From the NCBI RefSeq assembly GCF_017939745.1, contig NZ_JAGKQQ010000001.1, positions 1,736,001 to 1,800,000 of the forward strand: 64,000 nt of DNA, written 5' to 3'. The translations under genes were made by a program, and so were the position numbers. This DNA is from Gemmata palustris (GTDB lineage: Bacteria; Planctomycetota; Planctomycetia; Gemmatales; Gemmataceae). A model generated the notes under the pieces. It ran no database searches. It saw only the letters and a program-made list of their open reading frames with translations, and was not told the origin of the DNA. Position 1 is the stretch's first letter. Each line of letters starts with the position of its first letter. Shown one piece after another: positions 1 through 64,000 of the stretch.

Positions 1-2
1 TC

Positions 3-869
3 GGAAAGATGCTCCGCCGACTCATCGGCGAAGACATCACTCTGGCCACGTTCCTGGCCCCCGGTCTGTGGGCAGTCAAAGCGGACCCCGGACAGATCGA
101 ACAGGTGATTTTGAACCTCGCGGTCAACGCGCGCGACGCGATGCCCAAGGGCGGGCGCCTCACCATCGAGACGGCGAACCTCACATTGGACGACGGCACC
201 CGGTACCCCGAACTCGCCCCCGGCCGGTACGTCCGGCTGAGCGTGAGCGACACGGGCGTGGGCATGACGGATGAGGTGCAAACCCAGATCTTCGAGCCGT
301 TCTTTACGACTAAAGAGTTCGGCAAGGGAACCGGGCTGGGCCTCGCCACCGTCTACGGGGTCGTCAAAACGTACAGCGGACACGTGAGCGTGTACAGTGA
401 GGTCGGGGTCGGTACGACGTTCAGCGTCTTGTTGCCCGCGGTCGGGGCCGCTCGCTCGGAGCGCCCGTCCGGGGGGATCTCCGTTGCCCCGCGCGGAACC
501 GAGACGGTCCTGTTGGTCGAGGACGACAACGGGGTCCGCGGGCTCGCACGGACCGCGCTGCGGGCGCAGGGGTACACGGTGCTGGAGGCGACCGGCGGGG
601 CCGAAGCGGAACGGCTGGTTTCGGACCATTCCGGCCCTATCCACCTGGTCCTGACGGACGTGGTGATGCCGGAGCGCAGCGGGCGGGAAGTCGCCGACGC
701 GCTCCGGGTCCGGCGCCCGGGGGTGAAGGTACTGTACATGAGCGGGTACACCGACGACGCCGTCGTCCGGCACGGCGTCCTCGAAGCCACGGACGCCTTT
801 CTCCAGAAGCCGTTCACCCCGCTCGGGCTGACCCGAAAGGTGCGAGAAGTTTTGGACGAGACCCCGTAA
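3..869 (+). CDS. Hybrid sensor histidine kinase, C-terminal part (cut by window start)
   Basis: The gene enters from the left edge, so its sensor and phosphoacceptor histidine are not visible. What remains is a HATPase_c domain followed by a response-regulator receiver. The N box ([10 protein letters not shown]), the G1 box (DTGVGM), the F box (FEPFFTTKE) and the G2 box ([11 protein letters not shown]) are all present, so the ATP-binding part looks functional. The receiver begins near VLLVEDDNG, carries the acidic pair, the phosphoacceptor Asp in VLTDVVMPE, the conserved Ser/Thr region (YMSGYTDD) and the Lys in LQKPF. This order is that of hybrid kinases related to the PAS/NtrB-like group. 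The signal sensed cannot be told. A long inverted repeat follows the stop. Confidence 0.9.
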
Positions 870-954
870 GCTCGTCGCTCTGCGACAGGCTGATTGCGTC
901 AGCCGAGCACATTTCACCCCACCCGCGCGGAGACCGCTGTTCCAGCACCGCTAT

Positions 955-1039
955 CGACCGGTTCGACTCGGGCCGCGAGTGGGTCTGGATCAACCCCGTC
1001 GGTCGCGGTTCCCACTCGCGGCCCGAGTCGAACCGGTCG
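955..1039. repeat. Long perfect inverted repeat (29-bp arms), terminator-like
   Basis: Arms at 955-983 and 1011-1039 are perfect reverse complements, separated by 27 nt. The arm core is GACTCGGGCCGCGAGTGGG. It lies between two convergent genes (kinase end at 869, TIGR03067-like gene end at 1208), so it could stop transcription from both sides. There is no U-run. The rest of the 870-1207 gap shows no gene. Confidence 0.8.
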
Positions 1040-1207
1040 GCGTTGCCGTGAGCGTTCCGTGCCCCAGGTCGGCAAGTAGACACCACGGGAACAGAGCGGG
1101 GCAGGGAACAATCCCTGGCCCGTGTCGTTGATGGAAGTGAAGTCAGTCGAGTTGCCCTTGTGCCAGCCATCCGGCAAAGGCAAGGCCGCAAAGAAGTGCC
1201 AATAACT

Positions 1208-1642
1208 TTACTTTTTCACTCGCTCAAGATGGAGCCTTTGACCGAAGAACCTGTCTGTAAAGTTTTTCGGCCGGGGTTTGAACACCGCGCCCTCGGACTC
1301 GGTGACTGTCGCGATGATCAGCATCTCCCCGTCCAACTTGTAAATCCCCGGACCGAAGAGCTCTTCGCCCCCCTCTTCCAACTCAACGTAGATGTCGAAC
1401 CACTTCGGATCTTTCATCGGACCGAGTTTGAATTTAATAGCCGGACGGTCCCCGAACGTCACTTTGTCGCCCTTGAAGGTGACGCGGTAGTCGTCCTTCA
1501 CTTTCAGCTCTTCAGGTTCTGCCTTCACGACCTTCCAAGTGCCTTGGAGCTTCTTCTGTTCTTCCGCGATCAACTTCTCGGCCTTGTCCGTCGCCGAGGC
1601 GTAGAGCGGCACGAAGATAAGGAATGTCACTAACGCGGTCAT
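1208..1642 (-). CDS. Secreted TIGR03067-like protein (planctomycete lipocalin-like family)
   Basis: About 144 residues. I chose the ATG at 1642 because AAAGG lies 6 nt upstream and because the protein then begins with a clean signal peptide (MTALVTFLIFVPLYASA). The mature part starts near KLQGTWKVV and continues with a beta-rich pattern (YRVTFKGDKVTF, IYKLDGEMLIIA). This LQGTW opening and the repeated strands are typical of TIGR03067 proteins, which are expanded in planctomycetes and have no established function. It probably acts in the periplasm or outside the cell. An upstream start at 1678 is open but lacks a ribosome site. It ends near the inverted repeat at 955-1039. Confidence 0.8.
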   Translation of the reverse strand: MTALVTFLIFVPLYASATDKAEKLIAEEQKKLQGTWKVVKAEPEELKVKDDYRVTFKGDKVTFGDRPAIKFKLGPMKDPKWFDIYVELEEGGEELFGPGIYKLDGEMLIIATVTESEGAVFKPRPKNFTDRFFGQRLHLERVKK

Positions 1643-1757
1643 CGGGTACCTTTTAGCTACCTGTTCGAGAGTTCCCAATCTTGGCGCACTCAGAATTCGC
1701 TCAAGTGACCATCATCCCCCAAATACTATACAATTTGCAAGCTCTCACAGAACCGTC

Positions 1758-1995
1758 TCATCCCTTCCCCAGTACGAGATCCACAACCCAGCACCCGCGC
1801 ACGTGTGGCCCCGGACCCCGGCAGTGGTCTAGTACGTCGGCGCGGTCGCACCCGGCGTCCTGAAGGGCATCGGCCAGGATCGGCATCGCGGAGAAGTCAC
1901 GCGACTCGTACATCTGGGACGCGAGCCCGACCGCGGTGGAAGTGCGCCACTCGGGGGAGAAGGGTACGGGGCGGAACGGGTTGCCGAGGATGTCA
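1758..1995 (-). pseudogene. Fragment of a Gemmata-type conserved C-terminal module
   Basis: Read on the minus strand, about 75 codons are open up to the TGA at 1758-1760 and contain [33 protein letters not shown] and HVRGCWVVDLVLGK. I recognise this as a C-terminal module found in many Gemmata proteins of unknown function. There is no start codon of its own; the reading frame simply runs in from the malic enzyme fragment upstream. It is therefore a gene remnant, the third of three stacked fragments. Confidence 0.6.
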
Positions 1996-2039
1996 CGCAG
2001 GAGGGTCGATAACGCGGTGCGCGACGAGCTCGAGGCTTA

Positions 2040-2310
2040 CGCCGTATCCCGCCTGCTGACCGCTCACGCGCTCGTGACGCCAGCCGAGGTACTCGGGATC
2101 GTTGAGCCGGTCCGGGTTGTTGGTCCCAACGTCCAGTAAGACGGGCATCGTTCGTTCGGGGCGGATGCCCCCGATGAGCGTGTACAAGGAGAGTTTGCCG
2201 ATGGGGATGCCCAACCCGCCGGCCCCCTGGTCGCCAATGCCCAAGATGCGCTCGTCGTCCGTGACGACGACGACGTCCATCTCCGGGTTGGGACGGTTCG
2301 CGGGATCTTG
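2040..2310 (-). pseudogene. Malic enzyme fragment
   Basis: The minus strand encodes [20 protein letters not shown], then [23 protein letters not shown] and [13 protein letters not shown]. This is the N-terminal catalytic stretch of NAD(P)-dependent malic enzyme (MaeA/SfcA type), here only about 80-90 codons. Both ends stop abruptly: upstream it joins a multicopper oxidase fragment near 2310, downstream it joins the Gemmata-type module. The NAD-binding domain is missing, so no enzyme can be made. Confidence 0.8.
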
Positions 2311-2740
2311 ACGCGGTGAGCGAACGACTGATCGGGGTGGATGTGGAGGAACACGCTGTCGCTGTTGCCCCGCGGAGAAACGTTCATGCCGTGGAGGTGA
2401 AGATTCGTCATCTCTGGGAGCTTGTTACGGAACGTAACGGAGAGCGTGTCGCCGGGCCGCACGCGCCACACGGGCGGAATGTACGCGCCGTTGTAGAGCA
2501 CCCCCTCGTAGCACTCACCCGCAAGCTCGAACAGGCCGGGCGCGGCTGTCAGATCCACTGCGAGTTTCCCGTCGGTGCTGGACAGGAACGGCGGATCGAT
2601 CAGCGGCGGGTTTTCGCTCGCGCTGTCAGACGCACACGGATTGGTGCCGTCGAGAGTCACGCGCGCGGGTGAGCAGCTCAAAGCCGCGATCAGCGCGACC
2701 GCGAGGCCACCGCGCCAACCCGAACCGAGGGACGGTACAT
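2311..2740 (-). pseudogene. Multicopper oxidase N-terminal fragment
   Basis: Minus-strand translation gives a lipoprotein-like signal (ALIAALSCS) and then a cupredoxin domain with [15 protein letters not shown] and [13 protein letters not shown], where LHLHG is a copper-binding motif of multicopper oxidases. It ends at about VKIP and runs into malic enzyme sequence. The ATG at 2740 has a strong AAAGGAG site but opens a different frame that stops after about 16 codons, so the start is frameshifted too. It sits 21 nt after the formate dehydrogenase membrane gene and may once have been the last gene of that operon. Confidence 0.75.
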
Positions 2741-2761
2741 GTCGAGCTCCTTTCGAGGGAA

Positions 2762-3664
2762 TCAGGCTTTGGTCACGGCGTGCGGCAGCCGGACGAGTAC
2801 GAACCGGACACCGAGGTTCGCCGATACGACGGCGGCCAGCACCGCGGACGCGATCACAACCCCGCTGCCGGCAAGTAACAGCCCGATCGGAAGGGCCACC
2901 CCGACGAGTACCAGCACGGCGCCTGCGAATCTTCGTTCCTCCCGAGGGTAGAGTTGGGCGAGGGTCGGATGCAGGTCGTTCGCCAGTAACCCGAGCACGA
3001 TCAGGTTGAGTACCGCGAGCAGTCCCACGGCCGTAACGAGCAGATCCACGGCCCGCGACTCGCCCATCAGCGCCGCGATGACGAGTAACTCTCCGGCGCC
3101 GAGCCACAGCGCGGAGTTCACGAGGTACGCGCCGAGCCAACGAGCGTCCTTCCAGCCGGGTTGGGCGGTCGTACTGAATAGCACCCCCTTGTACGCCGCC
3201 GAACCGAAGCAGAACGGGATCCCGCCGACCACCGCGAACTTCCGCGCCCACCACACGAGGCCCGTATCACCGGGAAGCCACGCCAGCAAGGCCACGAACT
3301 CGATCGCGAGGATCGCGGTCAGGAAGAGCGAGTAGATGGTGAGGCACCACGTCCCGAGGGACATCGGGGAACTCGGTTTGAACACGCGGAGCATGTGGTG
3401 AAATCGGAGCTTGTCGCCGAGATCGAGGACGAGCGTCCCGAGGTCGATGAGGAGTAGCACCAGCGCGAGCGGGTAGGCCCACGTGGCGACCGGCTCGAAG
3501 ACCGCGGGGCGCGCCAACTCGCCGATCGCCGCCACCAAGAACAGGCCCGTGGTCAGGTTGTTGAACAGGACGTCGAAAACGACCAGCGTGTGCCACGCGG
3601 GTGGCTTTGTTATGACCTGGTTCGCGTAGCCGCCCTGGCCCGGGGCGTTGGCCTTCGTCCGCAT
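2762..3664 (-). CDS. NrfD-like membrane subunit of formate dehydrogenase
   Basis: About 300 residues with eight or more hydrophobic segments and no haem-binding pattern of the FdnI type. Features such as WHTLVVFDVLFNNLTTGLFL near the N-terminus and repeated long helices fit the NrfD/PsrC family, which anchors molybdopterin oxidoreductases and passes electrons to the quinone pool. Its ATG lies 1 nt after the stop of the iron-sulphur subunit gene, so the two are co-translated. It is the third gene of the alpha-beta-gamma operon. The exact match to NrfD rather than another quinone-linked anchor is inferred from sequence style and context. Confidence 0.8.
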   Translation of the reverse strand: MRTKANAPGQGGYANQVITKPPAWHTLVVFDVLFNNLTTGLFLVAAIGELARPAVFEPVATWAYPLALVLLLIDLGTLVLDLGDKLRFHHMLRVFKPSSPMSLGTWCLTIYSLFLTAILAIEFVALLAWLPGDTGLVWWARKFAVVGGIPFCFGSAAYKGVLFSTTAQPGWKDARWLGAYLVNSALWLGAGELLVIAALMGESRAVDLLVTAVGLLAVLNLIVLGLLANDLHPTLAQLYPREERRFAGAVLVLVGVALPIGLLLAGSGVVIASAVLAAVVSANLGVRFVLVRLPHAVTKA

Positions 3665-3665
3665 C

Positions 3666-4658
3666 TCACGCCCCTCGAATCAGAAAGACGACGAGCAGAA
3701 CGGTGAGAGTGAGTACACCCACGAGCAAAGTGCGCCCGTAGTCCCCCGGCATGTGAATCCAGGGGTTGAACGGCTTGGCGGGCAGGCCGTAGACCTCCGG
3801 CTTGTCAACGAGGAGGTAGAACGAGTGCAACTCGGTGTACGTCTCCGTCGCGGCGTCCCCGTAGACATGTGCGCCGGTCACGCCCTTCGCCTGCAACTCT
3901 GCGGTGCGTTTCCGGGCGCGCTCGCGCAACTCGTCGATCGGCCCGAACTGGATCGACGCCGTCGGACAGACCTTCGCGCACGCCGGGACGAGCCCGTCCT
4001 TCTGCCGGTCGTAACAGAGCGTACACTTGCGCGCGTGGCCGGAGATCGTGCTTCGCGTGATGACCCCGAACGGGCACGCCGCGACGCAGTACGTGCAGCC
4101 GTTGCAGATGTCGGACTGGATGTAGACGTTGGCGAACTCGTTGTAGATGATCGCGCCCGTCGGGCACGCCTGCTGGCACGGGGCCGCGGCGCAGTGCTTG
4201 CACACGTCCGACATCATCAACCACCGCCCCCAGTCGGGCTGCCCCGGTGTCTCGGGTACCGGTTCCGGGGTCGGCAGCACGTCGAGCGCGATCCGCTGCG
4301 GCGCGGCCCGCGGCACGAGTTGCGAAATCGGCTCGGGCATCGGAAATTGTTCGATGAACTTGACGTGGCGCCACGACGAGGCCGAGAGTTCGCCGGTGTT
4401 GTCGTAGCTGTTGCCGGTGAACGCGAACCCGTCGGCCGGGAGCTGGTTCCACTGCTTGCACGCGACCTCGCACGCCTTGCACCCGATGCACACCGTCGTG
4501 TCGGTGTAGAACCCCACGGCGGGCTGGCGCTCGGGCCGCTTTCCGCGGCGCAGCGGGACCAGCAGTCGTTCCACAACGGCCCGGAGCCACCCGCGCGCCG
4601 CGGTCTCCTGGGCTGATGAGCGCTTGACGACCTCCAGTTCTTCAATCGCCATGTTCAC
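3666..4658 (-). CDS. fdhB: Formate dehydrogenase iron-sulphur (beta) subunit
   Basis: 330 residues with four ferredoxin-type cysteine clusters: CIGCKACEVACKQW, CKHCAAAPCQQACP, CNGCTYCVAACPFG and CTLCYDRQ followed by CAKVCPT. This is the FdnH/HybA arrangement that wires the catalytic subunit to the membrane. A single hydrophobic helix at the extreme C-terminus (LLVGVLTLTVLLVVFLI) matches the membrane anchor of FdnH. An N-terminal extension of about 50 residues precedes the first cluster. It lies downstream of the catalytic gene, separated by a 120-nt gap filled by a long inverted repeat, and upstream of the NrfD-like gene. Confidence 0.9.
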   Translation of the reverse strand: MNMAIEELEVVKRSSAQETAARGWLRAVVERLLVPLRRGKRPERQPAVGFYTDTTVCIGCKACEVACKQWNQLPADGFAFTGNSYDNTGELSASSWRHVKFIEQFPMPEPISQLVPRAAPQRIALDVLPTPEPVPETPGQPDWGRWLMMSDVCKHCAAAPCQQACPTGAIIYNEFANVYIQSDICNGCTYCVAACPFGVITRSTISGHARKCTLCYDRQKDGLVPACAKVCPTASIQFGPIDELRERARKRTAELQAKGVTGAHVYGDAATETYTELHSFYLLVDKPEVYGLPAKPFNPWIHMPGDYGRTLLVGVLTLTVLLVVFLIRGA

Positions 4659-4680
4659 GTTCCCCTCGGGTCGGCTTCCA

Positions 4681-4777
4681 AAGTAGCAGGCGCGCTCCGT
4701 GTGCCGTGGCTACCGGGTCGAATCTCGTAGGCGATCAGTACTCGGTCGCAACGGCACACGGAGCGCGCCTGCTACTT
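4681..4777. repeat. 27-bp perfect inverted repeat between fdhA and fdhB
   Basis: Arms at 4681-4707 and 4751-4777 are exact reverse complements with a 43-nt spacer. The arm core is CAGGCGCGCTCCGTGTGCC. The right arm touches the fdhA stop codon. In an operon such a hairpin may weaken transcription of fdhB or protect the fdhA mRNA end. Confidence 0.85.
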
Positions 4778-7700
4778 TCAGCCATGTTCGGGCTCCCCTT
4801 CGGGTTGGGCCGAAGTCGGCGTTACGGGGATGCCGCCGCGAATCGGCCAGCGCACCGCTTTCACGGTCGGTCCCGCTGCGGTTCCTTCCAGTCGGCCCGC
4901 GAGAACTTGGCACGCGAACGCTTTGCTCTCGTGCATGCTCACGTTCGGGTCGGCCACCAGCGAGGTCAGGTCGTTTGCGTTCCCGCCGACAACTTCCCCC
5001 GCGAACGCCCAGTGGAACGGCAGTCCGATTTGGTGGACGATGCGCCCCTCGATCAGGAGGGGCCGGAGCCGCCGAGTTACCATTGCGCGGGCCTCGATCC
5101 GCCCGCGGCCCGACACCACTGTCAACCAGTCCGCGTGAACAATTCCGCGCTCCGCGGCCAGTTCGGGACTGAGTTCGACGAACATCTCCGGCTGAAGTTC
5201 GTTCAGCCACGAGTTGAACCGGCTCATCGGGCCGCTGAGGTAGTGCTCGGTCAGCCGGAACGTGGTCGCCACAACCGGGAACTCGCCGGTCGGCGTGCGG
5301 GACAGTCGATTGAGCGGCCCGTCGAACATCCGGACCGTCGGGCTGCACGTCTGCTTCGGGTAGAGCAGATTGCCGACGGGCGACTCCACCGGCTCGTAGT
5401 GCGTGGGTAACGGGCCGTCCTTCACGGCGGGCGCGTAGAGCCAGCCGAGGCCGTCGGGCTTGGTGATGAACGGCCGGTCCCCGCCGATGGCGGCCATGCC
5501 GGTCGCGTCCGGCGGCGGACGGTAGCCCGGCGGCTTACCCACCTCGAAATCGGGCCGGTCGAGCCCCACCCAGCGGCGCTGTGATTCGTCCCACCACACG
5601 AGCTTCTTGCGCTCCGACCACGGCTTGCCGTCCGGGTCCGCGGAGGCGCGGTTGTAGAGCACGCGGCGGTTGTCGGGCCACGCGAAGCCCCACTCCGGGT
5701 GCAGCGGGTTGTCGGTGCGAACCCGCTCCTTGGATCGGTTCCGGTCCGGCGCGGGGCACACACCGCTGTAGAGCCAGCACCCGCACGCGGTCGTGCCGTC
5801 GGCCTTCAACTCGGAGAAACTCGATACCAGCTTCGGCTCGCGTGTCGAAGGGTCGGTCTCGTTCAACCTGTGGCCGTTGATTTCCTGGAGCACCTTCTCC
5901 AGGTCGGGTTCACCTTCGATCCGGCTCCGTGTACCGTCGGGCAATCGCGGCTCCTCGTCGTAGTCGTAATCCCAGGTGAGATTCAGCAGCGCTTGGTCCT
6001 TCGGGTCGATCGAGCCGGCGTACAGTTCTTTGAGCCGCTTGCCGAGTTTGTAGAGGAACCAAGCGTCCGACCGGCTGTCGCCCTGCGGGTCCATCGCCTT
6101 GTGGTGCCACTGGAGCATCCGCTGCGTGTTGGTGAGCGAGCCCTCCTTTTCCGGGGCCGCGGCGGCCGGGAGGAAGAACACCTCCGTCTTGATGTCGGCG
6201 GGCGGCGGACCGGTGGGGTCGGACCTCCAGAACACGGCGCTTTCGATCTCGAACCAGTCCGCGACCACCAGCCAGTCGAGGTTGCGCAACCCCGCACGGT
6301 GCAGACCGGCGTTCGGTCCGCCCCCGCCGGGGTTCTGGCCGAAGAGGAAGTACCCCTTTATTTCGCCCTTTGCCATGCGGTCGAAGTAGGCGAGTTGCGA
6401 GTAGTCGGCGTCAACGCGGGGCAGCCACCCGAACCCGAAGTCGTTTTCGGGTGTTGCCGCCGAGCCGTACCACGCCTTGAGCAGCGAGACGATGTACTTG
6501 CGGAAGTCAGCCCACACCCCGGTGGTCATGCCCTCGTGCTTCACGTACTCGTCGAGCGTCTCGTGCTCCTTGTCCGCGGCCGGTTGCGGCAGGTAGCCGG
6601 GCAGCGCGTCGTACAGGGTGGCGAGGTCGGTCGATCCCTGGATGGTGGAGTGGCCGCGCATCGCCATGATTCCGCCGCCGGGCCGGCCCATGTTCCCCAG
6701 GAGGAGTTGGAGGATGCCCGCGGTGCGAATCATCTGCACGCCGGTCGTGTGCTGTGTCCAGCCGAGCGCGTAAGCGATACAGGTGGTCCGCTCGCGGCCC
6801 GAGTTGGCGCACAGCAGCTCCGCGACGCGGGTCAGTTGCTCCGGCGTGCAACCGCACACCCGGGAAACCACCTCCGGCGTGTACCGTGCGAAGTGGCGTT
6901 TCAGGATCTGAAACACGCAACTGGGGTGTTGCAGCGTCGGATCGCGCAGCGGCTCGTCCGCTCCCGCCACATCCTCGCGCGGCGCGGAATGGGCTTGAGC
7001 ACCTCCCTGGAGGTCGTGGCCCTGAATGCCCGGTTCCTCCTTCAGCATCGTTCCGTTCGCGCCGGCACCTGATTCTTGATTTCCGCATCCTGTAAATCCC
7101 CAGTGCCCCTCCTGCGCGTCGTACTTGCCGGTCGCACCGTCACCGTGATAGCCGCTGAACAGGCCGTCCAGGTCTTCGCTGTCCCGGAAGCCGTCCTGAA
7201 TGATGCTCGAAGCGTTCGTGTACGCGAGTACGTACTCCTTGAACCACTTGTCCTGAGTCAGGACGTGGTTCACCAACCCGCCGAGGAACGCGATGTCGCT
7301 CCCCGCGCGGATGTCTACGAACACGTCACACAGGGCCGAAGTGCGCGTGAACCGCGGATCGACGTGGATGAGCGTCGCGCCGTTCTCCTTCGCCTTCATC
7401 GGCCAGCGGAAGGCAACCGGATGCGCCTCCGCGGTGTTCGTACCCATGAACAGGATGCAATCGCTGTTCGCCATATCTTGCTGGAAGTTCGTCGCAGCCC
7501 CCCGCCCGAACGAGGCGCCCAGACCGGGCACCGAGGCGGAGTGTCAAATTCTCGCCTGATTCTCGATCGAGACGACCCCCAGCCCGCCGCCGAAAAGCTT
7601 CTTGATAAGGTAGTTCTCTTCGTTGTCGATCGTGGCCCCGCCAAGGGTGCCGAAGCTCGTGACGTGGTTGAGGAGCCGGCCATCGGCGTTGCGGGTCTTG

Positions 7701-8065
7701 AAGTCGGCGTCGCGGGCGTCCTTCACCTTCTCGGCGATTCGCCCGAGCGCCCATTCGAGCGACTTCGTTTCCCACTTGTCCGAGTACGGCGCGCGGTAGA
7801 GCACCTGCGTGATACGGTGCGGATTCACGGCCAGTTGGAACGCGTTCGCACCCTTCGGACAGAGCGTTCCCTCGTTGACCGGGCTGCGCGGGTCGCCCTC
7901 AATGTCGATGAGCTGCCCGCCCTTGGTGTAGATCAGTTGCCCGCACCCGACCGCGCAGTACGGGCAGACGCTTTCTGTAATCGTGGCCCCGCGCAACCGG
8001 GACGACTTCGCGGCGGTTTGCGGGCTGAACGGCTGCGGCTTCGAGGCGATCGGCAAGCTGAACAT
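4778..8065 (-). CDS. fdhA: Selenocysteine-containing formate dehydrogenase, catalytic (alpha) subunit
   Basis: The molybdenum/tungsten bis-MGD enzyme that oxidises formate. Two ORFs are joined here because the TGA at 7546-7544 sits exactly where FdnG/FdhF have selenocysteine: ENQARI then UGA then HSASVPGLG, followed by the conserved SFGRGAATN. A SECIS hairpin begins 11 nt after the UGA, as in E. coli. Sec would be residue 174 of about 1095. The 4Fe-4S site is CPYCAVGCGQ near residue 34 with GTLCPKG further on; later blocks include MGTNTAEAHPVAFRW and the C-terminal molydopterin dinucleotide domain. I chose ATG 8065 because MFSLPIA precedes the first conserved block and GAGG lies upstream; an ATG-like start at 8161 is also open. 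Genes for Sec synthesis (selABCD) are not in the window. Confidence 0.9.
7514..7532 (-). promoter_or_regulatory. Bacterial SECIS element for the fdhA UGA codon
   Basis: On the minus strand, GGTGCCC, loop GGTCT, GGGCGCC form a 7-bp stem with one G-U pair and a five-base GGUCU apical loop. The stem begins 11 nt after the UGA (7546-7544). Loop sequence and distance equal those of E. coli fdhF/fdnG SECIS, which SelB binds to insert selenocysteine. Confidence 0.9.
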
Positions 8066-8439
8066 GGTGTGGACCTCGGAAGACGGGTTATTGGCGAGCA
8101 CTGCAGCAAGTGTGCCTAATTCGCCTTTCCCCTGATTTCGACGAGAAACGGGCAAATTCATCGGAGCGTAAAGAGCCTTCTTGGTCGGATAGAACTCGCG
8201 GGCTGTGTCGCTGGTAGCAGCTTGATGGTAACCGGATTATCGAACTGGTCAGGACGGTATCATGGGAGGTATTTGTGCCGATCTCGCTCGGTCGTCCGTT
8301 TCGGGCCGCCGGCCGACTTGGCCGGCGCGTTGAACGCGATCGCCGGCTGTGTTTCGAGGGCGAACCGCGTTTGTCGTCGCATTGGCCCATTCGAGAGCCC
8401 TCGGGGCTGCGGGTGAAGTAAGGCACCGTGTGGTGGGGC

Positions 8440-9078
8440 TCATTCGGGTGCGCTCGCGCGATGGAGGAGCGCGTCCATGTCGGACCAGCTTCTCTTCCAC
8501 TGCTCGCGCTCCTCAGCCGGTGGTCGAGAGAGGCCAAGGAGCCCGCGGTCGCCGATGAAGTCGCGGTCGGCCTTCCAGTGTCGCATCTTCTGCTGAACCT
8601 GAGTATTAGTGACTGTCCCATATGTCTCGAAATCGCCGTACTTTCGCGTGATCACCCCGCGATATCTCGGGCATTTTCACACATATGGGACAGTCACTCA
8701 GTCTGGGCGTTGCCGCCGTCGAGGGCTTTGCTCCAACAGGCGAGATTTTGGCGGAGCCAGTCGATGGCTTGCCGGCCCCAGAGGGCGCGGTCCGCCTCGC
8801 TCAGCGTGTCAGTGTCCACCCCCTGACTGCACCGCGCCAGCGCCGCGCCGCACGCGGCATTGTAGCGGGTGAACGCCGCAACCGCGTCAGCCAATTCGGG
8901 TCCTGCCACGAAGGCGTCGCGGGAAAAAGCGGGCGGCGGCGGCATAGTGCCTCTTGAAGTGGCACAGTTCGGCGAACTCGACCTGCTCGGCCCCGCCGGC
9001 GAGCATCTCGCCCCCCAGAAGGGCGAGGCGTCCACTCCACACCAGATCCGCGGATGCGCCCATAGGATGTACGCCCAC
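8440..9078 (-). pseudogene. C-terminal remnant of a Gemmata-type kinase/TPR protein, interrupted by a MITE
   Basis: Minus-strand pieces, in order: EFAELCHFKRHYAAAARF, then in another frame DAFVAGPELADAVAAFTRYN and ADRALWGRQAIDWLRQNLA, then beyond the MITE MRHWKADRDFIGDRGLLGLS and EREQWKRSW. I recognise this series as the C-terminus of large planctomycete serine/threonine kinase or TPR proteins (RYNAACAAAL, RQALDWLRADLA, HWKADPDLAGVRD in intact relatives). Lesions are a frameshift near 8921-8928 in a TTTTT run and the 89-bp MITE at 8609-8697. The kinase domain itself is gone. Confidence 0.65.
8609..8697. mobile_element. MITE copy 1 (89 bp) sharing ends with the IS5-like element
   Basis: Terminal inverted repeats begin GTGACTGTCCCATATG and are perfect over 17-18 bp. 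The flanking triplets are TTA (8606-8608) and TCA (8698-8700), both fitting a TNA target though not identical. No coding capacity. It interrupts the kinase-like remnant; removing element plus one triplet (92 bp) rejoins the two halves in frame. Confidence 0.85.
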
Positions 9079-9263
9079 ACCGCTGCAGGAAACGCGCCGG
9101 AGACCTCAGGAAGTGCCATGCCGTCGGATATGGGTGTAGGACCAGCCGACCACAGACCGTCACCTTGAACGTCTACCGGCACACAAGCGACGGCTTGGGG
9201 CTGCGGCGGTCGTAGTATTGGGAAGGCGGGTCCGCTCCGGGCTCCCGCATTTGGGGGCCTCAC

Positions 9264-9836
9264 GTGCCGAAGGAACTCAAGCCGTGGACCGTGGTGGCCA
9301 GTCGGACAGTGCTGGACGCCGCGCCCCACCTCCGCGTCCGCGTGGAGACGGTCGAACTGCCGGACGGCCGGCGGGTGGACGACTATTACCAGTTGGACAT
9401 GCCGTCGTTCGTGTGCATCTTCGCCGAGGCGGACGCCGGCCGGGTCATCACCTACCGCCAGTACCGTCACGGCCCGCGCCGGGTCGGGTTCGTGTTCCCG
9501 GGCGGCCACATCGAGCCGGGCGAGGAGCCGCTCGCGGCGGCCCGGCGGGAGCTCCTGGAGGAGACCGGGTGCGAGGCGGCCGCGTGGACCGGGCTCGGCG
9601 CGTACACGGTCCACGGGAACCAGGGCGGGCCGGTCGCGCACCTGTTCCGCGCGACCGGGTGCCGGCGGGTCGCGCCCCCGGTGGGGGGCGACCTGGAAGA
9701 GGCGGAGGTGCTCCTGCTGTCCCGGGCGGAGTTGTGGGCCGCGGCCGGGCGGGGCGAGATCCCGCTGCTCTGCCAGATGGCCCTGCTCGCCCTGGCGACC
9801 GCCCCGGCCTGTGTGGACCGGGCGGCCGTCGAGTAG
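9264..9836 (+). CDS. NUDIX hydrolase, ADP-ribose pyrophosphatase-like
   Basis: 190 residues. The NUDIX box is intact: GGHIEPGEEPLAAARREL followed by LEETG, giving the Mg-binding REXXEE core. The upstream strand context (SFVCIFAEADAGRVITYRQY) and the RHGP motif before the box are usual in ADP-ribose or nucleoside-diphosphate-sugar pyrophosphatases. The enzyme would cleave a nucleoside diphosphate linked to another moiety; the exact substrate cannot be read. It is transcribed alone, away from the degenerate kinase remnant, and lies just left of the mobile-element operon. Confidence 0.85.
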   Translation: MPKELKPWTVVASRTVLDAAPHLRVRVETVELPDGRRVDDYYQLDMPSFVCIFAEADAGRVITYRQYRHGPRRVGFVFPGGHIEPGEEPLAAARRELLEETGCEAAAWTGLGAYTVHGNQGGPVAHLFRATGCRRVAPPVGGDLEEAEVLLLSRAELWAAAGRGEIPLLCQMALLALATAPACVDRAAVE

Positions 9837-9948
9837 CGCGCGGGCGGGCTTCGGAGTGAATTGTCCGGTTAGGGCCGCACCCCGCGACCGTGCCGTTGGC
9901 CACCGAATCGGCCCGAGGCGGGCCGAGGGGGCACCGCGGCAACCGGTA

Positions 9949-10167
9949 TCAGGACGTCGGGTGCTGCTGCCACAGCTTCATCTGTTCGAGCGTGTCGAGC
10001 AGTGCGAAGTGCTCGGCCAGTTCGCGCGGCACACCGGCGGACCGTTCGTGGGCGGCGGCCCGCTCGCGGTACACGGCTTCCCATTCCGCGGGCAGGTCCC
10101 CGGGCACGACGTCCGGAGGCGGGTTGTCCAGCCCCTTCAGGAAGGCGACCACGTCATAGCGCATCAT
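9949..10167 (-). CDS. Small hypothetical protein
   Basis: About 72 residues, opening MMRYDVVAFLKGLDNPPPD and rich in Glu, Arg and Ala helices afterwards. A GGGGGT stretch precedes the start. It lies at the left end of the mobile-element operon but is separated from it by about 170 bp with a hairpin, so it may be independently expressed. No family recognised. The second Met is an equally good start. Confidence 0.45.
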   Translation of the reverse strand: MMRYDVVAFLKGLDNPPPDVVPGDLPAEWEAVYRERAAAHERSAGVPRELAEHFALLDTLEQMKLWQQHPTS

Positions 10168-10265
10168 GATACCCCCACCCGTGGATCGTCCCTATTGTCC
10201 CTGCTCACGATAAAAGTGCGATGATCCTGCTCATTCTCTAGCAAATTTGGCACCGCCTCCCGGTC

Positions 10266-10324
10266 GCGGATTGTCCCTGTTTTGGTCCCTGGCAGGGACC
10301 AAAGGGACCAAAGGGACAATCCGC
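10266..10324 (-). terminator. Large hairpin after the mobile-element operon
   Basis: Arms at 10266-10291 and 10293-10324 pair over most of their length; the right arm contains repeated GGGACCAAA units (slightly longer than the left). It lies 12 nt after the last operon gene (10336) and likely ends its transcript, though no U-run follows. Confidence 0.6.
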
Positions 10325-10335
10325 GGGTGGGGTGG

Positions 10336-11965
10336 TCAGGCCAACCCGAGCTCCACGCCGTACCGCTGTTGGATCTGGAGCAACTGTCCCGGCGTCACGT
10401 CCCGGTACCGGCGCTCCCCGTTGGTCTTTGGCGGCACCGGGATCCCGTAGTTCTTCAGCCGGGCTCCCACGGTCTTCGGGTGCCACAACTTGAACGTCGC
10501 CTCGTCGCGTAGCTTCGCGGAATCGAGTAGGCTTCGCGTCGTCGGCGGGTTGTGCGCGCGGACCGCCTCCGCCAGGAGTTCGAGCAGTACCTCGTCGGCC
10601 TCCGGGACCGAATCGTCCTTCGCGCCCGCCACACTCGCGACCGCGTGGGCCTGCATCAATTCTAACAGCCCCTCGCACCCGCGCCTCTGCAGCCACCACG
10701 CGAGCCCCAGGAGTGGCTGCCAGAGCTCGTAATTGCGCCCTCCGATGCCGGGCGGGACCACCTTCGTCCGCGACGGGAGCTCGACCCACTCCGGGCCGTG
10801 CTCCAGGGCCAGAGCGTGGAGGTCGTCGCGCACCGCTTGCCACGCGCCCGGGTCCTCGTCGATCCGGCGCTTCGGCTTGGGCGAGTCCCCCGCGCTGCGG
10901 AACATGGTGATCGGGACGCACCGGCTCGCCAGGGTCGGGGGCAGCCCCGCGATGCACGCGAGCGCCTTCGGCCCGTACACCACGAACTGGACCGGGCGGA
11001 ACCCGCCCTCGGGCAAAGGCTCGAGGCGCGTGGCGCACCCGCCGCGCTTGTATCCGGCGAGGAACACGGACTGGATCTCCTGCTGCTCCGGGGTCGACTG
11101 CTTGAGGCGCTCGGCCTCGTCGAACAGCATCACCCCGCCCGACGCGTGGAGCGTGCGGAACACGGTCGGGGCGCTCACGTTGGACGAGGAGAACGGGCGG
11201 AACGCGAGGCGCTGGAGTACCTCGAGGACGCGGCTCTTGCCGCTCCCCATCGGGCCGCCGACGTACAGGTACGGGACCGCGTCCCAGGCCGGGAACAGGT
11301 ACGTGAACACGGTCCACAACGCGAGCGTCGCGGTCGCCCCGGGGGCCGCCTCGGGCGCGAAGTCCAGGTAGTGCGCGAACCGCTCGCACACGTTCCCGAA
11401 CACGCGCGCGGGCTCGAGCGGGGGTTCGCCCGCGAGCCAGTCCCGGCGCGCGTCGGCGGACCACGCGGGCGGGTCCGTGCCGGGCGGCGCGCCCGGGTCG
11501 GGGGCGAGGTGCAGGACCGAGTCGTCGGGTAGCACCAGCCGGTCGGGCGGGTCCACCACTTCGCGGCGCCCGCACCCCCCAGCGCAGGTACGTGCGCCAG
11601 CGCGGGACCAGCTTGTCGCCCGCGTCCAGCACGATGGGTACGGTGATCCCGGAGACGCTCGGGGTGTGGAAGAGCTCGGGGCGCGCCACGCGCCGCACGT
11701 CTACCTCGCGTAGCGGCGCGTCCGGTGCGGGCGCGGCGGCCGGGTCGGGCGCGGCGAGCTTGATCAACTCGGCCTCGAGTAACGCGGGGTCAATGCCCCC
11801 GAGTTTTGCGGTCACAGTGCCCACGAACTTCGCGCGTGCGGCGGCACTGGCCGGATTGAGCGTATCCACAAACAGCACGTTCCCGTCGAGCTTCAGGGTG
11901 ATCTTGCACTGCGTTTTGCTCACCCGCTCGGGGAACAGTTCCAATCTCGGTTCGGTCGCGGTCAC
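10336..11965 (-). pseudogene. P-loop helicase-like protein of a mobile element, split by one frameshift
   Basis: Starts at GTG 11965 with AAAGGA 6 nt upstream and overlaps the primase stop by 4 nt (GTGA). The first frame runs to LVPRWRTYLRWG, then the frame changes in a G6 run (C6 on the plus strand, 11575-11580) and continues EVVDPPDRLVLPDDSVLHLA to 10336. The downstream part has a Walker A (GGPMGSGKSRVLEVL) and a DEAE-like Walker B (VMLFDEAERLK), so it resembles the helicase partner of phage or plasmid primases; no closer family is certain. The C-terminal 60 residues look like a DNA-binding tail. The break may be a real mutation, ribosomal slippage or a homopolymer sequencing error. Confidence 0.65.
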
Positions 11966-12825
11966 GTTGTTCCTTTCGCCCGGAGGTGCGGGTTCAGGCG
12001 CCGCGGGCCGGTGGCGCGGGCGTGTTGTTCGAGGTCGTCGCGAGTCGCGCCGGACGCGACCCATTCACGCACATCTTTCACCCCGTCGGGCGGTGCGATC
12101 ACGCGCACGTCGCGGGCGTAGAGTGCCAGTGTCATTGCCAGTGCGTCGGCACCGCGGGTGCCGGGTTCGTCGTTGTCGCGGGCGATAACGACGCGGGCCG
12201 GCTCGAGGTCGCACACCAGGGCGACGAGGGCGGTCGTTCCGCCCGTACACGACGGGCGCCCGACCGCGTTCCCGAACCCGAGGGTGTGCGCGGCGAGCGC
12301 ATCGGTTTCCCCTTCGCAGACGAGCAGTACCTCGTCGGGAGCCATGCTGTCGGGCAGGAACAATGCCTCCTTACCCCCGGTTACACTGAACTTCCGTCCA
12401 GAAAGCGGGCGCAACCGGATACCGGTTACGGTGCCGGTCTCGGGGTTAGTCATCGGGAACGTCCACGCCGGATAGTTCTCGGCCCAGCCCACCCCAAAGG
12501 CCGTGAGGCTGGCACCGCTCACGCCCAATTGCGCCGCGATCGCGGTGAGCCGTTCAACACCTGCGGCTTCGCGGTAGCGGGTCGCGAGTGCCGTCAGGTC
12601 GGGCGGGACGGCGCGGCGCGGGAACACCACGCGCCGCGGCTCGCGCGCCCGTGGAGCGTCGGTGAGCCGATGCAGGAACCCGGCACCGCCACAGCGCTTC
12701 GGCGATTCGGTGCGGGGGCAAATCGCCGCGCTCTTGTCCTCCGCGATCAGGCACCAATCGAACTTGCTGCAAACGGGGCACGGCTCGTCCCGCGAGACGC
12801 GCCGCCACTGGCTTTCGTGTGTCAC
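11962..12825 (-). CDS. TOPRIM-domain DNA primase of a mobile element
   Basis: About 287 residues from GTG 12825, just after the stop of the gene upstream. An N-terminal zinc-finger-like segment (CPVCSKFDWCLI with a later CPRTES) is followed by a TOPRIM domain: LLVCEGETDALAAH holds the conserved Glu and ARDNDEPGTRGADAL the acidic DxD-like pair. This is the layout of DnaG-like primases in plasmids, phages and integrated elements; it would lay RNA primers during element replication. Coupled by a 4-nt overlap to the helicase-like gene that follows. Confidence 0.8.
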   Translation of the reverse strand: MTHESQWRRVSRDEPCPVCSKFDWCLIAEDKSAAICPRTESPKRCGGAGFLHRLTDAPRAREPRRVVFPRRAVPPDLTALATRYREAAGVERLTAIAAQLGVSGASLTAFGVGWAENYPAWTFPMTNPETGTVTGIRLRPLSGRKFSVTGGKEALFLPDSMAPDEVLLVCEGETDALAAHTLGFGNAVGRPSCTGGTTALVALVCDLEPARVVIARDNDEPGTRGADALAMTLALYARDVRVIAPPDGVKDVREWVASGATRDDLEQHARATGPRRLNPHLRAKGTT

Positions 12826-12827
12826 AA

Positions 12828-13148
12828 CTACGCCCCCATCTGGTTGAGCTTGCGGACGGCCTCGTCCGCGGCTTTGCGGCGCGCCGCAGGTGAGCGCGGG
12901 GGTACTTCGGTGGTGGCCGGGCCATTCAGTGCGGTGAGAAAATCCGCGAGGGCCCGCTCGGTCACGTACAACGTGCCGCCGATGCGGACCGCGGCGAGCT
13001 TCACGCGCTGCCCGTCCGGCGCGGTCGCACCCTTGTGGACCCACCGGGCCACGGTCGATGGGTTCGCGTGGGTGCCGTTGCGCCCGGGCAAGCGCCGGGC
13101 CACGGCGGACAGGGACAGAGCGGTCGGGTCGACGAGCGGGTTACTCAC
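12828..13148 (-). CDS. DUF1580-like DNA-binding protein (excisionase type)
   Basis: 106 residues from GTG 13148. The central part (SLSAVARRLPGRNGTHANPS, then TVARWVHKGA and AAVRIGGTLYVTERALADFL) is a helix-turn-helix of the MerR/excisionase kind, as in the planctomycete DUF1580 family, which sits beside integrases and primases. The C-terminus is a charged helix. It overlaps the small gene before it by 8 nt and ends 2 nt before the primase start, so the three are one operon. A role in excision or control of the element is inferred from family and context. Confidence 0.65.
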   Translation of the reverse strand: MSNPLVDPTALSLSAVARRLPGRNGTHANPSTVARWVHKGATAPDGQRVKLAAVRIGGTLYVTERALADFLTALNGPATTEVPPRSPAARRKAADEAVRKLNQMGA

Positions 13149-13335
13149 CGGTCACCGCCTTCCGCTCGGCGGGCGCGGGGACCAGATCGGCGGTGGTGAG
13201 CGGGAGTTGAAGGCGCTCGGCCAGTTCGAGCAGCAAGCGCAGGCGCTCGGCTAAGGTGAGTGTTTCGCGGAGCTTGTCGCGGACCACGTCCGGGTGCGGG
13301 ACGAACGCGAGCGGGTCATACGGGCGGCGTGTCAT
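13141..13335 (-). CDS. Small mobile-element protein, unknown
   Basis: 64 residues, MTRRPYDPLAFVPHPDVVRD at the start, then an amphipathic leucine-rich helix (LRLLLELAERLQL). Its stop overlaps the next start by 8 nt, which argues that it is translated. No family recognised. Confidence 0.5.
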   Translation of the reverse strand: MTRRPYDPLAFVPHPDVVRDKLRETLTLAERLRLLLELAERLQLPLTTADLVPAPAERKAVTGE

Positions 13336-13418
13336 TGGTCCTCCTGTTCACTTGGGACAGGAGGTTCATCGCCGCCCGGGGGCGGTCGAATGTCGGTCGC
13401 AGGCGCGCTTTTCGCGAC

Positions 13419-14678
13419 CTATTTTCGACCGCTCGGGGGCACCGGTTCGACGACCGCGTTGTTGTCCGCGGTGACGAACCGCCACCCGCGCCCGCGGAAC
13501 TTGGTGTTGAGCCGCTTGCGCGTGCTGTTCCAGTTGTCCACGGGATTGTTCCACTGAAAGCGCGTGCCGAGCGTCGCGATCGGGACCGACCCGCCCCCGT
13601 CACAGATCGCGTTCACGATCCGGGCCTGTTTCCCCTTCAAGCGGAGACCCCGAGCGAGCTCGCGGAGCCCGTCCCACACCGGCACGGGGGCGCTTCCCGG
13701 AGCACCCGAGCCAGGAGCGGGCGCGTCCGGCACCCGAGCGTTTAACACGGTGGGGCGGATCGCCAGGAGTTCGTGGCGCCCCACCGACAAGTTCAGGTGG
13801 TGCAGGTGGGCCGGAATTTCGGAGGGAACCGTTTCACGGACGGTCGCGTGTGCGATGTGAACCCACCCGGCGCCGACGCACGCTCCAACCGTGTCGTCCA
13901 CGGGGTGCCCCGCGGCGCTCAGGAACTCCGCGAATAGCGCGAGCCGCTCGAAGGCCATGCGGTCACGACTCGGTGCGTGCTCCACCCCCGCGACCGGCGC
14001 GCTCCGATAGCGGTGCGCGAGCCATTCCCGGACCTGGTCGGGTGGGGTCGTGGCCGCGAAGTACTCCTCCCGGGTCATCGCTCGGACCCGCGCGATCCGC
14101 GTGCCCCCTTGTTCGCCGGGAACGCCGGGGTACAAGCACTGCGCCAACGGACCCACCGGCTCACCGGCCAAGGTCCGCCGGAGCACGCCCAGAACGAGCG
14201 TGGACGCGGCGAACACGTTGGGGATTTGGCTGTACCCGGCCCCTTCAACGACCTGTTCGGTCCCTTTCAAGTACGAGTACAAGGTGTTGAGCCAGTCCAA
14301 CTCGGGAGCGTTCCCGACGCCCACGGCCGCTGCTCCCGGGGCGAGCCGGTAGCAGGCGGCTCCGGCCCGACAGGAGAGATCCAGAAATGCCGCGACCGGC
14401 CCGCATTCCGAAGCCTCGGTCCCGGCGAGCACGTACAAGAGCGGGTGCTCGTGCCCAGCTTGGTCCGGCAGAACGGCCCACCCCAGCATCCGGATCCACG
14501 TCGTGCGGGGTAAGCACTCCGCGGGAAGGGACGCGCGCTCGAGTACGATCGGCCCGTCTGCTGGCGGCACGTCGCTCAGGGGGAAAATACCAACGGCGAG
14601 ATCCCCGCTCCCGAAGGTTGCGAGGGTGCCGGCGAACTGGGCCTCCAGTTCGTTGAGGTGCATTGGAAGCTCGGACAT
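13419..14678 (-). CDS. Mobile-element protein of unknown function with C-terminal helix-turn-helix-like segment
   Basis: About 419 residues from ATG 14678, where GAGGGG lies just upstream; the open frame beyond this start looks non-coding. The body (LELDWLNTLYSYL-like helices, VFAASTLVLGVLRRTLAG) matches nothing I can name. The last 80 residues (LRELARGLRLKGKQARIVNA, then SVPIATLGTRFQWNNPVDNW) resemble a winged-helix domain that could bind DNA. It reads in the same direction as the primase operon, about 80 bp before the next small gene. Possibly a replication initiator or regulator of the element; that is a guess from position. Confidence 0.5.
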   Translation of the reverse strand: MSELPMHLNELEAQFAGTLATFGSGDLAVGIFPLSDVPPADGPIVLERASLPAECLPRTTWIRMLGWAVLPDQAGHEHPLLYVLAGTEASECGPVAAFLDLSCRAGAACYRLAPGAAAVGVGNAPELDWLNTLYSYLKGTEQVVEGAGYSQIPNVFAASTLVLGVLRRTLAGEPVGPLAQCLYPGVPGEQGGTRIARVRAMTREEYFAATTPPDQVREWLAHRYRSAPVAGVEHAPSRDRMAFERLALFAEFLSAAGHPVDDTVGACVGAGWVHIAHATVRETVPSEIPAHLHHLNLSVGRHELLAIRPTVLNARVPDAPAPGSGAPGSAPVPVWDGLRELARGLRLKGKQARIVNAICDGGGSVPIATLGTRFQWNNPVDNWNSTRKRLNTKFRGRGWRFVTADNNAVVEPVPPSGRK

Positions 14679-15078
14679 GGCCCCTCGGCGACCGCCGCTC
14701 GGGTATAGGGTTTGGGCGCGGCCCCACGCTCCGAACGGCTCGGGAATTTCTGATCTACCTGACCAAATGCGAACTATACCGGCTGTTTGAGTCGTTCCCG
14801 AATGTCGGTACGGGAGGCGTATCGCGGTTATTTCAGATTCCGGCGCCGCTCCCGCGACCGACCCGGGCCTCGGTGCGCGACGTGGAAGGCCGATCGAGGG
14901 CTTCTGGGTGGCGTTGCGTCTTATTGCGTTTCGTGGCTCGGGCACACGGGTGGAAGCGACACGCTGGCCGCATCCGGGCCGTCGGTGGACGGGTCGGCTC
15001 GGGAACGCAATCGCGGGATCGTTCTGGATCGGGGCGGGCGAATTGTTGCCGAAACGGCCGCAGTTAGAGGCGGATAAT
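14679..15078. other. Intergenic gap, no feature seen
   Basis: About 400 bp on the upstream side of the unknown gene. Open frames exist on both strands but none has protein-like composition, ribosome site or recognisable motif. It should contain the promoter of the gene starting at 14678. Confidence 0.5.
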
Positions 15079-15342
15079 TCACTCGGTCCGGACGCGCAAC
15101 CCACACTTGTCGCACCCGACCGAGCATCGGGAATGCGCCCACATCATGACGGCCCCGCACGTCGGGCAGTCGAACGGGGCCGGCGGGCGCCAGCACGACC
15201 ACCCGCACTCCCGCTCGCAGTACCAGAACCGCAGCTTCCCCGGCGCGCTCCGCACCGCCACCGCGTCCGGGACTCGGCACCCCGGGCACGTGCGCGACCA
15301 CTCGACTCGCGGGCGCCGGCTCAACAGGTCGTAGAAGTTCAC
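15079..15342 (-). CDS. Zinc-ribbon protein
   Basis: 87 residues starting at GTG 15342, which overlaps the stop of the preceding gene as GTGA. It has many cysteines in knuckles: CPGC, CERECGWSC, CPTCGAV, CSVGCDKCG. This looks like two zinc ribbons. It may bind nucleic acid or act as a small regulator of the element, but no family is clear. The longer ORF upstream of this start has no coding signal. Confidence 0.65.
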   Translation of the reverse strand: MNFYDLLSRRPRVEWSRTCPGCRVPDAVAVRSAPGKLRFWYCERECGWSCWRPPAPFDCPTCGAVMMWAHSRCSVGCDKCGLRVRTE

Positions 15343-16235
15343 GGGCTCCCCTCGGTCGTGCCGTTGTTCACCACCAGCGGACCGCCCTTCGCGATGTTCA
15401 CCTGCGTGACCGCGATCGGTTTCCGCAACCGGCGTAGCACGGCCAGCGACTTCAATGAGGCGTGCAAGCGCTTCTCGGCCTGGGTCAGTCGCCTGTCGAG
15501 CGCCCCGGCGGTTGCGCCTCCGGCCGGGGGCTCCGTGGCGAGCGCTTCCAGGTTGTGAACCGTGAGCCAGTTGTTGACCACCCGGGCCGCGGCCATCCAC
15601 TCGGCGAGGCTCGGGTCCGGCCCGCTATCCGCCAGCAGGGTACGGGTCTGGTGTTCGCACTGAGCGGCCAGAACGGCTGCGATCCCGGGATCCTTTTTCG
15701 CGAGTACCCCGATGAGTGTGACCCGGGCGGTGAGTGCGGTGAACCCGAGGGCCTCGACCTGTTTCGGGTTCTGCATCAGCGCCTGCACCGCGCCGTAGGC
15801 GACCGGGCCGCTCGGCCCCGACTGCTCGATGAGAGCCTGCGTCTCTGTGTCGAGAGGCTCGCATTTGCTTCGAGTCGTCGCTCCGGTCACGGGCGCAGCT
15901 CCCATTTCTTGGATCGTCGCCACGGCTCGGACTCCCCTCGTGCGGCGCCATGAACTGCGCTTGTGCAACGTGTGCCCGGTCAGGTGCATGACCGCTCGGA
16001 ACACCCGGTCGGCGAGTCGGTCGAACGCGGCACCGGTGGCCAGGATCTCGTCGGCCTCGCGGCCCCGTTCGGCTTCCTGCCACGCGGCGAAGCCGCGCCG
16101 GTCGCGCTCAATCTCGTCCCATCGGGCGCTGAGGGCGGCCACGTACCCGGACCCGACGTACTCGCGCCGCACGAGTTCCCCGACCCGGCGCGAGCGGTAA
16201 AAGTACGTCCGCCCGTTGCGGTGTTCGAGTCCCAC
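15339..16235 (-). CDS. Planctomycete mobile-element protein, unknown
   Basis: 298 residues from GTG 16235. The N-terminus (LEHRNGRTYFYRSRRVGELV then REYVGSGYVA) recalls a conserved planctomycete protein that occurs with integrases and excisionase-like genes; the rest is helical with PSLAEWMAAARVVNNWLTVH near residue 210. Function unknown. Its stop overlaps the start of the zinc-ribbon gene by 4 nt. It is the first gene of the leftward mobile-element block. Confidence 0.6.
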   Translation of the reverse strand: MGLEHRNGRTYFYRSRRVGELVRREYVGSGYVAALSARWDEIERDRRGFAAWQEAERGREADEILATGAAFDRLADRVFRAVMHLTGHTLHKRSSWRRTRGVRAVATIQEMGAAPVTGATTRSKCEPLDTETQALIEQSGPSGPVAYGAVQALMQNPKQVEALGFTALTARVTLIGVLAKKDPGIAAVLAAQCEHQTRTLLADSGPDPSLAEWMAAARVVNNWLTVHNLEALATEPPAGGATAGALDRRLTQAEKRLHASLKSLAVLRRLRKPIAVTQVNIAKGGPLVVNNGTTEGSP

Positions 16236-17173
16236 GGGTGCGATTCCGTGTACTACAGCCGGGCGAGTGCCCCGCTTCGTACTCGGATCATCAGAGGTAG
16301 TGGGGGAACTTGTTTTGTTGGAGTGGTTGTGGTCAGGTAGCTAAAGTGATGCGCTTCGCCAGCGACAATGGACCCAACCGGGTTTCAGCGTTTAGAGTGG
16401 TTTTGGGTGTGCGCGCAAAAAATTGACCGGCCGCGGAATACTGAACTGTCGCCCATTCAGTTCGGTTCCCGCGGCCGGTCTATCCCCATTATTACCCTGC
16501 GCTACACAGCAAGTCAAATGGACCACCGCCGGAAACCTCGACGCCTCCATCAGGGGTGTCGGCTTTCACGACGAGGCAAATCCGACCCCGTGCTCCCCCC
16601 GTTTCTCACGCCTTGGCGCAAGGTCTTACGGGTTTGGTTGTTCGGGCTAATTTTCAGAATTGTTTACCTGTCGGTACGGCTCGTGCTTTTGCTTCTCGAC
16701 GTCGCCCAGGATCGCCCAAATAGAATCGTCCGAGTTCGCCCGGATCGCTTTGCCCAGCCTGCCCAAAGTCGCCCTCGCCCTGATAATCCGGCCGCGCCCA
16801 CGGCCGGGTTTCCTTCCAACACCAGTACCGAATTCCGTTCCGGTTCGCCCTCGGAACAGCCCCGCGTCGGGTTCGCCCATCCTGACGCGGGTGGTTTCGT
16901 TTTCACCGCGTAGAACCGCACATCTCTGCTTACGATGCCGCTAACTTCACAGCTCCCCGATGCGCCGCCACAATTAACGGAATCACTCCGCCACACAGGT
17001 TCAGCCGTTCACGCCGTTGCTCCCAGACGAGCATCTTCGCGGTTAAATTGTTCTGACGCAGCACAGGGCGTTATTCAGCTCGTCTGAGCCGTTCGGAAGG
17101 GGCCGCAGAAGATGCGTGGAGGAAAAGGTGCCCTTAACCTGAGGTCGGCATCAACGGCCCGGGGCAACCAATC
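16236..17173. other. 938-bp gap between mobile-element block and defence island
   Basis: No gene can be supported. An open frame at 16368-16913 has a hydrophobic run but no ribosome site and low-complexity composition. The gap holds one strong inverted repeat at 16425-16480 and should carry the promoter of the leftward mobile-element operon. Confidence 0.5.
16425..16480. repeat. Inverted repeat with 12-bp perfect outer arms
   Basis: GACCGGCCGCGG at 16425-16436 and CCGCGGCCGGTC at 16469-16480 pair perfectly; inner bases (CTGAACTG and CAGTTCGG) extend the stem imperfectly. Not near a gene end, so terminator, origin-like site or element boundary are all possible. Confidence 0.65.
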
Positions 17174-19135
17174 TCAGAGGGGCTTGTGACGCTGGACACT
17201 TTTCGCAGTCATAGTCGGAAATGGGTACGGTACGAGGAACCGGCCCGGGCCGATCTGGGCGTTCGTATTGCGGCTCCGCACCTCATACCCCAGAGAACGC
17301 AGAAACACGGCGAACGGCCGCACTTCTGTCACCTTCATGCCCCAGGCTTTCGCCAGCTTCCGTGTCGTCAGTGTCTCACCGACCCCATCGCGTTGTAGGA
17401 CTCGGGCCACCGTCTCCCAACGCTCGTCGCGTGCCGCCTCGGTAGCGAGGCTCAAACTGCAGGAGACTCCATGCGGGTTGCGATAAAATCCGTTGATCTG
17501 AACCAGATCGGCACGCCCCGTGTGGCGAACCAGTTCGGCATCCAACGCCCTCCAGGAGGCCGAGAACAGCGCGTCATCGAGCCGGTCGCCCGTGAGAACG
17601 ATTCGCTCCAAGCCGACCGGCCACTGCACGGCGTCGCTCGGTGTCAGGGCGACCGTGAACACCGGCGGGCCGGGCACATGATCATGTGACAACCCGATGT
17701 GCCAGCAACGAGGCGTCCCGCCGACGGTGACCCACACGCTCGCTTCCGCTTCCGGGGCTTCAACCAGATTGAAGTTCGTGTCCCAATTCACGCCGTAGAT
17801 CCGCCGCCGGTCCGCCTGGATCGGTTCAGCAGGCGTTGCGGTGCGATACCCCGCGGTCGCGCGGTCCTGGTTCAGGCTCGTAAGCAGTCGTTTACGGCCT
17901 CGGAATCCGAGCGCGTCCTCTGGGCCCAGTGTCGGAAGCAAGAACGGGAACTCGGTTCCGAACACTTGTGCGCGGACGGCCAGAGCCAAGACGCGGGCGA
18001 AGTGGCACGGGACCGCGTTCCCGATCTGGGCGTTGACCTCACCCCGATTTCCGCACAGTTCATACCCGTCAGGTATCGTCTGAAGCCGCTTTTTCTCGGC
18101 GGCACTAAACGGTCGAGCTTCCCAGTGAAACGGCCCGGTAAACCCGCCCTCTTCCGCTTTCAGCGTCCGAACCGGGGCGGCCGGATCGGCCTTGTACAAG
18201 AAGTCGGAGAACTTCGACCGCCAGGCGAACACGGGTCTGGGGTGGCCGAGCCGCGCCGTGTAAAAGGTGTAGTTCAGCCCCGGCGGGATGTCCGTCAACA
18301 GGTGGCCGTAGCGCCCGCCCAACGTAACTCTCTGCTCGATCTCACTCACGGCCGCACCACTGACTGCGGTGTCGGACCGGAAGTGTGACCGACCGGACCC
18401 GGAATCGGGGCCGTGGGTCGGTGCCGGAAACCGAAATGTCACCCCGAGCTTTTTCCGCACCCCAACCAGGATCAACCGCTCCCGGTGCTGGGGCACGCCG
18501 AAGTCGGCCGCATCAAGAATACGGTGGGCCACCCGATACCCCGCCCCCGCGAACGCCGCCTGGACCTCGGCCCATGCCCGCCCGCCGTTCGCGCCGGTGA
18601 GGCCGGACACGTTCTCGAACAGGAATGCCTTCGGCCGGAGCGATTTGAGCAACCGAATGTAAGCACGGAACAGCGTTCCACGCTCCTCGTCGGTGCCGTT
18701 CACCCCCTGCGCGCGTCGGCCCGCCGCTGAAAACGATTGACAGGGCGGGCACCCGAGGATGAAGTCGAACGTGCCCTCGGCCGGGGGCTTGTACCGGGAG
18801 ACATCCTCTTCGCACACGTGTAGGGTTGGAAAGAGCCGGTTCGGTCCGGTGTTCGCGCGCAACGTTCGCGCGCAAGCCGCGTCATGTTCGACGACAACCT
18901 GAACATCAAAGCCCGCCTGGTGGAACCCGATGTCAAGCCCCCCGGCACCACTAAACAGGCTCAAGGTGCGTATCGGGGTCTGGCCCGGCGACGCGGACCA
19001 ACCGGCCAGCGCCTCCCCGAACCGGTCCGGCCAACCGGGCTCGAACGATGTGTCGAAGAACTCGTAGAGGTCGGGGCGTGGTTTCCCAGGGCGGTGGACG
19101 CCGTTAACGTGTACGCGGGCAGGTGCGTGCCTCAA
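17174..19135 (-). CDS. dcm: DNA (cytosine-5)-methyltransferase with long C-terminal extension
   Basis: 653 residues; first possible start is TTG 19135 because a stop lies just upstream. Motif I (LFSGAGGLDIGF, residues 59-71), catalytic motif IV (GCPPCQSFS, Cys 132), ENV motif VI (174-176), QHRERLILVGVR motif VIII and GNAVPCHFARVLA motif X are all intact, so the enzyme should be active. The TRD lies between motifs VIII and X. About 250 residues follow motif X, far more than the usual family length, and match no domain I know. It lies 55 nt after the split nuclease-helicase on the same strand, so the pair is probably one operon: a methylase that marks self DNA plus a nuclease-helicase. Confidence 0.9.
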   Translation of the reverse strand: MRHAPARVHVNGVHRPGKPRPDLYEFFDTSFEPGWPDRFGEALAGWSASPGQTPIRTLSLFSGAGGLDIGFHQAGFDVQVVVEHDAACARTLRANTGPNRLFPTLHVCEEDVSRYKPPAEGTFDFILGCPPCQSFSAAGRRAQGVNGTDEERGTLFRAYIRLLKSLRPKAFLFENVSGLTGANGGRAWAEVQAAFAGAGYRVAHRILDAADFGVPQHRERLILVGVRKKLGVTFRFPAPTHGPDSGSGRSHFRSDTAVSGAAVSEIEQRVTLGGRYGHLLTDIPPGLNYTFYTARLGHPRPVFAWRSKFSDFLYKADPAAPVRTLKAEEGGFTGPFHWEARPFSAAEKKRLQTIPDGYELCGNRGEVNAQIGNAVPCHFARVLALAVRAQVFGTEFPFLLPTLGPEDALGFRGRKRLLTSLNQDRATAGYRTATPAEPIQADRRRIYGVNWDTNFNLVEAPEAEASVWVTVGGTPRCWHIGLSHDHVPGPPVFTVALTPSDAVQWPVGLERIVLTGDRLDDALFSASWRALDAELVRHTGRADLVQINGFYRNPHGVSCSLSLATEAARDERWETVARVLQRDGVGETLTTRKLAKAWGMKVTEVRPFAVFLRSLGYEVRSRNTNAQIGPGRFLVPYPFPTMTAKSVQRHKPL

Positions 19136-19190
19136 AGCGGCTCACATACTCGGGTAAAGGACATCCGGTTAGCTGTACGACCGCGACGAT

Positions 19191-22100
19191 TCAGCGGAAA
19201 CTCCCCGTCACCACGGTCGGAGGCGGCATCAGGAGCCGAACGGTGTGACCGCCGATATTGACCCGTCCGATTTCGACGCTGCACAGCTCGCGCAACGCCT
19301 TCCACAGCATCGCCGCCTGGTAATGCTCGACCTCGGCCGGAATGTGGTCCAACAGCGTCTGCGCGCACACCACGATCAGCCGCTGCTGGACCCGAGAAAA
19401 GGCCACGTTGGCACGGTTCAGGTCGAGGATGAACTCGACGTTGGACTCGATCGCCGTCGGGTCGCTCACGGTCGCCGACACCACCACCGTGGGCCGCTCC
19501 CCGCCCTGGAGCCGCTCGACCGTGTCGATCGTGTCCACCACATGGTCGTCGCCGTGCGGCACCGTCAGGCGTGAGGTGAACAGACTCCGCTGTGCCCGGT
19601 GCGGCGTGATGACCGCAACCGACCGCAGCCCGAGGGGCGGGGCGGCCTGCAAGATCTGGTTAACGACTTCCAGTTCGGTCTCATTGCTCCGCTTCGAGCC
19701 GTCTTCGTCGTGGACGACCAGGAAGACGCCGATGTTCCACTTCCAGATGTCGTGCCAGAGCGACGACCCGCTAGTGGCCCCAGCCACGGCTTCGCGGTCC
19801 GGCCCGGTGAGTTCGATCTGGTCCTGCCGGTAGATCCGGGCGATCAACTCTCGCACCACTGGGGGGAGCCGAAACGTCTGCCGCAGAGCCGACCGACGCG
19901 CGGCGGCCGGCGGGACCAGCGGGCCGCCGACGGGACCAGCGGAGTCGATAATCCGCCGGACGGCGTCGTACGCGCTGGCGAACGGCTGGTAGAGCACGGT
20001 GGGCGGGCGGTCCTCGTTGTCCCAGTCGTGCGCGGTGATCGGGGCGAGTTGGCGGTGATCTCCGGTGAGCATCACCCGCCCATCGTCAGTGATCAATGTG
20101 GCCAGAGCGAGGAAGTGGGGGAACACCATCATGCTCGCCTCATCGACCACGAGGAGCGAACCTTTGAGACCGTTCCTATTGTTGTACGTCGTTAGTTTGT
20201 CCACCTCGCTGGCTAACTTGAGCAGCCCGGCCGTCGTCCCACCAAGGACGAGAACCCCGCCAGCGGTCAACTCGGTCAGCTTTTTCTTGGTCTTCAGGAC
20301 CGAAACGGCGAGCTTCTCGACCGTGCCCGCGACGCGGTTCATGGTTGGCTCACCCGAATGGACCTTCACGAGCCGAAGTGGGGGCATCGCAAACCCGCTG
20401 CTCGCCGCGTGGCCGGTGAACGCCACGGTGTAACGATCGATGCGGGCCATCAACTCGTCCAACGCCCGGTGCGTGTGGGCCGACAGCAGCACAATGTCCC
20501 CCGGTCCGCGACCGCACAAAATCCGCACGAGTACCGACAACGCGGTCGTCGTCGTTTTTCCGGTTCCCGGCGGCCCCTGAAGGAGTTGGACGCGGGTCGA
20601 GAGGCCGTCGAGCACCGCTTGCACCTGGTCCTTTTCCGGCGGTTGGTCGGCGGGCGGCAGGCGGAACGATTCGAGCAGCCCGCGGACCCGGTCGGTCTCG
20701 GCGACAGGCGGGGCCGGCAGTGCCGGCGGTGCCGGGTCGATCGGGTCGAACCAGTCGTACACCGCATAGACATCCTGGAGCCGCCCGTCGACACGTCGCG
20801 CGACGAAATCGGTGACGCTCTCGTCGAGCGTCGCGTAGCTGTCGGTAAACAGGACTTCGGCCTGCTTGCTGCCCCCGCTCGCCACGGTGTACGCGTCCGC
20901 CTCGGCGTACATGCTCTCCAAGGTCACGGCCCCCGTGGACCAGTCGATCGACTGGACGATGCAGGTACGGCCGACGCCGCTCGTGAGCTGGGCGACGGTC
21001 TGCCCGCGTTGTGGGTCGGAGTTCCACGGTGAGAGGCGGACGAACGAGCCGGCGGCAAACGAACACCGGGTCTCCAGGTCGGTCAGTTTCAGGCCGTTGA
21101 ACCCGTGCAACTCGATCCGCCCGGTGATCGTCTTCTTGTCCGCGCCCACGCCGACCTTGCGGAGCGGGAGGGTGCGGCCGAGCGGGACGCGCACGATCGG
21201 CGGGAGCAGGTGTTCCGCGATCCAGTTCGACTTCTTCACGTGCTGGTCGAGCCGCAGGAAGTCGAGGGCCGCCTTCGCCACGTCGTCGCGGTCGAGGTGG
21301 AAGTCGGGGAGGTCGGCGATGGTGACGACCGGTTTAACAATCTCGGCGTTCTTCGGATTTACGTTCTCCTCCAACCACCGCAGCGCGTGACACCGGGCGG
21401 CGAGGTAGGTTTTGAGCATGTTGGGCACCTTCGCCCGGTTGTACCTCTCGATCGAGTTCTTAAGCCGCGAGTCCTCCACTGTGGCGGGGTCCGGCAGTGT
21501 CCGCCAGACGGCGTGCCAGTACGCCGCCGGGAGCGAGTCGGAGAACCGGCTACGGATCTCGAACTGGTACTTCGTGCCCGTGCCCGGCTTGGCCCACCCG
21601 CCGGCCGCGTCGCAATCGAGCTGCGTCTTGAAGTCGAACACGTTCTGCGTGAACTCGTGGTCGAGGTCGCACGCGACGCCGTTCACCTTTCGTCGCCAGT
21701 GGTAGCGGCGGCCGTACCACCGCAGGGACGCCACCACGCCGAGCCCGCGGCCGGTCCACCCGAGGGCGAACCGACGGTCGATCTCGTCGCGGACGCACGA
21801 GTAGATGAGCTGCTCAAGGCCCTCGCGGCAGCCGAACAGTTGCTGGAGGCTTCCGAGCAGGTTCGACCCCGCCCGACAGCACCCCTCGATCAGTTGACGG
21901 ATCTCACCCTGGGACCAGACGTAGAAGTGTACCGGCACCGCGTCCTGCCCGGCCTCGTCCGCGATCAGGCCGACCAAGTTGTGGAAGAACCGCTGGATCA
22001 GTTCCCGCTCGGCCGCAGTGTCGTCCGCGTAGTTGTTCCCCTTCCAGGGTGCGGTCTTGAACTCGACCAGATCCCTGCCGCGGACGGCACGCGTGGGGGC

Positions 22101-22208
22101 GTCCTTCGTGAACCCCGATCGGCCCCTGTCGTCGCGCTTGTCGGAGATCTGTTCTAAGTGACTGTCCCATATGCCTCGAAATCGCCGTATTTTCGAGTTG
22201 TCACCCAC
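19191..22208 (-). CDS. SF1 (Upf1/Dna2-like) helicase half of a nuclease-helicase split by a MITE
   Basis: About 1005 residues. Walker A (GPPGTGKTTTT, near residue 543), DEASM motif II (LLVVDEASMMVF), the GDHRQLAP motif III and the C-terminal AAA_12-like block with GERPTVVVSATVSDPT and FSRVQQRLIVV are complete. The first 17 or so residues come from the MITE, which supplies the start at 22208; before insertion the frame ran on from the nuclease part. In the restored protein of about 1400 residues, the layout is Fe-S nuclease then helicase, as in Dna2 and Cas4-fused helicases. Whether this half is still made is unknown. Confidence 0.85.
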   Translation of the reverse strand: MGDNSKIRRFRGIWDSHLEQISDKRDDRGRSGFTKDAPTRAVRGRDLVEFKTAPWKGNNYADDTAAERELIQRFFHNLVGLIADEAGQDAVPVHFYVWSQGEIRQLIEGCCRAGSNLLGSLQQLFGCREGLEQLIYSCVRDEIDRRFALGWTGRGLGVVASLRWYGRRYHWRRKVNGVACDLDHEFTQNVFDFKTQLDCDAAGGWAKPGTGTKYQFEIRSRFSDSLPAAYWHAVWRTLPDPATVEDSRLKNSIERYNRAKVPNMLKTYLAARCHALRWLEENVNPKNAEIVKPVVTIADLPDFHLDRDDVAKAALDFLRLDQHVKKSNWIAEHLLPPIVRVPLGRTLPLRKVGVGADKKTITGRIELHGFNGLKLTDLETRCSFAAGSFVRLSPWNSDPQRGQTVAQLTSGVGRTCIVQSIDWSTGAVTLESMYAEADAYTVASGGSKQAEVLFTDSYATLDESVTDFVARRVDGRLQDVYAVYDWFDPIDPAPPALPAPPVAETDRVRGLLESFRLPPADQPPEKDQVQAVLDGLSTRVQLLQGPPGTGKTTTTALSVLVRILCGRGPGDIVLLSAHTHRALDELMARIDRYTVAFTGHAASSGFAMPPLRLVKVHSGEPTMNRVAGTVEKLAVSVLKTKKKLTELTAGGVLVLGGTTAGLLKLASEVDKLTTYNNRNGLKGSLLVVDEASMMVFPHFLALATLITDDGRVMLTGDHRQLAPITAHDWDNEDRPPTVLYQPFASAYDAVRRIIDSAGPVGGPLVPPAAARRSALRQTFRLPPVVRELIARIYRQDQIELTGPDREAVAGATSGSSLWHDIWKWNIGVFLVVHDEDGSKRSNETELEVVNQILQAAPPLGLRSVAVITPHRAQRSLFTSRLTVPHGDDHVVDTIDTVERLQGGERPTVVVSATVSDPTAIESNVEFILDLNRANVAFSRVQQRLIVVCAQTLLDHIPAEVEHYQAAMLWKALRELCSVEIGRVNIGGHTVRLLMPPPTVVTGSFR

Positions 22209-22245
22209 GATTTCTCAGGCTTTTTCGCACATATGGGACAGTCAC
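22158..22245. mobile_element. MITE copy 2 (88 bp) inside the nuclease-helicase gene
   Basis: Ends GTGACTGTCCCATATG, perfect over 16-17 bp. Flanked by an exact TAA duplication (22155-22157 and 22246-22248). About three quarters identical to copy 1, including CCTCGAAATCGCCGTA-like core. No coding capacity; it gives a stop to the nuclease half and a start to the helicase half. Confidence 0.9.
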
Positions 22246-23484
22246 TAAGAGTTCCGGGTCGGGTTCCCACCGGCCGGCGGTATCGACGAAGCGGGTATGC
22301 AAGCGGCCGTCGCTGCGGGTGACGTGGGCCGACAATGCCCCGATCCGGTTCTCGCTGTAGTCGTAGTCCACGGCCAGGTACACGCGCAGGAGTCGCCCGT
22401 TGTCGCCCTCGTGTGCGGGAAGGTGCCCGACCCCGGTGTTCGGGATCGATGCCACATCGTGTTCTTCCGCCGGTGCGGGCGAGCCCACGGCCGGCAGCGT
22501 GTGCCGGCGGGCCTTGGCCCTGACTTCCAAGAGTTTCAGGTTCTCGTCGAAGCCGGGATTGCGGAGAAGTGCTTCCACCGCCGGCGGGGGGAACACCGCC
22601 GGTTGTGCCAAGTCGTCGAGGGTCTTCAGCCCGGCGGCGTGGAGCAGCCGGGCCGAAACGGGTTCGATGCCGAGCAGCTCGGGTCGTCGTTGCCGAGCGC
22701 TCTCCGTCAGGCAGTGGACGTTGTAGATGCACCCGTCACACTTGGTATCGAGGCGGTAGCCGATGTCGCCGAGCGGCAGTGCGACCGCCCGATCGAGCCG
22801 ACCTCCGACATCGAGCAGCCGCTCGATGTCGGCTTCCTCGGACGTCAGGTCGAGTGCGGGCAGCGTGAGGATCGATTGGTTCGTGTTCCGGTCCTCGTCG
22901 ATACGGGCGATCATGCACTCGATCGAGTCGGCCGGTATCACCACGCCGCCAATGAGGACGGCTCGGCCCACCAACATCCGCTGGAGGAGCATGCGGTACA
23001 GTGCGACCTGAATGCGGTGGTACGTCCGGTCCCGCCGGCTGGCCTTACATTCCACGAGCCACAGCCGCGGACGGTCCGCGTTCCACTTCACGAGGACGAA
23101 GTCGATCAGCCCGGACACGGCGAACGCCCCGAGGTCGGCCTGGACCCGGACCTGACGCGCGTACGCGGGCATGCCGGGCGGGAGTTTGGCCAACTCTGCG
23201 GCGAAATCCTGCCACGTTACGTCGTCGTGCTTACCCTTGAGCAACCCGGCGGCCAGGTCGCGGAACCCGTTGTCGGTGAGTTCCTTTTCCCACTGGTCCT
23301 CGCGGTCCTTTCCGACCTGTGATAGAACGGGTTCGAGTGTGTTCAGCAAGCGGTCGAAGAACGGGAGCGGGCGGACCTCGCGGTCGTAGTGGACCTTCAG
23401 ATAGAACCGGCGGTCGCACGACTGGTGCCGGATGTACTCGCCGATGTCGTTGACCGTGATCGCCGTCAGGGCGGGCGTGTTCAT
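22201..23484 (-). CDS. Cas4/RecB-like Fe-S nuclease half of the split nuclease-helicase
   Basis: About 427 residues from ATG 23484 (GGAAGG site upstream). The PD-(D/E)XK core is clear: DFVLVKW with Asp near 127, LVECKAS near 142 and QVALYR near 162. Four cysteines fit the Cas4/AddB iron-sulphur cluster: Cys23 (HQSCDRRFY) and CDGCIYNVHC near 246-255. This is the TM0106/RecB-like family that sits N-terminal to SF1 helicases. The last 13 residues (TVPYVRKSLRNRG) are MITE sequence; the true frame would go on to helicase. It is transcribed away from the SNF2 helicase gene, the shared promoter zone being 23485-23775. Confidence 0.85.
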   Translation of the reverse strand: MNTPALTAITVNDIGEYIRHQSCDRRFYLKVHYDREVRPLPFFDRLLNTLEPVLSQVGKDREDQWEKELTDNGFRDLAAGLLKGKHDDVTWQDFAAELAKLPPGMPAYARQVRVQADLGAFAVSGLIDFVLVKWNADRPRLWLVECKASRRDRTYHRIQVALYRMLLQRMLVGRAVLIGGVVIPADSIECMIARIDEDRNTNQSILTLPALDLTSEEADIERLLDVGGRLDRAVALPLGDIGYRLDTKCDGCIYNVHCLTESARQRRPELLGIEPVSARLLHAAGLKTLDDLAQPAVFPPPAVEALLRNPGFDENLKLLEVRAKARRHTLPAVGSPAPAEEHDVASIPNTGVGHLPAHEGDNGRLLRVYLAVDYDYSENRIGALSAHVTRSDGRLHTRFVDTAGRWEPDPELLVTVPYVRKSLRNRG

Positions 23485-23775
23485 GAACGGGCTACCTTCC
23501 GGGCTAATTTCTGGTCGCAGTGGCGTACCGAGCGGTCGGCGTAAGTTCCACCCTCCATTAGGTGCATCGGCAAGCACCTTTTCCATGTCAGTTGTTCGCC
23601 CGCGCGTCGGAACAGACGGGCTGAGGCGAGTGCGACTGGAACGCGTTTGCCATAGTCCTGCAGGGATAGTAATCAGGTTAACAAGTGTCTGCCCGCGATC
23701 GCACCCGCTAGAATCTTGTCAACCACACCTGAGGTCGCCCGCACGATTCGGTCGCCTCCTGCCCGGGCCGCGATC

Positions 23776-26700
23776 ATGAGACTGATTCCGAATAGCGGCA
23801 GTAACCGCGTCCTTGACGTGCTGAAAGCCGTTCTGTTGCCGGGCTCCTCGGTCGACTTTGCTACCACCGAACTGTCTCTCTTCGCGTTCGCCGAACTCCG
23901 GGAACTGGTGACCGCCGCGGCCGAGTGCCGGCTGGTCCTCCCCGACCCCACGGCCCACAACCTCGCGCTCCTCGGCGGTGACGCCGACCGGCCGCGGCGG
24001 AACCAACTTACGGCCCGGGGGCTCGCCGCACACTGCTCGCGGTGGGTGAGCGCGAGCACCCGGGTCCAGCAAGCCCCGGCCCCGCTCCCGCAGTCGGCGA
24101 TCGTGGTTCATCCCCCAACCACCGGAGGAACCGCGGCCCTCACGGGGAATTGCCCGCTGACGACCGCTGGTCTGGGCCTGACGCCCGGCGACCTGTACGG
24201 TTTGATCCAGTTCGCGGAGTCGCCGGAAGAAGCGAAGCTCCTGGGCGGGTGGTTCACCCAGCTTTGGGAGGGCACCCGTGCCGGCGGGGATGCCAAAGGC
24301 CGGTTGCTCACGCGGCTCCAGGAACTGGTCGACCACCGACCCGCGGAGACCCCGTATCACCTCTCGCTCCTCAACCTCTTCCACCAGCACGGGGAGGAAC
24401 TGGACGAGGAGCGGATCGTCAAAACCGCAACCGGGATCAAGAACACTGCAATCTGGAAGAAGCTGTTCCGGTTCCAGCGGGACGGGGCGGTCGGCGCGAT
24501 CGACAAGCTGGAGCGGTTCGGCGGTTGCATCATCGCCGACAGCGTCGGCCTGGGCAAGACGTTTGAGGCACTCGCGGTCGTGAAGTATTACGAGCTGCGG
24601 AACGACCGCGTGCTGGTGCTTTGCCCGAAACGCCTGCGGGACAACTGGACCCTGTACAAGGCCAACGACCGCCGCAACGTGCTGGCCGGCGACCGCTTCC
24701 ACTACGACGTACTAAACCACACCGACCTGTCCCGCGACGAGGGGATGTCCGGCGACACCAACTTGGCCCACATCAACTGGGGCAACTACGACCTCGTCGT
24801 CATCGACGAGTCCCACAACTTCCGCAACAAGAAGACCCCCAAGGCGGGCGGCGAGACCCGGTACGACAAGCTGATGCGGCGGATCATCAAGGACGGGGTG
24901 CGCACCCGCGTACTGATGCTCTCCGCGACCCCGGTGAACAACCGGCTTGCCGACCTGAAGAACCAGATCACCTTCGCCACGGAGGGCAACGACGCGGCCC
25001 TCGCCGAACAGGGCGTCGGGAGCGTCGAGGCGACCGTCCGCCTGGCCCAGGCCCAGTTCAATAAGTGGCTGAAGCTGGACGAGGCCGACCGCCGCCCGGC
25101 CCGACTGATGGACATGCTCGGGTTCGATTACTTCCAGCTCCTCGACCTGCTCACCATCGCCCGGTCCCGAAAGCACGTCGAGAAGTATTACGGCACTAAG
25201 GAAACGGGCAAGTTCCCCGAGCGGCTCAAGCCGGTGAACATCAAGGCCGACGTGGACGCGGCCCGCGAGTTCCGGCCGATCGCCGAGATCAACGACGAGA
25301 TCCGCCGCCTGAACCTCAGCTCGTACGCCCCGCTCCAGTACGTCCTCCCGGCCAAGCAGGCGGCATACGACAAGAAGTACAGCCAGCAGGTGAAGGGCGG
25401 CACGGGGCTGTTCAAACAGAGCCAGCGGGAGGAGAGCCTGATCCAGTTGCTCCGGGTCAACGTCCTCAAGCGGATGGAGAGTGCCGTCCCCGCCTTCGCC
25501 CTCACGGTCGAGCGGCACCTCCGCGATGTCCAGGGCGTGCTGGGTCGGATCGACGCCCACGCGGCCGAGGTCGAAGAGGTCGACATCGAAGACGTGGACA
25601 TCGACGCCCCGGAGTTCGAGACGCTGTTGGTCGGCAACAAGGTCAAAGTCCTGCTCAAGGACGTGGACCGGGTTCGCTGGCGGCAGGAGCTGGTGGAGGA
25701 CCGCGACCGGCTGTCCCAGTTGCTCGCCGCCGCTCGTCAGGTGAAGCCCGACCGCGACGCGAAACTGCGCGAACTGAAGAAGGTGATCGAGGAGAAGGTG
25801 CGGAACCCGATCAACCCGGGGAACCGGAAGGTGATCGTCTTCACCGCCTTCGCGGACACCGCCCAGTACCTCTACGACTGCCTCGCCCCGTGGGCCGGGC
25901 GGCTCGGCCTCCAGACGGCGATGGTGACCGGCTCGGGCCGCAACCGTTGCACCCTCCCGGACCTCCACACGGACATGTCCACCATCCTGTCGGCGTTCGC
26001 CCCGCGGGCCAAGGAGCGGCCCGCGGACATGGCGGCCGAGGGCGAGATCGACCTGCTCGTCGCCACCGACTGCATCTCCGAGGGGCAGAACCTCCAGGAC
26101 TGCGACTTCCTGGTGAACTACGACATCCACTGGAACCCCGTCCGCATCATCCAGCGGTTCGGCCGGATCGACCGCATCGGGTCGCCCAACGCGGTCATCC
26201 AGCTCGTCAACTTCTGGCCCAACATGGAGCTGGAAGAGTACATCAACCTCGAACAGCGGGTGAGCGGCCGGATGGTGCTCCTCGACATCTCCGCGACCGG
26301 CGAGGAGAACGTCATCGAGCAGCAGTCCGGCAACCAGATGAACGACCTGGAGTACCGCCGGAAGCAGTTGCTCAAGCTCCAGGACGCCGTCATCGACGTG
26401 GAAGACCTGTCGAGCGGCGTGTCAATCTCCGACCTGACGCTGAACGACTTTCGCATCGACCTCGCCCGGCAGCCGAAGGAGCGGCGGGCGCAGCTGGCGA
26501 CGCTCCCGCTGTGCACGTTCGCGGTTGTCACCGGCGGGCTCGGCGAGAACCCGGTGCCGCCGGGGGCGATCTTCTGCCTCCGGGCGGTCGGCGAGACCGC
26601 GAACAAGCCGGCCGAGCCCGGCTACCCGCTCGCCCCACATTACCTCGTTCAAGTCGCGGACGACGGGACCGTCCTGTACCCGTTCAGCCAGGCCAAGGCC

Positions 26701-27129
26701 ATCCTCGATCACCTGAAACGCCTCTGCGCCGACCAGGCCGCACCGGACGCCGCCGCGTGCGACCGCTTCGACAAGCTCACCCGGCACGGCGAGCGGATGG
26801 AGCACTACCAGAAACTGCTCGCCGCCGCCGTCGCGTCGGTCGTCGGCAAGAAGGAGGAGCGGTCTACTGCGAGCCTGTTCATGCCCGGCGGCACCCACGC
26901 CCATAAGGGCGAGTTCGCGGGGATGAACGATTTCGAGGTGGTAGCCTACGTCGCAATCCTGCCGGCCGAAGTGACCGGCGTTTCGCCTCAACAGAATGCC
27001 GACGCGGTCGCTATTCGCGCGCGTGCCGAAGAGATCGTCCGCGGCTGGCGGGAGCAGGGCCGGACGCGGGCCGCCCTTGCCCGCGAGTTTCAACAGATGC
27101 TCGGGATCAGTGACGGGGAGCCCAAATGA
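23776..27129 (+). CDS. SNF2-family helicase of a type III-like restriction/defence operon
   Basis: About 1117 residues. Start ATG 23776 is chosen because MRLIPNSGSNRVLDVL is the usual N-terminal opening; a TTG at 23716 is also open. Motif I is IADSVGLGKTFEAL (residues 254-266), motif II VVIDESHNF (341-348), motif III LMLSATPVNNR (near 380), motif VI QRFGRIDRIGS (793-803). An acidic insert (VEEVDIEDVDIDAPE) and a charged helical linker sit between the RecA lobes. The N-terminus resembles a degenerate PLD-like domain without HxK. The last 30 residues (GWREQGRTR, QMLG, PK) are almost the same as the C-terminus of Res in this operon. First gene; it overlaps the PIN gene by ATGA. Confidence 0.85.
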   Translation: MRLIPNSGSNRVLDVLKAVLLPGSSVDFATTELSLFAFAELRELVTAAAECRLVLPDPTAHNLALLGGDADRPRRNQLTARGLAAHCSRWVSASTRVQQAPAPLPQSAIVVHPPTTGGTAALTGNCPLTTAGLGLTPGDLYGLIQFAESPEEAKLLGGWFTQLWEGTRAGGDAKGRLLTRLQELVDHRPAETPYHLSLLNLFHQHGEELDEERIVKTATGIKNTAIWKKLFRFQRDGAVGAIDKLERFGGCIIADSVGLGKTFEALAVVKYYELRNDRVLVLCPKRLRDNWTLYKANDRRNVLAGDRFHYDVLNHTDLSRDEGMSGDTNLAHINWGNYDLVVIDESHNFRNKKTPKAGGETRYDKLMRRIIKDGVRTRVLMLSATPVNNRLADLKNQITFATEGNDAALAEQGVGSVEATVRLAQAQFNKWLKLDEADRRPARLMDMLGFDYFQLLDLLTIARSRKHVEKYYGTKETGKFPERLKPVNIKADVDAAREFRPIAEINDEIRRLNLSSYAPLQYVLPAKQAAYDKKYSQQVKGGTGLFKQSQREESLIQLLRVNVLKRMESAVPAFALTVERHLRDVQGVLGRIDAHAAEVEEVDIEDVDIDAPEFETLLVGNKVKVLLKDVDRVRWRQELVEDRDRLSQLLAAARQVKPDRDAKLRELKKVIEEKVRNPINPGNRKVIVFTAFADTAQYLYDCLAPWAGRLGLQTAMVTGSGRNRCTLPDLHTDMSTILSAFAPRAKERPADMAAEGEIDLLVATDCISEGQNLQDCDFLVNYDIHWNPVRIIQRFGRIDRIGSPNAVIQLVNFWPNMELEEYINLEQRVSGRMVLLDISATGEENVIEQQSGNQMNDLEYRRKQLLKLQDAVIDVEDLSSGVSISDLTLNDFRIDLARQPKERRAQLATLPLCTFAVVTGGLGENPVPPGAIFCLRAVGETANKPAEPGYPLAPHYLVQVADDGTVLYPFSQAKAILDHLKRLCADQAAPDAAACDRFDKLTRHGERMEHYQKLLAAAVASVVGKKEERSTASLFMPGGTHAHKGEFAGMNDFEVVAYVAILPAEVTGVSPQQNADAVAIRARAEEIVRGWREQGRTRAALAREFQQMLGISDGEPK

Positions 27130-27578
27130 CAACAGCAACACCCTCAACACGCCGCCGCGTCGTCCTGGACACGAACGTGGTCATCGGGGCGGGCTCGCGT
27201 TGGCTGGCGAGCGATCCCCCGCAGCCCGCCAGTCCGCTCCAGCATCTGGTCAACCGCGTCGCGATCCAGCACGACGGGTTGTACTGCCAGGAGATCATCG
27301 ACGAGTACGCGGAGCTACTGGCCCGCCGCAACCACCCGCCGGAGCGGGCCGCGCGCTACTTGGCGTTCATCATGGAGCTGTTCACGAGTGTCTCGGTGAC
27401 CTCGACGACGTGTCACACGCACCCGCCCGACCCCGACGACCTCGTCTTCATTCTGTGCGCCCTCGACGGGAACGCGGACTGGATCGTGTCGGACGACGGA
27501 CACCTGCTCCAGGTCCGCCCCGCGTACCAGCCGCGACCAGACATCTTGCCGCCGGACGAGGCCATCGCCTCACTGTGA
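27126..27578 (+). CDS. PIN-domain nuclease (VapC/COG1569-like) in the defence operon
   Basis: 150 residues; its ATG overlaps the helicase stop as ATGA, so translation is coupled. The PIN core is present: RRRVVLDTNVVIGAG with the first Asp, CQEIIDEYAELL with the Glu, and PDDLVFILCALDG then DWIVSDDGHLL with the last Asps. PIN proteins are usually RNases of toxin-antitoxin pairs, but there is no antitoxin gene here; it sits between helicase and DUF4391-like gene. It may be an effector nuclease recruited to the system. That placement is unusual and the role is inferred. Confidence 0.8.
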   Translation: MTTATPSTRRRVVLDTNVVIGAGSRWLASDPPQPASPLQHLVNRVAIQHDGLYCQEIIDEYAELLARRNHPPERAARYLAFIMELFTSVSVTSTTCHTHPPDPDDLVFILCALDGNADWIVSDDGHLLQVRPAYQPRPDILPPDEAIASL

Positions 27579-27602
27579 TCCGCGGAACGAGCCTTCCCGA
27601 CT

Positions 27603-28370
27603 ATGGGGCTACCGGGCATGAACGCGGACCGGATCGTCGACGCACTCGCACTCCCGCCGCAGGCCCGCGTCGACCAGCGGGTGGCGAAGAAGCACCTACT
27701 GGAGAACGGTGCCCCCACCGCCACGGACAAGCGGCTCATCACCGACGGCATCGACGAACTCGTCTGGGTCGCCGCCCTCAAACCGAGCAGCGTCGGCGTT
27801 CCGGCGTTTCGGGACGCTTCGCGTGAGTACCTCGAAATCGCGGTCCTGACGCTCGCACTGCGGCCCGCGGCGAAGGCGGCCCGGCTCCGGGAACTGGTGC
27901 ACCGGGCGATCCCGTACCCGCAGGTGCTGATCACGACCGACGGCGGGGCGGTCACGTTCTCCCTCGCGCACCTGCGGCACGCGGAGAACGAAGCCGGCAA
28001 AACCGTTCTCGACGGCGGGGTCGTGTGCGTCGACGTGGCCGAGGACGCTTCCGATACGGCGTTCTTGAACAGCCTGCCCCTCGCCGCCTTGCCGAAGGAC
28101 GACCTGTTCGTTGTCTATCAAGGCTGGCTCGACCGGATGACCGCCCTGGACGCGGCCCTGCTCACCGGCAGGTTCACTCTGGCCCCGACATGCGAGGCCG
28201 CGGACGCACGGCGGCATGCCGTACGCGAGATCGCGCGGCTCGACGCCGAGATCGGTACGCTGCGGACCCAGGCCACGAAGGAGCCGCAACTCAGCCGCCG
28301 GGTGGACCTGAACCTCGAAGTGAAACGCCTGACGGACGAGCGGAATCGCCTCGCCGCTTTGCTCGGATAA
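27603..28370 (+). CDS. DUF4391-like protein of the defence operon
   Basis: 255 residues, 24 nt after the PIN gene and 9 nt before mod. The N-terminus (MNADRIVDALALPPQ, which may be the true start at 27618) and the middle (ELVWVAALKPSSVGVPAF, FDG-free LIDTDG-like segment QVLITTDGGAVTFSLAHLRH) match DUF4391, a family that occurs between a SNF2 helicase and a type III-like methylase in many genomes. The C-terminus is a coiled coil (residues about 215-255). No catalytic motif is obvious, so I would guess an accessory or specificity factor. The family name is from memory and context. Confidence 0.65.
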   Translation: MGLPGMNADRIVDALALPPQARVDQRVAKKHLLENGAPTATDKRLITDGIDELVWVAALKPSSVGVPAFRDASREYLEIAVLTLALRPAAKAARLRELVHRAIPYPQVLITTDGGAVTFSLAHLRHAENEAGKTVLDGGVVCVDVAEDASDTAFLNSLPLAALPKDDLFVVYQGWLDRMTALDAALLTGRFTLAPTCEAADARRHAVREIARLDAEIGTLRTQATKEPQLSRRVDLNLEVKRLTDERNRLAALLG

Positions 28371-29270
28371 GGACTCGTCATGAAGCCCATCACCACCGCC
28401 GACCCGCAGAGCCGATCCGCGGACCTCTTGGCCGACAACGTCGCGCGGCTCCGCGAGCTGTTCCCGGAGGCGTTCACCGAGGGAAAGATCGACTTCGACG
28501 TATTGAAGCAACTGCTTGGAAGCGAAGTGGATGAGCGGGAGGAAAAGTACGGACTCAACTGGCACGGCAAACGGTTGGCCCGGCGGCTCGCGCTCACACC
28601 CAGCACTGGGACGTTAAGGCCCGCTCCAGAAGACAGCCTTGAATGGAGTACGACACAAAACCTGATGATTGAGGGCGACAACCTCGAAGTGCTGAAGCTG
28701 TTGCAAAAGAGCTACAGCGGACGAGTCAAGATGATTTTTATTGACCCTCCGTACAACACCGGCAAGGACTTCGTGTACCCAGATGACTTCCGCGACAGCA
28801 TCGAAAACTATAAACGCCTGACTGGCCAAACTGATGGGGCGGGGCGTGCTCTCACCAGCAACCCCGAAACCAGTGGTCGGTTCCACACCGACTGGCTCAA
28901 CATGATGTTTCCGAGGCTTAAGTTGGCAAGAAATCTCCTCCGCGAGGATGGGGTCTTATTCATTTCGATAGATTCAACGGAAGTCGCCAACTTGCGATTG
29001 TTATGTAGCGACGTATTCGGAGAAGAATGCTTCGTAATCGACCTCATTTGGCGGAAACGGGATGGGGCACCCAACGACCGCACCATTGGCTCTGTGCATG
29101 ATCACATACTCGTGTACGGCAAGACGGTGTCGTCCACATCATCTCGCAGTATGGCTGAAGACAATCTGAACCTCATGCCGCGTACAGAAAAAGCTGACGC
29201 CGAGTATCAAGTCTTTAAAGAGCCTAGTGGACCTGACCCAAAGGGGCCGTTTCGCAAGATCGACACCACA

Positions 29271-30740
29271 CTGTACTTTCCGCGAACTTATAGCGTTTAA
29301 GCAGCCAGATCCAGGCACCGGTGCGCGGGGCGCGGATTCTCGCGGGGTCGTGGTGCTCGCCCACAACGGCCTGAATTTCCTCGGCCAGCAGCTCCCGTTG
29401 CCAGGCCCGGCGCTTGTCCGCGTGGCTCGGGCGCCGGTTCGGATCGTCCCACGGGGAGGCCGCCCGATGGGCCACCAGTTCATCCGCCTTCTGGTTCCAG
29501 GCCCACACCTCGGTGAGCGTGAGGACCACGCACACAGGTGGAAGCATCCCACGTTCGACGCGACCCCGCGTACCTGCTGGTGACCGGCGCCCGCGACCTG
29601 TTTGAGATCTCGAAACAGGTTTCCAACGAGAACCGGTCCGCGATCAGGCCCAGGATGTCGGCCACGGAGGCCGTGGGGTCCGTGCAGAAGAACGCGACCC
29701 ACCCCTTGGGTTCGTCCACCAGGACGACCCGGATCGTGCCCCCCGGCCGGCCGCCACGTGGCCTCGAACGTCTTGTACCGCTTCTCCACGGGCTTCCCAT
29801 ACAGGGTGAACGTGCCCGTGGTCCACCCGCCCTTGTGCCCGGCCCGCTTGGCGAGCGACACCCGCTGCTCCCCGTACACGCGGGGCCGCCCGCGGGCGCT
29901 CGGATCGCGGGCCGGGGGCACCGTCCACAGGGCCGCGTCCTCGGAGCCGGCTCACCATGGTCACCCGGAGCGCGAGTAGGGCCTTGAGCACCGGGGCCTT
30001 GGCGCACGCCCCGTCGGCCACCACCCACACGGCCCGGCCCCACGTCTTCAGCCACCCGTGGGCCCACCGGACCAGGTCCACGGCCATCACCAACTTGGTT
30101 GCGAACTCGGGCCGGTCCGGCCCGGGATGGCCCTGAGATCTTTGCGGCGGATGTACAGGCGGGCCAACAGGGGAGGGCCCAATCCCCCGAGGGGTGTCCC
30201 ACCAACAACCCGAGGACCACCCACACGTGCCCGTACACGAACGGGCCCCCGGCCGGCCCGGGTGTCGGGTTGTGGTGCGCCCCGGCCCCTCGAACCTTGG
30301 GCCCGTACCGCTCCGTCGGGGTGTCGTCGAGGGCCAGCACCACCCGAGCGCACCGGCCACCATGGGCTTGAGAACCTCGACCAACAACCGCATGGCGATA
30401 CGCTCGGTGCGGCGCCCCACGGCCGCGGCCGTGGCGTAGCACCGGCGGTACTGGGGCGACAGCCCGGCGGCCCGGATCCAACCCGCGAGGGTGCGCGCCC
30501 GCGGGTCAGGATGATCCCGAGGAACAGGACCGCGAGCCGCCGCCCGGACCGCGGGTCCAGAGCCTTGGCCAGGGTTGAAAACCAGTGGCACCGAGGGGCC
30601 GGAGTATGCGAAGATGGCATGGCCGCGTCCGTTCGGGTCGGGAGGTCGTGTGGTAACGCCATCCTCCCGGACGGGCCGGCACTCGTCTACCCCGACCCCA
30701 CAACTTACGCCAACCGCCTATAACTTCGCGGAAAGTACAG
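29271..30740. mobile_element. 1470-bp insertion sequence in mod
   Basis: Terminal inverted repeats CTGTACTTTCCGCGAA plus further bases (23 bp, one mismatch) at both ends, flanked by ACCACA at 29265-29270 and 30741-30746. The transposase inside is degenerate, see separate entry. Family not assigned; TSD length of 6 bp is unusual for common groups. Confidence 0.9.
29290..30620 (-). pseudogene. Degenerate DDE transposase of the mod-interrupting IS
   Basis: Homologous stretches are scattered over all three minus frames: PRCHWFSTLAKALD, RTLAGWIRAAGLSPQYRRC, LALDDTPTERYGP with the first Asp, PTPGPAGGPFVYGHVWVV, WVVADGACAKAPVLKALLA with the second Asp, AKRAGHKGGWTTGTFTLYG, VDEPKGWVAFFCTDP, then ADRFSLETCFEIS with the likely Glu, and LTEVWAWNQKADELV at the end. 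At least five frameshifts separate them, so it cannot be made as one protein. Looks like an IS4-type or related DDE transposase; family uncertain. The first 100 bp have a relic copy at about 61.5 kb. Confidence 0.75.
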
Positions 30741-33114
30741 ACCACAGCCAACGCCAAGGGCGGCCGTAACGTCGAATCTCTCCACTACGGCGTAACGAAC
30801 CCGTATACGAAGGATGTCGTGTATCCGAGAGATGGCACGTGCTGGCGGCATTCGGCCGTCGAGATGAAACGCCTTCAGGAAGAGGGCAGGTTGTACTGGG
30901 GGTGAATGGGACTGCCACGACTCCTATGCAAGCTATACCTTAGCGAAGCCAAGCCAGGGATGACTACGCCGTCCATTTTGCCAGACATGCCGTTAAATCA
31001 GCATGCTGCCAGAGAGCTTGAGTTGCTGTTCGGTAAGAAATCCATTTTCGACACACCAAAACCCGTTGGTCTCTTACGGCTTCTCACGCATCTCGGCAGC
31101 AGCCCAGGCGATTTGGTCCTTGATTTTTTCGCAGGGGCGGGAAGCCTTGCTGATGCCGTGATGGTACTCAACATGGAAGGTGGATTGGCACGTCGCTACA
31201 TCCTGGTTCAATTCCCTGAGCCTTTAGATCCAAACAATATCGACCAGAAGATGACGGTAGACTTCTGCGACGAAATTGGCAGGCCGCGCAATGTCGCCGA
31301 GATCACAAAGGAGCGTATCCGAAGAGCTGCAAAAAGTACAGATCGGACCACCCCTCTTTGCCGGCGATGCGGGATTTCGCGTTTACAAGGAAGACTCTTC
31401 AAACATCCGGGCCTGGAACTCGAATGCATCCGACATCGGAAAGGACTTGTTCGACGCGGTCGACCACATCGCGGCCGACCGCAGCGAAGAAGACATCCTT
31501 ACCGAATTGCTGCTGAAGCTCGGACTCGACCTGTGCGTCCTGATTGAGCCGAAGCTGATCGCTGGGAGTACGGTCCACAGCATCGGCGGCGGGTGCTGCT
31601 CGTCTGTCTGGCCACGAAGATCGCGGCCAAGCAGGTCGAGCCGCTGGCGCAGGGAATCGTCGCGTGGCACAAGGAACAAAACCCGGCCGGGGAATCGCAG
31701 GTCGTTTTCCGCGATAGCGCGTTCGACAACGACGTGGCCAAGACGAACATGACCGCCATCTTGGCCCAGCACGGGCTGACCAACGTCCGCAGCCTGTGAG
31801 GCCGACCATGAAACTGCACTTTGAAGGCAACCTGGACTACCAGTTGGCCGCCATCGAGGCGGTGTGCGACCTGTTCCGCGGGCAGGAGCAGTGCCGCACC
31901 GAATTCACAGTCACCATGCCCGGCGACCCCGCGTCCCTGTTCGACACCGACAGCAGCGACCTCGGCATCGGCAACCGGCTGCAACTGCTCGACACCGACC
32001 TGCTCAAGAACCTGCGCGACGTGCAACTCCGGCACGGTTTGAAGCCGTCCGAGGAGCTGAAGCAGGACGACTTCAACTTCACCGTCGAGATGGAGACGGG
32101 GACGGGGAAGACGTATGTCTACCTCCGCACCATCTTCGAGCTGAACCGCCGCTACGGCTTCACCAAGTTCGTGATCGTGGTGCCGAGCGTGGCCATCAAG
32201 GAGGGCGTGTACAAGTCGCTCGAAATCACCGCGGACCATCTGCGCGCTCTGTACGGGAACGTGCCGTTCTCGAAGGGCAACAACTACTTCCTGTACGACT
32301 CGTCAAAGCTCGGGCAGGTACGGAACTTCGCCACCAGCCCGCAGATCCAGGTGATGGTCGTGACGGTCGGGGCGATCAACAAGAAGGACGTGAACAACCT
32401 CTACAAGCAGAGCGAGAAGGTCAACGACGAGAAGCCGATCGACCTCATCCGGGCCACCCGGCCGATCGTCATCGTGGACGAGCCGCAGAGCGTGGACGGC
32501 GGCCTTCAGGGTGAGGGCAAGGCGGCCCTGGAACGGATGCGCCCGCTCTGCACGCTGCGGTACTCGGCCACCACGTCGACAAGCACCACATGGTCTACCG
32601 GCTCGACGCTGTGGACGCCTACGAGCAAAAAGCTGGTCAAGCAGATCGAGGTGGCGTCACTGGAGGTCGAGGGCGGGCACAACAAGGCTTACGCCCGGCT
32701 GGTGTCGGTGAAGAGCACGCGGGGCAAGATCACCGCGAAGCTCGAACTGGACGTGCAACAGGGCGCAGGCGTGGTCCGCAAGGAAGTGACTGTCCAGGAC
32801 GGCGACGATTTGGAGCAGACGACCGGGCGGGCCGTGTACGCTAACTGCCGCGTGGGCGAGATTCGCACTGCCAAGGGGCCGAGCTGATCGAAATCAAGGT
32901 GCCCGGCCGGGAACACTGGTTGAAGCACGGCGAGGCGATCGGCGACGTGGACCAGGACGCGGTCAAGCAGCAGATGATCCGCCGGACCATCAAGGAACAC
33001 CTCGACAAGGAGCTGCGACTGCGCCCGCGGGGCATCAAAGTGCTGAGCCTGTTCTTCATCGACGTGGTCGAGAAGTACCGGAAGTACGGCACGGACGGCC
33101 AGCCCCAGAAGGGG

Positions 33115-33887
33115 TAGTGGCCCTAATGTCGGGATTCGTTGTACAGGCGTATGAAATACCACAAGGCGCCGAGGTGGTTCCTGGGGCACTTGGAGAACGT
33201 GAGAGTCTTGCGCACGAGTCGGGCGCATCGTTGTCTCAGGGTAAGCCAGAACCGTTCGATGTGGGCGGTGAGGCCCGTGTCCTTGCCCACGGGTCGATGC
33301 CGGGCGCGTGGGATCACGCCACGGTACGAGGCGAGGAAGTCGGTGTACACGGTGACCCCGGTCCGGTACCCGCGGGAGCGCGTCCCAGAGCCGTTGGGCC
33401 GTGGCTGCGGACCGGTCCCCGAGAACCATTGCGAGCACCCGCCGGGTGCCCAAGTCCAGGGCTACCCAGACCCAATGGACATCACCCTTGGAACCCACGA
33501 AGCTCCACAATTCGTCGGCCTCGATCACGACCGGGCCGCACTTTTTGGGGCGGTCCGGCTCGTGTGGGGTCTCCTGTCGATACAGCTCGTTGACGAACCC
33601 TTGGAGCCACGACCGGGACACCCCGACGGCCCGCGATGGCCCGGATTCCCATGCGCTCGGCCAACAGGCGCCGCACCAGATCCTTCGTGGCCTCCGGGAC
33701 CGGTCCGGTCTTCGGGTCCGCAACGAACCGCCGGTCGCACCCCGGCACCGGAACCCCGGAGTGCCGAGTGGGTGAGACCGTTGCACCACATGGGTCGCAC
33801 CGCACCGGGGCACGGCGGAATCGGGGGACGAGGGGGTTGCGTCCAGCATCCCAACACTTTAGAGCAATCCCAACCGGTGGGCCACTA
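33115..33887. mobile_element. IS1-family insertion sequence in res
   Basis: 773 bp. The ends are GTAGTGGCCC-type inverted repeats with GGGATT further in. The flanks repeat CCCAGAAGGGG (33104-33114 and 33888-33898); because GGG/CCC overlap the ends, the true duplication may be 9 bp, the IS1 norm. Encoded transposase is frameshifted. Confidence 0.85.
33123..33860 (-). pseudogene. IS1-family transposase, frameshifted
   Basis: The two-part IS1 protein is recognisable in pieces on the minus strand: an InsA-like Cys segment ([10 protein letters not shown]), [29 protein letters not shown] with the first Asp, [20 protein letters not shown], then [13 protein letters not shown] with the second Asp, and [20 protein letters not shown] with the Glu, ending in [12 protein letters not shown]. 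At least two frame changes separate them beyond the normal InsA/InsB slip, so it is probably inactive. Confidence 0.8.
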
Positions 33888-34873
33888 CCCAGAAGGGGCA
33901 TGCGCGCGGGCCTTCGAGGAGGAGGAGATCCTGTTCGAGGGGATCGAGGACGGCGGCTGGCAATCCCAACCGGTGGGAAACACCCCGACTACCAGATCCT
34001 GTTCGAGGGGATCGACGCGACGAGCGACGCGACGGAGGTCCACGACGGGTACTTCTCGATCGACAAGAAGGGGGCGTGGCAGGACACCGCCGAGAACAAC
34101 GCCGGCAACCGCGAGAATGCCGAACGGGCGTACAACCTGATCATGCGGGACAAGGGAGCTCCTCAGCCTCGACACGAAACTGAAGTTCATCTTCTCGCAC
34201 TCCGCTCTCCGCGAGGGGTGGGACAACCCGAACGTGTTCCAGATCTGCGCGATCCGCGAGATGGGGACCGAGGGAGCGGCGGCAGACCATCGGGCGGGGC
34301 CTGCGACTGTGCGTGAACCAGCAGGGCACGCGCGAACGCGGCTTCGAGACGAACACGCTGACGGTGGTGGCGACCGAGAGCTACCAGCAGTTCGCCGACA
34401 ACCTCCAGAAGGAGATCGAGGCGGACACCGGCATCCGGTTCGGGGTCGTGGAGAAGCACCAGTTCGCCGCGATCGCGGTCCCGGACGGCAAGGGCGGGCA
34501 CGTTCCGCTGGGGTTCGAGAAGTCACAGGAGCTGTGGGGCACCTGAAGCAGGCCGGGTACGTGGACGGGAACGGAAGGTACAGGACAAACTGCGCACGGC
34601 CATCAAGGACGGCACGGTGGCCCTGCCCGAGGCGTACCATCCCCAGGCGGCAGCGATCGGCGAGCTGCTCCGCAAACTGGCCGGGAAGCTGGACATCAAG
34701 AACGCCGACGAGCGGCGGACGATCAAGACCCGGCAGGCGGTGCTGGAGGGCGAGGCGTTCCGGTCGCTCTGGGACCGCATCAAGCACAAGACCACATACC
34801 GCGTCGAGTTCGACAACGAGAAGCTGATCAAGGACGCCGCGAAGGCGATCGCCGCCGGCCCGCCGGTCGCTAA

Positions 34874-35757
34874 GTGATGTCCCATAAGGGGTTGTCACGC
34901 GGCTTTGTGATATTGGAATTCGGGGTCGGCATATTTGGGTTCGAGTCGGTTGAGCATGAGGTGGATCATGGCCAGTTTGATGAACGCCTCCGCTGACATC
35001 ACGCTTTCCTCCCGGTCCTTGGTGAGCCGCCGGCACGTGCCCAGCCACGCGAACGTGCGCTCCACGGTCCACCGGATCGGCAGCTTCACCCACCCCTTCG
35101 ACCCCTCCGGGCGGCGCACGATGACCAGATCCCACCGGGCGTTGTCCTCGACCCACGCGTAGAGGGCGAAGTTGTGGTACTTGCTGTCCGCGTACATCCG
35201 CACCACCTTGCCGACCGGCTGTCCCCAAGCGGGGAACAGTTCCTGCGCGGCTTGGGCATCGTCCACGCTCGCGGCGGTCACCAGCACGGCCAGCAGCACC
35301 CCAAGGAATCCACGACGATGTGGCGCTTCCGCCCGTCGACGTTCTTGGCGTTGTCCCGGCCCCGCTGCTCGCCGCCGGAGGTCGTGTCCACCGACTGGCT
35401 ATCGACGCTCGCCGTGGTGCGCGCGCATACGGCTTCTCCTGGGTGCGGACCTTCTTGCGGAGCAGGTCGTGTATGGTGTCGAGGGTACCGTTGTGACGCC
35501 ACTCGTCGAAGTACCGCCAGACCGTGGACTTGGGCGGGAAGTCCTTGGGCAAGTAGCGCCACTGGCACCCGGTGCGCAAGATGTAGAACACGGCATCGAC
35601 GACATCCCGCAGGTCGGTCGTGCGGGGCCGACCGCCCGGATAGACCGGGATGTGAGGCTCGATTAACCTCCACTGCTCGTCGCTTACATCGCTCGGGTAG
35701 GATTGGGTTCTCATGAACCATTTTACCCACCCCAACTGCCCCTTATGGGACAGTCAC
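34874..35757. mobile_element. IS5-family insertion sequence in res; parent type of the MITEs
   Basis: 884 bp between exact TAA duplications (34871-34873 and 35758-35760). The right end reads inwards GTGACTGTCCCATAAGGGG; the left end has lost one base (GTGATGTCCCATAAGGGG). Its outer 14 bases equal those of both MITEs. Excision of 887 bp puts res back in frame at this point (VAKTRVQFRK). Confidence 0.9.
34895..35714 (-). pseudogene. IS5-family transposase (DUF4096 plus DDE), two frameshifts
   Basis: N-terminal DUF4096 part MRTQSYPSDVSDEQWRLIEP, then GCQWRYLPKDFPPKSTVWRY. The frame changes in a GCGCGCGC run near 35420, continues ASVDSQSVDTTSGG (first Asp) and RKRHIVVDSLG, changes again in a GGGG run near 35298, then ADSKYHNFALYAW (second Asp) and WTVERTFAWLGTCRRLTKDR (Glu). 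All catalytic residues remain, so restoring two bases would give a full transposase. IS5 family, IS1031 or ISL2-like by TNA target. Confidence 0.85.
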
Positions 35758-36655
35758 TAAGACGCGGGTGCAGTTCCGCAAGGCCGAGATCGACATCAAC
35801 AAGGGCGGCGTCGACGCCAAGGAGGTGGCGGTTTCGGCCCCGACGGTGCTGGACGAAGGGGACATCGAGCTGCCCGACATCCTGACCGAACTCCAGGACA
35901 AGACGCAACTGACGCGGAAGAGCATCGCCCGCATCCTGACCGAGAGCTGGCGGCTGGGCGACTTCACCCGTAACCCGCAGCAGTTCATCGAGCTTGCCAC
36001 CGCGGCGATCAACAACACGAAGCGGCTCGCCCTGGTGGACGGCATCCGCTACCAGCGGCTCGGCGACGAGCACTACTACGCGCAGGAGCTATTCCGCACC
36101 GAGGAGCTGACGGGCTACCTGAAGAACACGCTCGACGCCACCAAGTCGGTCCACGAGCAGGTGGTCTACGACCTCAGCGGCGAGCGGTCGTTTGCCGAGC
36201 AGTTGGAGAAGAACGAGGCCGTGAAGGTGTACGCGAAACTGCCCGGCTGGTTCAAGGTGCTGACGCCGCTGGGCACGTACAACCCGGACTGGGCGGTGCT
36301 GATCGAGCAGGACGGCGTGGAACGCCTCTACCTGGTCGTCGAGACGAAGCCGTCGCTGTTCGGAATCGACCTGCGGGCGAAGGAGCAGGCCAAGATCGAC
36401 TGCGGGAAGGCCCACTTCAAGGCCCTGCGACAGGGCACCGAAAACCCTGTGAACTTCACCGTCGCCACATCGGCGGACGACGTGTTCCAGACCGCGACCA
36501 CCGCCTTTGCGACTCGGGCGATTATCAAGCAAGCCCGCGACATCGCAAGCGGCTGGCGGGAACAGGGCCGAACGCGGGAAGATCTCGCCGCGGAGTTCGG
36601 CCAGATGCTCGGCGTCAGCCAGGACCAGCCGAAGTGAAAAGGTCACAAAACCGAG

Positions 36656-37711
36656 TTAGTCGTCGCAGTTCGGGAACTGCCTCACGAGGTACTTGAGCGT
36701 TTTTGGCCAGAGTACCTTGTCCGGGTGGGTGACGATGTTCCGGTTGGAGTACAGGCCCTTCTTCCAGTACGCCACCGAGATCGGCCGTGTGTCGAGCCAC
36801 CGCACCGCGACGAAGTATTCCGCCTCATCTGGGTCGCCATTTTTGTCGTTCGCGTAGGGGCCGAGCACGTTGTCGAGTGAATCCGTCTTCCCGCCCGGTA
36901 GGTTGACCTGAAAGTCCTTCGCCAGTTTCGGATTTCCCGCGACCCGCCCCACGCCGACGTAACCGTACCTCGGGGCGTACACCCAAATCCGGTCGCCGAG
37001 GCTCAAACGAAAGAGCGGGGCCGAGAAAACGTTGCCCCCACCGGCGCAGACGAAGCCGTACTGCCGCGCGTCTTCCCACTCCCGCCATCCGGGTTCGTGG
37101 CCGAAGTTGGCATAGAGGTCGTTGCCCGAAGGTGGAAAGGACTTTGCACGTTTCGTCAGCGGCGCAGGACGGTTGAGGAGGGGTGGCGAGATCGCCGCTG
37201 GTAGCGTTTCCACGAGGGCTGGTTGGGTCGGAAGCGAGTTGGCGAAGCGCACGATCCGGCGCATTTGCTCCTTATCGAGGGGAGGAGCCTGTTTCCAGAC
37301 GCCATCGAACCAGCCGATCAGTTCATCTACTTGAGGTTCGTTGGTGAGCAGTGTGGACACCTCGACCCGCTGCCTGATACCCGCGTCAGTCAGGTTCGCC
37401 GAACCAAGCATGGCAGAAGACGAGCCGATCACGACCTTCGCATGCAGCCGTGGGTAGTGCCGGACGCGTGGGCGGTTCGCCCGCAGAAAGGCGATGACGC
37501 GCTCCCGCTGCATGCTGCTTTGGGTCCGCAGCCACTCCTCGACATCAGTGAGCAACCGCCAGTCTGGCGTCCGCAGCATCCCTTGCAAATACCCGAGAGA
37601 AAGGTACGGACAGGCGATCCGTAGCGGTGTCTGTGCGGAGATCGACTCGACGGCCTTGTCGAAGGGAGAAAGCGCCCCGTCTTGTTTGTGGTAGAGCAGT
37701 TCGACGGGCAT
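36656..37711 (-). CDS. PLD-family nuclease with C-terminal PUA/EVE-like domain
   Basis: About 351 residues from ATG 37711 (MPVELLYHKQDG). A single HKD-like motif (LHAKVVIGSSSAMLGSANLT, around residues 105-125) marks the phospholipase D nuclease superfamily; one copy means it should dimerise. The C-terminal half (NDLYANFGHEPGWREWEDAR, DRIWVYAPRYGYVGVGRV) resembles an EVE/PUA-like modified-base reader. It stands tail to tail with res (18 nt apart), so it belongs to the same island but not the same operon. As PLD plus modified-DNA reader, it may act as a restriction effector; that is inference. Confidence 0.7.
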   Translation of the reverse strand: MPVELLYHKQDGALSPFDKAVESISAQTPLRIACPYLSLGYLQGMLRTPDWRLLTDVEEWLRTQSSMQRERVIAFLRANRPRVRHYPRLHAKVVIGSSSAMLGSANLTDAGIRQRVEVSTLLTNEPQVDELIGWFDGVWKQAPPLDKEQMRRIVRFANSLPTQPALVETLPAAISPPLLNRPAPLTKRAKSFPPSGNDLYANFGHEPGWREWEDARQYGFVCAGGGNVFSAPLFRLSLGDRIWVYAPRYGYVGVGRVAGNPKLAKDFQVNLPGGKTDSLDNVLGPYANDKNGDPDEAEYFVAVRWLDTRPISVAYWKKGLYSNRNIVTHPDKVLWPKTLKYLVRQFPNCDD

Positions 37712-37903
37712 AGTGGACTTTCTGGGGCAAGGGGCATCCGCCAATTGCCCGGGGTTGCGAACTGACTCAGTGTGCCTTCACAGTGAGGGTGTTCGGTACA
37801 GCGCGAACCCGAGCGAGACTGCAACGATCCGCGCGGCTCGCGGAAATGATAATCCAGGTCGCCCATCTATAGCGGCTATCCGCTAAGCAAGTGGGTGGGA
37901 ACC

Positions 37904-37943
37904 AAAAACGCTCTCGCGTGTAAACTTGTCACACGCTAGAGCG
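37904..37943 (-). terminator. Rho-independent terminator of the integrase gene
   Basis: Minus-strand hairpin of 13 bp with one mismatch (arms 37909-37921 and 37931-37943) followed by TTTTT (37908-37904). It lies 20 nt after the integrase stop. Confidence 0.8.
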
Positions 37944-37962
37944 CCCGAACTTACGGTGCCAA

Positions 37963-39057
37963 TCAGCCGATCTGAGATGCGACCTTCGCAGAAAGTGTAT
38001 TGTCACGTTCGGCGTAAATCTGCGTAGTGTCCGCCTTACTGTGGCCGAGGGCGACCTGCGCCCCTTCCAACCCGAACAGTCGGCGCGCTTCGGTCGCGAA
38101 CGTGTGCCGGAGCTGATTCGGGGACCACACTTCGATTTTGGCCTTCAGGCACGCGCGCTCGATCGCCTGCCGGTACCCGCTCACGGTGTACGCGGTCCCT
38201 TCGCCCGTGGGGAACACCGGGGCGTTCGGGTCCGCGGTGGCGAACTCCTCCAGTAGTTGCTTGCCCCGCGGACCGATGGCGATGGTTCGCCGCTTTCCGC
38301 GCCATGTGTTCTTGTGCGCGGCCGGGGTGTACATCCAGGTCGCGCCCGACGTGTTGATGTCTTTCATGCGGAGCACGACCGCTTCGCCCGGTCGGGCGCC
38401 GGTGAATCGCTGGAACAGGATCAGCCCGCGCACGCCACGCGGGACCAGTGGGATGACGGCCTGCATGTGGGCGTCCGTGACCGGAGCTACGGGTTCCGGG
38501 TCGGGAGCTTCGCTCCGCCCACGCTGTAATCCGGCGACGCTCGCCAACCGCGCGAGCAGTTCGGCGGGAACCAACTCCTCGGACACGCCCCATTTGAAGA
38601 TCGTGCGCACGCTCGTGACCGCAGCGTTGACGGTCTTCCGGCACCAACCGAGCTCGACCGTGCGCGCACGCAGTGACTTCAGCGCGTTCGGCCCGAACTC
38701 ACCCACTGGAAGGTACGCGAACAACTCCTTCATGGGCTTTGCCACGAGCTTGAAGGCCCAAATCGATGAGGTGGGTTTACCGTCGGCGCCTCGGTAGTGC
38801 CGATCCGCGTGTTCGAGGAACTGGACCAGAAGTTCCGCGACCGTGAGGTCGGTCACACTCGGGGCAGTGACCGCAGTGGGGATACTCGTTCCGAGGGCTT
38901 GCACGCGGCGCGCGTACTCGGCTTTGGATTCGGGGCTTCCGAACACGCCGAGGTAGACCGATTTACGCAGACCACCCGGGAGGGTGACCCGCATCACGGC
39001 CTGACCGGATGGTTTGTGGAATTTGTAGCCGGGGATCGCGTTCTTGGGACGTGACAT
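37963..39057 (-). CDS. Tyrosine recombinase/integrase
   Basis: 364 residues. The catalytic residues are present: Arg in FTGARPGEAVVLRMKD, Lys-type loop in AAHKNTWRGKRRTIAIG, HxxR in NQLRHTFATEARRL, the second His/Trp position in ALGHSKADTT and Tyr in QIYAERDN. An N-terminal SAM-like core-binding domain precedes it. It lies beside tRNA-Ala with the gene start 114 bp from the tRNA 3-prime end, the usual place for integrases that use tRNA attachment sites. It likely inserted the island to the left; the mobile-element genes at 10-16 kb would be the distal end. A terminator ends it. Confidence 0.9.
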   Translation of the reverse strand: MSRPKNAIPGYKFHKPSGQAVMRVTLPGGLRKSVYLGVFGSPESKAEYARRVQALGTSIPTAVTAPSVTDLTVAELLVQFLEHADRHYRGADGKPTSSIWAFKLVAKPMKELFAYLPVGEFGPNALKSLRARTVELGWCRKTVNAAVTSVRTIFKWGVSEELVPAELLARLASVAGLQRGRSEAPDPEPVAPVTDAHMQAVIPLVPRGVRGLILFQRFTGARPGEAVVLRMKDINTSGATWMYTPAAHKNTWRGKRRTIAIGPRGKQLLEEFATADPNAPVFPTGEGTAYTVSGYRQAIERACLKAKIEVWSPNQLRHTFATEARRLFGLEGAQVALGHSKADTTQIYAERDNTLSAKVASQIG

Positions 39058-39171
39058 AGGTGCGACACTCCAGTTCTGGCGTATGACTACGCCTAAACCC
39101 TGAGCTTTCGTGTCGCACGCCGGACCACCCGGCGGTAAGCAAACTGCTTCGGCTAAAGGACTTCTGACGAG

Positions 39172-39244
39172 TGGAGCGAAGGAGAGTCGAACTCCCGACC
39201 TCTTCGTTGCGAACGAAGCGCTCTACCAACTGAGCTATCGCCCC
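39172..39244 (-). tRNA. tRNA-Ala (anticodon CGC)
   Basis: 73 nt cloverleaf on the minus strand: acceptor GGGGCGA with TCGCTCC, D arm GCTC/GAGC, anticodon stem CTTCG/CGAAG with loop TTCGCAA (anticodon CGC), T arm GGGAG/CTCCT with TTCGACT loop. The G3-U70 pair, the alanine identity mark, is present. No CCA is encoded. Probable attachment site of the island. Confidence 0.95.
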
Positions 39245-39350
39245 GAACTCTTCTGGTTGTTTAAGTGACACCGCGGGTTCATTCGCGGTTCGCGCCAGAC
39301 CTACATATATTAAAGCGCGAACGCGCTCCGGCAAGGGGGGAATCGCGTAC

Positions 39351-39908
39351 TCAGCCCCCGACCCGGGCGCTGCGCCCGGCTTGCACGCGGACGCTGTCTT
39401 CCACCCGCTGCGGCTTTGCGCCGTTGGCAGGCACCACCCACACCGCGTAGGTGCCCGGCGGCACGCCCATGTCCACGCGGTAATCCGTCGCGACCTGCAC
39501 TGCGACGTGGCCCGTTTCGCCCGGTCCGGGGTCGCGCGGGTCGGTCAGCACGATTTTGTCGGCACGTGGGAAATTGTCGCCGAACACCTCGACAGTGCCG
39601 AGCACGTCCCCGAGCTTCAGGTCGTGCGTTTGCCCGGCCTTCACGGTGAGCTTGTCGAGCACCTTTACCGCGATCCCGCCCTTCAGTTTCACCCACACCT
39701 CGAACGGGCCGTCGACCGGCAGGATTAGTGCCGCGTCGAGCTTCGCCGATTCCGCGACCGATTCGCGTTTTCCGTCCTTTGTGCGGTAAACGGTCACCGT
39801 TTCGGCCGGGGGAAGGCCGCGCTGGGCGTGAACTTTCAACTGTCGTGTCTCGTCGGCCGCGGCCGCGGAACCCGAAATGAGCACCGCCAGAACGAATGCC
39901 CCGCGCAT
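39351..39908 (-). CDS. Secreted hypothetical protein
   Basis: 185 residues with a clear signal peptide (MRGAFVLAVLISGSAAAADE). The rest is beta-rich, with repeated short strands around residues 60-150 (GPFEVWVKLKGGIAVKVLDK, TYAVWVVPANG). It may be a small periplasmic domain of the kind common beside planctomycete secreted enzymes, but no family is certain. It is transcribed towards the tRNA and divergently from the zinc-ribbon membrane protein gene at 40078. Confidence 0.6.
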   Translation of the reverse strand: MRGAFVLAVLISGSAAAADETRQLKVHAQRGLPPAETVTVYRTKDGKRESVAESAKLDAALILPVDGPFEVWVKLKGGIAVKVLDKLTVKAGQTHDLKLGDVLGTVEVFGDNFPRADKIVLTDPRDPGPGETGHVAVQVATDYRVDMGVPPGTYAVWVVPANGAKPQRVEDSVRVQAGRSARVGG

Positions 39909-40077
39909 GGGACCGGCCTCGGTTGGGTGTGGAGCTTCTTCAATAACGACGTGCGAGCACAGTAAAAGGATGCGACAGTCGCAAAAAGTGGCCGACTTCC
40001 AGATTGCGGCACGGTTCGATGGGAGTTACATTATTCTCAACATCTGCCGGTCTTCTCTTCTAACCGGATCTGCTGCC

Positions 40078-40935
40078 ATGCCCAGGCCCTCACCTTTTCG
40101 CGTCCGCTTCGCCATCGTCAGCATTTTCTCCGTGCTCGCTCTCGGTTTTTTGTTATCTCCTGGTATCGCACAGCCCGGACGTCCACCGGGCGGTATTAGT
40201 GGCGCGGGTTACGGCGGTATCGGTGGGATGCCGGGGCGCCCTCCGAGCATGCCCCCGATTCCCCCCATCCATCCCACAAAACCGCCCGGTTTCGGGGGCG
40301 GAATAAGTGGCATTTCCGGGATGCCCGGGGGCATCAGTGGCCACGGGGGGATTACCGGGATGCCGGGCGGAATAAGTGGATTCTCGGGCGGGATTAGTGG
40401 AATGCCGGGGCCGGGGTTCGGCGGCGGGATCACGTCCTACTCGTGGTCCTGCGGGAAGTGTGGTGCGTCACTCGGAACGACGATGTCGCCGATCAACCCG
40501 ATCTCGAACTGCCCGCGGTGCGGCGTTCACTTCACCGGAACGAACATCACCAGCGGCCCCGGGGCCGGGATGCCCAGCCCGGGCACGAGTAGCCCACCCC
40601 CATTCGTTCCACCCAGTACCCCTTCCCCGCCGCCCGCGCCCACGCTCCCGACCAACCCGGCCATCGGTGGGAACCCGATCCTCCCCAGCGCGCCCACGGC
40701 AGAGCCGAGCACACCGGCACCTACGTACTCGCCGGCGCCGGTGACGACCGACAACTCAAGTAACTCGTCGGACGGCCGCTCGAAGACGCTCAAGGTGATC
40801 GGGATCGTGGTCGGCGGGATTTTGCTAATCGGCGCGCTGGCGGTCCTCGGGATCGTGGTCGCGAACGCGAATTCCTCCGCCGCAACTCCGGTTAAGCGGA
40901 AGAAACGAGTATTGGATACCGATTCCTGGGAGTGA
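40078..40935 (+). CDS. Gly-Ile-Ser-Gly repeat, zinc-ribbon, single-pass membrane protein
   Basis: 285 residues from ATG 40078. Signal peptide (FAIVSIFSVLALGFLLSPG), then a low-complexity region of repeated GGISG and GMPGG units (residues about 45-115), a zinc ribbon (CGKCGA and CPRCGVHF), a Pro/Thr-rich linker, and a C-terminal transmembrane helix (LKVIGIVVGGILLIGALAVL) ending in basic residues. The order fits a secreted or surface-exposed anchored protein. No known family. Upstream Met codons in the same frame have no coding signal. Confidence 0.6.
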   Translation: MPRPSPFRVRFAIVSIFSVLALGFLLSPGIAQPGRPPGGISGAGYGGIGGMPGRPPSMPPIPPIHPTKPPGFGGGISGISGMPGGISGHGGITGMPGGISGFSGGISGMPGPGFGGGITSYSWSCGKCGASLGTTMSPINPISNCPRCGVHFTGTNITSGPGAGMPSPGTSSPPPFVPPSTPSPPPAPTLPTNPAIGGNPILPSAPTAEPSTPAPTYSPAPVTTDNSSNSSDGRSKTLKVIGIVVGGILLIGALAVLGIVVANANSSAATPVKRKKRVLDTDSWE

Positions 40936-41006
40936 GTTGCGGCCGCGATTCCGGTTGCGTTCGCCTACCCGGAATACAAGCCGCGCGTGTGCCTCGACCA
41001 CATCGG

Positions 41007-41828
41007 TCAGGGCGCACGCGCCGCGGCCTTAAGTAACACGTATTCCACGAGCCAACCGAGCAAGTTCAGGCTGGCGTCGCGCACGTCCCGGCCCGGATCG
41101 AACTCGGTGATCGAAACCCCTGCGACTTTTCCCTCCCACGCGGCCTCAAACAGCGCGAGGAACGCCGGAGGTGCGAGCCCGAACGGGAGCGGTTCGTGAA
41201 CCGCGGGTAGCGCGGTCGGGTCGATCGCGTCGCAATCGATGTCGATCCACACGCGCTTCGCGGCTTTTGCTTTTACACGCAGTTCCGCGGCCACGCGCGC
41301 TACATCCGCCGCAACGTCCCACGCCGGGTAGACCGCCTCGAACGTCTCACCGATCTCCTCCGGCGCGAGGAACAGGTCGCGGTGCCCGACGTTCACGAGG
41401 CGCGGGCGCGGGGCCTCGAAGTGCGTCAGGAAGTTACCGTGTGAGAGTTCCGTCTTGGTGTCGTGGAAGGCGTACACGTCGAGGTGCGCATCGAACTGCA
41501 CCACGAGCGTGTCGGCCCCCAGTTCTTCGAGAACGGGTAGCGCGGCGAGGTGGTTGCCGCCGAGCCACAGCAAAAACTCTTTGGATTTCAGAGCTTGCCG
41601 CGCCGCCTGGCGGCCGTGCTTGCGCCAGTTGGTGACTTCCGCGAGCGCGTCGAACGCGAACTCCTTCACCTTGACCGTCCCGCGCAACACGTCGGCGCGG
41701 CACGGGCGCGTTTCGCGGTCCGTGTCGTCGAGGATCTCGTGGACCGCGTCGCCGAGGAGCCGCGCCCCCGCGCCGGTACCGGCACTACCGAATAAATCGA
41801 ACGGAAAGACGGTAACAGTCGCGCGCAT
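41007..41828 (-). CDS. Arginase/ureohydrolase-fold protein
   Basis: 273 residues from ATG 41828. Metal-binding motifs of the ureohydrolase fold are visible but altered: WLGGNHLAAL, VVQFDAHLDVYAFHD, WIDIDCDAIDPTAL and SITEFDPGRD. Arginases and agmatinases have GGDHS, DAHxD and DxDxxDP; the His/Asp pattern here suggests binuclear manganese binding is retained. It is convergent with the 40078 gene and divergent to dnaK. It may be an amidinohydrolase of unknown substrate; a formiminoglutamase or UPF0489-type role is also possible. Confidence 0.7.
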   Translation of the reverse strand: MRATVTVFPFDLFGSAGTGAGARLLGDAVHEILDDTDRETRPCRADVLRGTVKVKEFAFDALAEVTNWRKHGRQAARQALKSKEFLLWLGGNHLAALPVLEELGADTLVVQFDAHLDVYAFHDTKTELSHGNFLTHFEAPRPRLVNVGHRDLFLAPEEIGETFEAVYPAWDVAADVARVAAELRVKAKAAKRVWIDIDCDAIDPTALPAVHEPLPFGLAPPAFLALFEAAWEGKVAGVSITEFDPGRDVRDASLNLLGWLVEYVLLKAAARAP

Positions 41829-41963
41829 CGGTGATCCCAGACGGGGTCGGGCGCCCCGAGATCTTCGGAGCCGGGGGCGGGAGGTGTCCCCACTCACATC
41901 GTGGGCCGATTTGCGTTAGAATCGAGGTGGTCTTCCGTTCTTCCTCCGCATTCAGAATTTCCC

Positions 41964-43493
41964 ATGTCGCTGATCGGTATCGACCTCGGCACCACGTTCT
42001 GTGCCGTCGCAGCACTCGATGATCGCGGGCGCCCCTTCACCGTGCCCAACCGCGACGGCGAGGTGCTCACGCCCTCGGCCGTTTACCTCGCACCGGACGG
42101 GGCCGCGGTCGTCGGGCAGGCCGCGCTCGACATCGCGCTCGAGCAGCCCGAGCGCGTCGCGACCCTCGTCAAGCGGCGCATGGGGTTGCCCGATTACGGC
42201 CCCCCGGTCGCCGGGCGCGAGTTCCGTCCGGAGGCTCTCTCGGCCGTCATTCTGAAGAAGCTCGCGCAGGACGCCGCGGCGCAGCTCGGCCCGGTGACCG
42301 GGTGCGTCATCACCGTACCTGCGTACTTCGACGACACGCGCCGCAAGGCGACGATGGACGCGGGCAAGATCGCGGGGCTGAACGTCATCGACATCATCGA
42401 CGAGCCCTCGGCCGCGGCGCTCGCGTACTCGGTGCGGCCCGGCGAGGACGGCGCCCAACCGCGGACGGTGCTGGTGTACGACCTCGGCGGCGGCACGTTC
42501 GACGTCACGCTCGTGAAACTGGGGCGCAAACGGTTCCAGGTACTCGCCATTGAGGGCGACGTGCGCCTCGGCGGGCGCGACTGGGACGAGCGCCTCGCGA
42601 ACTGGGCCGCCGACCAGTTCGTGCAGCAGTGCGGGGCCGACCCGCGGACCGACCCGCAGTCGCTCGCGCACCTGTACTCCACCGCCGAGCGCGTGAAGCG
42701 GACGCTGAGCAAGATCGAACAGGCGAGTTTCACGGTGAACCACGGCGGGCACAAGTTCACGTTCCCGCTCGCGCGCGCCGAATTTGAAGCGCTCACGCGC
42801 GACCTCTTAGTTCGCACGCGGCTCACCGCGCAACAGGTCTTGAAGCAATCTCAACTGACCTGGGACGCGGTGGACAAGGTGCTGATGGTCGGCGGGAGCA
42901 CGCACATGCCGGCCTGCTCGCGGATGCTCACGGACCTGACCGGCAAGGAGCCGGACCGCAGCCTCGCGGTCAGCGAGGTAGTCGCACGCGGCGCGGCCGT
43001 TCACGCCGGGATCGTCTCGGCCACCACGGAAACGGGCGCGGCCCTCCCCCCAATACCGGACCTCGCCGACGTCGTTGAGATCAGCGTGAACGCGCACAGC
43101 CTCGGCGTCGAGGTGCGTTCGGGCGCCGATCGCGTGAACGATAAACTCATCGTGAAGAACACGCAGTTACCGGCGTCCGTGTCGCGCTTGTATTTCACCG
43201 CCGCAGAGAGCCAGAGCCGCGTGCGTGTGCGCATTTTGCAGGGCGAAGCGCACCAGGCCGAGGCCTGTATCCCGGTCGGCGAGTGCTGGATCGAGGGATT
43301 GCCGCCCGATTTGCCGAAGGGTTCGCCGGTTCGCGTGAAGTGCGGGGTCGCTTCAAATGGTCGCATCGAGGTAACCGCGACGGATGAGACGAGCGGCCGG
43401 GCCGTGACCGCCGCGATCCACCGCCCGGGCGGGCTCTCCGACGACGAACTGGCCCGCGCCGCGGAGTGGGTGCGCGGGCTGAGGGTACAGTGA
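41964..43493 (+). CDS. Hsp70/DnaK-family ATPase
   Basis: 509 residues from ATG 41964. All ATPase signatures are there: IGIDLGTTFCAVA, VYDLGGGTFDVTLV and VLMVGGSTHMPACSRML, then a beta-sandwich substrate-binding part (VEVRSGADRVNDKLIVKN). It is shorter than DnaK (about 640) and lacks the helical lid, so it is a short Hsp70 paralogue. No dnaJ or grpE is nearby. The next gene starts inside its stop codon, pointing to a joint task. Confidence 0.85.
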   Translation: MSLIGIDLGTTFCAVAALDDRGRPFTVPNRDGEVLTPSAVYLAPDGAAVVGQAALDIALEQPERVATLVKRRMGLPDYGPPVAGREFRPEALSAVILKKLAQDAAAQLGPVTGCVITVPAYFDDTRRKATMDAGKIAGLNVIDIIDEPSAAALAYSVRPGEDGAQPRTVLVYDLGGGTFDVTLVKLGRKRFQVLAIEGDVRLGGRDWDERLANWAADQFVQQCGADPRTDPQSLAHLYSTAERVKRTLSKIEQASFTVNHGGHKFTFPLARAEFEALTRDLLVRTRLTAQQVLKQSQLTWDAVDKVLMVGGSTHMPACSRMLTDLTGKEPDRSLAVSEVVARGAAVHAGIVSATTETGAALPPIPDLADVVEISVNAHSLGVEVRSGADRVNDKLIVKNTQLPASVSRLYFTAAESQSRVRVRILQGEAHQAEACIPVGECWIEGLPPDLPKGSPVRVKCGVASNGRIEVTATDETSGRAVTAAIHRPGGLSDDELARAAEWVRGLRVQ

Positions 43494-44392
43494 CCGCGCA
43501 CCGCGCCAATAATATCAGCGTCTTCCTGTCTCACCCACCGGGACCGCCCATACCCCCTCTGGCTGAATTGGGTCGCAAGCCGGCGCACGTGATCGACGAA
43601 GAGCACTTCGCACCGTGGTTCGCGGAGATCGCCGGGCGCCTGATGAACGAGTGCGACTTCGTCGTTGGGGGCGGGCGGTACCGGTTCGCCGAACTCGAAA
43701 TGTACTATTCCGGCGGAGCGCACCCGGACCTGTTCGCCCACCGCGACCCGCTTCAACTCGAAGACGGGCGCTGGTACTTCCACCGCACCCGGGGCGAGTA
43801 CCGCGGCGGGTCGTTCAAGGGCCTCGATCTCGCGCTCGGTGACGGTACCGCGTACTTCGGCATTTTGATTCGTACCATCGTCGGGGCCGACGGCACGATG
43901 TTCGACGGCCCGTGCGTGATGGTCGATCACCTGCTGGCGCAGACGAAAAGCGCGAGCGTAGCCACGCTGGACGGCACCATTAACCAGCGGAAAATCTGGG
44001 ACGCCACGTCCCCTGTTCACATCGCCGAAGCGGAAACCCCGCGTGCCGCGCCGGTGTTCTCGTGTTCGCGCGTGGGGTTGTCGCTGAAGAAGGCGAAGGG
44101 CAAGCCGGATGCGCCGAAATTCGTGGGGCGCGCGTACCGGTTCTTGACGGAGCCGATGGAGATTTCCAAGGGGCGCCCGCACCTGATTCTCGCGCTCCAC
44201 CGTGCCGGGCACGACGCCGACACGATCCGCGCAACAACCGGCGTCGCGAAGAAGACCATCGAGCGCTACGTTGCGGACTTCGCGCTCGGGAAACCGGTTG
44301 AAAACTTCGACGGCTACATCGGGAAGGATTTGGGCACCGCGGACCTGTGCAAACTGTTAGGAACGTGGGCTGCGAAGCACGCCCCGAAATAA
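43490..44392 (+). CDS. Conserved uncharacterised protein coupled to Hsp70
   Basis: About 300 residues; GTG 43490 overlaps the dnaK stop as GTGA. A core of DFVVGGGRYRFAELEMYY, DPLQLEDGRWYFHRT, GSFKGLDLALGDGTAYFGIL and CVMVDHLL is well structured, and the last 70 residues form a small helix-turn-helix-like segment (HDADTIRATTGVAKKTIERY). I cannot name its family. It ends before an inverted repeat shared with the efflux operon. Confidence 0.55.
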   Translation: MTAHRANNISVFLSHPPGPPIPPLAELGRKPAHVIDEEHFAPWFAEIAGRLMNECDFVVGGGRYRFAELEMYYSGGAHPDLFAHRDPLQLEDGRWYFHRTRGEYRGGSFKGLDLALGDGTAYFGILIRTIVGADGTMFDGPCVMVDHLLAQTKSASVATLDGTINQRKIWDATSPVHIAEAETPRAAPVFSCSRVGLSLKKAKGKPDAPKFVGRAYRFLTEPMEISKGRPHLILALHRAGHDADTIRATTGVAKKTIERYVADFALGKPVENFDGYIGKDLGTADLCKLLGTWAAKHAPK

Positions 44393-44443
44393 CGCGCCGC
44401 CCCCTTATCGCACTGCGGAATCGCGCCGAACCACCAGCAGTGC

Positions 44444-44490
44444 GAACAGTTGAAGTCGCACGAGTAAAGTTCGCGCGACTTCAACTGTTC
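44444..44490. terminator. 16-bp perfect inverted repeat between convergent genes
   Basis: GAACAGTTGAAGTCGC at 44444-44459 pairs with its exact complement at 44475-44490. It lies between the ends of the 43490 gene (+) and the RND pump gene (-), so it could terminate both. Confidence 0.75.
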
Positions 44491-44498
44491 CGCAGGAG

Positions 44499-47400
44499 TC
44501 AATTTTGGAACGCTTCAGTCGGAGCCACCGGTTTCTTCACGCGGAACAGCAGAACATACAGAGCCGGCAGATTCCCGAGCGTGAGGAACGTGGCGACCGA
44601 AAGCCCCCCCATAATCGTCACCGCAAGGGGTCCCCAGAACACGCTCCGGGTGAGCGGGAGCATGGCCAGAATTGCGGTCGCTGCCGTCAGCACCACGGGC
44701 CGCGCGCGCCGAACGGCGGACTCGATCACCGCGTCCCACAGCGACGCCCCGTTCGCGGTATCGTGATCGATCTGGTCGATCAAAATGACCGAGTTCCGCA
44801 TGTCCATACCTGCGAGCGCGATCACGCCAAGTAAGGCGTTGAACCCGAACGGCGCGTGGAACAGCAGGAGCGCCGATACCGCACCAATGAGTCCCAGCGG
44901 CGAAATCACGAACACGAGGAACAGTTTCTTGAAGCTCTGAACCTGGGCCATGAGCAGCGTCAGCATGATCGCGATCATGACTGGGAACACGGCGAACAGC
45001 GCCTCGTTCGCCTTCTGGCTCTCCTCCACGGCTCCCCCGGTGTCGATCCGGTAACCGGGCGGGAGTTCGGCCTTCAGTGATCGCAGTTCGGTGAGGATAC
45101 GCGCAGTCACGTCCGGGGCCTGCACCCCATCGACCACGTCCGCTCGGACGGTCAGCACCGTCTCCCGGTCCCGGCGCCACTGGATCGGCTCTTCGAGTTC
45201 GTAAGAGGCCGTCGCCACCTGAGAGAGCGGGACCGCGTGCCCGGCCGGTGCGATGACGGTCAGGTCCGGCAGCGCGCCGAGTTTTAGTCGCTCCTCCGGC
45301 ACCGCGCGAGCAACGACGTCGATCAACTCGATGCCCTCCCGGTACTGGGACACGGGTACACCGGTCAGGAGCGTCTGGAGCGTTGAAGAAACATCTTGCG
45401 GAGTCAGTCCGAGCGCTCGTGCGCGGTCCTGATCGACCTTCAGGCGCACCACCTTGGACGGTTCGTCCCATTCGAGCTGAGCGTCGCGTGCGTGCGGGTT
45501 CTGGCGCATGATGTCGCGCACGCGGTGAGCGATCACGCGCACCTTGGCCGGGTCCGGGCCAACCACGCGGAACTGAACCGGGAACCCGACCGGTGGGCCG
45601 AATTCGAGGCGCACCACGCGCACGCGGGGTAGCGCGAACTCGGTATCCGATGCGAATCGCTCCATCAGTCGGGTCCGGAGCCGCTCGCGTGCTTCGGGAT
45701 CGCGTGCCTGGATCACGAACTTGGCGAAGCTCGGGTCCGGCAAGTCGGGATTGAGCGCCAGATAGAAGCGCGGCGCCCCAGCCCCGGTGTAGGCGGTGAA
45801 GTGATCGATGTCCGGGTCGCCCGCGAGCACGGCTTCGAGCTTGGCGACCTCGGCCTCGGTCGCGGTGAACGACGACCCGCCGGGCAGTCTCAGTTCGACC
45901 ATCAGTTCGGACCGCGACGATTGCGGGAAGAACTGCTTCGGAACGAACTTCATCCCGTAGACCGAGCCCGCAAACATCATCGCCGTCAGAGCCACAACTG
46001 TGCGCGGGTGCCGCACGCACGCGGTGATGGCCCACCGCAGCACCCGGTACATCCGAGTGTGGTACGGATCGTGGTGCGGGTGATTCGCGTCGTTGGGGCG
46101 GCCGTGAAACCCAGCGCCGTGGGCGACAGGTCGCGAAGAAAGATTGGGGAGCAGTTTCACCCCCAGATAGGGCGTGAACACCACCGCCACGAGCCACGAC
46201 GCGATCAGGGCGATGCCGACCACCCAGAAGATGCCGCCCGCGTACTCCCCTGCCCCGGACTTCGCGAAACCGACCGGCAAGAACCCGACCACCGTGACAA
46301 GGGTTCCGGTAAGCATCGGAAACGCGGTGTTACTCCACGCGAACGTGGCCGCCGTGATCCGGTCGTGGCCCTCCTCCATCTTCACCACCATCATCTCCAC
46401 CGCGATGATGGCGTCGTCCACGAGCAACCCCAGCGCGAGGATGAGCGCCCCCAAGCTGATCCGGTCCAGAGCCATCCCCACTGCGTTCATCACGACCAGT
46501 GTGGCGGCGAGAACAAGCGGAACACTGAGCGCCACCACGACGCCGCTGCGCCAGCCGAGCGAGAGGAAGCTCACCACTAAAACGATGACGAGTGCTTCCA
46601 CGAAAGACCGGGTGAACTCGCCGACCGACTCCTCGACCACGTGCGGCTGAAACGCGACGCGCTCGACTGCGGCGCCGGCCGGGAGATCGGCTTCGATCGC
46701 GCTGAGTTCGGCATCAAGGGCGCGCCCGAGGGTGAGCACATTACCGCCGTTCCGCATCGCGACAGCGACTTCGATCGCCGGCTTCCCGTTGTGCCGGACG
46801 GTGAATGTCGGTGGGTCTTCGTACCCGCGCCGAACGTCCGCGATGTCACCCACTCGAAACACGCGCCCGCTGGCGTGAACCGGGACCGCGCGGACCTTTT
46901 CGGCCGCTGTGAACGGCCCGTCCACTCGAACGTATACGCGGTCGGTCGGGGTCTCGACGCTCCCGGCCGGGGTGATCGCGTTCTGCCGGCGGAGGCTGTC
47001 GAAGACCTGTTGCGGACCGACCCCGAGGGTCGCGAGCTTGCGGTGCGAGAACTCGACGAACACCTTCTCCGGCCGCTCCCCGACGAGCACCACTTTGTTC
47101 ACATCTTTCACGCGCAGGAGCCGCTGGCGTGCGTCTTCGGCAATCCGCTTGAGTTCGGCCGGGGTATAGTCCGCACCCGTAAAGGCGTAAATCGCCACGT
47201 ACACATCGCCGTACTCGTCATCAAGAAACGGCCCGCGAACGCCTTCCGGCAGCGTGTGCTTGATGTCCCCCACTTTCTTCCGCACCTGGTACCAGATGTC
47301 GGGTACAGACTTCGGCGGGGTGTCGTTGCGGAGTTGTACAGTGACGACCGCCCGGCCCGGGAGTGAGTAGGTGCGCAGGTAGTCGAGGTACGGCGTCTCC

Positions 47401-47624
47401 TGGAGCTTCTCCTCGATCTTGTCGGCGACTTGCCGCTGGACTTCGTCGCTCGTCGCACCGGGCCAGTCCACCGACACGACCATCGTCTTGATGGTAAATG
47501 ACGGGTCTTCCGCGCGACCCATTCCGAGGTAGGCGTACAACCCCGCTACGGCCGCCGCGAGGATGAGGTACAGGACGAACGCCGGGTGCTTGACTGCCCA
47601 TGCCGACAGATTGAGAGCGTTCAC
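44499..47624 (-). CDS. RND-family efflux pump inner-membrane transporter
   Basis: About 1041 residues, GTG 47624 overlapping the adaptor stop as GTGA. Twelve membrane helices in the AcrB/CusA layout: one at the N-terminus, then a large periplasmic loop, a five-helix block with ALILALGLLVDDAIIAVEMM (the Asp-Asp proton-relay helix), second periplasmic loop, and a second block with FGFNALLGVIALAGMDMRNS. The GFAKS and DIRNS-type sequence lies in the hydrophobe/heavy-metal RND group rather than the strict AcrB group. It exports substrates across the membrane using proton motive force. No outer-membrane channel gene is here. Confidence 0.9.
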   Translation of the reverse strand: MNALNLSAWAVKHPAFVLYLILAAAVAGLYAYLGMGRAEDPSFTIKTMVVSVDWPGATSDEVQRQVADKIEEKLQETPYLDYLRTYSLPGRAVVTVQLRNDTPPKSVPDIWYQVRKKVGDIKHTLPEGVRGPFLDDEYGDVYVAIYAFTGADYTPAELKRIAEDARQRLLRVKDVNKVVLVGERPEKVFVEFSHRKLATLGVGPQQVFDSLRRQNAITPAGSVETPTDRVYVRVDGPFTAAEKVRAVPVHASGRVFRVGDIADVRRGYEDPPTFTVRHNGKPAIEVAVAMRNGGNVLTLGRALDAELSAIEADLPAGAAVERVAFQPHVVEESVGEFTRSFVEALVIVLVVSFLSLGWRSGVVVALSVPLVLAATLVVMNAVGMALDRISLGALILALGLLVDDAIIAVEMMVVKMEEGHDRITAATFAWSNTAFPMLTGTLVTVVGFLPVGFAKSGAGEYAGGIFWVVGIALIASWLVAVVFTPYLGVKLLPNLSSRPVAHGAGFHGRPNDANHPHHDPYHTRMYRVLRWAITACVRHPRTVVALTAMMFAGSVYGMKFVPKQFFPQSSRSELMVELRLPGGSSFTATEAEVAKLEAVLAGDPDIDHFTAYTGAGAPRFYLALNPDLPDPSFAKFVIQARDPEARERLRTRLMERFASDTEFALPRVRVVRLEFGPPVGFPVQFRVVGPDPAKVRVIAHRVRDIMRQNPHARDAQLEWDEPSKVVRLKVDQDRARALGLTPQDVSSTLQTLLTGVPVSQYREGIELIDVVARAVPEERLKLGALPDLTVIAPAGHAVPLSQVATASYELEEPIQWRRDRETVLTVRADVVDGVQAPDVTARILTELRSLKAELPPGYRIDTGGAVEESQKANEALFAVFPVMIAIMLTLLMAQVQSFKKLFLVFVISPLGLIGAVSALLLFHAPFGFNALLGVIALAGMDMRNSVILIDQIDHDTANGASLWDAVIESAVRRARPVVLTAATAILAMLPLTRSVFWGPLAVTIMGGLSVATFLTLGNLPALYVLLFRVKKPVAPTEAFQN

Positions 47625-48748
47625 GGGGTTTCCTCCCACGCCCGGACGGTAACACCCACGTCGAGTTTCTGAACGCCGGCGGTCACCACCCACTGACCGG
47701 ACCGAACCCCGCCGGACAGAACCACCGTCTCGTGCCGGTACTCCCGAACCTCGACCGGCACGAGTGTGAGAGCACCGGTGGAACGCTCTACCACCCAAAC
47801 CGCCGGCTTCGGCCCCGTGCGGAGCAACGACGACAGCGGGAGGATGTATCCGGGTTCCGCGCCCGACGGCGACAAGTGAACCGTCGCGGTCATGCCGAGC
47901 ACGACCTTCGGACTCGGATTTTGGACCGTGAAGCGAGCCTGATACGTGCGCGTAACCGGGTCCGCGATCGGCGCGAGTTCGCGAAGCACGGCAGGGAAGG
48001 ACTCCCCGGGAGCGGACCACAGAGTGACAGAAGCGCGGGCCGTTCGAGCCGCGATCGCCTGATTCTCGGGGAGATTCACGACCGCTTCGCGCTCTCCGTC
48101 CCGAGCGAGTCGTGCAACGATCTGCCCCTCGGCCACGACCTGCCCGGTCTCCGCCGGGAGAGTCGTAATCACGCCATCGGCGTCGGCGATGAGTTCGCAA
48201 TACGAGAGCCGGTTCCGCGCGAGCGTCAGGGACTCCTTCGCCCGGTCGCGCCGACCGGCCGCGGCGTCCTGTGCCGAGCGCGCCTTGTCCAGATCGGACC
48301 CGCTACCGACCCCGTTCCGGTAGGTCCGAACCTGTCGCTCGTGCTCAGCGACCGACTGCACTACCTCGGCCTCGGCCGCGATCAGATCGGCTTCGGCCGC
48401 CTTCACCGCGAGCTTGTAGTCGGTCGCGTCGAGTCGAAACAGCAGCGTACCGACTGACACGCGCTGACCGACCTCGACGTGTCGCGACACGATCTTGGCC
48501 CCGACGCGGAACGCGAGATCGGTCTCGTATCGGGCACGAATGACCCCCGTGTAGGTCTGCTCGCTCGCCGCCGATTCGGACCGGACCTCTTTCACTCGAA
48601 CCGCACGCGACACGGTTGTGGACGGCGCTGGTAACGCGCTTTTGGTCGCGGTCGTGGGTGGCGCGCCGGTGGAGTACGCGACGGCTCCTCCGCCCGCCGC
48701 GAGCCCCGCGATGGAAGCCCCCACAAGGAATCGAATTCGCTTGTTCAT
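47621..48748 (-). CDS. RND efflux periplasmic adaptor (membrane fusion protein)
   Basis: 375 residues with an N-terminal membrane anchor (FLVGASIAGLAAGGGAVAYS), a lipoyl-like barrel (GAKIVSRHVEVGQRVSVGTL, then ADGVITTLPAETGQVVAEGQ), a helical hairpin between residues 110 and 190, and beta-barrel plus membrane-proximal domains to the end. This is the HlyD/AcrA pattern. It links the pump to an outer-membrane channel encoded elsewhere. First gene of the efflux operon; a MarR-type operator lies 51 nt upstream of its start. Confidence 0.9.
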   Translation of the reverse strand: MNKRIRFLVGASIAGLAAGGGAVAYSTGAPPTTATKSALPAPSTTVSRAVRVKEVRSESAASEQTYTGVIRARYETDLAFRVGAKIVSRHVEVGQRVSVGTLLFRLDATDYKLAVKAAEADLIAAEAEVVQSVAEHERQVRTYRNGVGSGSDLDKARSAQDAAAGRRDRAKESLTLARNRLSYCELIADADGVITTLPAETGQVVAEGQIVARLARDGEREAVVNLPENQAIAARTARASVTLWSAPGESFPAVLRELAPIADPVTRTYQARFTVQNPSPKVVLGMTATVHLSPSGAEPGYILPLSSLLRTGPKPAVWVVERSTGALTLVPVEVREYRHETVVLSGGVRSGQWVVTAGVQKLDVGVTVRAWEETP

Positions 48749-48798
48749 CTGCTCTCCCGTGCCGAATTCGGCGGTCCCATTTCAACTTTTACCCAAAA

Positions 48799-48814
48799 TG
48801 TTGCATATACAACA
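48799..48814. promoter_or_regulatory. Palindromic MarR-type operator upstream of the efflux operon
   Basis: TGTTGCATATACAACA, near-perfect palindrome. Same sequence recurs at 48937-48952 and, slightly changed, at 49419-49434. Position suits repression of the adaptor-pump operon. Confidence 0.75.
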
Positions 48815-48936
48815 TCGATGTCGTGAGCATACCCCATGTACTCTCGGCGCCTTACATCTCGCTGCGAATTCGCTCACCCAACACACGGCGCGAGGCCCAC
48901 CCTGCCCCGCCAAAGTTGCAACGCCGGAAGCAATTC

Positions 48937-48952
48937 CGTTGCATATACAACA
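48937..48952. promoter_or_regulatory. Second copy of the TTGCATATACAA operator
   Basis: CGTTGCATATACAACA, matching the 48799 site over 14 bases. It lies between the efflux operon and the marR stop, so it may help loop or add binding sites. Confidence 0.7.
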
Positions 48953-48966
48953 AAATCCGCAAAAAA

Positions 48967-49419
48967 CTACCGCGACTCCTGATCGGCAGTGCGCAGTCCT
49001 TCGATCGCGTTGAAAATGTTGCGGGCCAACTCCGGGCCGATTAGCTCGTTCACGCGCGCTTGTGCCTCTTCCCAAACGGGCATCAGACTCTTGATGAGTT
49101 CCCGCCCCGCGGTCGTCGCTTCCAGAAGTTGCGTTCGGCCGTCCGTGGGAATGGTTCGCACCCACCCGCGCTCGATGAGGCGATCGAGATCCCGGCTCAG
49201 CGTTGATTTCTCGAGCCGCAACCGCCGGCACACATCGGCAGCGCGCGCCGGTCCGCCCGCCGCAATCGCAACCAGCACGTTCATCTGACTGACGCGCACC
49301 TTGTGCGGCCGGAGTGCGTCGTCAAAGACGCCGGTGACAACGCGGTTCAGCACCCGAACCCGACCGGCCAGGCACTCGTTCGCGATTCGGTACTCGGGTG
49401 GGAGGTCTTCCATACCCAT
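48967..49419 (-). CDS. MarR-family transcriptional regulator
   Basis: About 150 residues. The winged-helix is plain: SQMNVLVAIAAGGPARAADV, then LEKSTLSRDLDRLIERGWVR with the recognition helix, and TDGRTQLLEATTAGRELIKS with the beta-wing and dimerisation helix. Start at 49419 gives MGMEDLPPEYRIAN; ATG 49413 is equally possible. Longer frames run to 49488 but cross the operator. It reads away from the DUF559 operon and sits beside the efflux operon, so it most likely represses the pump and itself. Confidence 0.85.
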   Translation of the reverse strand: MGMEDLPPEYRIANECLAGRVRVLNRVVTGVFDDALRPHKVRVSQMNVLVAIAAGGPARAADVCRRLRLEKSTLSRDLDRLIERGWVRTIPTDGRTQLLEATTAGRELIKSLMPVWEEAQARVNELIGPELARNIFNAIEGLRTADQESR

Positions 49420-49434
49420 GTTGTACATGCAACT
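49419..49434. promoter_or_regulatory. Operator over the marR start codon
   Basis: GTTGTACATGCAAC at 49420-49433 (14-bp palindrome with one central change from the other two sites). It overlaps the possible start ATGTACAAC, so binding would block marR expression directly. The site also lies about 200 bp before the DUF559 operon. Confidence 0.7.
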
Positions 49435-49627
49435 CGCATCGAATGTCAAGAGCGTTGGTCGCACGCCCTCTCCTCCAAATAGCAACACCCAATGAGCGCG
49501 GACCCAGTTTTAAGGCGGTCACAGCTCGGTCGTGTCTGGCTAGCAATCAGATTTTCGTGTGAATTCACTGGATCTACGGTTGCTATCGCGAAAGACTATT
49601 AACTCGGCTCCGAACACACCAACGCCC

Positions 49628-50854
49628 ATGAACGCTGCTCCGATCACCGCTGCACTCCTGCGCCATCAGGCGCGTCGCGCGCAGAACGTGCCGACCGTTT
49701 CCGCGCTTGTGGGACCGCGCGGGCTAGGTCTGCGTGCGTGGCGCGCGTGGGCCGAAGTGGACCAGCGCCCGTGTGCGATCGCATTCAGCGCGGAGTTGAT
49801 CGCCGTTCTCGAAGCCTGGGTGGGTTCCGCGTTTAGCACCGCCACTCCCGCAGAGAGGGCCGTCGAGTGGTTAGCAGCGGTAACCAAACGCGACGCCGAA
49901 GCACTCGCACGCGAAGTCGAGCGGATGACCCGCTACGACCTCGACGTTTTGTGGCGCGCACTCCCGATTGATCCGCACGCACCGGGCGCAATCGCAGCGC
50001 ACATGATCCTGTCCGACCGCGCGGTCGGCACCGATCCCCACCCGGCGCATTTTGTTCGCGCGATCGCGAGCACCACAGATGGCTTAACAAAGGTCGTTCG
50101 CGCGATTACCGCTCTGTACCCGCCGAACGAATGGCCGGCGCTGCTCCTCGTTCCCGCGCCCGACGAACTGCTTCCCGCGTTGCGCCTCCTCGAATCGATC
50201 GCGACCACCGAACCGCGCGTGCCAGTCGCGCTGGCGCTCGATCCCGATGAGTACGAGCGTTTCGGCACGAAGTACCCCGACGCGCGCGTAACGGCGTTCA
50301 TTCGGGAGGGTTTGGTCGAAGTCCGCGGAGTTTCCGGGAACGAATTAAATGAGCGCCTGCGCGGGGCCGGACTCGAACCCCCGGCGACCGCGGTGGACCG
50401 GCTCGCGGCGGACGGCCTGGCGGACGAAGTCGCGACCGCGTTCGTCGATGCGACGCGGGCCGTGCGCGCCCCGACCGCCACGGACCTGACCTCCGACTTC
50501 CGCAGCGTCCACGAAGAGTTCCTGTTCGGGCAACTGGAATCGATGCCACAAACGGCCGGGTTGTTCCGGCCCAATCGCGCGCTCGAGTTCCGTCACGGCA
50601 ATCAGGCCGCCGAAGCCGACCTCCTCGCCGAGACGTTGAAGCTCGTGATCGAAGTCGACGGCGCCCACTACCACCTGACCGCCGACCAGTTCCGCCGCGA
50701 CCGACGCAAGGACTGGCTCTACCAGAAGCACGGCTACATGGTCCTCCGCTTTCTCGCGGAGGACGTGGTGAGCGATCTCGAACTGGTTTTGAACACGATC
50801 CTGGAGGCCGTCGAACTCCGGCGCGCCTCCGCACACCCAACAGGTGCCGCGTGA
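49628..50854 (+). CDS. DUF559 (Vsr-like) endonuclease-domain protein, gene 1 of a three-gene operon
   Basis: 408 residues from ATG 49628. The first 300 residues are a helical/beta domain of no known family (RYDLDVLWRALPIDPHAPGA, PALRLLESIATTEPRVP). The C-terminus, from about residue 310, is DUF559: LEFRHGNQAAEADLLAETLK, then LVIEVDGAHYHLT, RRDRRKDWLYQ and MVLRFLAEDV. The Glu, Asp and E-x-D residues plus the R/K pattern match the PD-(D/E)XK Vsr-like nuclease fold. The stop overlaps the next GTG by 4 nt. It is probably the DNA-cutting part of the system. Confidence 0.75.
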   Translation: MNAAPITAALLRHQARRAQNVPTVSALVGPRGLGLRAWRAWAEVDQRPCAIAFSAELIAVLEAWVGSAFSTATPAERAVEWLAAVTKRDAEALAREVERMTRYDLDVLWRALPIDPHAPGAIAAHMILSDRAVGTDPHPAHFVRAIASTTDGLTKVVRAITALYPPNEWPALLLVPAPDELLPALRLLESIATTEPRVPVALALDPDEYERFGTKYPDARVTAFIREGLVEVRGVSGNELNERLRGAGLEPPATAVDRLAADGLADEVATAFVDATRAVRAPTATDLTSDFRSVHEEFLFGQLESMPQTAGLFRPNRALEFRHGNQAAEADLLAETLKLVIEVDGAHYHLTADQFRRDRRKDWLYQKHGYMVLRFLAEDVVSDLELVLNTILEAVELRRASAHPTGAA

Positions 50855-51861
50855 GCGAACCCGCACTCCTCGACCCGCCGACCACCACCGGCCCGGCGCC
50901 GGCCGTCTCCCTGGCTGATCTGATCCTGCTTCGGTTGCTACCTACGAAGGCAAGCATCCAACTGAAGCAACTGCACACGGACCTGGGGGTATTCTTTCGC
51001 CGCCCGATGTCCGCCGAGCACCTCGAGGACGCACTTACCGAACTCCGCGCCGACGGGTTCGTGGCTCCGAAAGGTCAGCGCGCGACCGACGCGGGCCGCG
51101 CGCGGGCGCTGGAGTACCTGGGAATCGAGAAGCTCCCCCCGAGAGCGAATTGGACGACGGTCCAGGCGAAGTATCTCGTCCCCAGAGCACTCGGCCCATC
51201 GCTGGATTCCGAAGAATACGAGAAGGCTAAAACTGGCGAGAATCTCGCAGCGTTTTTGCTGAAAAGGCAACTACGCCTCCCGGCCAGCACGGGGCACACG
51301 CTGACGAAGATAGTAGATGCGTTGCTCTGTCGCGCCCTCGGCCACCCGGACTTCACAGCACTCAAGACCCTGATCCAAGCGAAGCTCGGAGAGGCCATTG
51401 GCGGCGATCCGATCAGCCAAGCGGACGCGAAAAAGGTGCTTCCCCGCGTTCGCCTGAACGTGTCGCAATTGGACAAGAAAAAATTGTACGCGGCCATACT
51501 TGATGGACGCCTCGACGAACCTCGTACCAGCCGGCACATCGAGCCGGTGATTGACGAGCCGTTCGACCTGGAGATGTTCGCGAACACGGTGAAGTCGGTC
51601 GCACGCACGTGCCCGACCGGGCGGTTCGGTGACAACAAGGTATTCATCAGCCACGTCTGGAAACAGCTTTGCGACGAGCCGAGGTTTGCCGCCCTTGGTT
51701 TCGACGGGTTCAAGGCAAAGCTTATTGAGGCCAACCGCGCCGACCTGCTCACGCTCAGCCGTGCTGACCTCGTGCAACTAATGGACCCGGCCGATGTCCG
51801 TGCGTCCGAAACGACTTACCTCACTGCGACTTTCCACTTTATCCTCGTTGAGGGGAACTGA
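50851..51861 (+). CDS. Uncharacterised winged-helix-like protein, gene 2 of the operon
   Basis: 336 residues from GTG 50851 (GTGA overlap). The N-terminal 110 residues look like a winged-helix (LADLILLRLLPTKASIQLKQ, then MSAEHLEDALTELRADGFVA and RATDAGRARAL). The middle has LPASTGHTLTKIVDALLCRA and PDFTALKTLIQAKLG, and the C-terminus FISHVWKQL and LTLSRADLVQLMDP. No metal or catalytic motif. It probably works as an adaptor or DNA-binding partner of the ATPase, 3 nt downstream. No family recognised. Confidence 0.6.
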   Translation: MSEPALLDPPTTTGPAPAVSLADLILLRLLPTKASIQLKQLHTDLGVFFRRPMSAEHLEDALTELRADGFVAPKGQRATDAGRARALEYLGIEKLPPRANWTTVQAKYLVPRALGPSLDSEEYEKAKTGENLAAFLLKRQLRLPASTGHTLTKIVDALLCRALGHPDFTALKTLIQAKLGEAIGGDPISQADAKKVLPRVRLNVSQLDKKKLYAAILDGRLDEPRTSRHIEPVIDEPFDLEMFANTVKSVARTCPTGRFGDNKVFISHVWKQLCDEPRFAALGFDGFKAKLIEANRADLLTLSRADLVQLMDPADVRASETTYLTATFHFILVEGN

Positions 51862-51864
51862 GCC

Positions 51865-54800
51865 ATGCCGCCCACCGTTGCTTCTGCCCCAACGCCGACC
51901 GCAGTCGATCCGCGAATCGCTGTCTACTGCTCTCCCGACGGCCCCGAAGTATTCAGTACGATCGTCCACGGTAATCAAATCTGGACGCCCGACCCGTTCG
52001 ACGTCGAGGTCGTCCACCCCGAGGCCCGGGCCGCGTTCTCGCGCCTTTTGGATCGTGCATCAGACGCCGACCTGCCACCACACGGCAAAAGCCTGTTGTT
52101 ACTCGGCGAAGCCGGGAGCGGAAAAACCCACCTGATGCGCGCGTTCCGCAATTCGTCTCACAAAACCGGGGCCGGGTACTGCGGTTACATGCAGATGCTC
52201 AGCCGGTCCGACAATTACCCGCGGTACGTTCTTAGCTACTTAATCGATTCGCTCGAACAGCCGTACAAATCGGGCGACCCGACGACCGGACTGGCGCGCC
52301 TGGCCCGTGGACTCCTTGATGCACTGCCGATCAACGCCGACGACCAGGAGCGTCTCTGCGAAGACCACCTCGAACCGGAGGAGATGGCGCGCTTGGTGTT
52401 CCGCTTCGCGGACGCCGCAGTACAGGAAAAGAGATTCGCGCACATCGATATTAATGTGCTCCGGGCGGTGCTGTTCCTGCTGCCCAACGACGGACGCATC
52501 CGGCCAAAAGTGCTGAGCTGGTTGCGTTGCGAAGACCTGCCGAAATACGACCAGGAAGCACTCGGTGGATTGGTCCCACGCCCCGGCTCGGAGATGCCGC
52601 TCAAGACGATCGTAAGTCTCGGTCAACTGATACACGCCGTCCATTCGGCCGCGCTCGTGCTGCTCGTGGACCAAATCGACGAGATCATCGAACAGGCGCG
52701 TGGCGACGTCCAACCGGGCGAACAATTCCGCGCCGCAATCAACGCGCTAATCGATGTCGTCGATGCCCTACCGAACGCGGTCGTCGTGATCGGTTGTCTT
52801 GAAGACCTGTTCAGACAAGCCCAACACGCGCAGTTCTTATCGCGCCCGAAGCTGGACCGGTTGGAACGCGATCCCGCCCCCATCCGGCTCGCGAGTAAGC
52901 GAACAGCGGACGAGATCCGCGCGATGCTCGCGCGGCGCCTAGATGAACTGTACGCTACGGTAACCGTGCCCGCTACAGACAACCCGCTCGCGCCGTACAC
53001 CGTCTCGGACCTGACCCAACTGGTCGGTCTGCGCACGCGCGACGTGCTCGACTTCTTCCGCAAGCACCGCGAGCAGTGCGTTCAGCAGAAACGAATTGTC
53101 CCCCTCAGTCCGATCGACCCCCTCCCACCACCTCCGCCTCCGCCACCCAACGACTTTGCCCGACTGTGGAGCGATTTCCTACCGACCGTCAACGGACCGA
53201 CAGCGAACGAGTCGAAGCTTGCCGAACTGCTCGCGTGGACGATTCGGACCGCGACGGACGAATTGCGCAATGGATTGATCTTTGGCACAGACCCGGACGA
53301 TCGGTTCGTGCAAGTCGAGGTACAAAGTGGGAACGCCGTGGACAAACTCCTGGTCGCAGTGTGCGATAAAACTTCCAAGGGCGGGCACCTCGGCAAACAA
53401 ATCGATGATACCGTGAAGCGCGCTGGTGATCTCCCCGCCGTTCTTGTTCGCTCAACCGACTTCTCAAAGTCACCGAGCACGGGTATTGCAAAACAGCTCG
53501 CGCAAATATGCGCCCCCGTTGGAACACACCGCAAGACGGTGATCTCGAACACGGACTGGCGCGCAATGACCGCGTTCCGCACGTTCGAGCAGCGGCACCG
53601 TAACGAGCCGGGTTTCGTGGATTGGCACAAGACGGCGCGCCCGCTAGTCACGCTGCCTTCACTTCGCAAGATTCTCGATCTCGACAAACTCGAAGCCGCC
53701 GGTCCCCCGAAGCCACTTCCACCCGCCCCACCGCTTCCTCCCGAGGGGAAGCCGAAGGAGATCACACCCACAGTCACCCCACAGGCTCCCGTCACAAAGT
53801 TTGATGCGATCCGGTTCGGGCTGACGCGGAGCGCGGTTGCGGCGCCGGTCGAGTTGCAGCCCAAGTCGATGTGTCGGCACGCGGCGTTTCTCGGGAGTCC
53901 CGGGAGCGGGAAGACGACGGCCGCGCTCACCATTATCGAGCAGTTACTCCTGTCCGGCATCCCGACGGTGTTGCTTGATCGCAAGGGGGATCTCGCCCGG
54001 TACGCGGACCCGACGGCGTGGACCGCGCCCGAACCCGACCCGGATCGCGCGGCCCGGCGTGCCCAACTCCAGGAAGCAATCGATGTGGTCCTTTACACAC
54101 CCGGCGCCGACCGCGGGCGCCCGCTCGCGATCTCGGTGGTTCCGTCTGACCTCGCTTCAGCGCCGACCGCGGACCGCGAGCAGACCGCGCAGTTCGCAGC
54201 AGCGGGGCTCGGCGTGATGATGGGTTACAAGTCCCGAACGCCCGACCCAAAGCTCGTCATCTTGCAAAAGGGCATCGAAACACTGGCGGCCGCGCCCGGT
54301 CAGACGGTCAGCGTGAGAGCGATTCAGCGGCTGGTCGCGGATCAGGACGAAGCACTGCTGGCACAGTTCGATGGACAATTTGAGGCCAAACACTTCAAGA
54401 ATTTGGCGACGGACCTGCTGACGCTCTCCCTTCAGCACCGTCGCTTGCTCGATGGCGCCGAATCCCTGGACGTGGACGCGCTACTCGGGCGCGGGTCGGG
54501 CACGGCACCGGGTAAGACGCGGCTGAGTGTCATCAACACGCAGTTCCTGGGCGACGCGACGACGACGGACTTCTGGGTGTCGCAGTTGTTGCTCGCGGTG
54601 GACCGGTGGCGGGCGAAGAACCCGGCGCCAGAAGGCGCGCTCCAGGCCACGTTCCTGTTTGATGAGGCCGATTTGTACCTACCAGCCGTCGGAAAGCCCG
54701 CGACGAAGGGGCCGATGGAGAGCCTCCTGAAGCGGGCACGTTCGGCGGGAATCGGGTTGTTTCTCGCGACGCAGAGCCCCGGCGATCTCGACTACCGATG

Positions 54801-55047
54801 TCGGGACCAGATACTGACGTGGCTCATCGGGCGCGTGAAGGAACCGGTCGCGATCGGGAAACTGAAGCCGATGCTGGAAGCGAAACCGGGTGCCGCGGAC
54901 AAACTCGCCGAGCAAAAAGCCGGCGAGTTCTACCTCGTGCGCGAAGGCGACATACAGCCCGTGAACGCGGCCCGAAACCTGATCGCAACGGAACAGCTTC
55001 CAGAGGACCGCATCCTCGCTCTCGCACGCGGAAAAAGTGCGATGTAA
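51865..55047 (+). CDS. Double ATPase: AAA-like N-half plus HerA/FtsK-like C-half, gene 3 of the operon
   Basis: 1060 residues. Half one has Walker A LGEAGSGKTHLMR at residues 80-91 and Walker B near 266 (VLLVDQIDEIIEQ); its YLIDSLEQPYKSGDPTTGL and later helices fit an AAA or STAND-like fold. A proline linker (near residue 420) leads to a 240-residue segment with a possible nuclease-like VEVQSG stretch. Half two is HerA-like (COG0433): LGSPGSGKTTAAL near 675, TVLLDRKGDLARY, Walker B FLFDEADLYLP near 930 and FLATQSPGDLDY. HerA-type ATPases pair with nucleases in defence (HerA-Sir2, HerA-DUF4297). Start is ATG 3 nt after the gene 2 stop. Confidence 0.75.
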   Translation: MPPTVASAPTPTAVDPRIAVYCSPDGPEVFSTIVHGNQIWTPDPFDVEVVHPEARAAFSRLLDRASDADLPPHGKSLLLLGEAGSGKTHLMRAFRNSSHKTGAGYCGYMQMLSRSDNYPRYVLSYLIDSLEQPYKSGDPTTGLARLARGLLDALPINADDQERLCEDHLEPEEMARLVFRFADAAVQEKRFAHIDINVLRAVLFLLPNDGRIRPKVLSWLRCEDLPKYDQEALGGLVPRPGSEMPLKTIVSLGQLIHAVHSAALVLLVDQIDEIIEQARGDVQPGEQFRAAINALIDVVDALPNAVVVIGCLEDLFRQAQHAQFLSRPKLDRLERDPAPIRLASKRTADEIRAMLARRLDELYATVTVPATDNPLAPYTVSDLTQLVGLRTRDVLDFFRKHREQCVQQKRIVPLSPIDPLPPPPPPPPNDFARLWSDFLPTVNGPTANESKLAELLAWTIRTATDELRNGLIFGTDPDDRFVQVEVQSGNAVDKLLVAVCDKTSKGGHLGKQIDDTVKRAGDLPAVLVRSTDFSKSPSTGIAKQLAQICAPVGTHRKTVISNTDWRAMTAFRTFEQRHRNEPGFVDWHKTARPLVTLPSLRKILDLDKLEAAGPPKPLPPAPPLPPEGKPKEITPTVTPQAPVTKFDAIRFGLTRSAVAAPVELQPKSMCRHAAFLGSPGSGKTTAALTIIEQLLLSGIPTVLLDRKGDLARYADPTAWTAPEPDPDRAARRAQLQEAIDVVLYTPGADRGRPLAISVVPSDLASAPTADREQTAQFAAAGLGVMMGYKSRTPDPKLVILQKGIETLAAAPGQTVSVRAIQRLVADQDEALLAQFDGQFEAKHFKNLATDLLTLSLQHRRLLDGAESLDVDALLGRGSGTAPGKTRLSVINTQFLGDATTTDFWVSQLLLAVDRWRAKNPAPEGALQATFLFDEADLYLPAVGKPATKGPMESLLKRARSAGIGLFLATQSPGDLDYRCRDQILTWLIGRVKEPVAIGKLKPMLEAKPGAADKLAEQKAGEFYLVREGDIQPVNAARNLIATEQLPEDRILALARGKSAM

Positions 55048-55053
55048 CGAGCG

Positions 55054-56094
55054 TCAGGCGGACGGTAGTGGGGGAGGCACGACCGCAGCGCCGGCGATTT
55101 CGTTGTTCCGTGCTGCGGCGCGGTCGGTGCGCGCGGTGACCGCGTCGGGTAGGGAGCCGCGGCTGTGCTTCCCCTTCGCGGTCGCGGTGCCGATTCCGCC
55201 CGGAGCCGGGAGTATGTGATTGTTGGTCAGTTCGAGCAGATCGGCCGTCAGGTTCGGGCAGATCGCTTGCAACGCGACCGCCAGTTTTGCGGGCAGCCCG
55301 AGTACCAGTTCTGCATCCCCCCGCGCGCACGCGGAGATGATCTTCGACGCGGCCATTTCCGCGACCATCGAGAACCCGGGCACCGCGTTGCCGGTCGCGA
55401 ACCACGCATACTCTTCTTCGTGCCGCCCCTTGAAGTCCGCATTGAGGTGGCTGCCCGTTTGCATCAGCCCGGGGCACACGGTCGTCACCACGATCCCGTG
55501 TTGCCGCAGTTCGCTCCGCAAGCCGTTGGAGAACCCGACGAGCGCGAACTTACCCGCCGAGTACGGGAGCAGGTGCGGCACCGCGACCTTACCGCCGAAC
55601 GAGGCGATGTTCACGATGCGCCCCGCGCGCCGGGCTTTCATTTCTGGGAGCACCGCGAGTGTGGTGTAAAGAGCGGCCCAGAAGTGCGTCGCGAGCGACT
55701 GCGCAAAATCTTCCTCGCGCATTTCGTCGAGCGGGCCGACCTGAATGATACCCGCGTTGTTGACCAGCACATCGACCGGTCCGTTTCGGAGCTGGGCGTA
55801 GGCCACAAACTCATGGACCCGGTCGCGATCGGTCACGTCGCACTCGACCGCGACGACCCGCTCGCCGTACCGGTTCAGGTCATCGACCGCACGCAGCAGT
55901 TCATTCGGTTCACGGCTACAGATCGAGATCCGTGCGCCCGCGTTGGCCAGTTGCCGGGCCATAACGAGGCCCAAACCGCGCGACCCGCCAGTAATGAGAA
56001 CGTGCTTGTTGCGGAAATCGTACCTCGGCTTCAGCGCCCGGTACGTGAGGTACCCCACTGCGCCGAGTCCCGTGAGTAGAAGTGCGCGCTTCAC
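55054..56094 (-). CDS. Short-chain dehydrogenase/reductase with membrane-like N-terminus
   Basis: About 346 residues; I favour GTG 56094 (VKRALLLTGLGAVGYLTYRA), giving a membrane-anchor-like opening. The Rossmann motif VLITGGSRGLGLVMA, the NNAG motif (LVNNAG) and the catalytic YxxxK (YSAGKFALVGF), with Ser in NIASFGG, are present, so it should be an NAD(P)-dependent oxidoreductase. The C-terminal 100 residues are not typical of small SDRs. Read convergently with the ATPase gene 6 nt away. The substrate is unknown. Confidence 0.85.
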   Translation of the reverse strand: MKRALLLTGLGAVGYLTYRALKPRYDFRNKHVLITGGSRGLGLVMARQLANAGARISICSREPNELLRAVDDLNRYGERVVAVECDVTDRDRVHEFVAYAQLRNGPVDVLVNNAGIIQVGPLDEMREEDFAQSLATHFWAALYTTLAVLPEMKARRAGRIVNIASFGGKVAVPHLLPYSAGKFALVGFSNGLRSELRQHGIVVTTVCPGLMQTGSHLNADFKGRHEEEYAWFATGNAVPGFSMVAEMAASKIISACARGDAELVLGLPAKLAVALQAICPNLTADLLELTNNHILPAPGGIGTATAKGKHSRGSLPDAVTARTDRAAARNNEIAGAAVVPPPLPSA

Positions 56095-56371
56095 TGGATA
56101 ACCCCTGTGGGCGAAGGATACGAGGGTAACGGCAAGCAATTCGGGTGCCGGTATCAGGTCTCTTCATTCCAGCACTGTGACAATGGCACGCACATACAAT
56201 CGCGCCCCACGGCGCCCGACCATGAGCGGCCGATTGCTCGCCACGATCGGCACGTCGTCCGCACCACCCAATCTGGAGCGCTCGAACAACGTAAACGAAA
56301 CCACCCCACCCGCGGCACCGGGATTGCTCCCGCATCAGTGTTTCCGTCCGATGTGCTCCCCGAGGTGATTC

Positions 56372-57151
56372 ATGGCAAGTACCCTTCTCACCACAACAAT
56401 TAAATCCGTCGCCGGTCCCGATTCCAGGGTCGCCCGCGCCGTCGACCGACTCCCACAAGCGCGTACCAACGTGAGCAGCAACGAACGGTGGGTGTCGCTG
56501 GCCGCCGGCGGTGCGCTCGCGGTACTCGGGTTCGGGCGCGGGCCGACGCTGCTGTCCTCGTTGCTCGGCGCGGGTCTCATTTACCGCGGTACGACCGGGA
56601 ACTGCGCGCTGTACCAGGCCCTCGGGGTCAGCACCTCCGACTCGACGAAGCCGCAAACGGCCATCGCCGCCGGGCACGGTACGAAAATCGAGCACGCGAT
56701 CACCGTGAACAAGCCCGTGGTCGACGTGTACCGGTTCTGGCGCGACTTCGAGAACCTGCCCCGCTTCATGACGCACCTTGTGGACGTGGACACGACCACC
56801 GACAACCGCTCGCATTGGATCGCCCGCGGGCCGCTGGGCATCAAGGTCGAGTGGGATGCGGAGATCGTAACCGATCACCCGAACGAGGTGATTTCGTGGC
56901 GCTCGCTCGACGGCGCGGACGTGGACACGACCGGTTCGGTCCACTTCAAGGAGTTGCCGAACGGGCGCGGGACCGAGGTGCGCGTGAGTCTGAAGTACGA
57001 TCCCCCGGGCGGCAAGTTGGGCACCGCGCTCGCGAAACTGATCGGCCAGTCCCCGGAAGCGCAAATCAAGGCCGACATGCGCCGGTTCCGCCAGATCCTC
57101 GAAACCGGCGAGATCCCCACCACTTACGGCCAACCCCACGGTAAGCGGTAG
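56372..57151 (+). CDS. DUF2892 plus SRPBCC/polyketide-cyclase-like protein
   Basis: 259 residues. The first 90 residues hold the DUF2892-like pair of helices (NERWVSLAAGGALAVLGFGR, LLGAGLIYRGTTGNCALYQA). From about 105 comes an SRPBCC lipid-binding fold: IEHAITVNKPVVDVYRFWRD, FENLPRFMTHLVDVD, AEIVTDHPNEVISWRSLDG, TGSVHFKELPNGRGTEVRVS, ending in a long C-terminal helix. Such YnfA/cyclase proteins bind hydrophobic ligands but their physiological role is unclear. Confidence 0.8.
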   Translation: MASTLLTTTIKSVAGPDSRVARAVDRLPQARTNVSSNERWVSLAAGGALAVLGFGRGPTLLSSLLGAGLIYRGTTGNCALYQALGVSTSDSTKPQTAIAAGHGTKIEHAITVNKPVVDVYRFWRDFENLPRFMTHLVDVDTTTDNRSHWIARGPLGIKVEWDAEIVTDHPNEVISWRSLDGADVDTTGSVHFKELPNGRGTEVRVSLKYDPPGGKLGTALAKLIGQSPEAQIKADMRRFRQILETGEIPTTYGQPHGKR

Positions 57152-57176
57152 TTCAGTCGAGGACTGCTCACCAGGC

Positions 57177-57287
57177 TCTCGAGTGTGGTCCGCTCGCTCC
57201 GCGAGCGGGTTCGAGTTCCTGGCTCAGTGACACCGCCTTTCAGTTCACGGCTCAACCGCTCGCGGAGCGAGCGGACCACACTCGAGA
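57177..57287. repeat. 32-bp perfect inverted repeat in the 57.15-57.35 kb intergenic gap
   Basis: Arms at 57177-57208 and 57256-57287 are exact complements, spacer 47 nt. Arm core GTGGTCCGCTCGCTCCGCG. It lies between two genes read the same way; it may terminate the upstream gene. Confidence 0.85.
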
Positions 57288-57345
57288 ACGCGGCTCGTGC
57301 CCAAAACAGGACCGATTCCACACCTTCTAATAGAGGACACAACCA

Positions 57346-58515
57346 ATGCGAGCCTTGTGCTGGCGCGGGAAGAAAGACGTGGCGGTCGAACGGGTGCCGG
57401 ACCCGAAGATCACCAATTCGCGGGACGCGATTATCCGAATCACCACCACGGCCATCTGTGGGTCCGACCTGCACCTGTACGACGGGTACATCCCGACCAT
57501 GCAGGCGGGGGACATCCTCGGTCACGAGTTCATGGGTGAGGTGGTCGAGACCGGGCGCGACGTGACCAACTTGAAGAAGGGCGACCGCGTGGTGGTGCCC
57601 TTCACCATCGCGTGCGGCGGGTGCTTCTTCTGCAACAAGCAGTTCTTCTCCCTGTGCGACAACTCGAACCCGAAAGCGGAAATCGCGGAGAGCGTGTACG
57701 CGTACTCGGGCAGCGGGCTGTTCGGGTACTCGCACATGCTGGGCGGGTACGCGGGCGGTCAGGCCGAGTACGTCCGCGTACCGTTCGCGGACGTCGGGCC
57801 GATCCAGGTTCCTTCTCACTTGTCGGACGAACAGGTGCTGTTCCTCTCGGACATCTTCCCCACCGGGTACATGGCCGCAGAGAACTGTAACATCGAGCCG
57901 GGCGACACGGTCGCGGTGTGGGGGTGCGGGCCGGTGGGTTTATTCGCGATCAAGAGCGCGTTCATGCTCGGCGCGGCCCGCGTAATCGGGATCGACTCGG
58001 TCGAAGGACGGCTCAAGAAGGCGCGCGAGTTGTGTGGGGCCGAAACGGTCAACTTCGAGAACGTGGACTTGCTCAGATGGCTCGATGAGGCGACCGCGGG
58101 GCGCGGACCGGACTCGTGCATCGATGCGGTCGGGATGGAAGCACACGGGAACGGCCTCGCGGGGTTTTACGACCGCGTGAAAACCGCGACCTACATGGCG
58201 ACCGACCGGCCTACAGCACTGCGAATGGCGATCATGGCGTGCCGCAAGGGGGGAACGGTCTCGATCCCCGGCGTGTACGGCGGGCTACTCGACAAACTGC
58301 CAATGGGTGCTGCGTTCGCGAAGGGATTGACCTTCAAGATGGGGCAAACGCACGTCCACAAGTACCTGAAGCCGCTCATGAGCCGCATCGAGCGCGGCGA
58401 CATCGATCCGTCGTTCGTCATCACGCACCGGTACAACTTGTCGCAAGCGGCCGAGGCTTACGCCGAGTTTGCGACGAAGAAAGACGAGTGCGTGAAGGTC
58501 GTGCTCAAGCCGTAA
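57346..58515 (+). CDS. Zinc-dependent alcohol dehydrogenase-family protein (FDH-like)
   Basis: 389 residues. Zinc-binding catalytic residues CGSDLH (Cys) and GHEF (His, Glu), the structural-zinc-type cysteines [13 protein letters not shown], and the NAD-binding motif [16 protein letters not shown] are all seen. A family of glutathione-independent formaldehyde dehydrogenase-like proteins shares [17 protein letters not shown]. It reduces or oxidises an alcohol/aldehyde with NAD; the substrate is not evident. In the window it stands downstream of the SRPBCC gene behind a long hairpin. Confidence 0.85.
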
Positions 58516-58534
58516 TCGGCAGCGGGCACATTAC

Positions 58535-59026
58535 TTACGGATTATACGGTAACACGTTCACCCCGGGTCCGGTCGGCGCGGTCCCGCCCGCCGGCTGCAC
58601 ACCCACGGGCGAATTGGTGCCCGGCCCCCGAGCGTTACCGATGTTCATAAACGGTTGACGCTTCTTGTACGTGATCTGCCACTCCGAGATGTTGTTGCTC
58701 GTCACGGTACCGTTCGTGGTCACCCGTTCGCCCGGCAAGTTGGGCTGCTTCTTGTTGGGTGTAAAGTCGTGCTGGGTCTGCTCGTTGTTCGTAACGCGGG
58801 CACCGGTAACGACCTCGCGCTCGTCCACGATCTCGTAATCCGCCCCAACGTGCTGGCGGATCATGGCTTCCGCCTCCTGACGGTAGTGGAACGGCCAGGA
58901 GTTCGTGTTCGACGGAATCGCAACCACGCCCGAATCACTTTGCTTCGACACGTAACGCGCCGACGAACACCCCACCGAGCAGGCCGCGAGCCCCGCGGCG
59001 ATCGTCAGCACAAATACACGACTCAT
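58535..59026 (-). CDS. Lipoprotein of unknown function
   Basis: About 163 residues from ATG 59026. Signal peptide with a lipobox (TIAAGLAACS, Cys at residue 16), so it should be a lipid-anchored protein. The rest is Asn/Thr/Gly-rich with ADYEIVDEREVVTGARVTNN near the middle and no known domain. It is read away from the sigma factor gene at 59275 and convergently with the dehydrogenase gene. Confidence 0.65.
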   Translation of the reverse strand: MSRVFVLTIAAGLAACSVGCSSARYVSKQSDSGVVAIPSNTNSWPFHYRQEAEAMIRQHVGADYEIVDEREVVTGARVTNNEQTQHDFTPNKKQPNLPGERVTTNGTVTSNNISEWQITYKKRQPFMNIGNARGPGTNSPVGVQPAGGTAPTGPGVNVLPYNP

Positions 59027-59274
59027 GGCGAGCCCCCGCAAGCGATGTGCCCTTCCCCCGAAAGGCGGAGCCGGGACATAACGAAGCGCGGGCTTGTACT
59101 CAAGCCCTTTTGAGAACCAACAATAGCGGGCAGGATACCCGGCCCCGCCGTCGCACCACGACAACCGAACAGAGCATCAATTGGGTGCCGTCGTGCGGTG
59201 GGTTTCTCGGGATTCTGAAGAATCCGGGGACGCGGAGCGGGCGGACCGGCTACTGAATGGGTAAGGAGGAGCCG

Positions 59275-60891
59275 ATGTCGCACCCCGTCCGCCGAATTAT
59301 CGCTACTTTCGGCTCAGAACTGGCAGAGCCGACCGACGCCGAGTTGCTCGCCCGGTTCGCAGCCGACCGAGACGCGGGAGCGTTCGAGCTACTCGTCTGG
59401 CGGCACGCCGGGTTGGTGCTGCGCACGTGTCGGGGCGTGTTGGGCGATCACCACGCGGCCGAAGACGCCGCTCAAGCCGTGTTCCTGGCACTCGCGCGAC
59501 AAGCTCCGGCGATCGGGAGTGCGGGGTCCGCGGCCGGGTGGTTGTTTCGGGTCGCGCGCCGGGTTGCCAACCGGTCCACTCGGCGGCACGTGCTGCCGAC
59601 CGTTCCGGTCGCGGACCTTGATGCCCTCCCCGCGCCCCCGCCGATTCTTGCGCCGGACTTCACTCTCGACCGCGTTCTTCACGAAGAACTGGATCGCCTC
59701 TCCGAACCGCACCGCACACTCGTCCTCCTGTGTTTCTTCGAGGGGCTGACTCACGCGGAAGCCGCGCGGAGGCTCGGGTGGCCGGTGGGTACGGTCGCGA
59801 GTCGAGTGGCACGCGCCAAAGACAAACTCGCGGCCCTGCTGACCCGACGCGGCGTGTCGCTTTCTGCAATCGTACCGACGGCCCTGGCCGTCTCGTCATC
59901 CTTTACGGCAGCAACGACGCGCGCTGCTGTCGCCTTCGCCACGAAGAAGCACCCGCTCGTTTCCGCTCCGGTGCTCGAACTCGCAAAACGGGAGATCCGA
60001 ATGACGCTCGTGAAGAAGGCATTCCGTTTTGGTACCGGCGCCACCGTGTTATGTGTCTGTCTGGCTTTCGGGCTACGGTCGAGCGCGGAACCACCCGTGC
60101 CCTCCCCTCCCCCGCGACCGGTTCCGGGCGCCAAAGAACCTGACAAGAAGCCCCCGCAAGCGGTCGTAAGCAAGACGTTTGCGGTTGCACCCATCACCAC
60201 GGAACTCCAGCGCCGGCTCTACCGTGGCGCCGGTCCGAACTCGGCCGCGGTCGTGATCGTGGACGGGTCGGCACTGTTCAAAGATCCCAAAACGCTCAAC
60301 ACGGACGCGCTCAATTTGAAGGAACTCCGAACCGCGCTCGCACCACTCCGCCCCGAAAAGGGCCGGTCCGTAGCCCATATTGATGTGCATTACGGGCTCG
60401 GTGACGACACGTCACGTAACGGTGCCGATTGGATCGGATCGGCTCTCAATGGTGCGCTGGTGAGCGCCGGATTCACTCCCGGTGATCCAGCGGATCTGAG
60501 TACCACTCACAACAAAACGTTCTCATTTGAAGATTACATTGCTCCGTTAAAGGACAATAAGGGAGCAGACGAGACAGAGAATAGCATCGGCGACGAGCGC
60601 GTTCGAGCGTACCCAGTGCGCACGCCCTTGAGCCGCGTGCGGACCCAATCAGCCGCGTTTCTGGACGTGTACCCGCGCCTCGACTGCAAAACCGACGATT
60701 GGGTTCCTGAGAATGTGGACAAGTCGGTCCGGGCGGCCATTGAGAAACTGAAACTGGCGAAGGACCAACGAATCACTTTCTCACTGAACATCCACCCAGA
60801 GCGGGATTTGCAAACTCAAGGACGAGTGCGGAGGGCATGCACGCGGTGGGCTGAGAACGCCGGGCTGGAATTGTGGCAGATCAGCTACTAA
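59275..60891 (+). CDS. ECF sigma factor with membrane-anchored C-terminal extension
   Basis: 538 residues from ATG 59275, preceded by a strong AAGGAGGAG. Region 2 (AGAFELLVWRHAGLVLRTCR, GDHHAAEDAAQAVFLALARQ) and region 4 (LSEPHRTLVLLCFFEG, then LTHAEAARRLGWPVGTVASR) form the sigma core to residue 190. After it come a transmembrane helix (TGATVLCVCLAFGL, near residue 255), a Pro-rich linker and a C-terminal extracytoplasmic domain of about 240 residues with a TELQRRLYRG and AAVVIVDGSALF start. Planctomycete ECF factors often carry such extensions in place of an anti-sigma factor; no separate anti-sigma gene is next to it. Confidence 0.85.
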   Translation: MSHPVRRIIATFGSELAEPTDAELLARFAADRDAGAFELLVWRHAGLVLRTCRGVLGDHHAAEDAAQAVFLALARQAPAIGSAGSAAGWLFRVARRVANRSTRRHVLPTVPVADLDALPAPPPILAPDFTLDRVLHEELDRLSEPHRTLVLLCFFEGLTHAEAARRLGWPVGTVASRVARAKDKLAALLTRRGVSLSAIVPTALAVSSSFTAATTRAAVAFATKKHPLVSAPVLELAKREIRMTLVKKAFRFGTGATVLCVCLAFGLRSSAEPPVPSPPPRPVPGAKEPDKKPPQAVVSKTFAVAPITTELQRRLYRGAGPNSAAVVIVDGSALFKDPKTLNTDALNLKELRTALAPLRPEKGRSVAHIDVHYGLGDDTSRNGADWIGSALNGALVSAGFTPGDPADLSTTHNKTFSFEDYIAPLKDNKGADETENSIGDERVRAYPVRTPLSRVRTQSAAFLDVYPRLDCKTDDWVPENVDKSVRAAIEKLKLAKDQRITFSLNIHPERDLQTQGRVRRACTRWAENAGLELWQISY

Positions 60892-61034
60892 CCCACGGCC
60901 AACGCGCATAGCTGGGGGAGCGGCGTGGCCTTGCGCGCCGTGCCTCGCCGCTCTACCCCTTGGAGAATGGTTCGCACTCTGCGCTCGAGCGCCGCTCGTG
61001 TGGTGACGGACCGCGCGGGTGCTCGGTGTGACGT
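60892..61034. other. Short gap with weak hairpin, no gene
   Basis: Contains a GC-rich hairpin (GAGCGGCG and CGCCGCTC, near 60917-60952) that may end the sigma factor transcript. No other feature seen. Confidence 0.4.
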
Positions 61035-61322
61035 ATGGCAACCGAGCGGGCGCCCGTAGAATCGATCGGTTCGTACTTCGAGTCCCTACCCGCCCCCCGT
61101 CACACCCAGAACCGCAAGCACCTGTTCCTCGACATCACAGTGTGCGAGCTTGGTGGTCCCACGGCCATTCGTCGGTGGGCCACCAAACTCGCGCCGCGCA
61201 CGCGGGCCGTGGCCCTGAACCTCACGGGCGCCCTGGACCTGGAGATGAGGTGCGGGGTGCCGATCACCCCGATGACCGCGCGGGGTCGCGTTCGACACCC
61301 CGGCGTGGCTGGCACTGGCTGA
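61035..61322 (+). pseudogene. ISAs1-like transposase N-terminal fragment
   Basis: 95 codons: ESIGSYFESLPAPRHTQNRK, HLFLDITV, then GGPTAIRRWATKLAPRTRAV. These match the start of ISAs1/H-repeat transposases (DPR-N-KH, LLDI, GPTAIRRWA). The catalytic domain is absent and no ends are visible, so it is a relic. The next 150 bp look like the broken continuation. Confidence 0.6.
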
Positions 61323-61489
61323 CGCACTCGCGGCCGAGATGGACGCACTGGTCCCGAACCCGAACTGCCTGGCCGGGCTCGGGGCGTGGAACTGGACCAA
61401 TACCCAGGGTCATTGCACTCACATATCGAGAAGTTCCCCCTGGCGGTGCTGGTCGAGCATCCCGCGAGGGCCGCCGTGAGAGTAGAAAA

Positions 61490-61615
61490 CAATTGGCACG
61501 AGGGCGGGAGCGGATGCGATAATGGCATGGTCGTTCCGTCCGGGGCGATGGTCATGTGGTAACGCCATCGTCCCGGACGGGACGGCACCCGTCTACTCAC
61601 CCCGACTCGTACCAA
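61490..61615. mobile_element. Relic of the end of the 29.3-30.7 kb IS family
   Basis: About 105 bp (61504-61608) match 30599-30702 closely, including GTGGTAACGCCATC and CCCGGACGGG, which is the transposase start region near the IS right end. No terminal repeat or transposase follows. Confidence 0.6.
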
Positions 61616-61813
61616 ATCGGGTTAATTCGCAACCATCGAGATCGGCCGCAAAATTCGATTCGCGAGCAATTTGCGGCATACTTGAAGAAGAACGGATCAA
61701 CCCGATTTGGTATCACTAACTCAATTCCAGCAAGTCGAGCAAAGAGTAACTATCCTTCTACTCCTCCGCAACGGACCCGTTCCCTTAATCTCAAATCACT
61801 TCGAGAACCGCCG

Positions 61814-62560
61814 ATGATTGTCACCGACTCCGTCACCGACGTCCCCACGCCCACCGGCCCGATGCGGACGTACTTCTACGCGCCGCACGAACCGGGGCGC
61901 CCACCGACCGCGCGCCCCGGGCTGGTGCTGTACTCCGAGATCTTTCAGCAAACGCCCCCCGTGCGCCGGCTCGCGCTCCAGTTCGCGAGTCTGGGCTACC
62001 TGGTCGCGGTGCCGGAGGTGTACCACGCGCACGAACCGGCCGGGTGCGTGCTCGGCTACGACGACGCGGGGAAGGATCGCGGCAACGCGCTGAAGCAGAT
62101 CATCCCGATGTCGGACTTCGACGCGGACGCCCGGGCCGCGGTCGATACGCTTCTGGGGCACCGCGCCTGTAACGGCAGTGTGGGTGCCGTCGGCATCTGC
62201 CTCGGCGGGCACCTCGCGTTCCGGGCCGCACTGCTGCCGGACGTGCGCGCGACCGCGTGCTTCTACCCCACAGATTTGCACACCGGTACTCTCGGGAAAG
62301 GTGGCGGCGCGGACTCGCTCGCCCGTGCCAAAGATGTACGAGGGGAGCTACTGATGGTGTTCGGCCGCCAAGACCCGCACGTCCCCGGCGCCGGGCGCCG
62401 AGCGATCTACGACGCGCTCGAATCGGCCGGCGCGTGGTTCACCTGGCACGAGTTCAACGCGGCACACGCCTTCCTGCGCGACGAGGGCGAGCGCTACGAC
62501 CCGTCCACCGCGCGACTCGCGATCGGACTCGCGGCCGACCTCTTCCGCCGCGCGCTGTAA
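61814..62560 (+). CDS. Dienelactone hydrolase-family protein
   Basis: 248 residues from ATG 61814 (AGAACCGCCG context, weak ribosome site). The alpha/beta-hydrolase triad of the DLH family is visible: nucleophile Cys in VGICLGGHLA, Asp in FGRQDPHVPG and His in AAHAFLRD. SEIFQQTPPV near residue 50 is the DLH-type oxyanion region. Enzymes of this family open dienelactones or act on carboxymethylenebutenolide; the true substrate here is unknown. It lies upstream of the carboxylase gene and 100 bp away, possibly a separate unit. Confidence 0.85.
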   Translation: MIVTDSVTDVPTPTGPMRTYFYAPHEPGRPPTARPGLVLYSEIFQQTPPVRRLALQFASLGYLVAVPEVYHAHEPAGCVLGYDDAGKDRGNALKQIIPMSDFDADARAAVDTLLGHRACNGSVGAVGICLGGHLAFRAALLPDVRATACFYPTDLHTGTLGKGGGADSLARAKDVRGELLMVFGRQDPHVPGAGRRAIYDALESAGAWFTWHEFNAAHAFLRDEGERYDPSTARLAIGLAADLFRRAL

Positions 62561-62664
62561 ATCATCCCTGGGGGCCACTTGGTGATTGGCTCCGGCGGCG
62601 CGGGCCAGAAACCTCGGCCCTGTGCCGCCGAAGCAGTGGCCGCGTCCGCAATATAATTCCCGAC

Positions 62665-64000
62665 ATGACACCTCTCACCGAACTCTCCGCCGAAGAAAAT
62701 GCAATCCGCCTCGGCGGGGGCGCCAAGGCCATCGACCGGCAGCACGAGAAGTCGCGCCTTACCGCGCGCGAGCGCGTCGCGCAGTTCCTCGACCCCGGCA
62801 CCGAGTTGTTCGAGTTGGGGCTGTGGGCCGCGTGGAAGATGTACGCCGAGTGGGGCGGCGCGCCCTCGGCCGGAGTGGTGACGGGCGTGGGCACCGTCTC
62901 CGGGCGGCACGTCATGGTGATCGCGAACGACGCGACCGTGAAGGCCGGCGCGTTCTTCCCGATGACGTGCAAGAAGGTGCTGCGCGCGCAGCGCATCGCG
63001 TTCGAGAACCGGCTCCCGCTCGTGTACCTCGTCGATTCCGCCGGCGTGTTCCTGCCGCTGCAGGACGAAGTGTTCCCGGACGAGGACGACTTCGGCCGCA
63101 TTTTCCGCAACAACGCGGTCATCTCGGCCGCGGGTGTCCCACAGTTCGCCGCGATCATGGGGAACTGCGTCGCGGGCGGCGGGTACCTGCCGGTGCTGTG
63201 CGACGTGCTCCTCATGACGGAGGGGAGCGGGCTGTACCTCGCGGGGCCGGCGTTGGTGAAGGCCGCGATCGGTCAGGTGGTCGATTCGGAATCGCTCGGC
63301 GGCGCGAAGATGCACGCCGCGATCAGCGGGACCATCGACTACCGCGAACCGACCGACGAGGCGTGCCTCGAGCGCTTGCGGCGCCTGGTGGCCGCGCTGC
63401 CCGAGGACAAGCGCGCCGGCGCGGTGAGCCCGCCCGCACCGGCGGGGGCCGAGTGGAGCGACTTCACCCAGCCCGAGTACGACGTGCGCGACCTGCTCAA
63501 ACGGGTCTTCGACGATGCGCCCTTCGACGAGTACAAGGCCGACTACGGGCGCACGATCGTGTGCGGGTGGGGCAAACTCGGCGGGCAAACGGTCGGCGTG
63601 GTGGCGAACCAGAAGTTGCGCGTCCGGGCCACCGTGCCGGCCGCGAAGGGCGCCGCCGACAAACCGGGCCACTTCGAGGACGGGCCGCTCCAGTTCGGCG
63701 GGGTGATCTACGTCGATTCCGCGGAGAAGGCCGCCCGGTTCGTGATGGACTGCAACCAGCTCCGCGTGCCCATCCTGTTCGTGCAGAACGTGAACGGGTT
63801 CATGGTGGGCAAGGACTCCGAACAGTCCGGGATCATCAAGGCCGGCGCGAAACTGGTGAACGCGATCTCGAACAGCGTGGTGCCGAAGCTCACGCTCATC
63901 ACCGGCGGGTCTTACGGGGCCGGGAACTACGCGCTGTGCGGGAAGGCGTTCGACCCGCGCGTCATCCTCGCGTGGCCCACGGCCCAGTACGCGGTGATGG
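62665..64000 (+). CDS. Acyl-CoA carboxylase carboxyltransferase (beta) subunit, cut by window end
   Basis: Open from ATG 62665 to the last base (445 codons). Biotin-dependent carboxyltransferase features: EKSRLTARERVAQFLDPG, GVVTGVGTVSGRHVMVIAND, the LVDSAGVFLPLQDEVFPDE site, FRNNAVISAAGVPQFAAIMG and GNCVAGGGYLPVLCDVLLMT, later ILFVQNVNGFMVGKDSEQSG. These point to the methylcrotonyl-CoA (MccB) or propionyl-CoA type, most like MccB. It transfers carboxyl from biotin to acyl-CoA with an alpha subunit that is probably downstream. Confidence 0.85.
   Translation, partial: MTPLTELSAEENAIRLGGGAKAIDRQHEKSRLTARERVAQFLDPGTELFELGLWAAWKMYAEWGGAPSAGVVTGVGTVSGRHVMVIANDATVKAGAFFPMTCKKVLRAQRIAFENRLPLVYLVDSAGVFLPLQDEVFPDEDDFGRIFRNNAVISAAGVPQFAAIMGNCVAGGGYLPVLCDVLLMTEGSGLYLAGPALVKAAIGQVVDSESLGGAKMHAAISGTIDYREPTDEACLERLRRLVAALPEDKRAGAVSPPAPAGAEWSDFTQPEYDVRDLLKRVFDDAPFDEYKADYGRTIVCGWGKLGGQTVGVVANQKLRVRATVPAAKGAADKPGHFEDGPLQFGGVIYVDSAEKAARFVMDCNQLRVPILFVQNVNGFMVGKDSEQSGIIKAGAKLVNAISNSVVPKLTLITGGSYGAGNYALCGKAFDPRVILAWPTAQYAVM

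Follow-up and report, generated by a model that had tools for sequence, protein, structure and literature searches.

What does a compact operon of Gemmata palustris that joins a DUF559 nuclease to a large HerA-type ATPase encode, a defence machine, a chromosomal DNA-processing complex or part of a mobile element, and to which of the described systems is it related? The window considered here, a stretch of 64,000 nucleotides of contig NZ_JAGKQQ010000001.1, carries this operon in intact form. Judged by its domains and by comparative genomics, the operon probably encodes an accessory machine that restricts the DNA of invaders, one of the HerA/FtsK-capture type.

Organisation of the operon

The operon and its genes, delineated by ORF calling, are as follows:

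49628-55047 (5.4 kb), plus strand: three-gene operon, g1-g2-g3, all intact
49628..50854, plus strand: g1 (408 aa), degenerate-P-loop AAA+-like fold followed by a C-terminal DUF559 endonuclease (Vsr/PD-(D/E)XK-type)
50851..51861, plus strand: g2 (336 aa), winged-helix-type adaptor
51865..55047, plus strand: g3 (1060 aa), AAA+ ATPase, REase-like middle domain and HerA/FtsK ATPase

The genes are tightly packed, g1 and g2 overlapping by 4 nt (50851-50854) and g2 and g3 being separated by a 3-nt gap (51862-51864); these coordinates, the start at 49628 and the integrity of all three genes agree with those given in the original prediction. An alternative GTG start of g1 exists at 49559, but the alignment of homologues begins at the ATG at 49628. 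The operon consists of exactly three genes, since the upstream neighbour, a divergent MarR gene, runs off from g1 and the downstream one, a convergent short-chain dehydrogenase gene, faces g3, from which its end is 7 nt away. A search for promoter-like sites at the operon gave nothing above chance, and the inverted repeats around it were short and chance-like only.

The flanks are ordinary genes, and the operon lies about 10 kb outside a defence island. The island itself (17177-39244) ends at a tRNA-Ala gene (39171-39244) and a tyrosine-integrase-like gene (37966-39057, assigned by eye) and encodes a cytosine methyltransferase, a Mokosh-like helicase, an HKD+Snf2 helicase (C3a139) and a type III methyltransferase. 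The type III restriction gene in the window, within 31796-36634, appears to be broken; the segment 31796-32884 corresponds to the first third of the REase_III profile and 35768-36634 to its last quarter. The two nearest relatives lack the operon; their dehydrogenase flank is collinear and homology ends 5 nt past the g3 stop codon. In the relative G008 the left and right flanks are 2.1 Mb apart. A clean empty site was not obtained, because the genus is heavily rearranged.

Domain composition of the three proteins

The domains identified in g1 and g3 are:

50506..50830, plus strand: DUF559 nuclease domain of g1 (residues ~293-401), from Pfam, the alignment of relatives and a PDB profile match
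51997..53100, plus strand: AAA+ domain of g3 (residues ~45-412), Walker A GEAGSGKT at 81-88, Walker B VLLVDQ near 265-270
53149..53700, plus strand: apparent REase-fold middle domain of g3 (residues ~429-612), from a model and structural matches
53800..55044, plus strand: HerA/FtsK domain of g3 (residues ~646-1060), Walker A at 677-684, Walker B FLFDEA, RARSAG arginine, ATQSP sensor Q

The Vsr-like DUF559 domain that had been noted at the end of g1 was confirmed by Pfam (2e-9, above the cut-off), and a profile built from 18 g1 relatives matched the endonuclease-like protein 3hrl of the PDB (1.5e-7). Residues E296, N316, D331, E342, D344, D358, R359 and D362 of the nuclease are invariant (18/18 relatives). 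The preceding 300 residues had been described as a region of unknown fold; this account had missed an AAA+-like fold. The model of the first 295 residues (pLDDT 82) gave structural matches to Cdc6, ORC, TnsC, MuB and RdrA with Z about 9-10, and Foldseek alone returned no significant match for it. The alignment of relatives reveals that the Walker A lysine is absent from most members of the g1 family, and in hhalign the P-loop regions of g1 and of the g3 AAA+ domain align, though not significantly. Based on the model, the N-terminus of g1 is read as a dead AAA+-like domain of ORC/CDC6/TnsC-like appearance.

No Pfam family was found for g2, as had been anticipated; its designation as a winged-helix protein is echoed weakly and in the N-terminus, where a profile of 16 relatives matches solved winged-helix regulators (residues ~18-93, best E=0.003). 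Its last ~100 residues align with the adaptors of subfamily II and of the split variant described below (hhalign E=1e-4, 91 columns); over the whole length the comparison between subfamilies is weak, and only the C-terminal parts align well.

Two ATPase halves, the second HerA-like, had been proposed for g3, and the Pfam matches to AAA_22 at residues 75-164 (1.7e-9) and to DUF87/HerA_C at 656-987 (4e-9 and 1e-9, above the cut-off) agree with that. The first Walker A motif had been placed correctly at 81-88, whereas the second is at 677-684 and not at 675-683. Conservation is complete (18/18 sequences) for the two Walker A motifs, for the second Walker B, for the sensor Q of HerA and for the arginine finger (RARSAG/QARKY); the first Walker B is kept in 17/18, with one D-to-E change. 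The AAA+ domain looks active; its match to the ORC-CDC6-like Pfam family reached 0.015, and the PDB matches of its profile include DnaA, ORC not being singled out. Weak matches were also recorded to TniB in g3 and to TraD and TrwB in its HerA half.

A third domain of g3, at about 430-610 and with a REase fold, was absent from the earlier account. Residues 395-655 were modelled at low confidence (pLDDT 64, below 50 from residue 612), with the order helix, three strands, helix, strand, helix, strand. The top 13 VIA-align rows for this domain were all REase or related folds (Z 6.2-7.7), with matches to VC1899, Can2, EcoT38I, PaqCI, BsaWI, the XisH family and MspJI; Foldseek alone, run with the same low-confidence model, gave mostly Ras-type matches, whereas VIA-align put REase folds first. 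The alignment of relatives contained no conserved PD-(D/E)XK acidic/lysine triad in this domain, and the model points to a REase fold that is apparently catalytically inactive. The domain is homologous between both subfamilies (hhalign E=9e-10), and hhalign detected no homology between it and the equivalent region of the ATPase in the split variant. Past residue 612, in the part of the model with the lowest confidence, no winged helix is evident and helices only are seen.

Distribution, gene order and decay

The operon is conserved across phyla and its distribution is patchy. The form present in the window, type I, occurs in 13 of the 61 Gemmataceae genomes and in two further carriers among a sample of 392 planctomycete genomes, a lower bound, as only a few candidates were scored in each genome; Singulisphaera is also a carrier. 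We compared 17 type I loci of Planctomycetota, namely those with g3 plus enough upstream sequence. The g2 gene adjoins g3 in all of them (17/17) and g1 is present in 15/17, being absent from L041 and L092 and fused with g2 in one locus. Not all 17 are whole: L039 is split by an IS3-type insertion (recognised by eye), L033 carries a frameshift and L034 is truncated where its contig stops. Further broken copies are the remnants L054 and L093. With three DUF559 copies in a 9.2-Mb genome, the chance of one lying within 3 kb of g3 is about 0.2% per genome, and this expectation, set against the gene order in 15/17 type I loci, indicates an association beyond chance.

A divergent subfamily, type II, consists of g1, a shorter g2 (~230 aa) and a g3 of ~1100 aa with 28-31% identity to the g3 of the window, and was found in Planctomycetota, Tsukamurella, Nonomuraea and Methylobacterium, with Methylobacterium aquaticum among its carriers. 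Its g2 is present in 10/10 loci and its g1 in 9/10, the order being complete in 9/10. In Tsukamurella tyrosinosolvens the three genes are annotated as ‘DUF559’, ‘hypothetical’ and ‘DUF87’, and Nonomuraea gerenzanensis, which comes on top of the ten loci, has g1 and g3 separated by a gap that could hold g2. Co-occurrence of the trio in other genomes had been suggested as a check on the original prediction, and the 15/17 type I and 9/10 type II loci bear it out. In one Tsukamurella record, labelled plasmid (L099, 1833-17212), the type II operon lies together with a helicase gene and a VapB/PIN pair between the ribosomal protein genes rplN and rpsQ and so splits a ribosomal gene cluster.

Two other arrangements were recognised. 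In the split variant (L059, 7788-13918; L060, 3609-9284), which comes from the same genus and family, adaptor, AAA+ protein and HerA each have a gene of their own and the HerA bears a Cas4/RecB-like nuclease; it is likely an ordinary HerA/FtsK capture system. The nuclease thus appears to be exchanged around a constant core, DUF559 on a dead AAA+ domain in one case versus a Cas4/RecB-like domain on HerA in the other, as in conflict systems. Four species of one genus (L046-L049) share a locus with g2 and the AAA+/REase-like half of g3 only, without HerA and without DUF559, a form that represents a reduced derivative or decay. Taken together with the two type I loci devoid of g1, it implies either that the nuclease is dispensable in some cases or that these copies are decaying. 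In another relative, L043 (290-6124), the operon adjoins a Cas4-Cas1 fusion (Cas1g 2e-158) as well as a HerA gene in addition to its own.

The g3 of the congener G005 is 46% identical to that of the window and genomes of other genera reach 60-66%, which suggests horizontal transfer. The genes flanking the operon differ between loci. Patchy distribution, differing flanks and some broken copies fit an accessory system rather than a housekeeping one. No relative was found in phage records and viral contigs by searches with single-protein patterns, which distant copies could escape, and a phage origin was rejected within that scope.

Relation to known systems

PADLOC reported no matching system for the operon, and a literature search found no article containing both DUF559 and DUF87. 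The original prediction knew no named system with this exact combination; the parts list of the operon nevertheless matches that of the HerA/FtsK capture systems, which Rakesh, Aravind and Krishnan predicted in 2024 (PMC10853773). The Orc/CDC6 class combines an Orc/CDC6 AAA+ ATPase with HerA/FtsK, a wHTH, an active REase and an inactive REase domain; this inactive domain, placed after the AAA+ core, is the hallmark of the class and is followed by a C-terminal wHTH, and the active REase comes from two families, one of them AbiJ-like (PMC10853773). The phrase ‘FtsK capture’ led to that article only, among the matches listed, and the search found no experimental test of the class.

The operon shares with the class an AAA+ domain, the apparently inactive REase fold after it, a HerA/FtsK ATPase that has both the sensor Q and the arginine finger, a REase encoded separately, a candidate wHTH protein (g2) and the spread as a mobile gene neighbourhood. 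It differs in that a single protein of 1060 aa unites AAA+, inactive REase and HerA, that the nuclease is a DUF559 domain on a dead AAA+-like domain and that no C-terminal wHTH was seen after the inactive REase domain of g3. By its parts list, we file the operon as a probable variant of Orc/CDC6-class HerA/FtsK capture, with an active-looking DUF559 in the place of the active REase.

Other systems resemble the operon in part. BREX-related capture (BRC) systems, described by Rakesh and Krishnan in 2026 (PMC12839542), likewise join an ORC/Cdc6-type AAA+ to HerA/FtsK and wHTH modules, but also possess PglZ, a DUF6079 (BrxC-like) protein and DUF4007, none of which is in the operon. For PglZ and BrxC-like proteins (DUF6079/DUF499) Pfam, NCBIfam and PADLOC gave no match in g1-g3, nor did a Pfam scan of ten genes on the flanks. 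The initial comparison of g3 with the double ATPases of BREX-like systems accordingly holds at the level of the ORC-type AAA+ domain and no further. DndFGH is, like our operon, a restriction module of three genes that includes a REase, HerA/FtsK at the C-terminus of DndH, and DndG as its wHTH protein; unlike DndFGH, the operon has no DndF kinase, SWI2/SNF2 or TRD parts that we could find, and the DndH profile matches weakly and in the HerA part only. In DUF4297-HerA and Sir2-HerA (Nezha) a HerA is also partnered with an effector enzyme, but these are two-gene systems, and g3 contains an AAA+ and a REase-like domain beyond its HerA. Neither DUF4297 nor SIR2 was matched in g1-g3, and the NCBIfam anti-phage HerA models scored far below cut-off. 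DUF4297-HerA, a stack of HerA hexamer and nuclease that cleaves dsDNA, is the closest measured precedent (PMC11291478).

Proposed mechanism and alternative explanations

The following mechanism is drawn from the domains of the proteins and from the proposal published for the capture class (PMC10853773). The g3 protein would assemble as a ring. Its AAA+ domain, together with the winged-helix protein g2 and the dead REase-fold domain, may recognise invading DNA and load onto it, and the HerA/FtsK part would then translocate this DNA at the expense of ATP. The g1 protein could dock through its dead AAA+-like domain on the AAA+ ring of g3, so that the DUF559 nuclease would be held against the pumped DNA and the invader cut. 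We infer both the target of cutting and defence as the purpose. Self DNA might be spared by a preference for DNA ends, by replication state or by a signal triggered by infection; the operon encodes no modification enzyme. It is possible, though somewhat less likely than not, that the trio makes up a defence system in its own right, found in three or more phyla, in which the nuclease, joined to an inactive ORC-type AAA+ domain, docks on an active double ring of AAA+ and HerA and cuts the DNA being pumped, self being spared without modification. Abortive infection would be a special case of the main explanation: the complex would sense infection and DUF559 would destroy host and phage DNA together. 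DUF4297-HerA acts by abortive infection (PMC11291478) and the operon encodes no self-protecting modification, and we treat this version as possible, though less likely than not.

A chromosomal DNA-processing complex was the alternative raised originally; it would be a processing or repair complex of the HerA-NurA kind, acting in end resection or segregation with no part in defence. A HerA with a nuclease does resect DNA ends in archaea (PMC12977600), and the operon does reside among ordinary chromosomal genes, but a repair complex would hardly be confined to 13/61 Gemmataceae and few other planctomycetes or exist in several broken copies; neither a NurA nor an Mre11/Rad50-like partner is in the operon, and its REase-like domain is apparently inactive. 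Given this distribution, we regard such a function as unlikely. Resemblances to transposition and conjugation proteins, TnsC and MuB for the g1 N-terminus and, weakly, TniB for g3 and TraD and TrwB for its HerA half, would speak for a mobile-element module in which a TnsA-like nuclease, a TnsC-like AAA+ and a HerA/T4CP-like pump act on the element's own DNA. The operon has no transposase or relaxase, though; the inverted repeats are of the chance-like sort already mentioned, no element ends are seen despite the differing flanks, and the pattern scans of viral contigs and phages did not find the module. A transposon or conjugative module was rejected for the missing ends and enzymes, and we consider this reading quite improbable.

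MADS is an eight-gene set with a DNA methyltransferase. Of the PADLOC profiles, its mad8 scores best on the HerA half of g3 (E=2e-20, and up to 9e-27 in subfamily II), which speaks for membership. The match is confined to the HerA domain, g1 and g2 match no further mad profile, no methyltransferase was present among the flanking genes scanned, and the operon, with its three genes, is bounded on both sides. Moreover, the mad8 profile is non-specific, since an unrelated HerA of a relative matches at 9e-21. Membership in MADS was rejected on these grounds and is extremely improbable.

Comparative genomics is in favour of a defence role for the operon. Its classification as a nuclease-ATPase system of defence type, put forward originally, is backed by the co-occurrence of the genes, their patchiness, varied flanks and decay, and the Cas4-Cas1/HerA neighbourhood in one relative.

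Significance for HerA/FtsK capture systems

HerA/FtsK capture systems have been predicted from sequence. The operon of Gemmata palustris is compact, with three genes in 5.4 kb, bounded on both sides, intact and equipped with recognisable catalytic residues in its three enzymatic domains, and therefore makes a small test object, which offers a way to ask whether AAA+ loading and HerA pumping feed a nuclease. It also illustrates how nucleases, DUF559 on a dead AAA+ domain here versus a Cas4/RecB-like one on HerA in the split variant, are exchanged around a conserved core.
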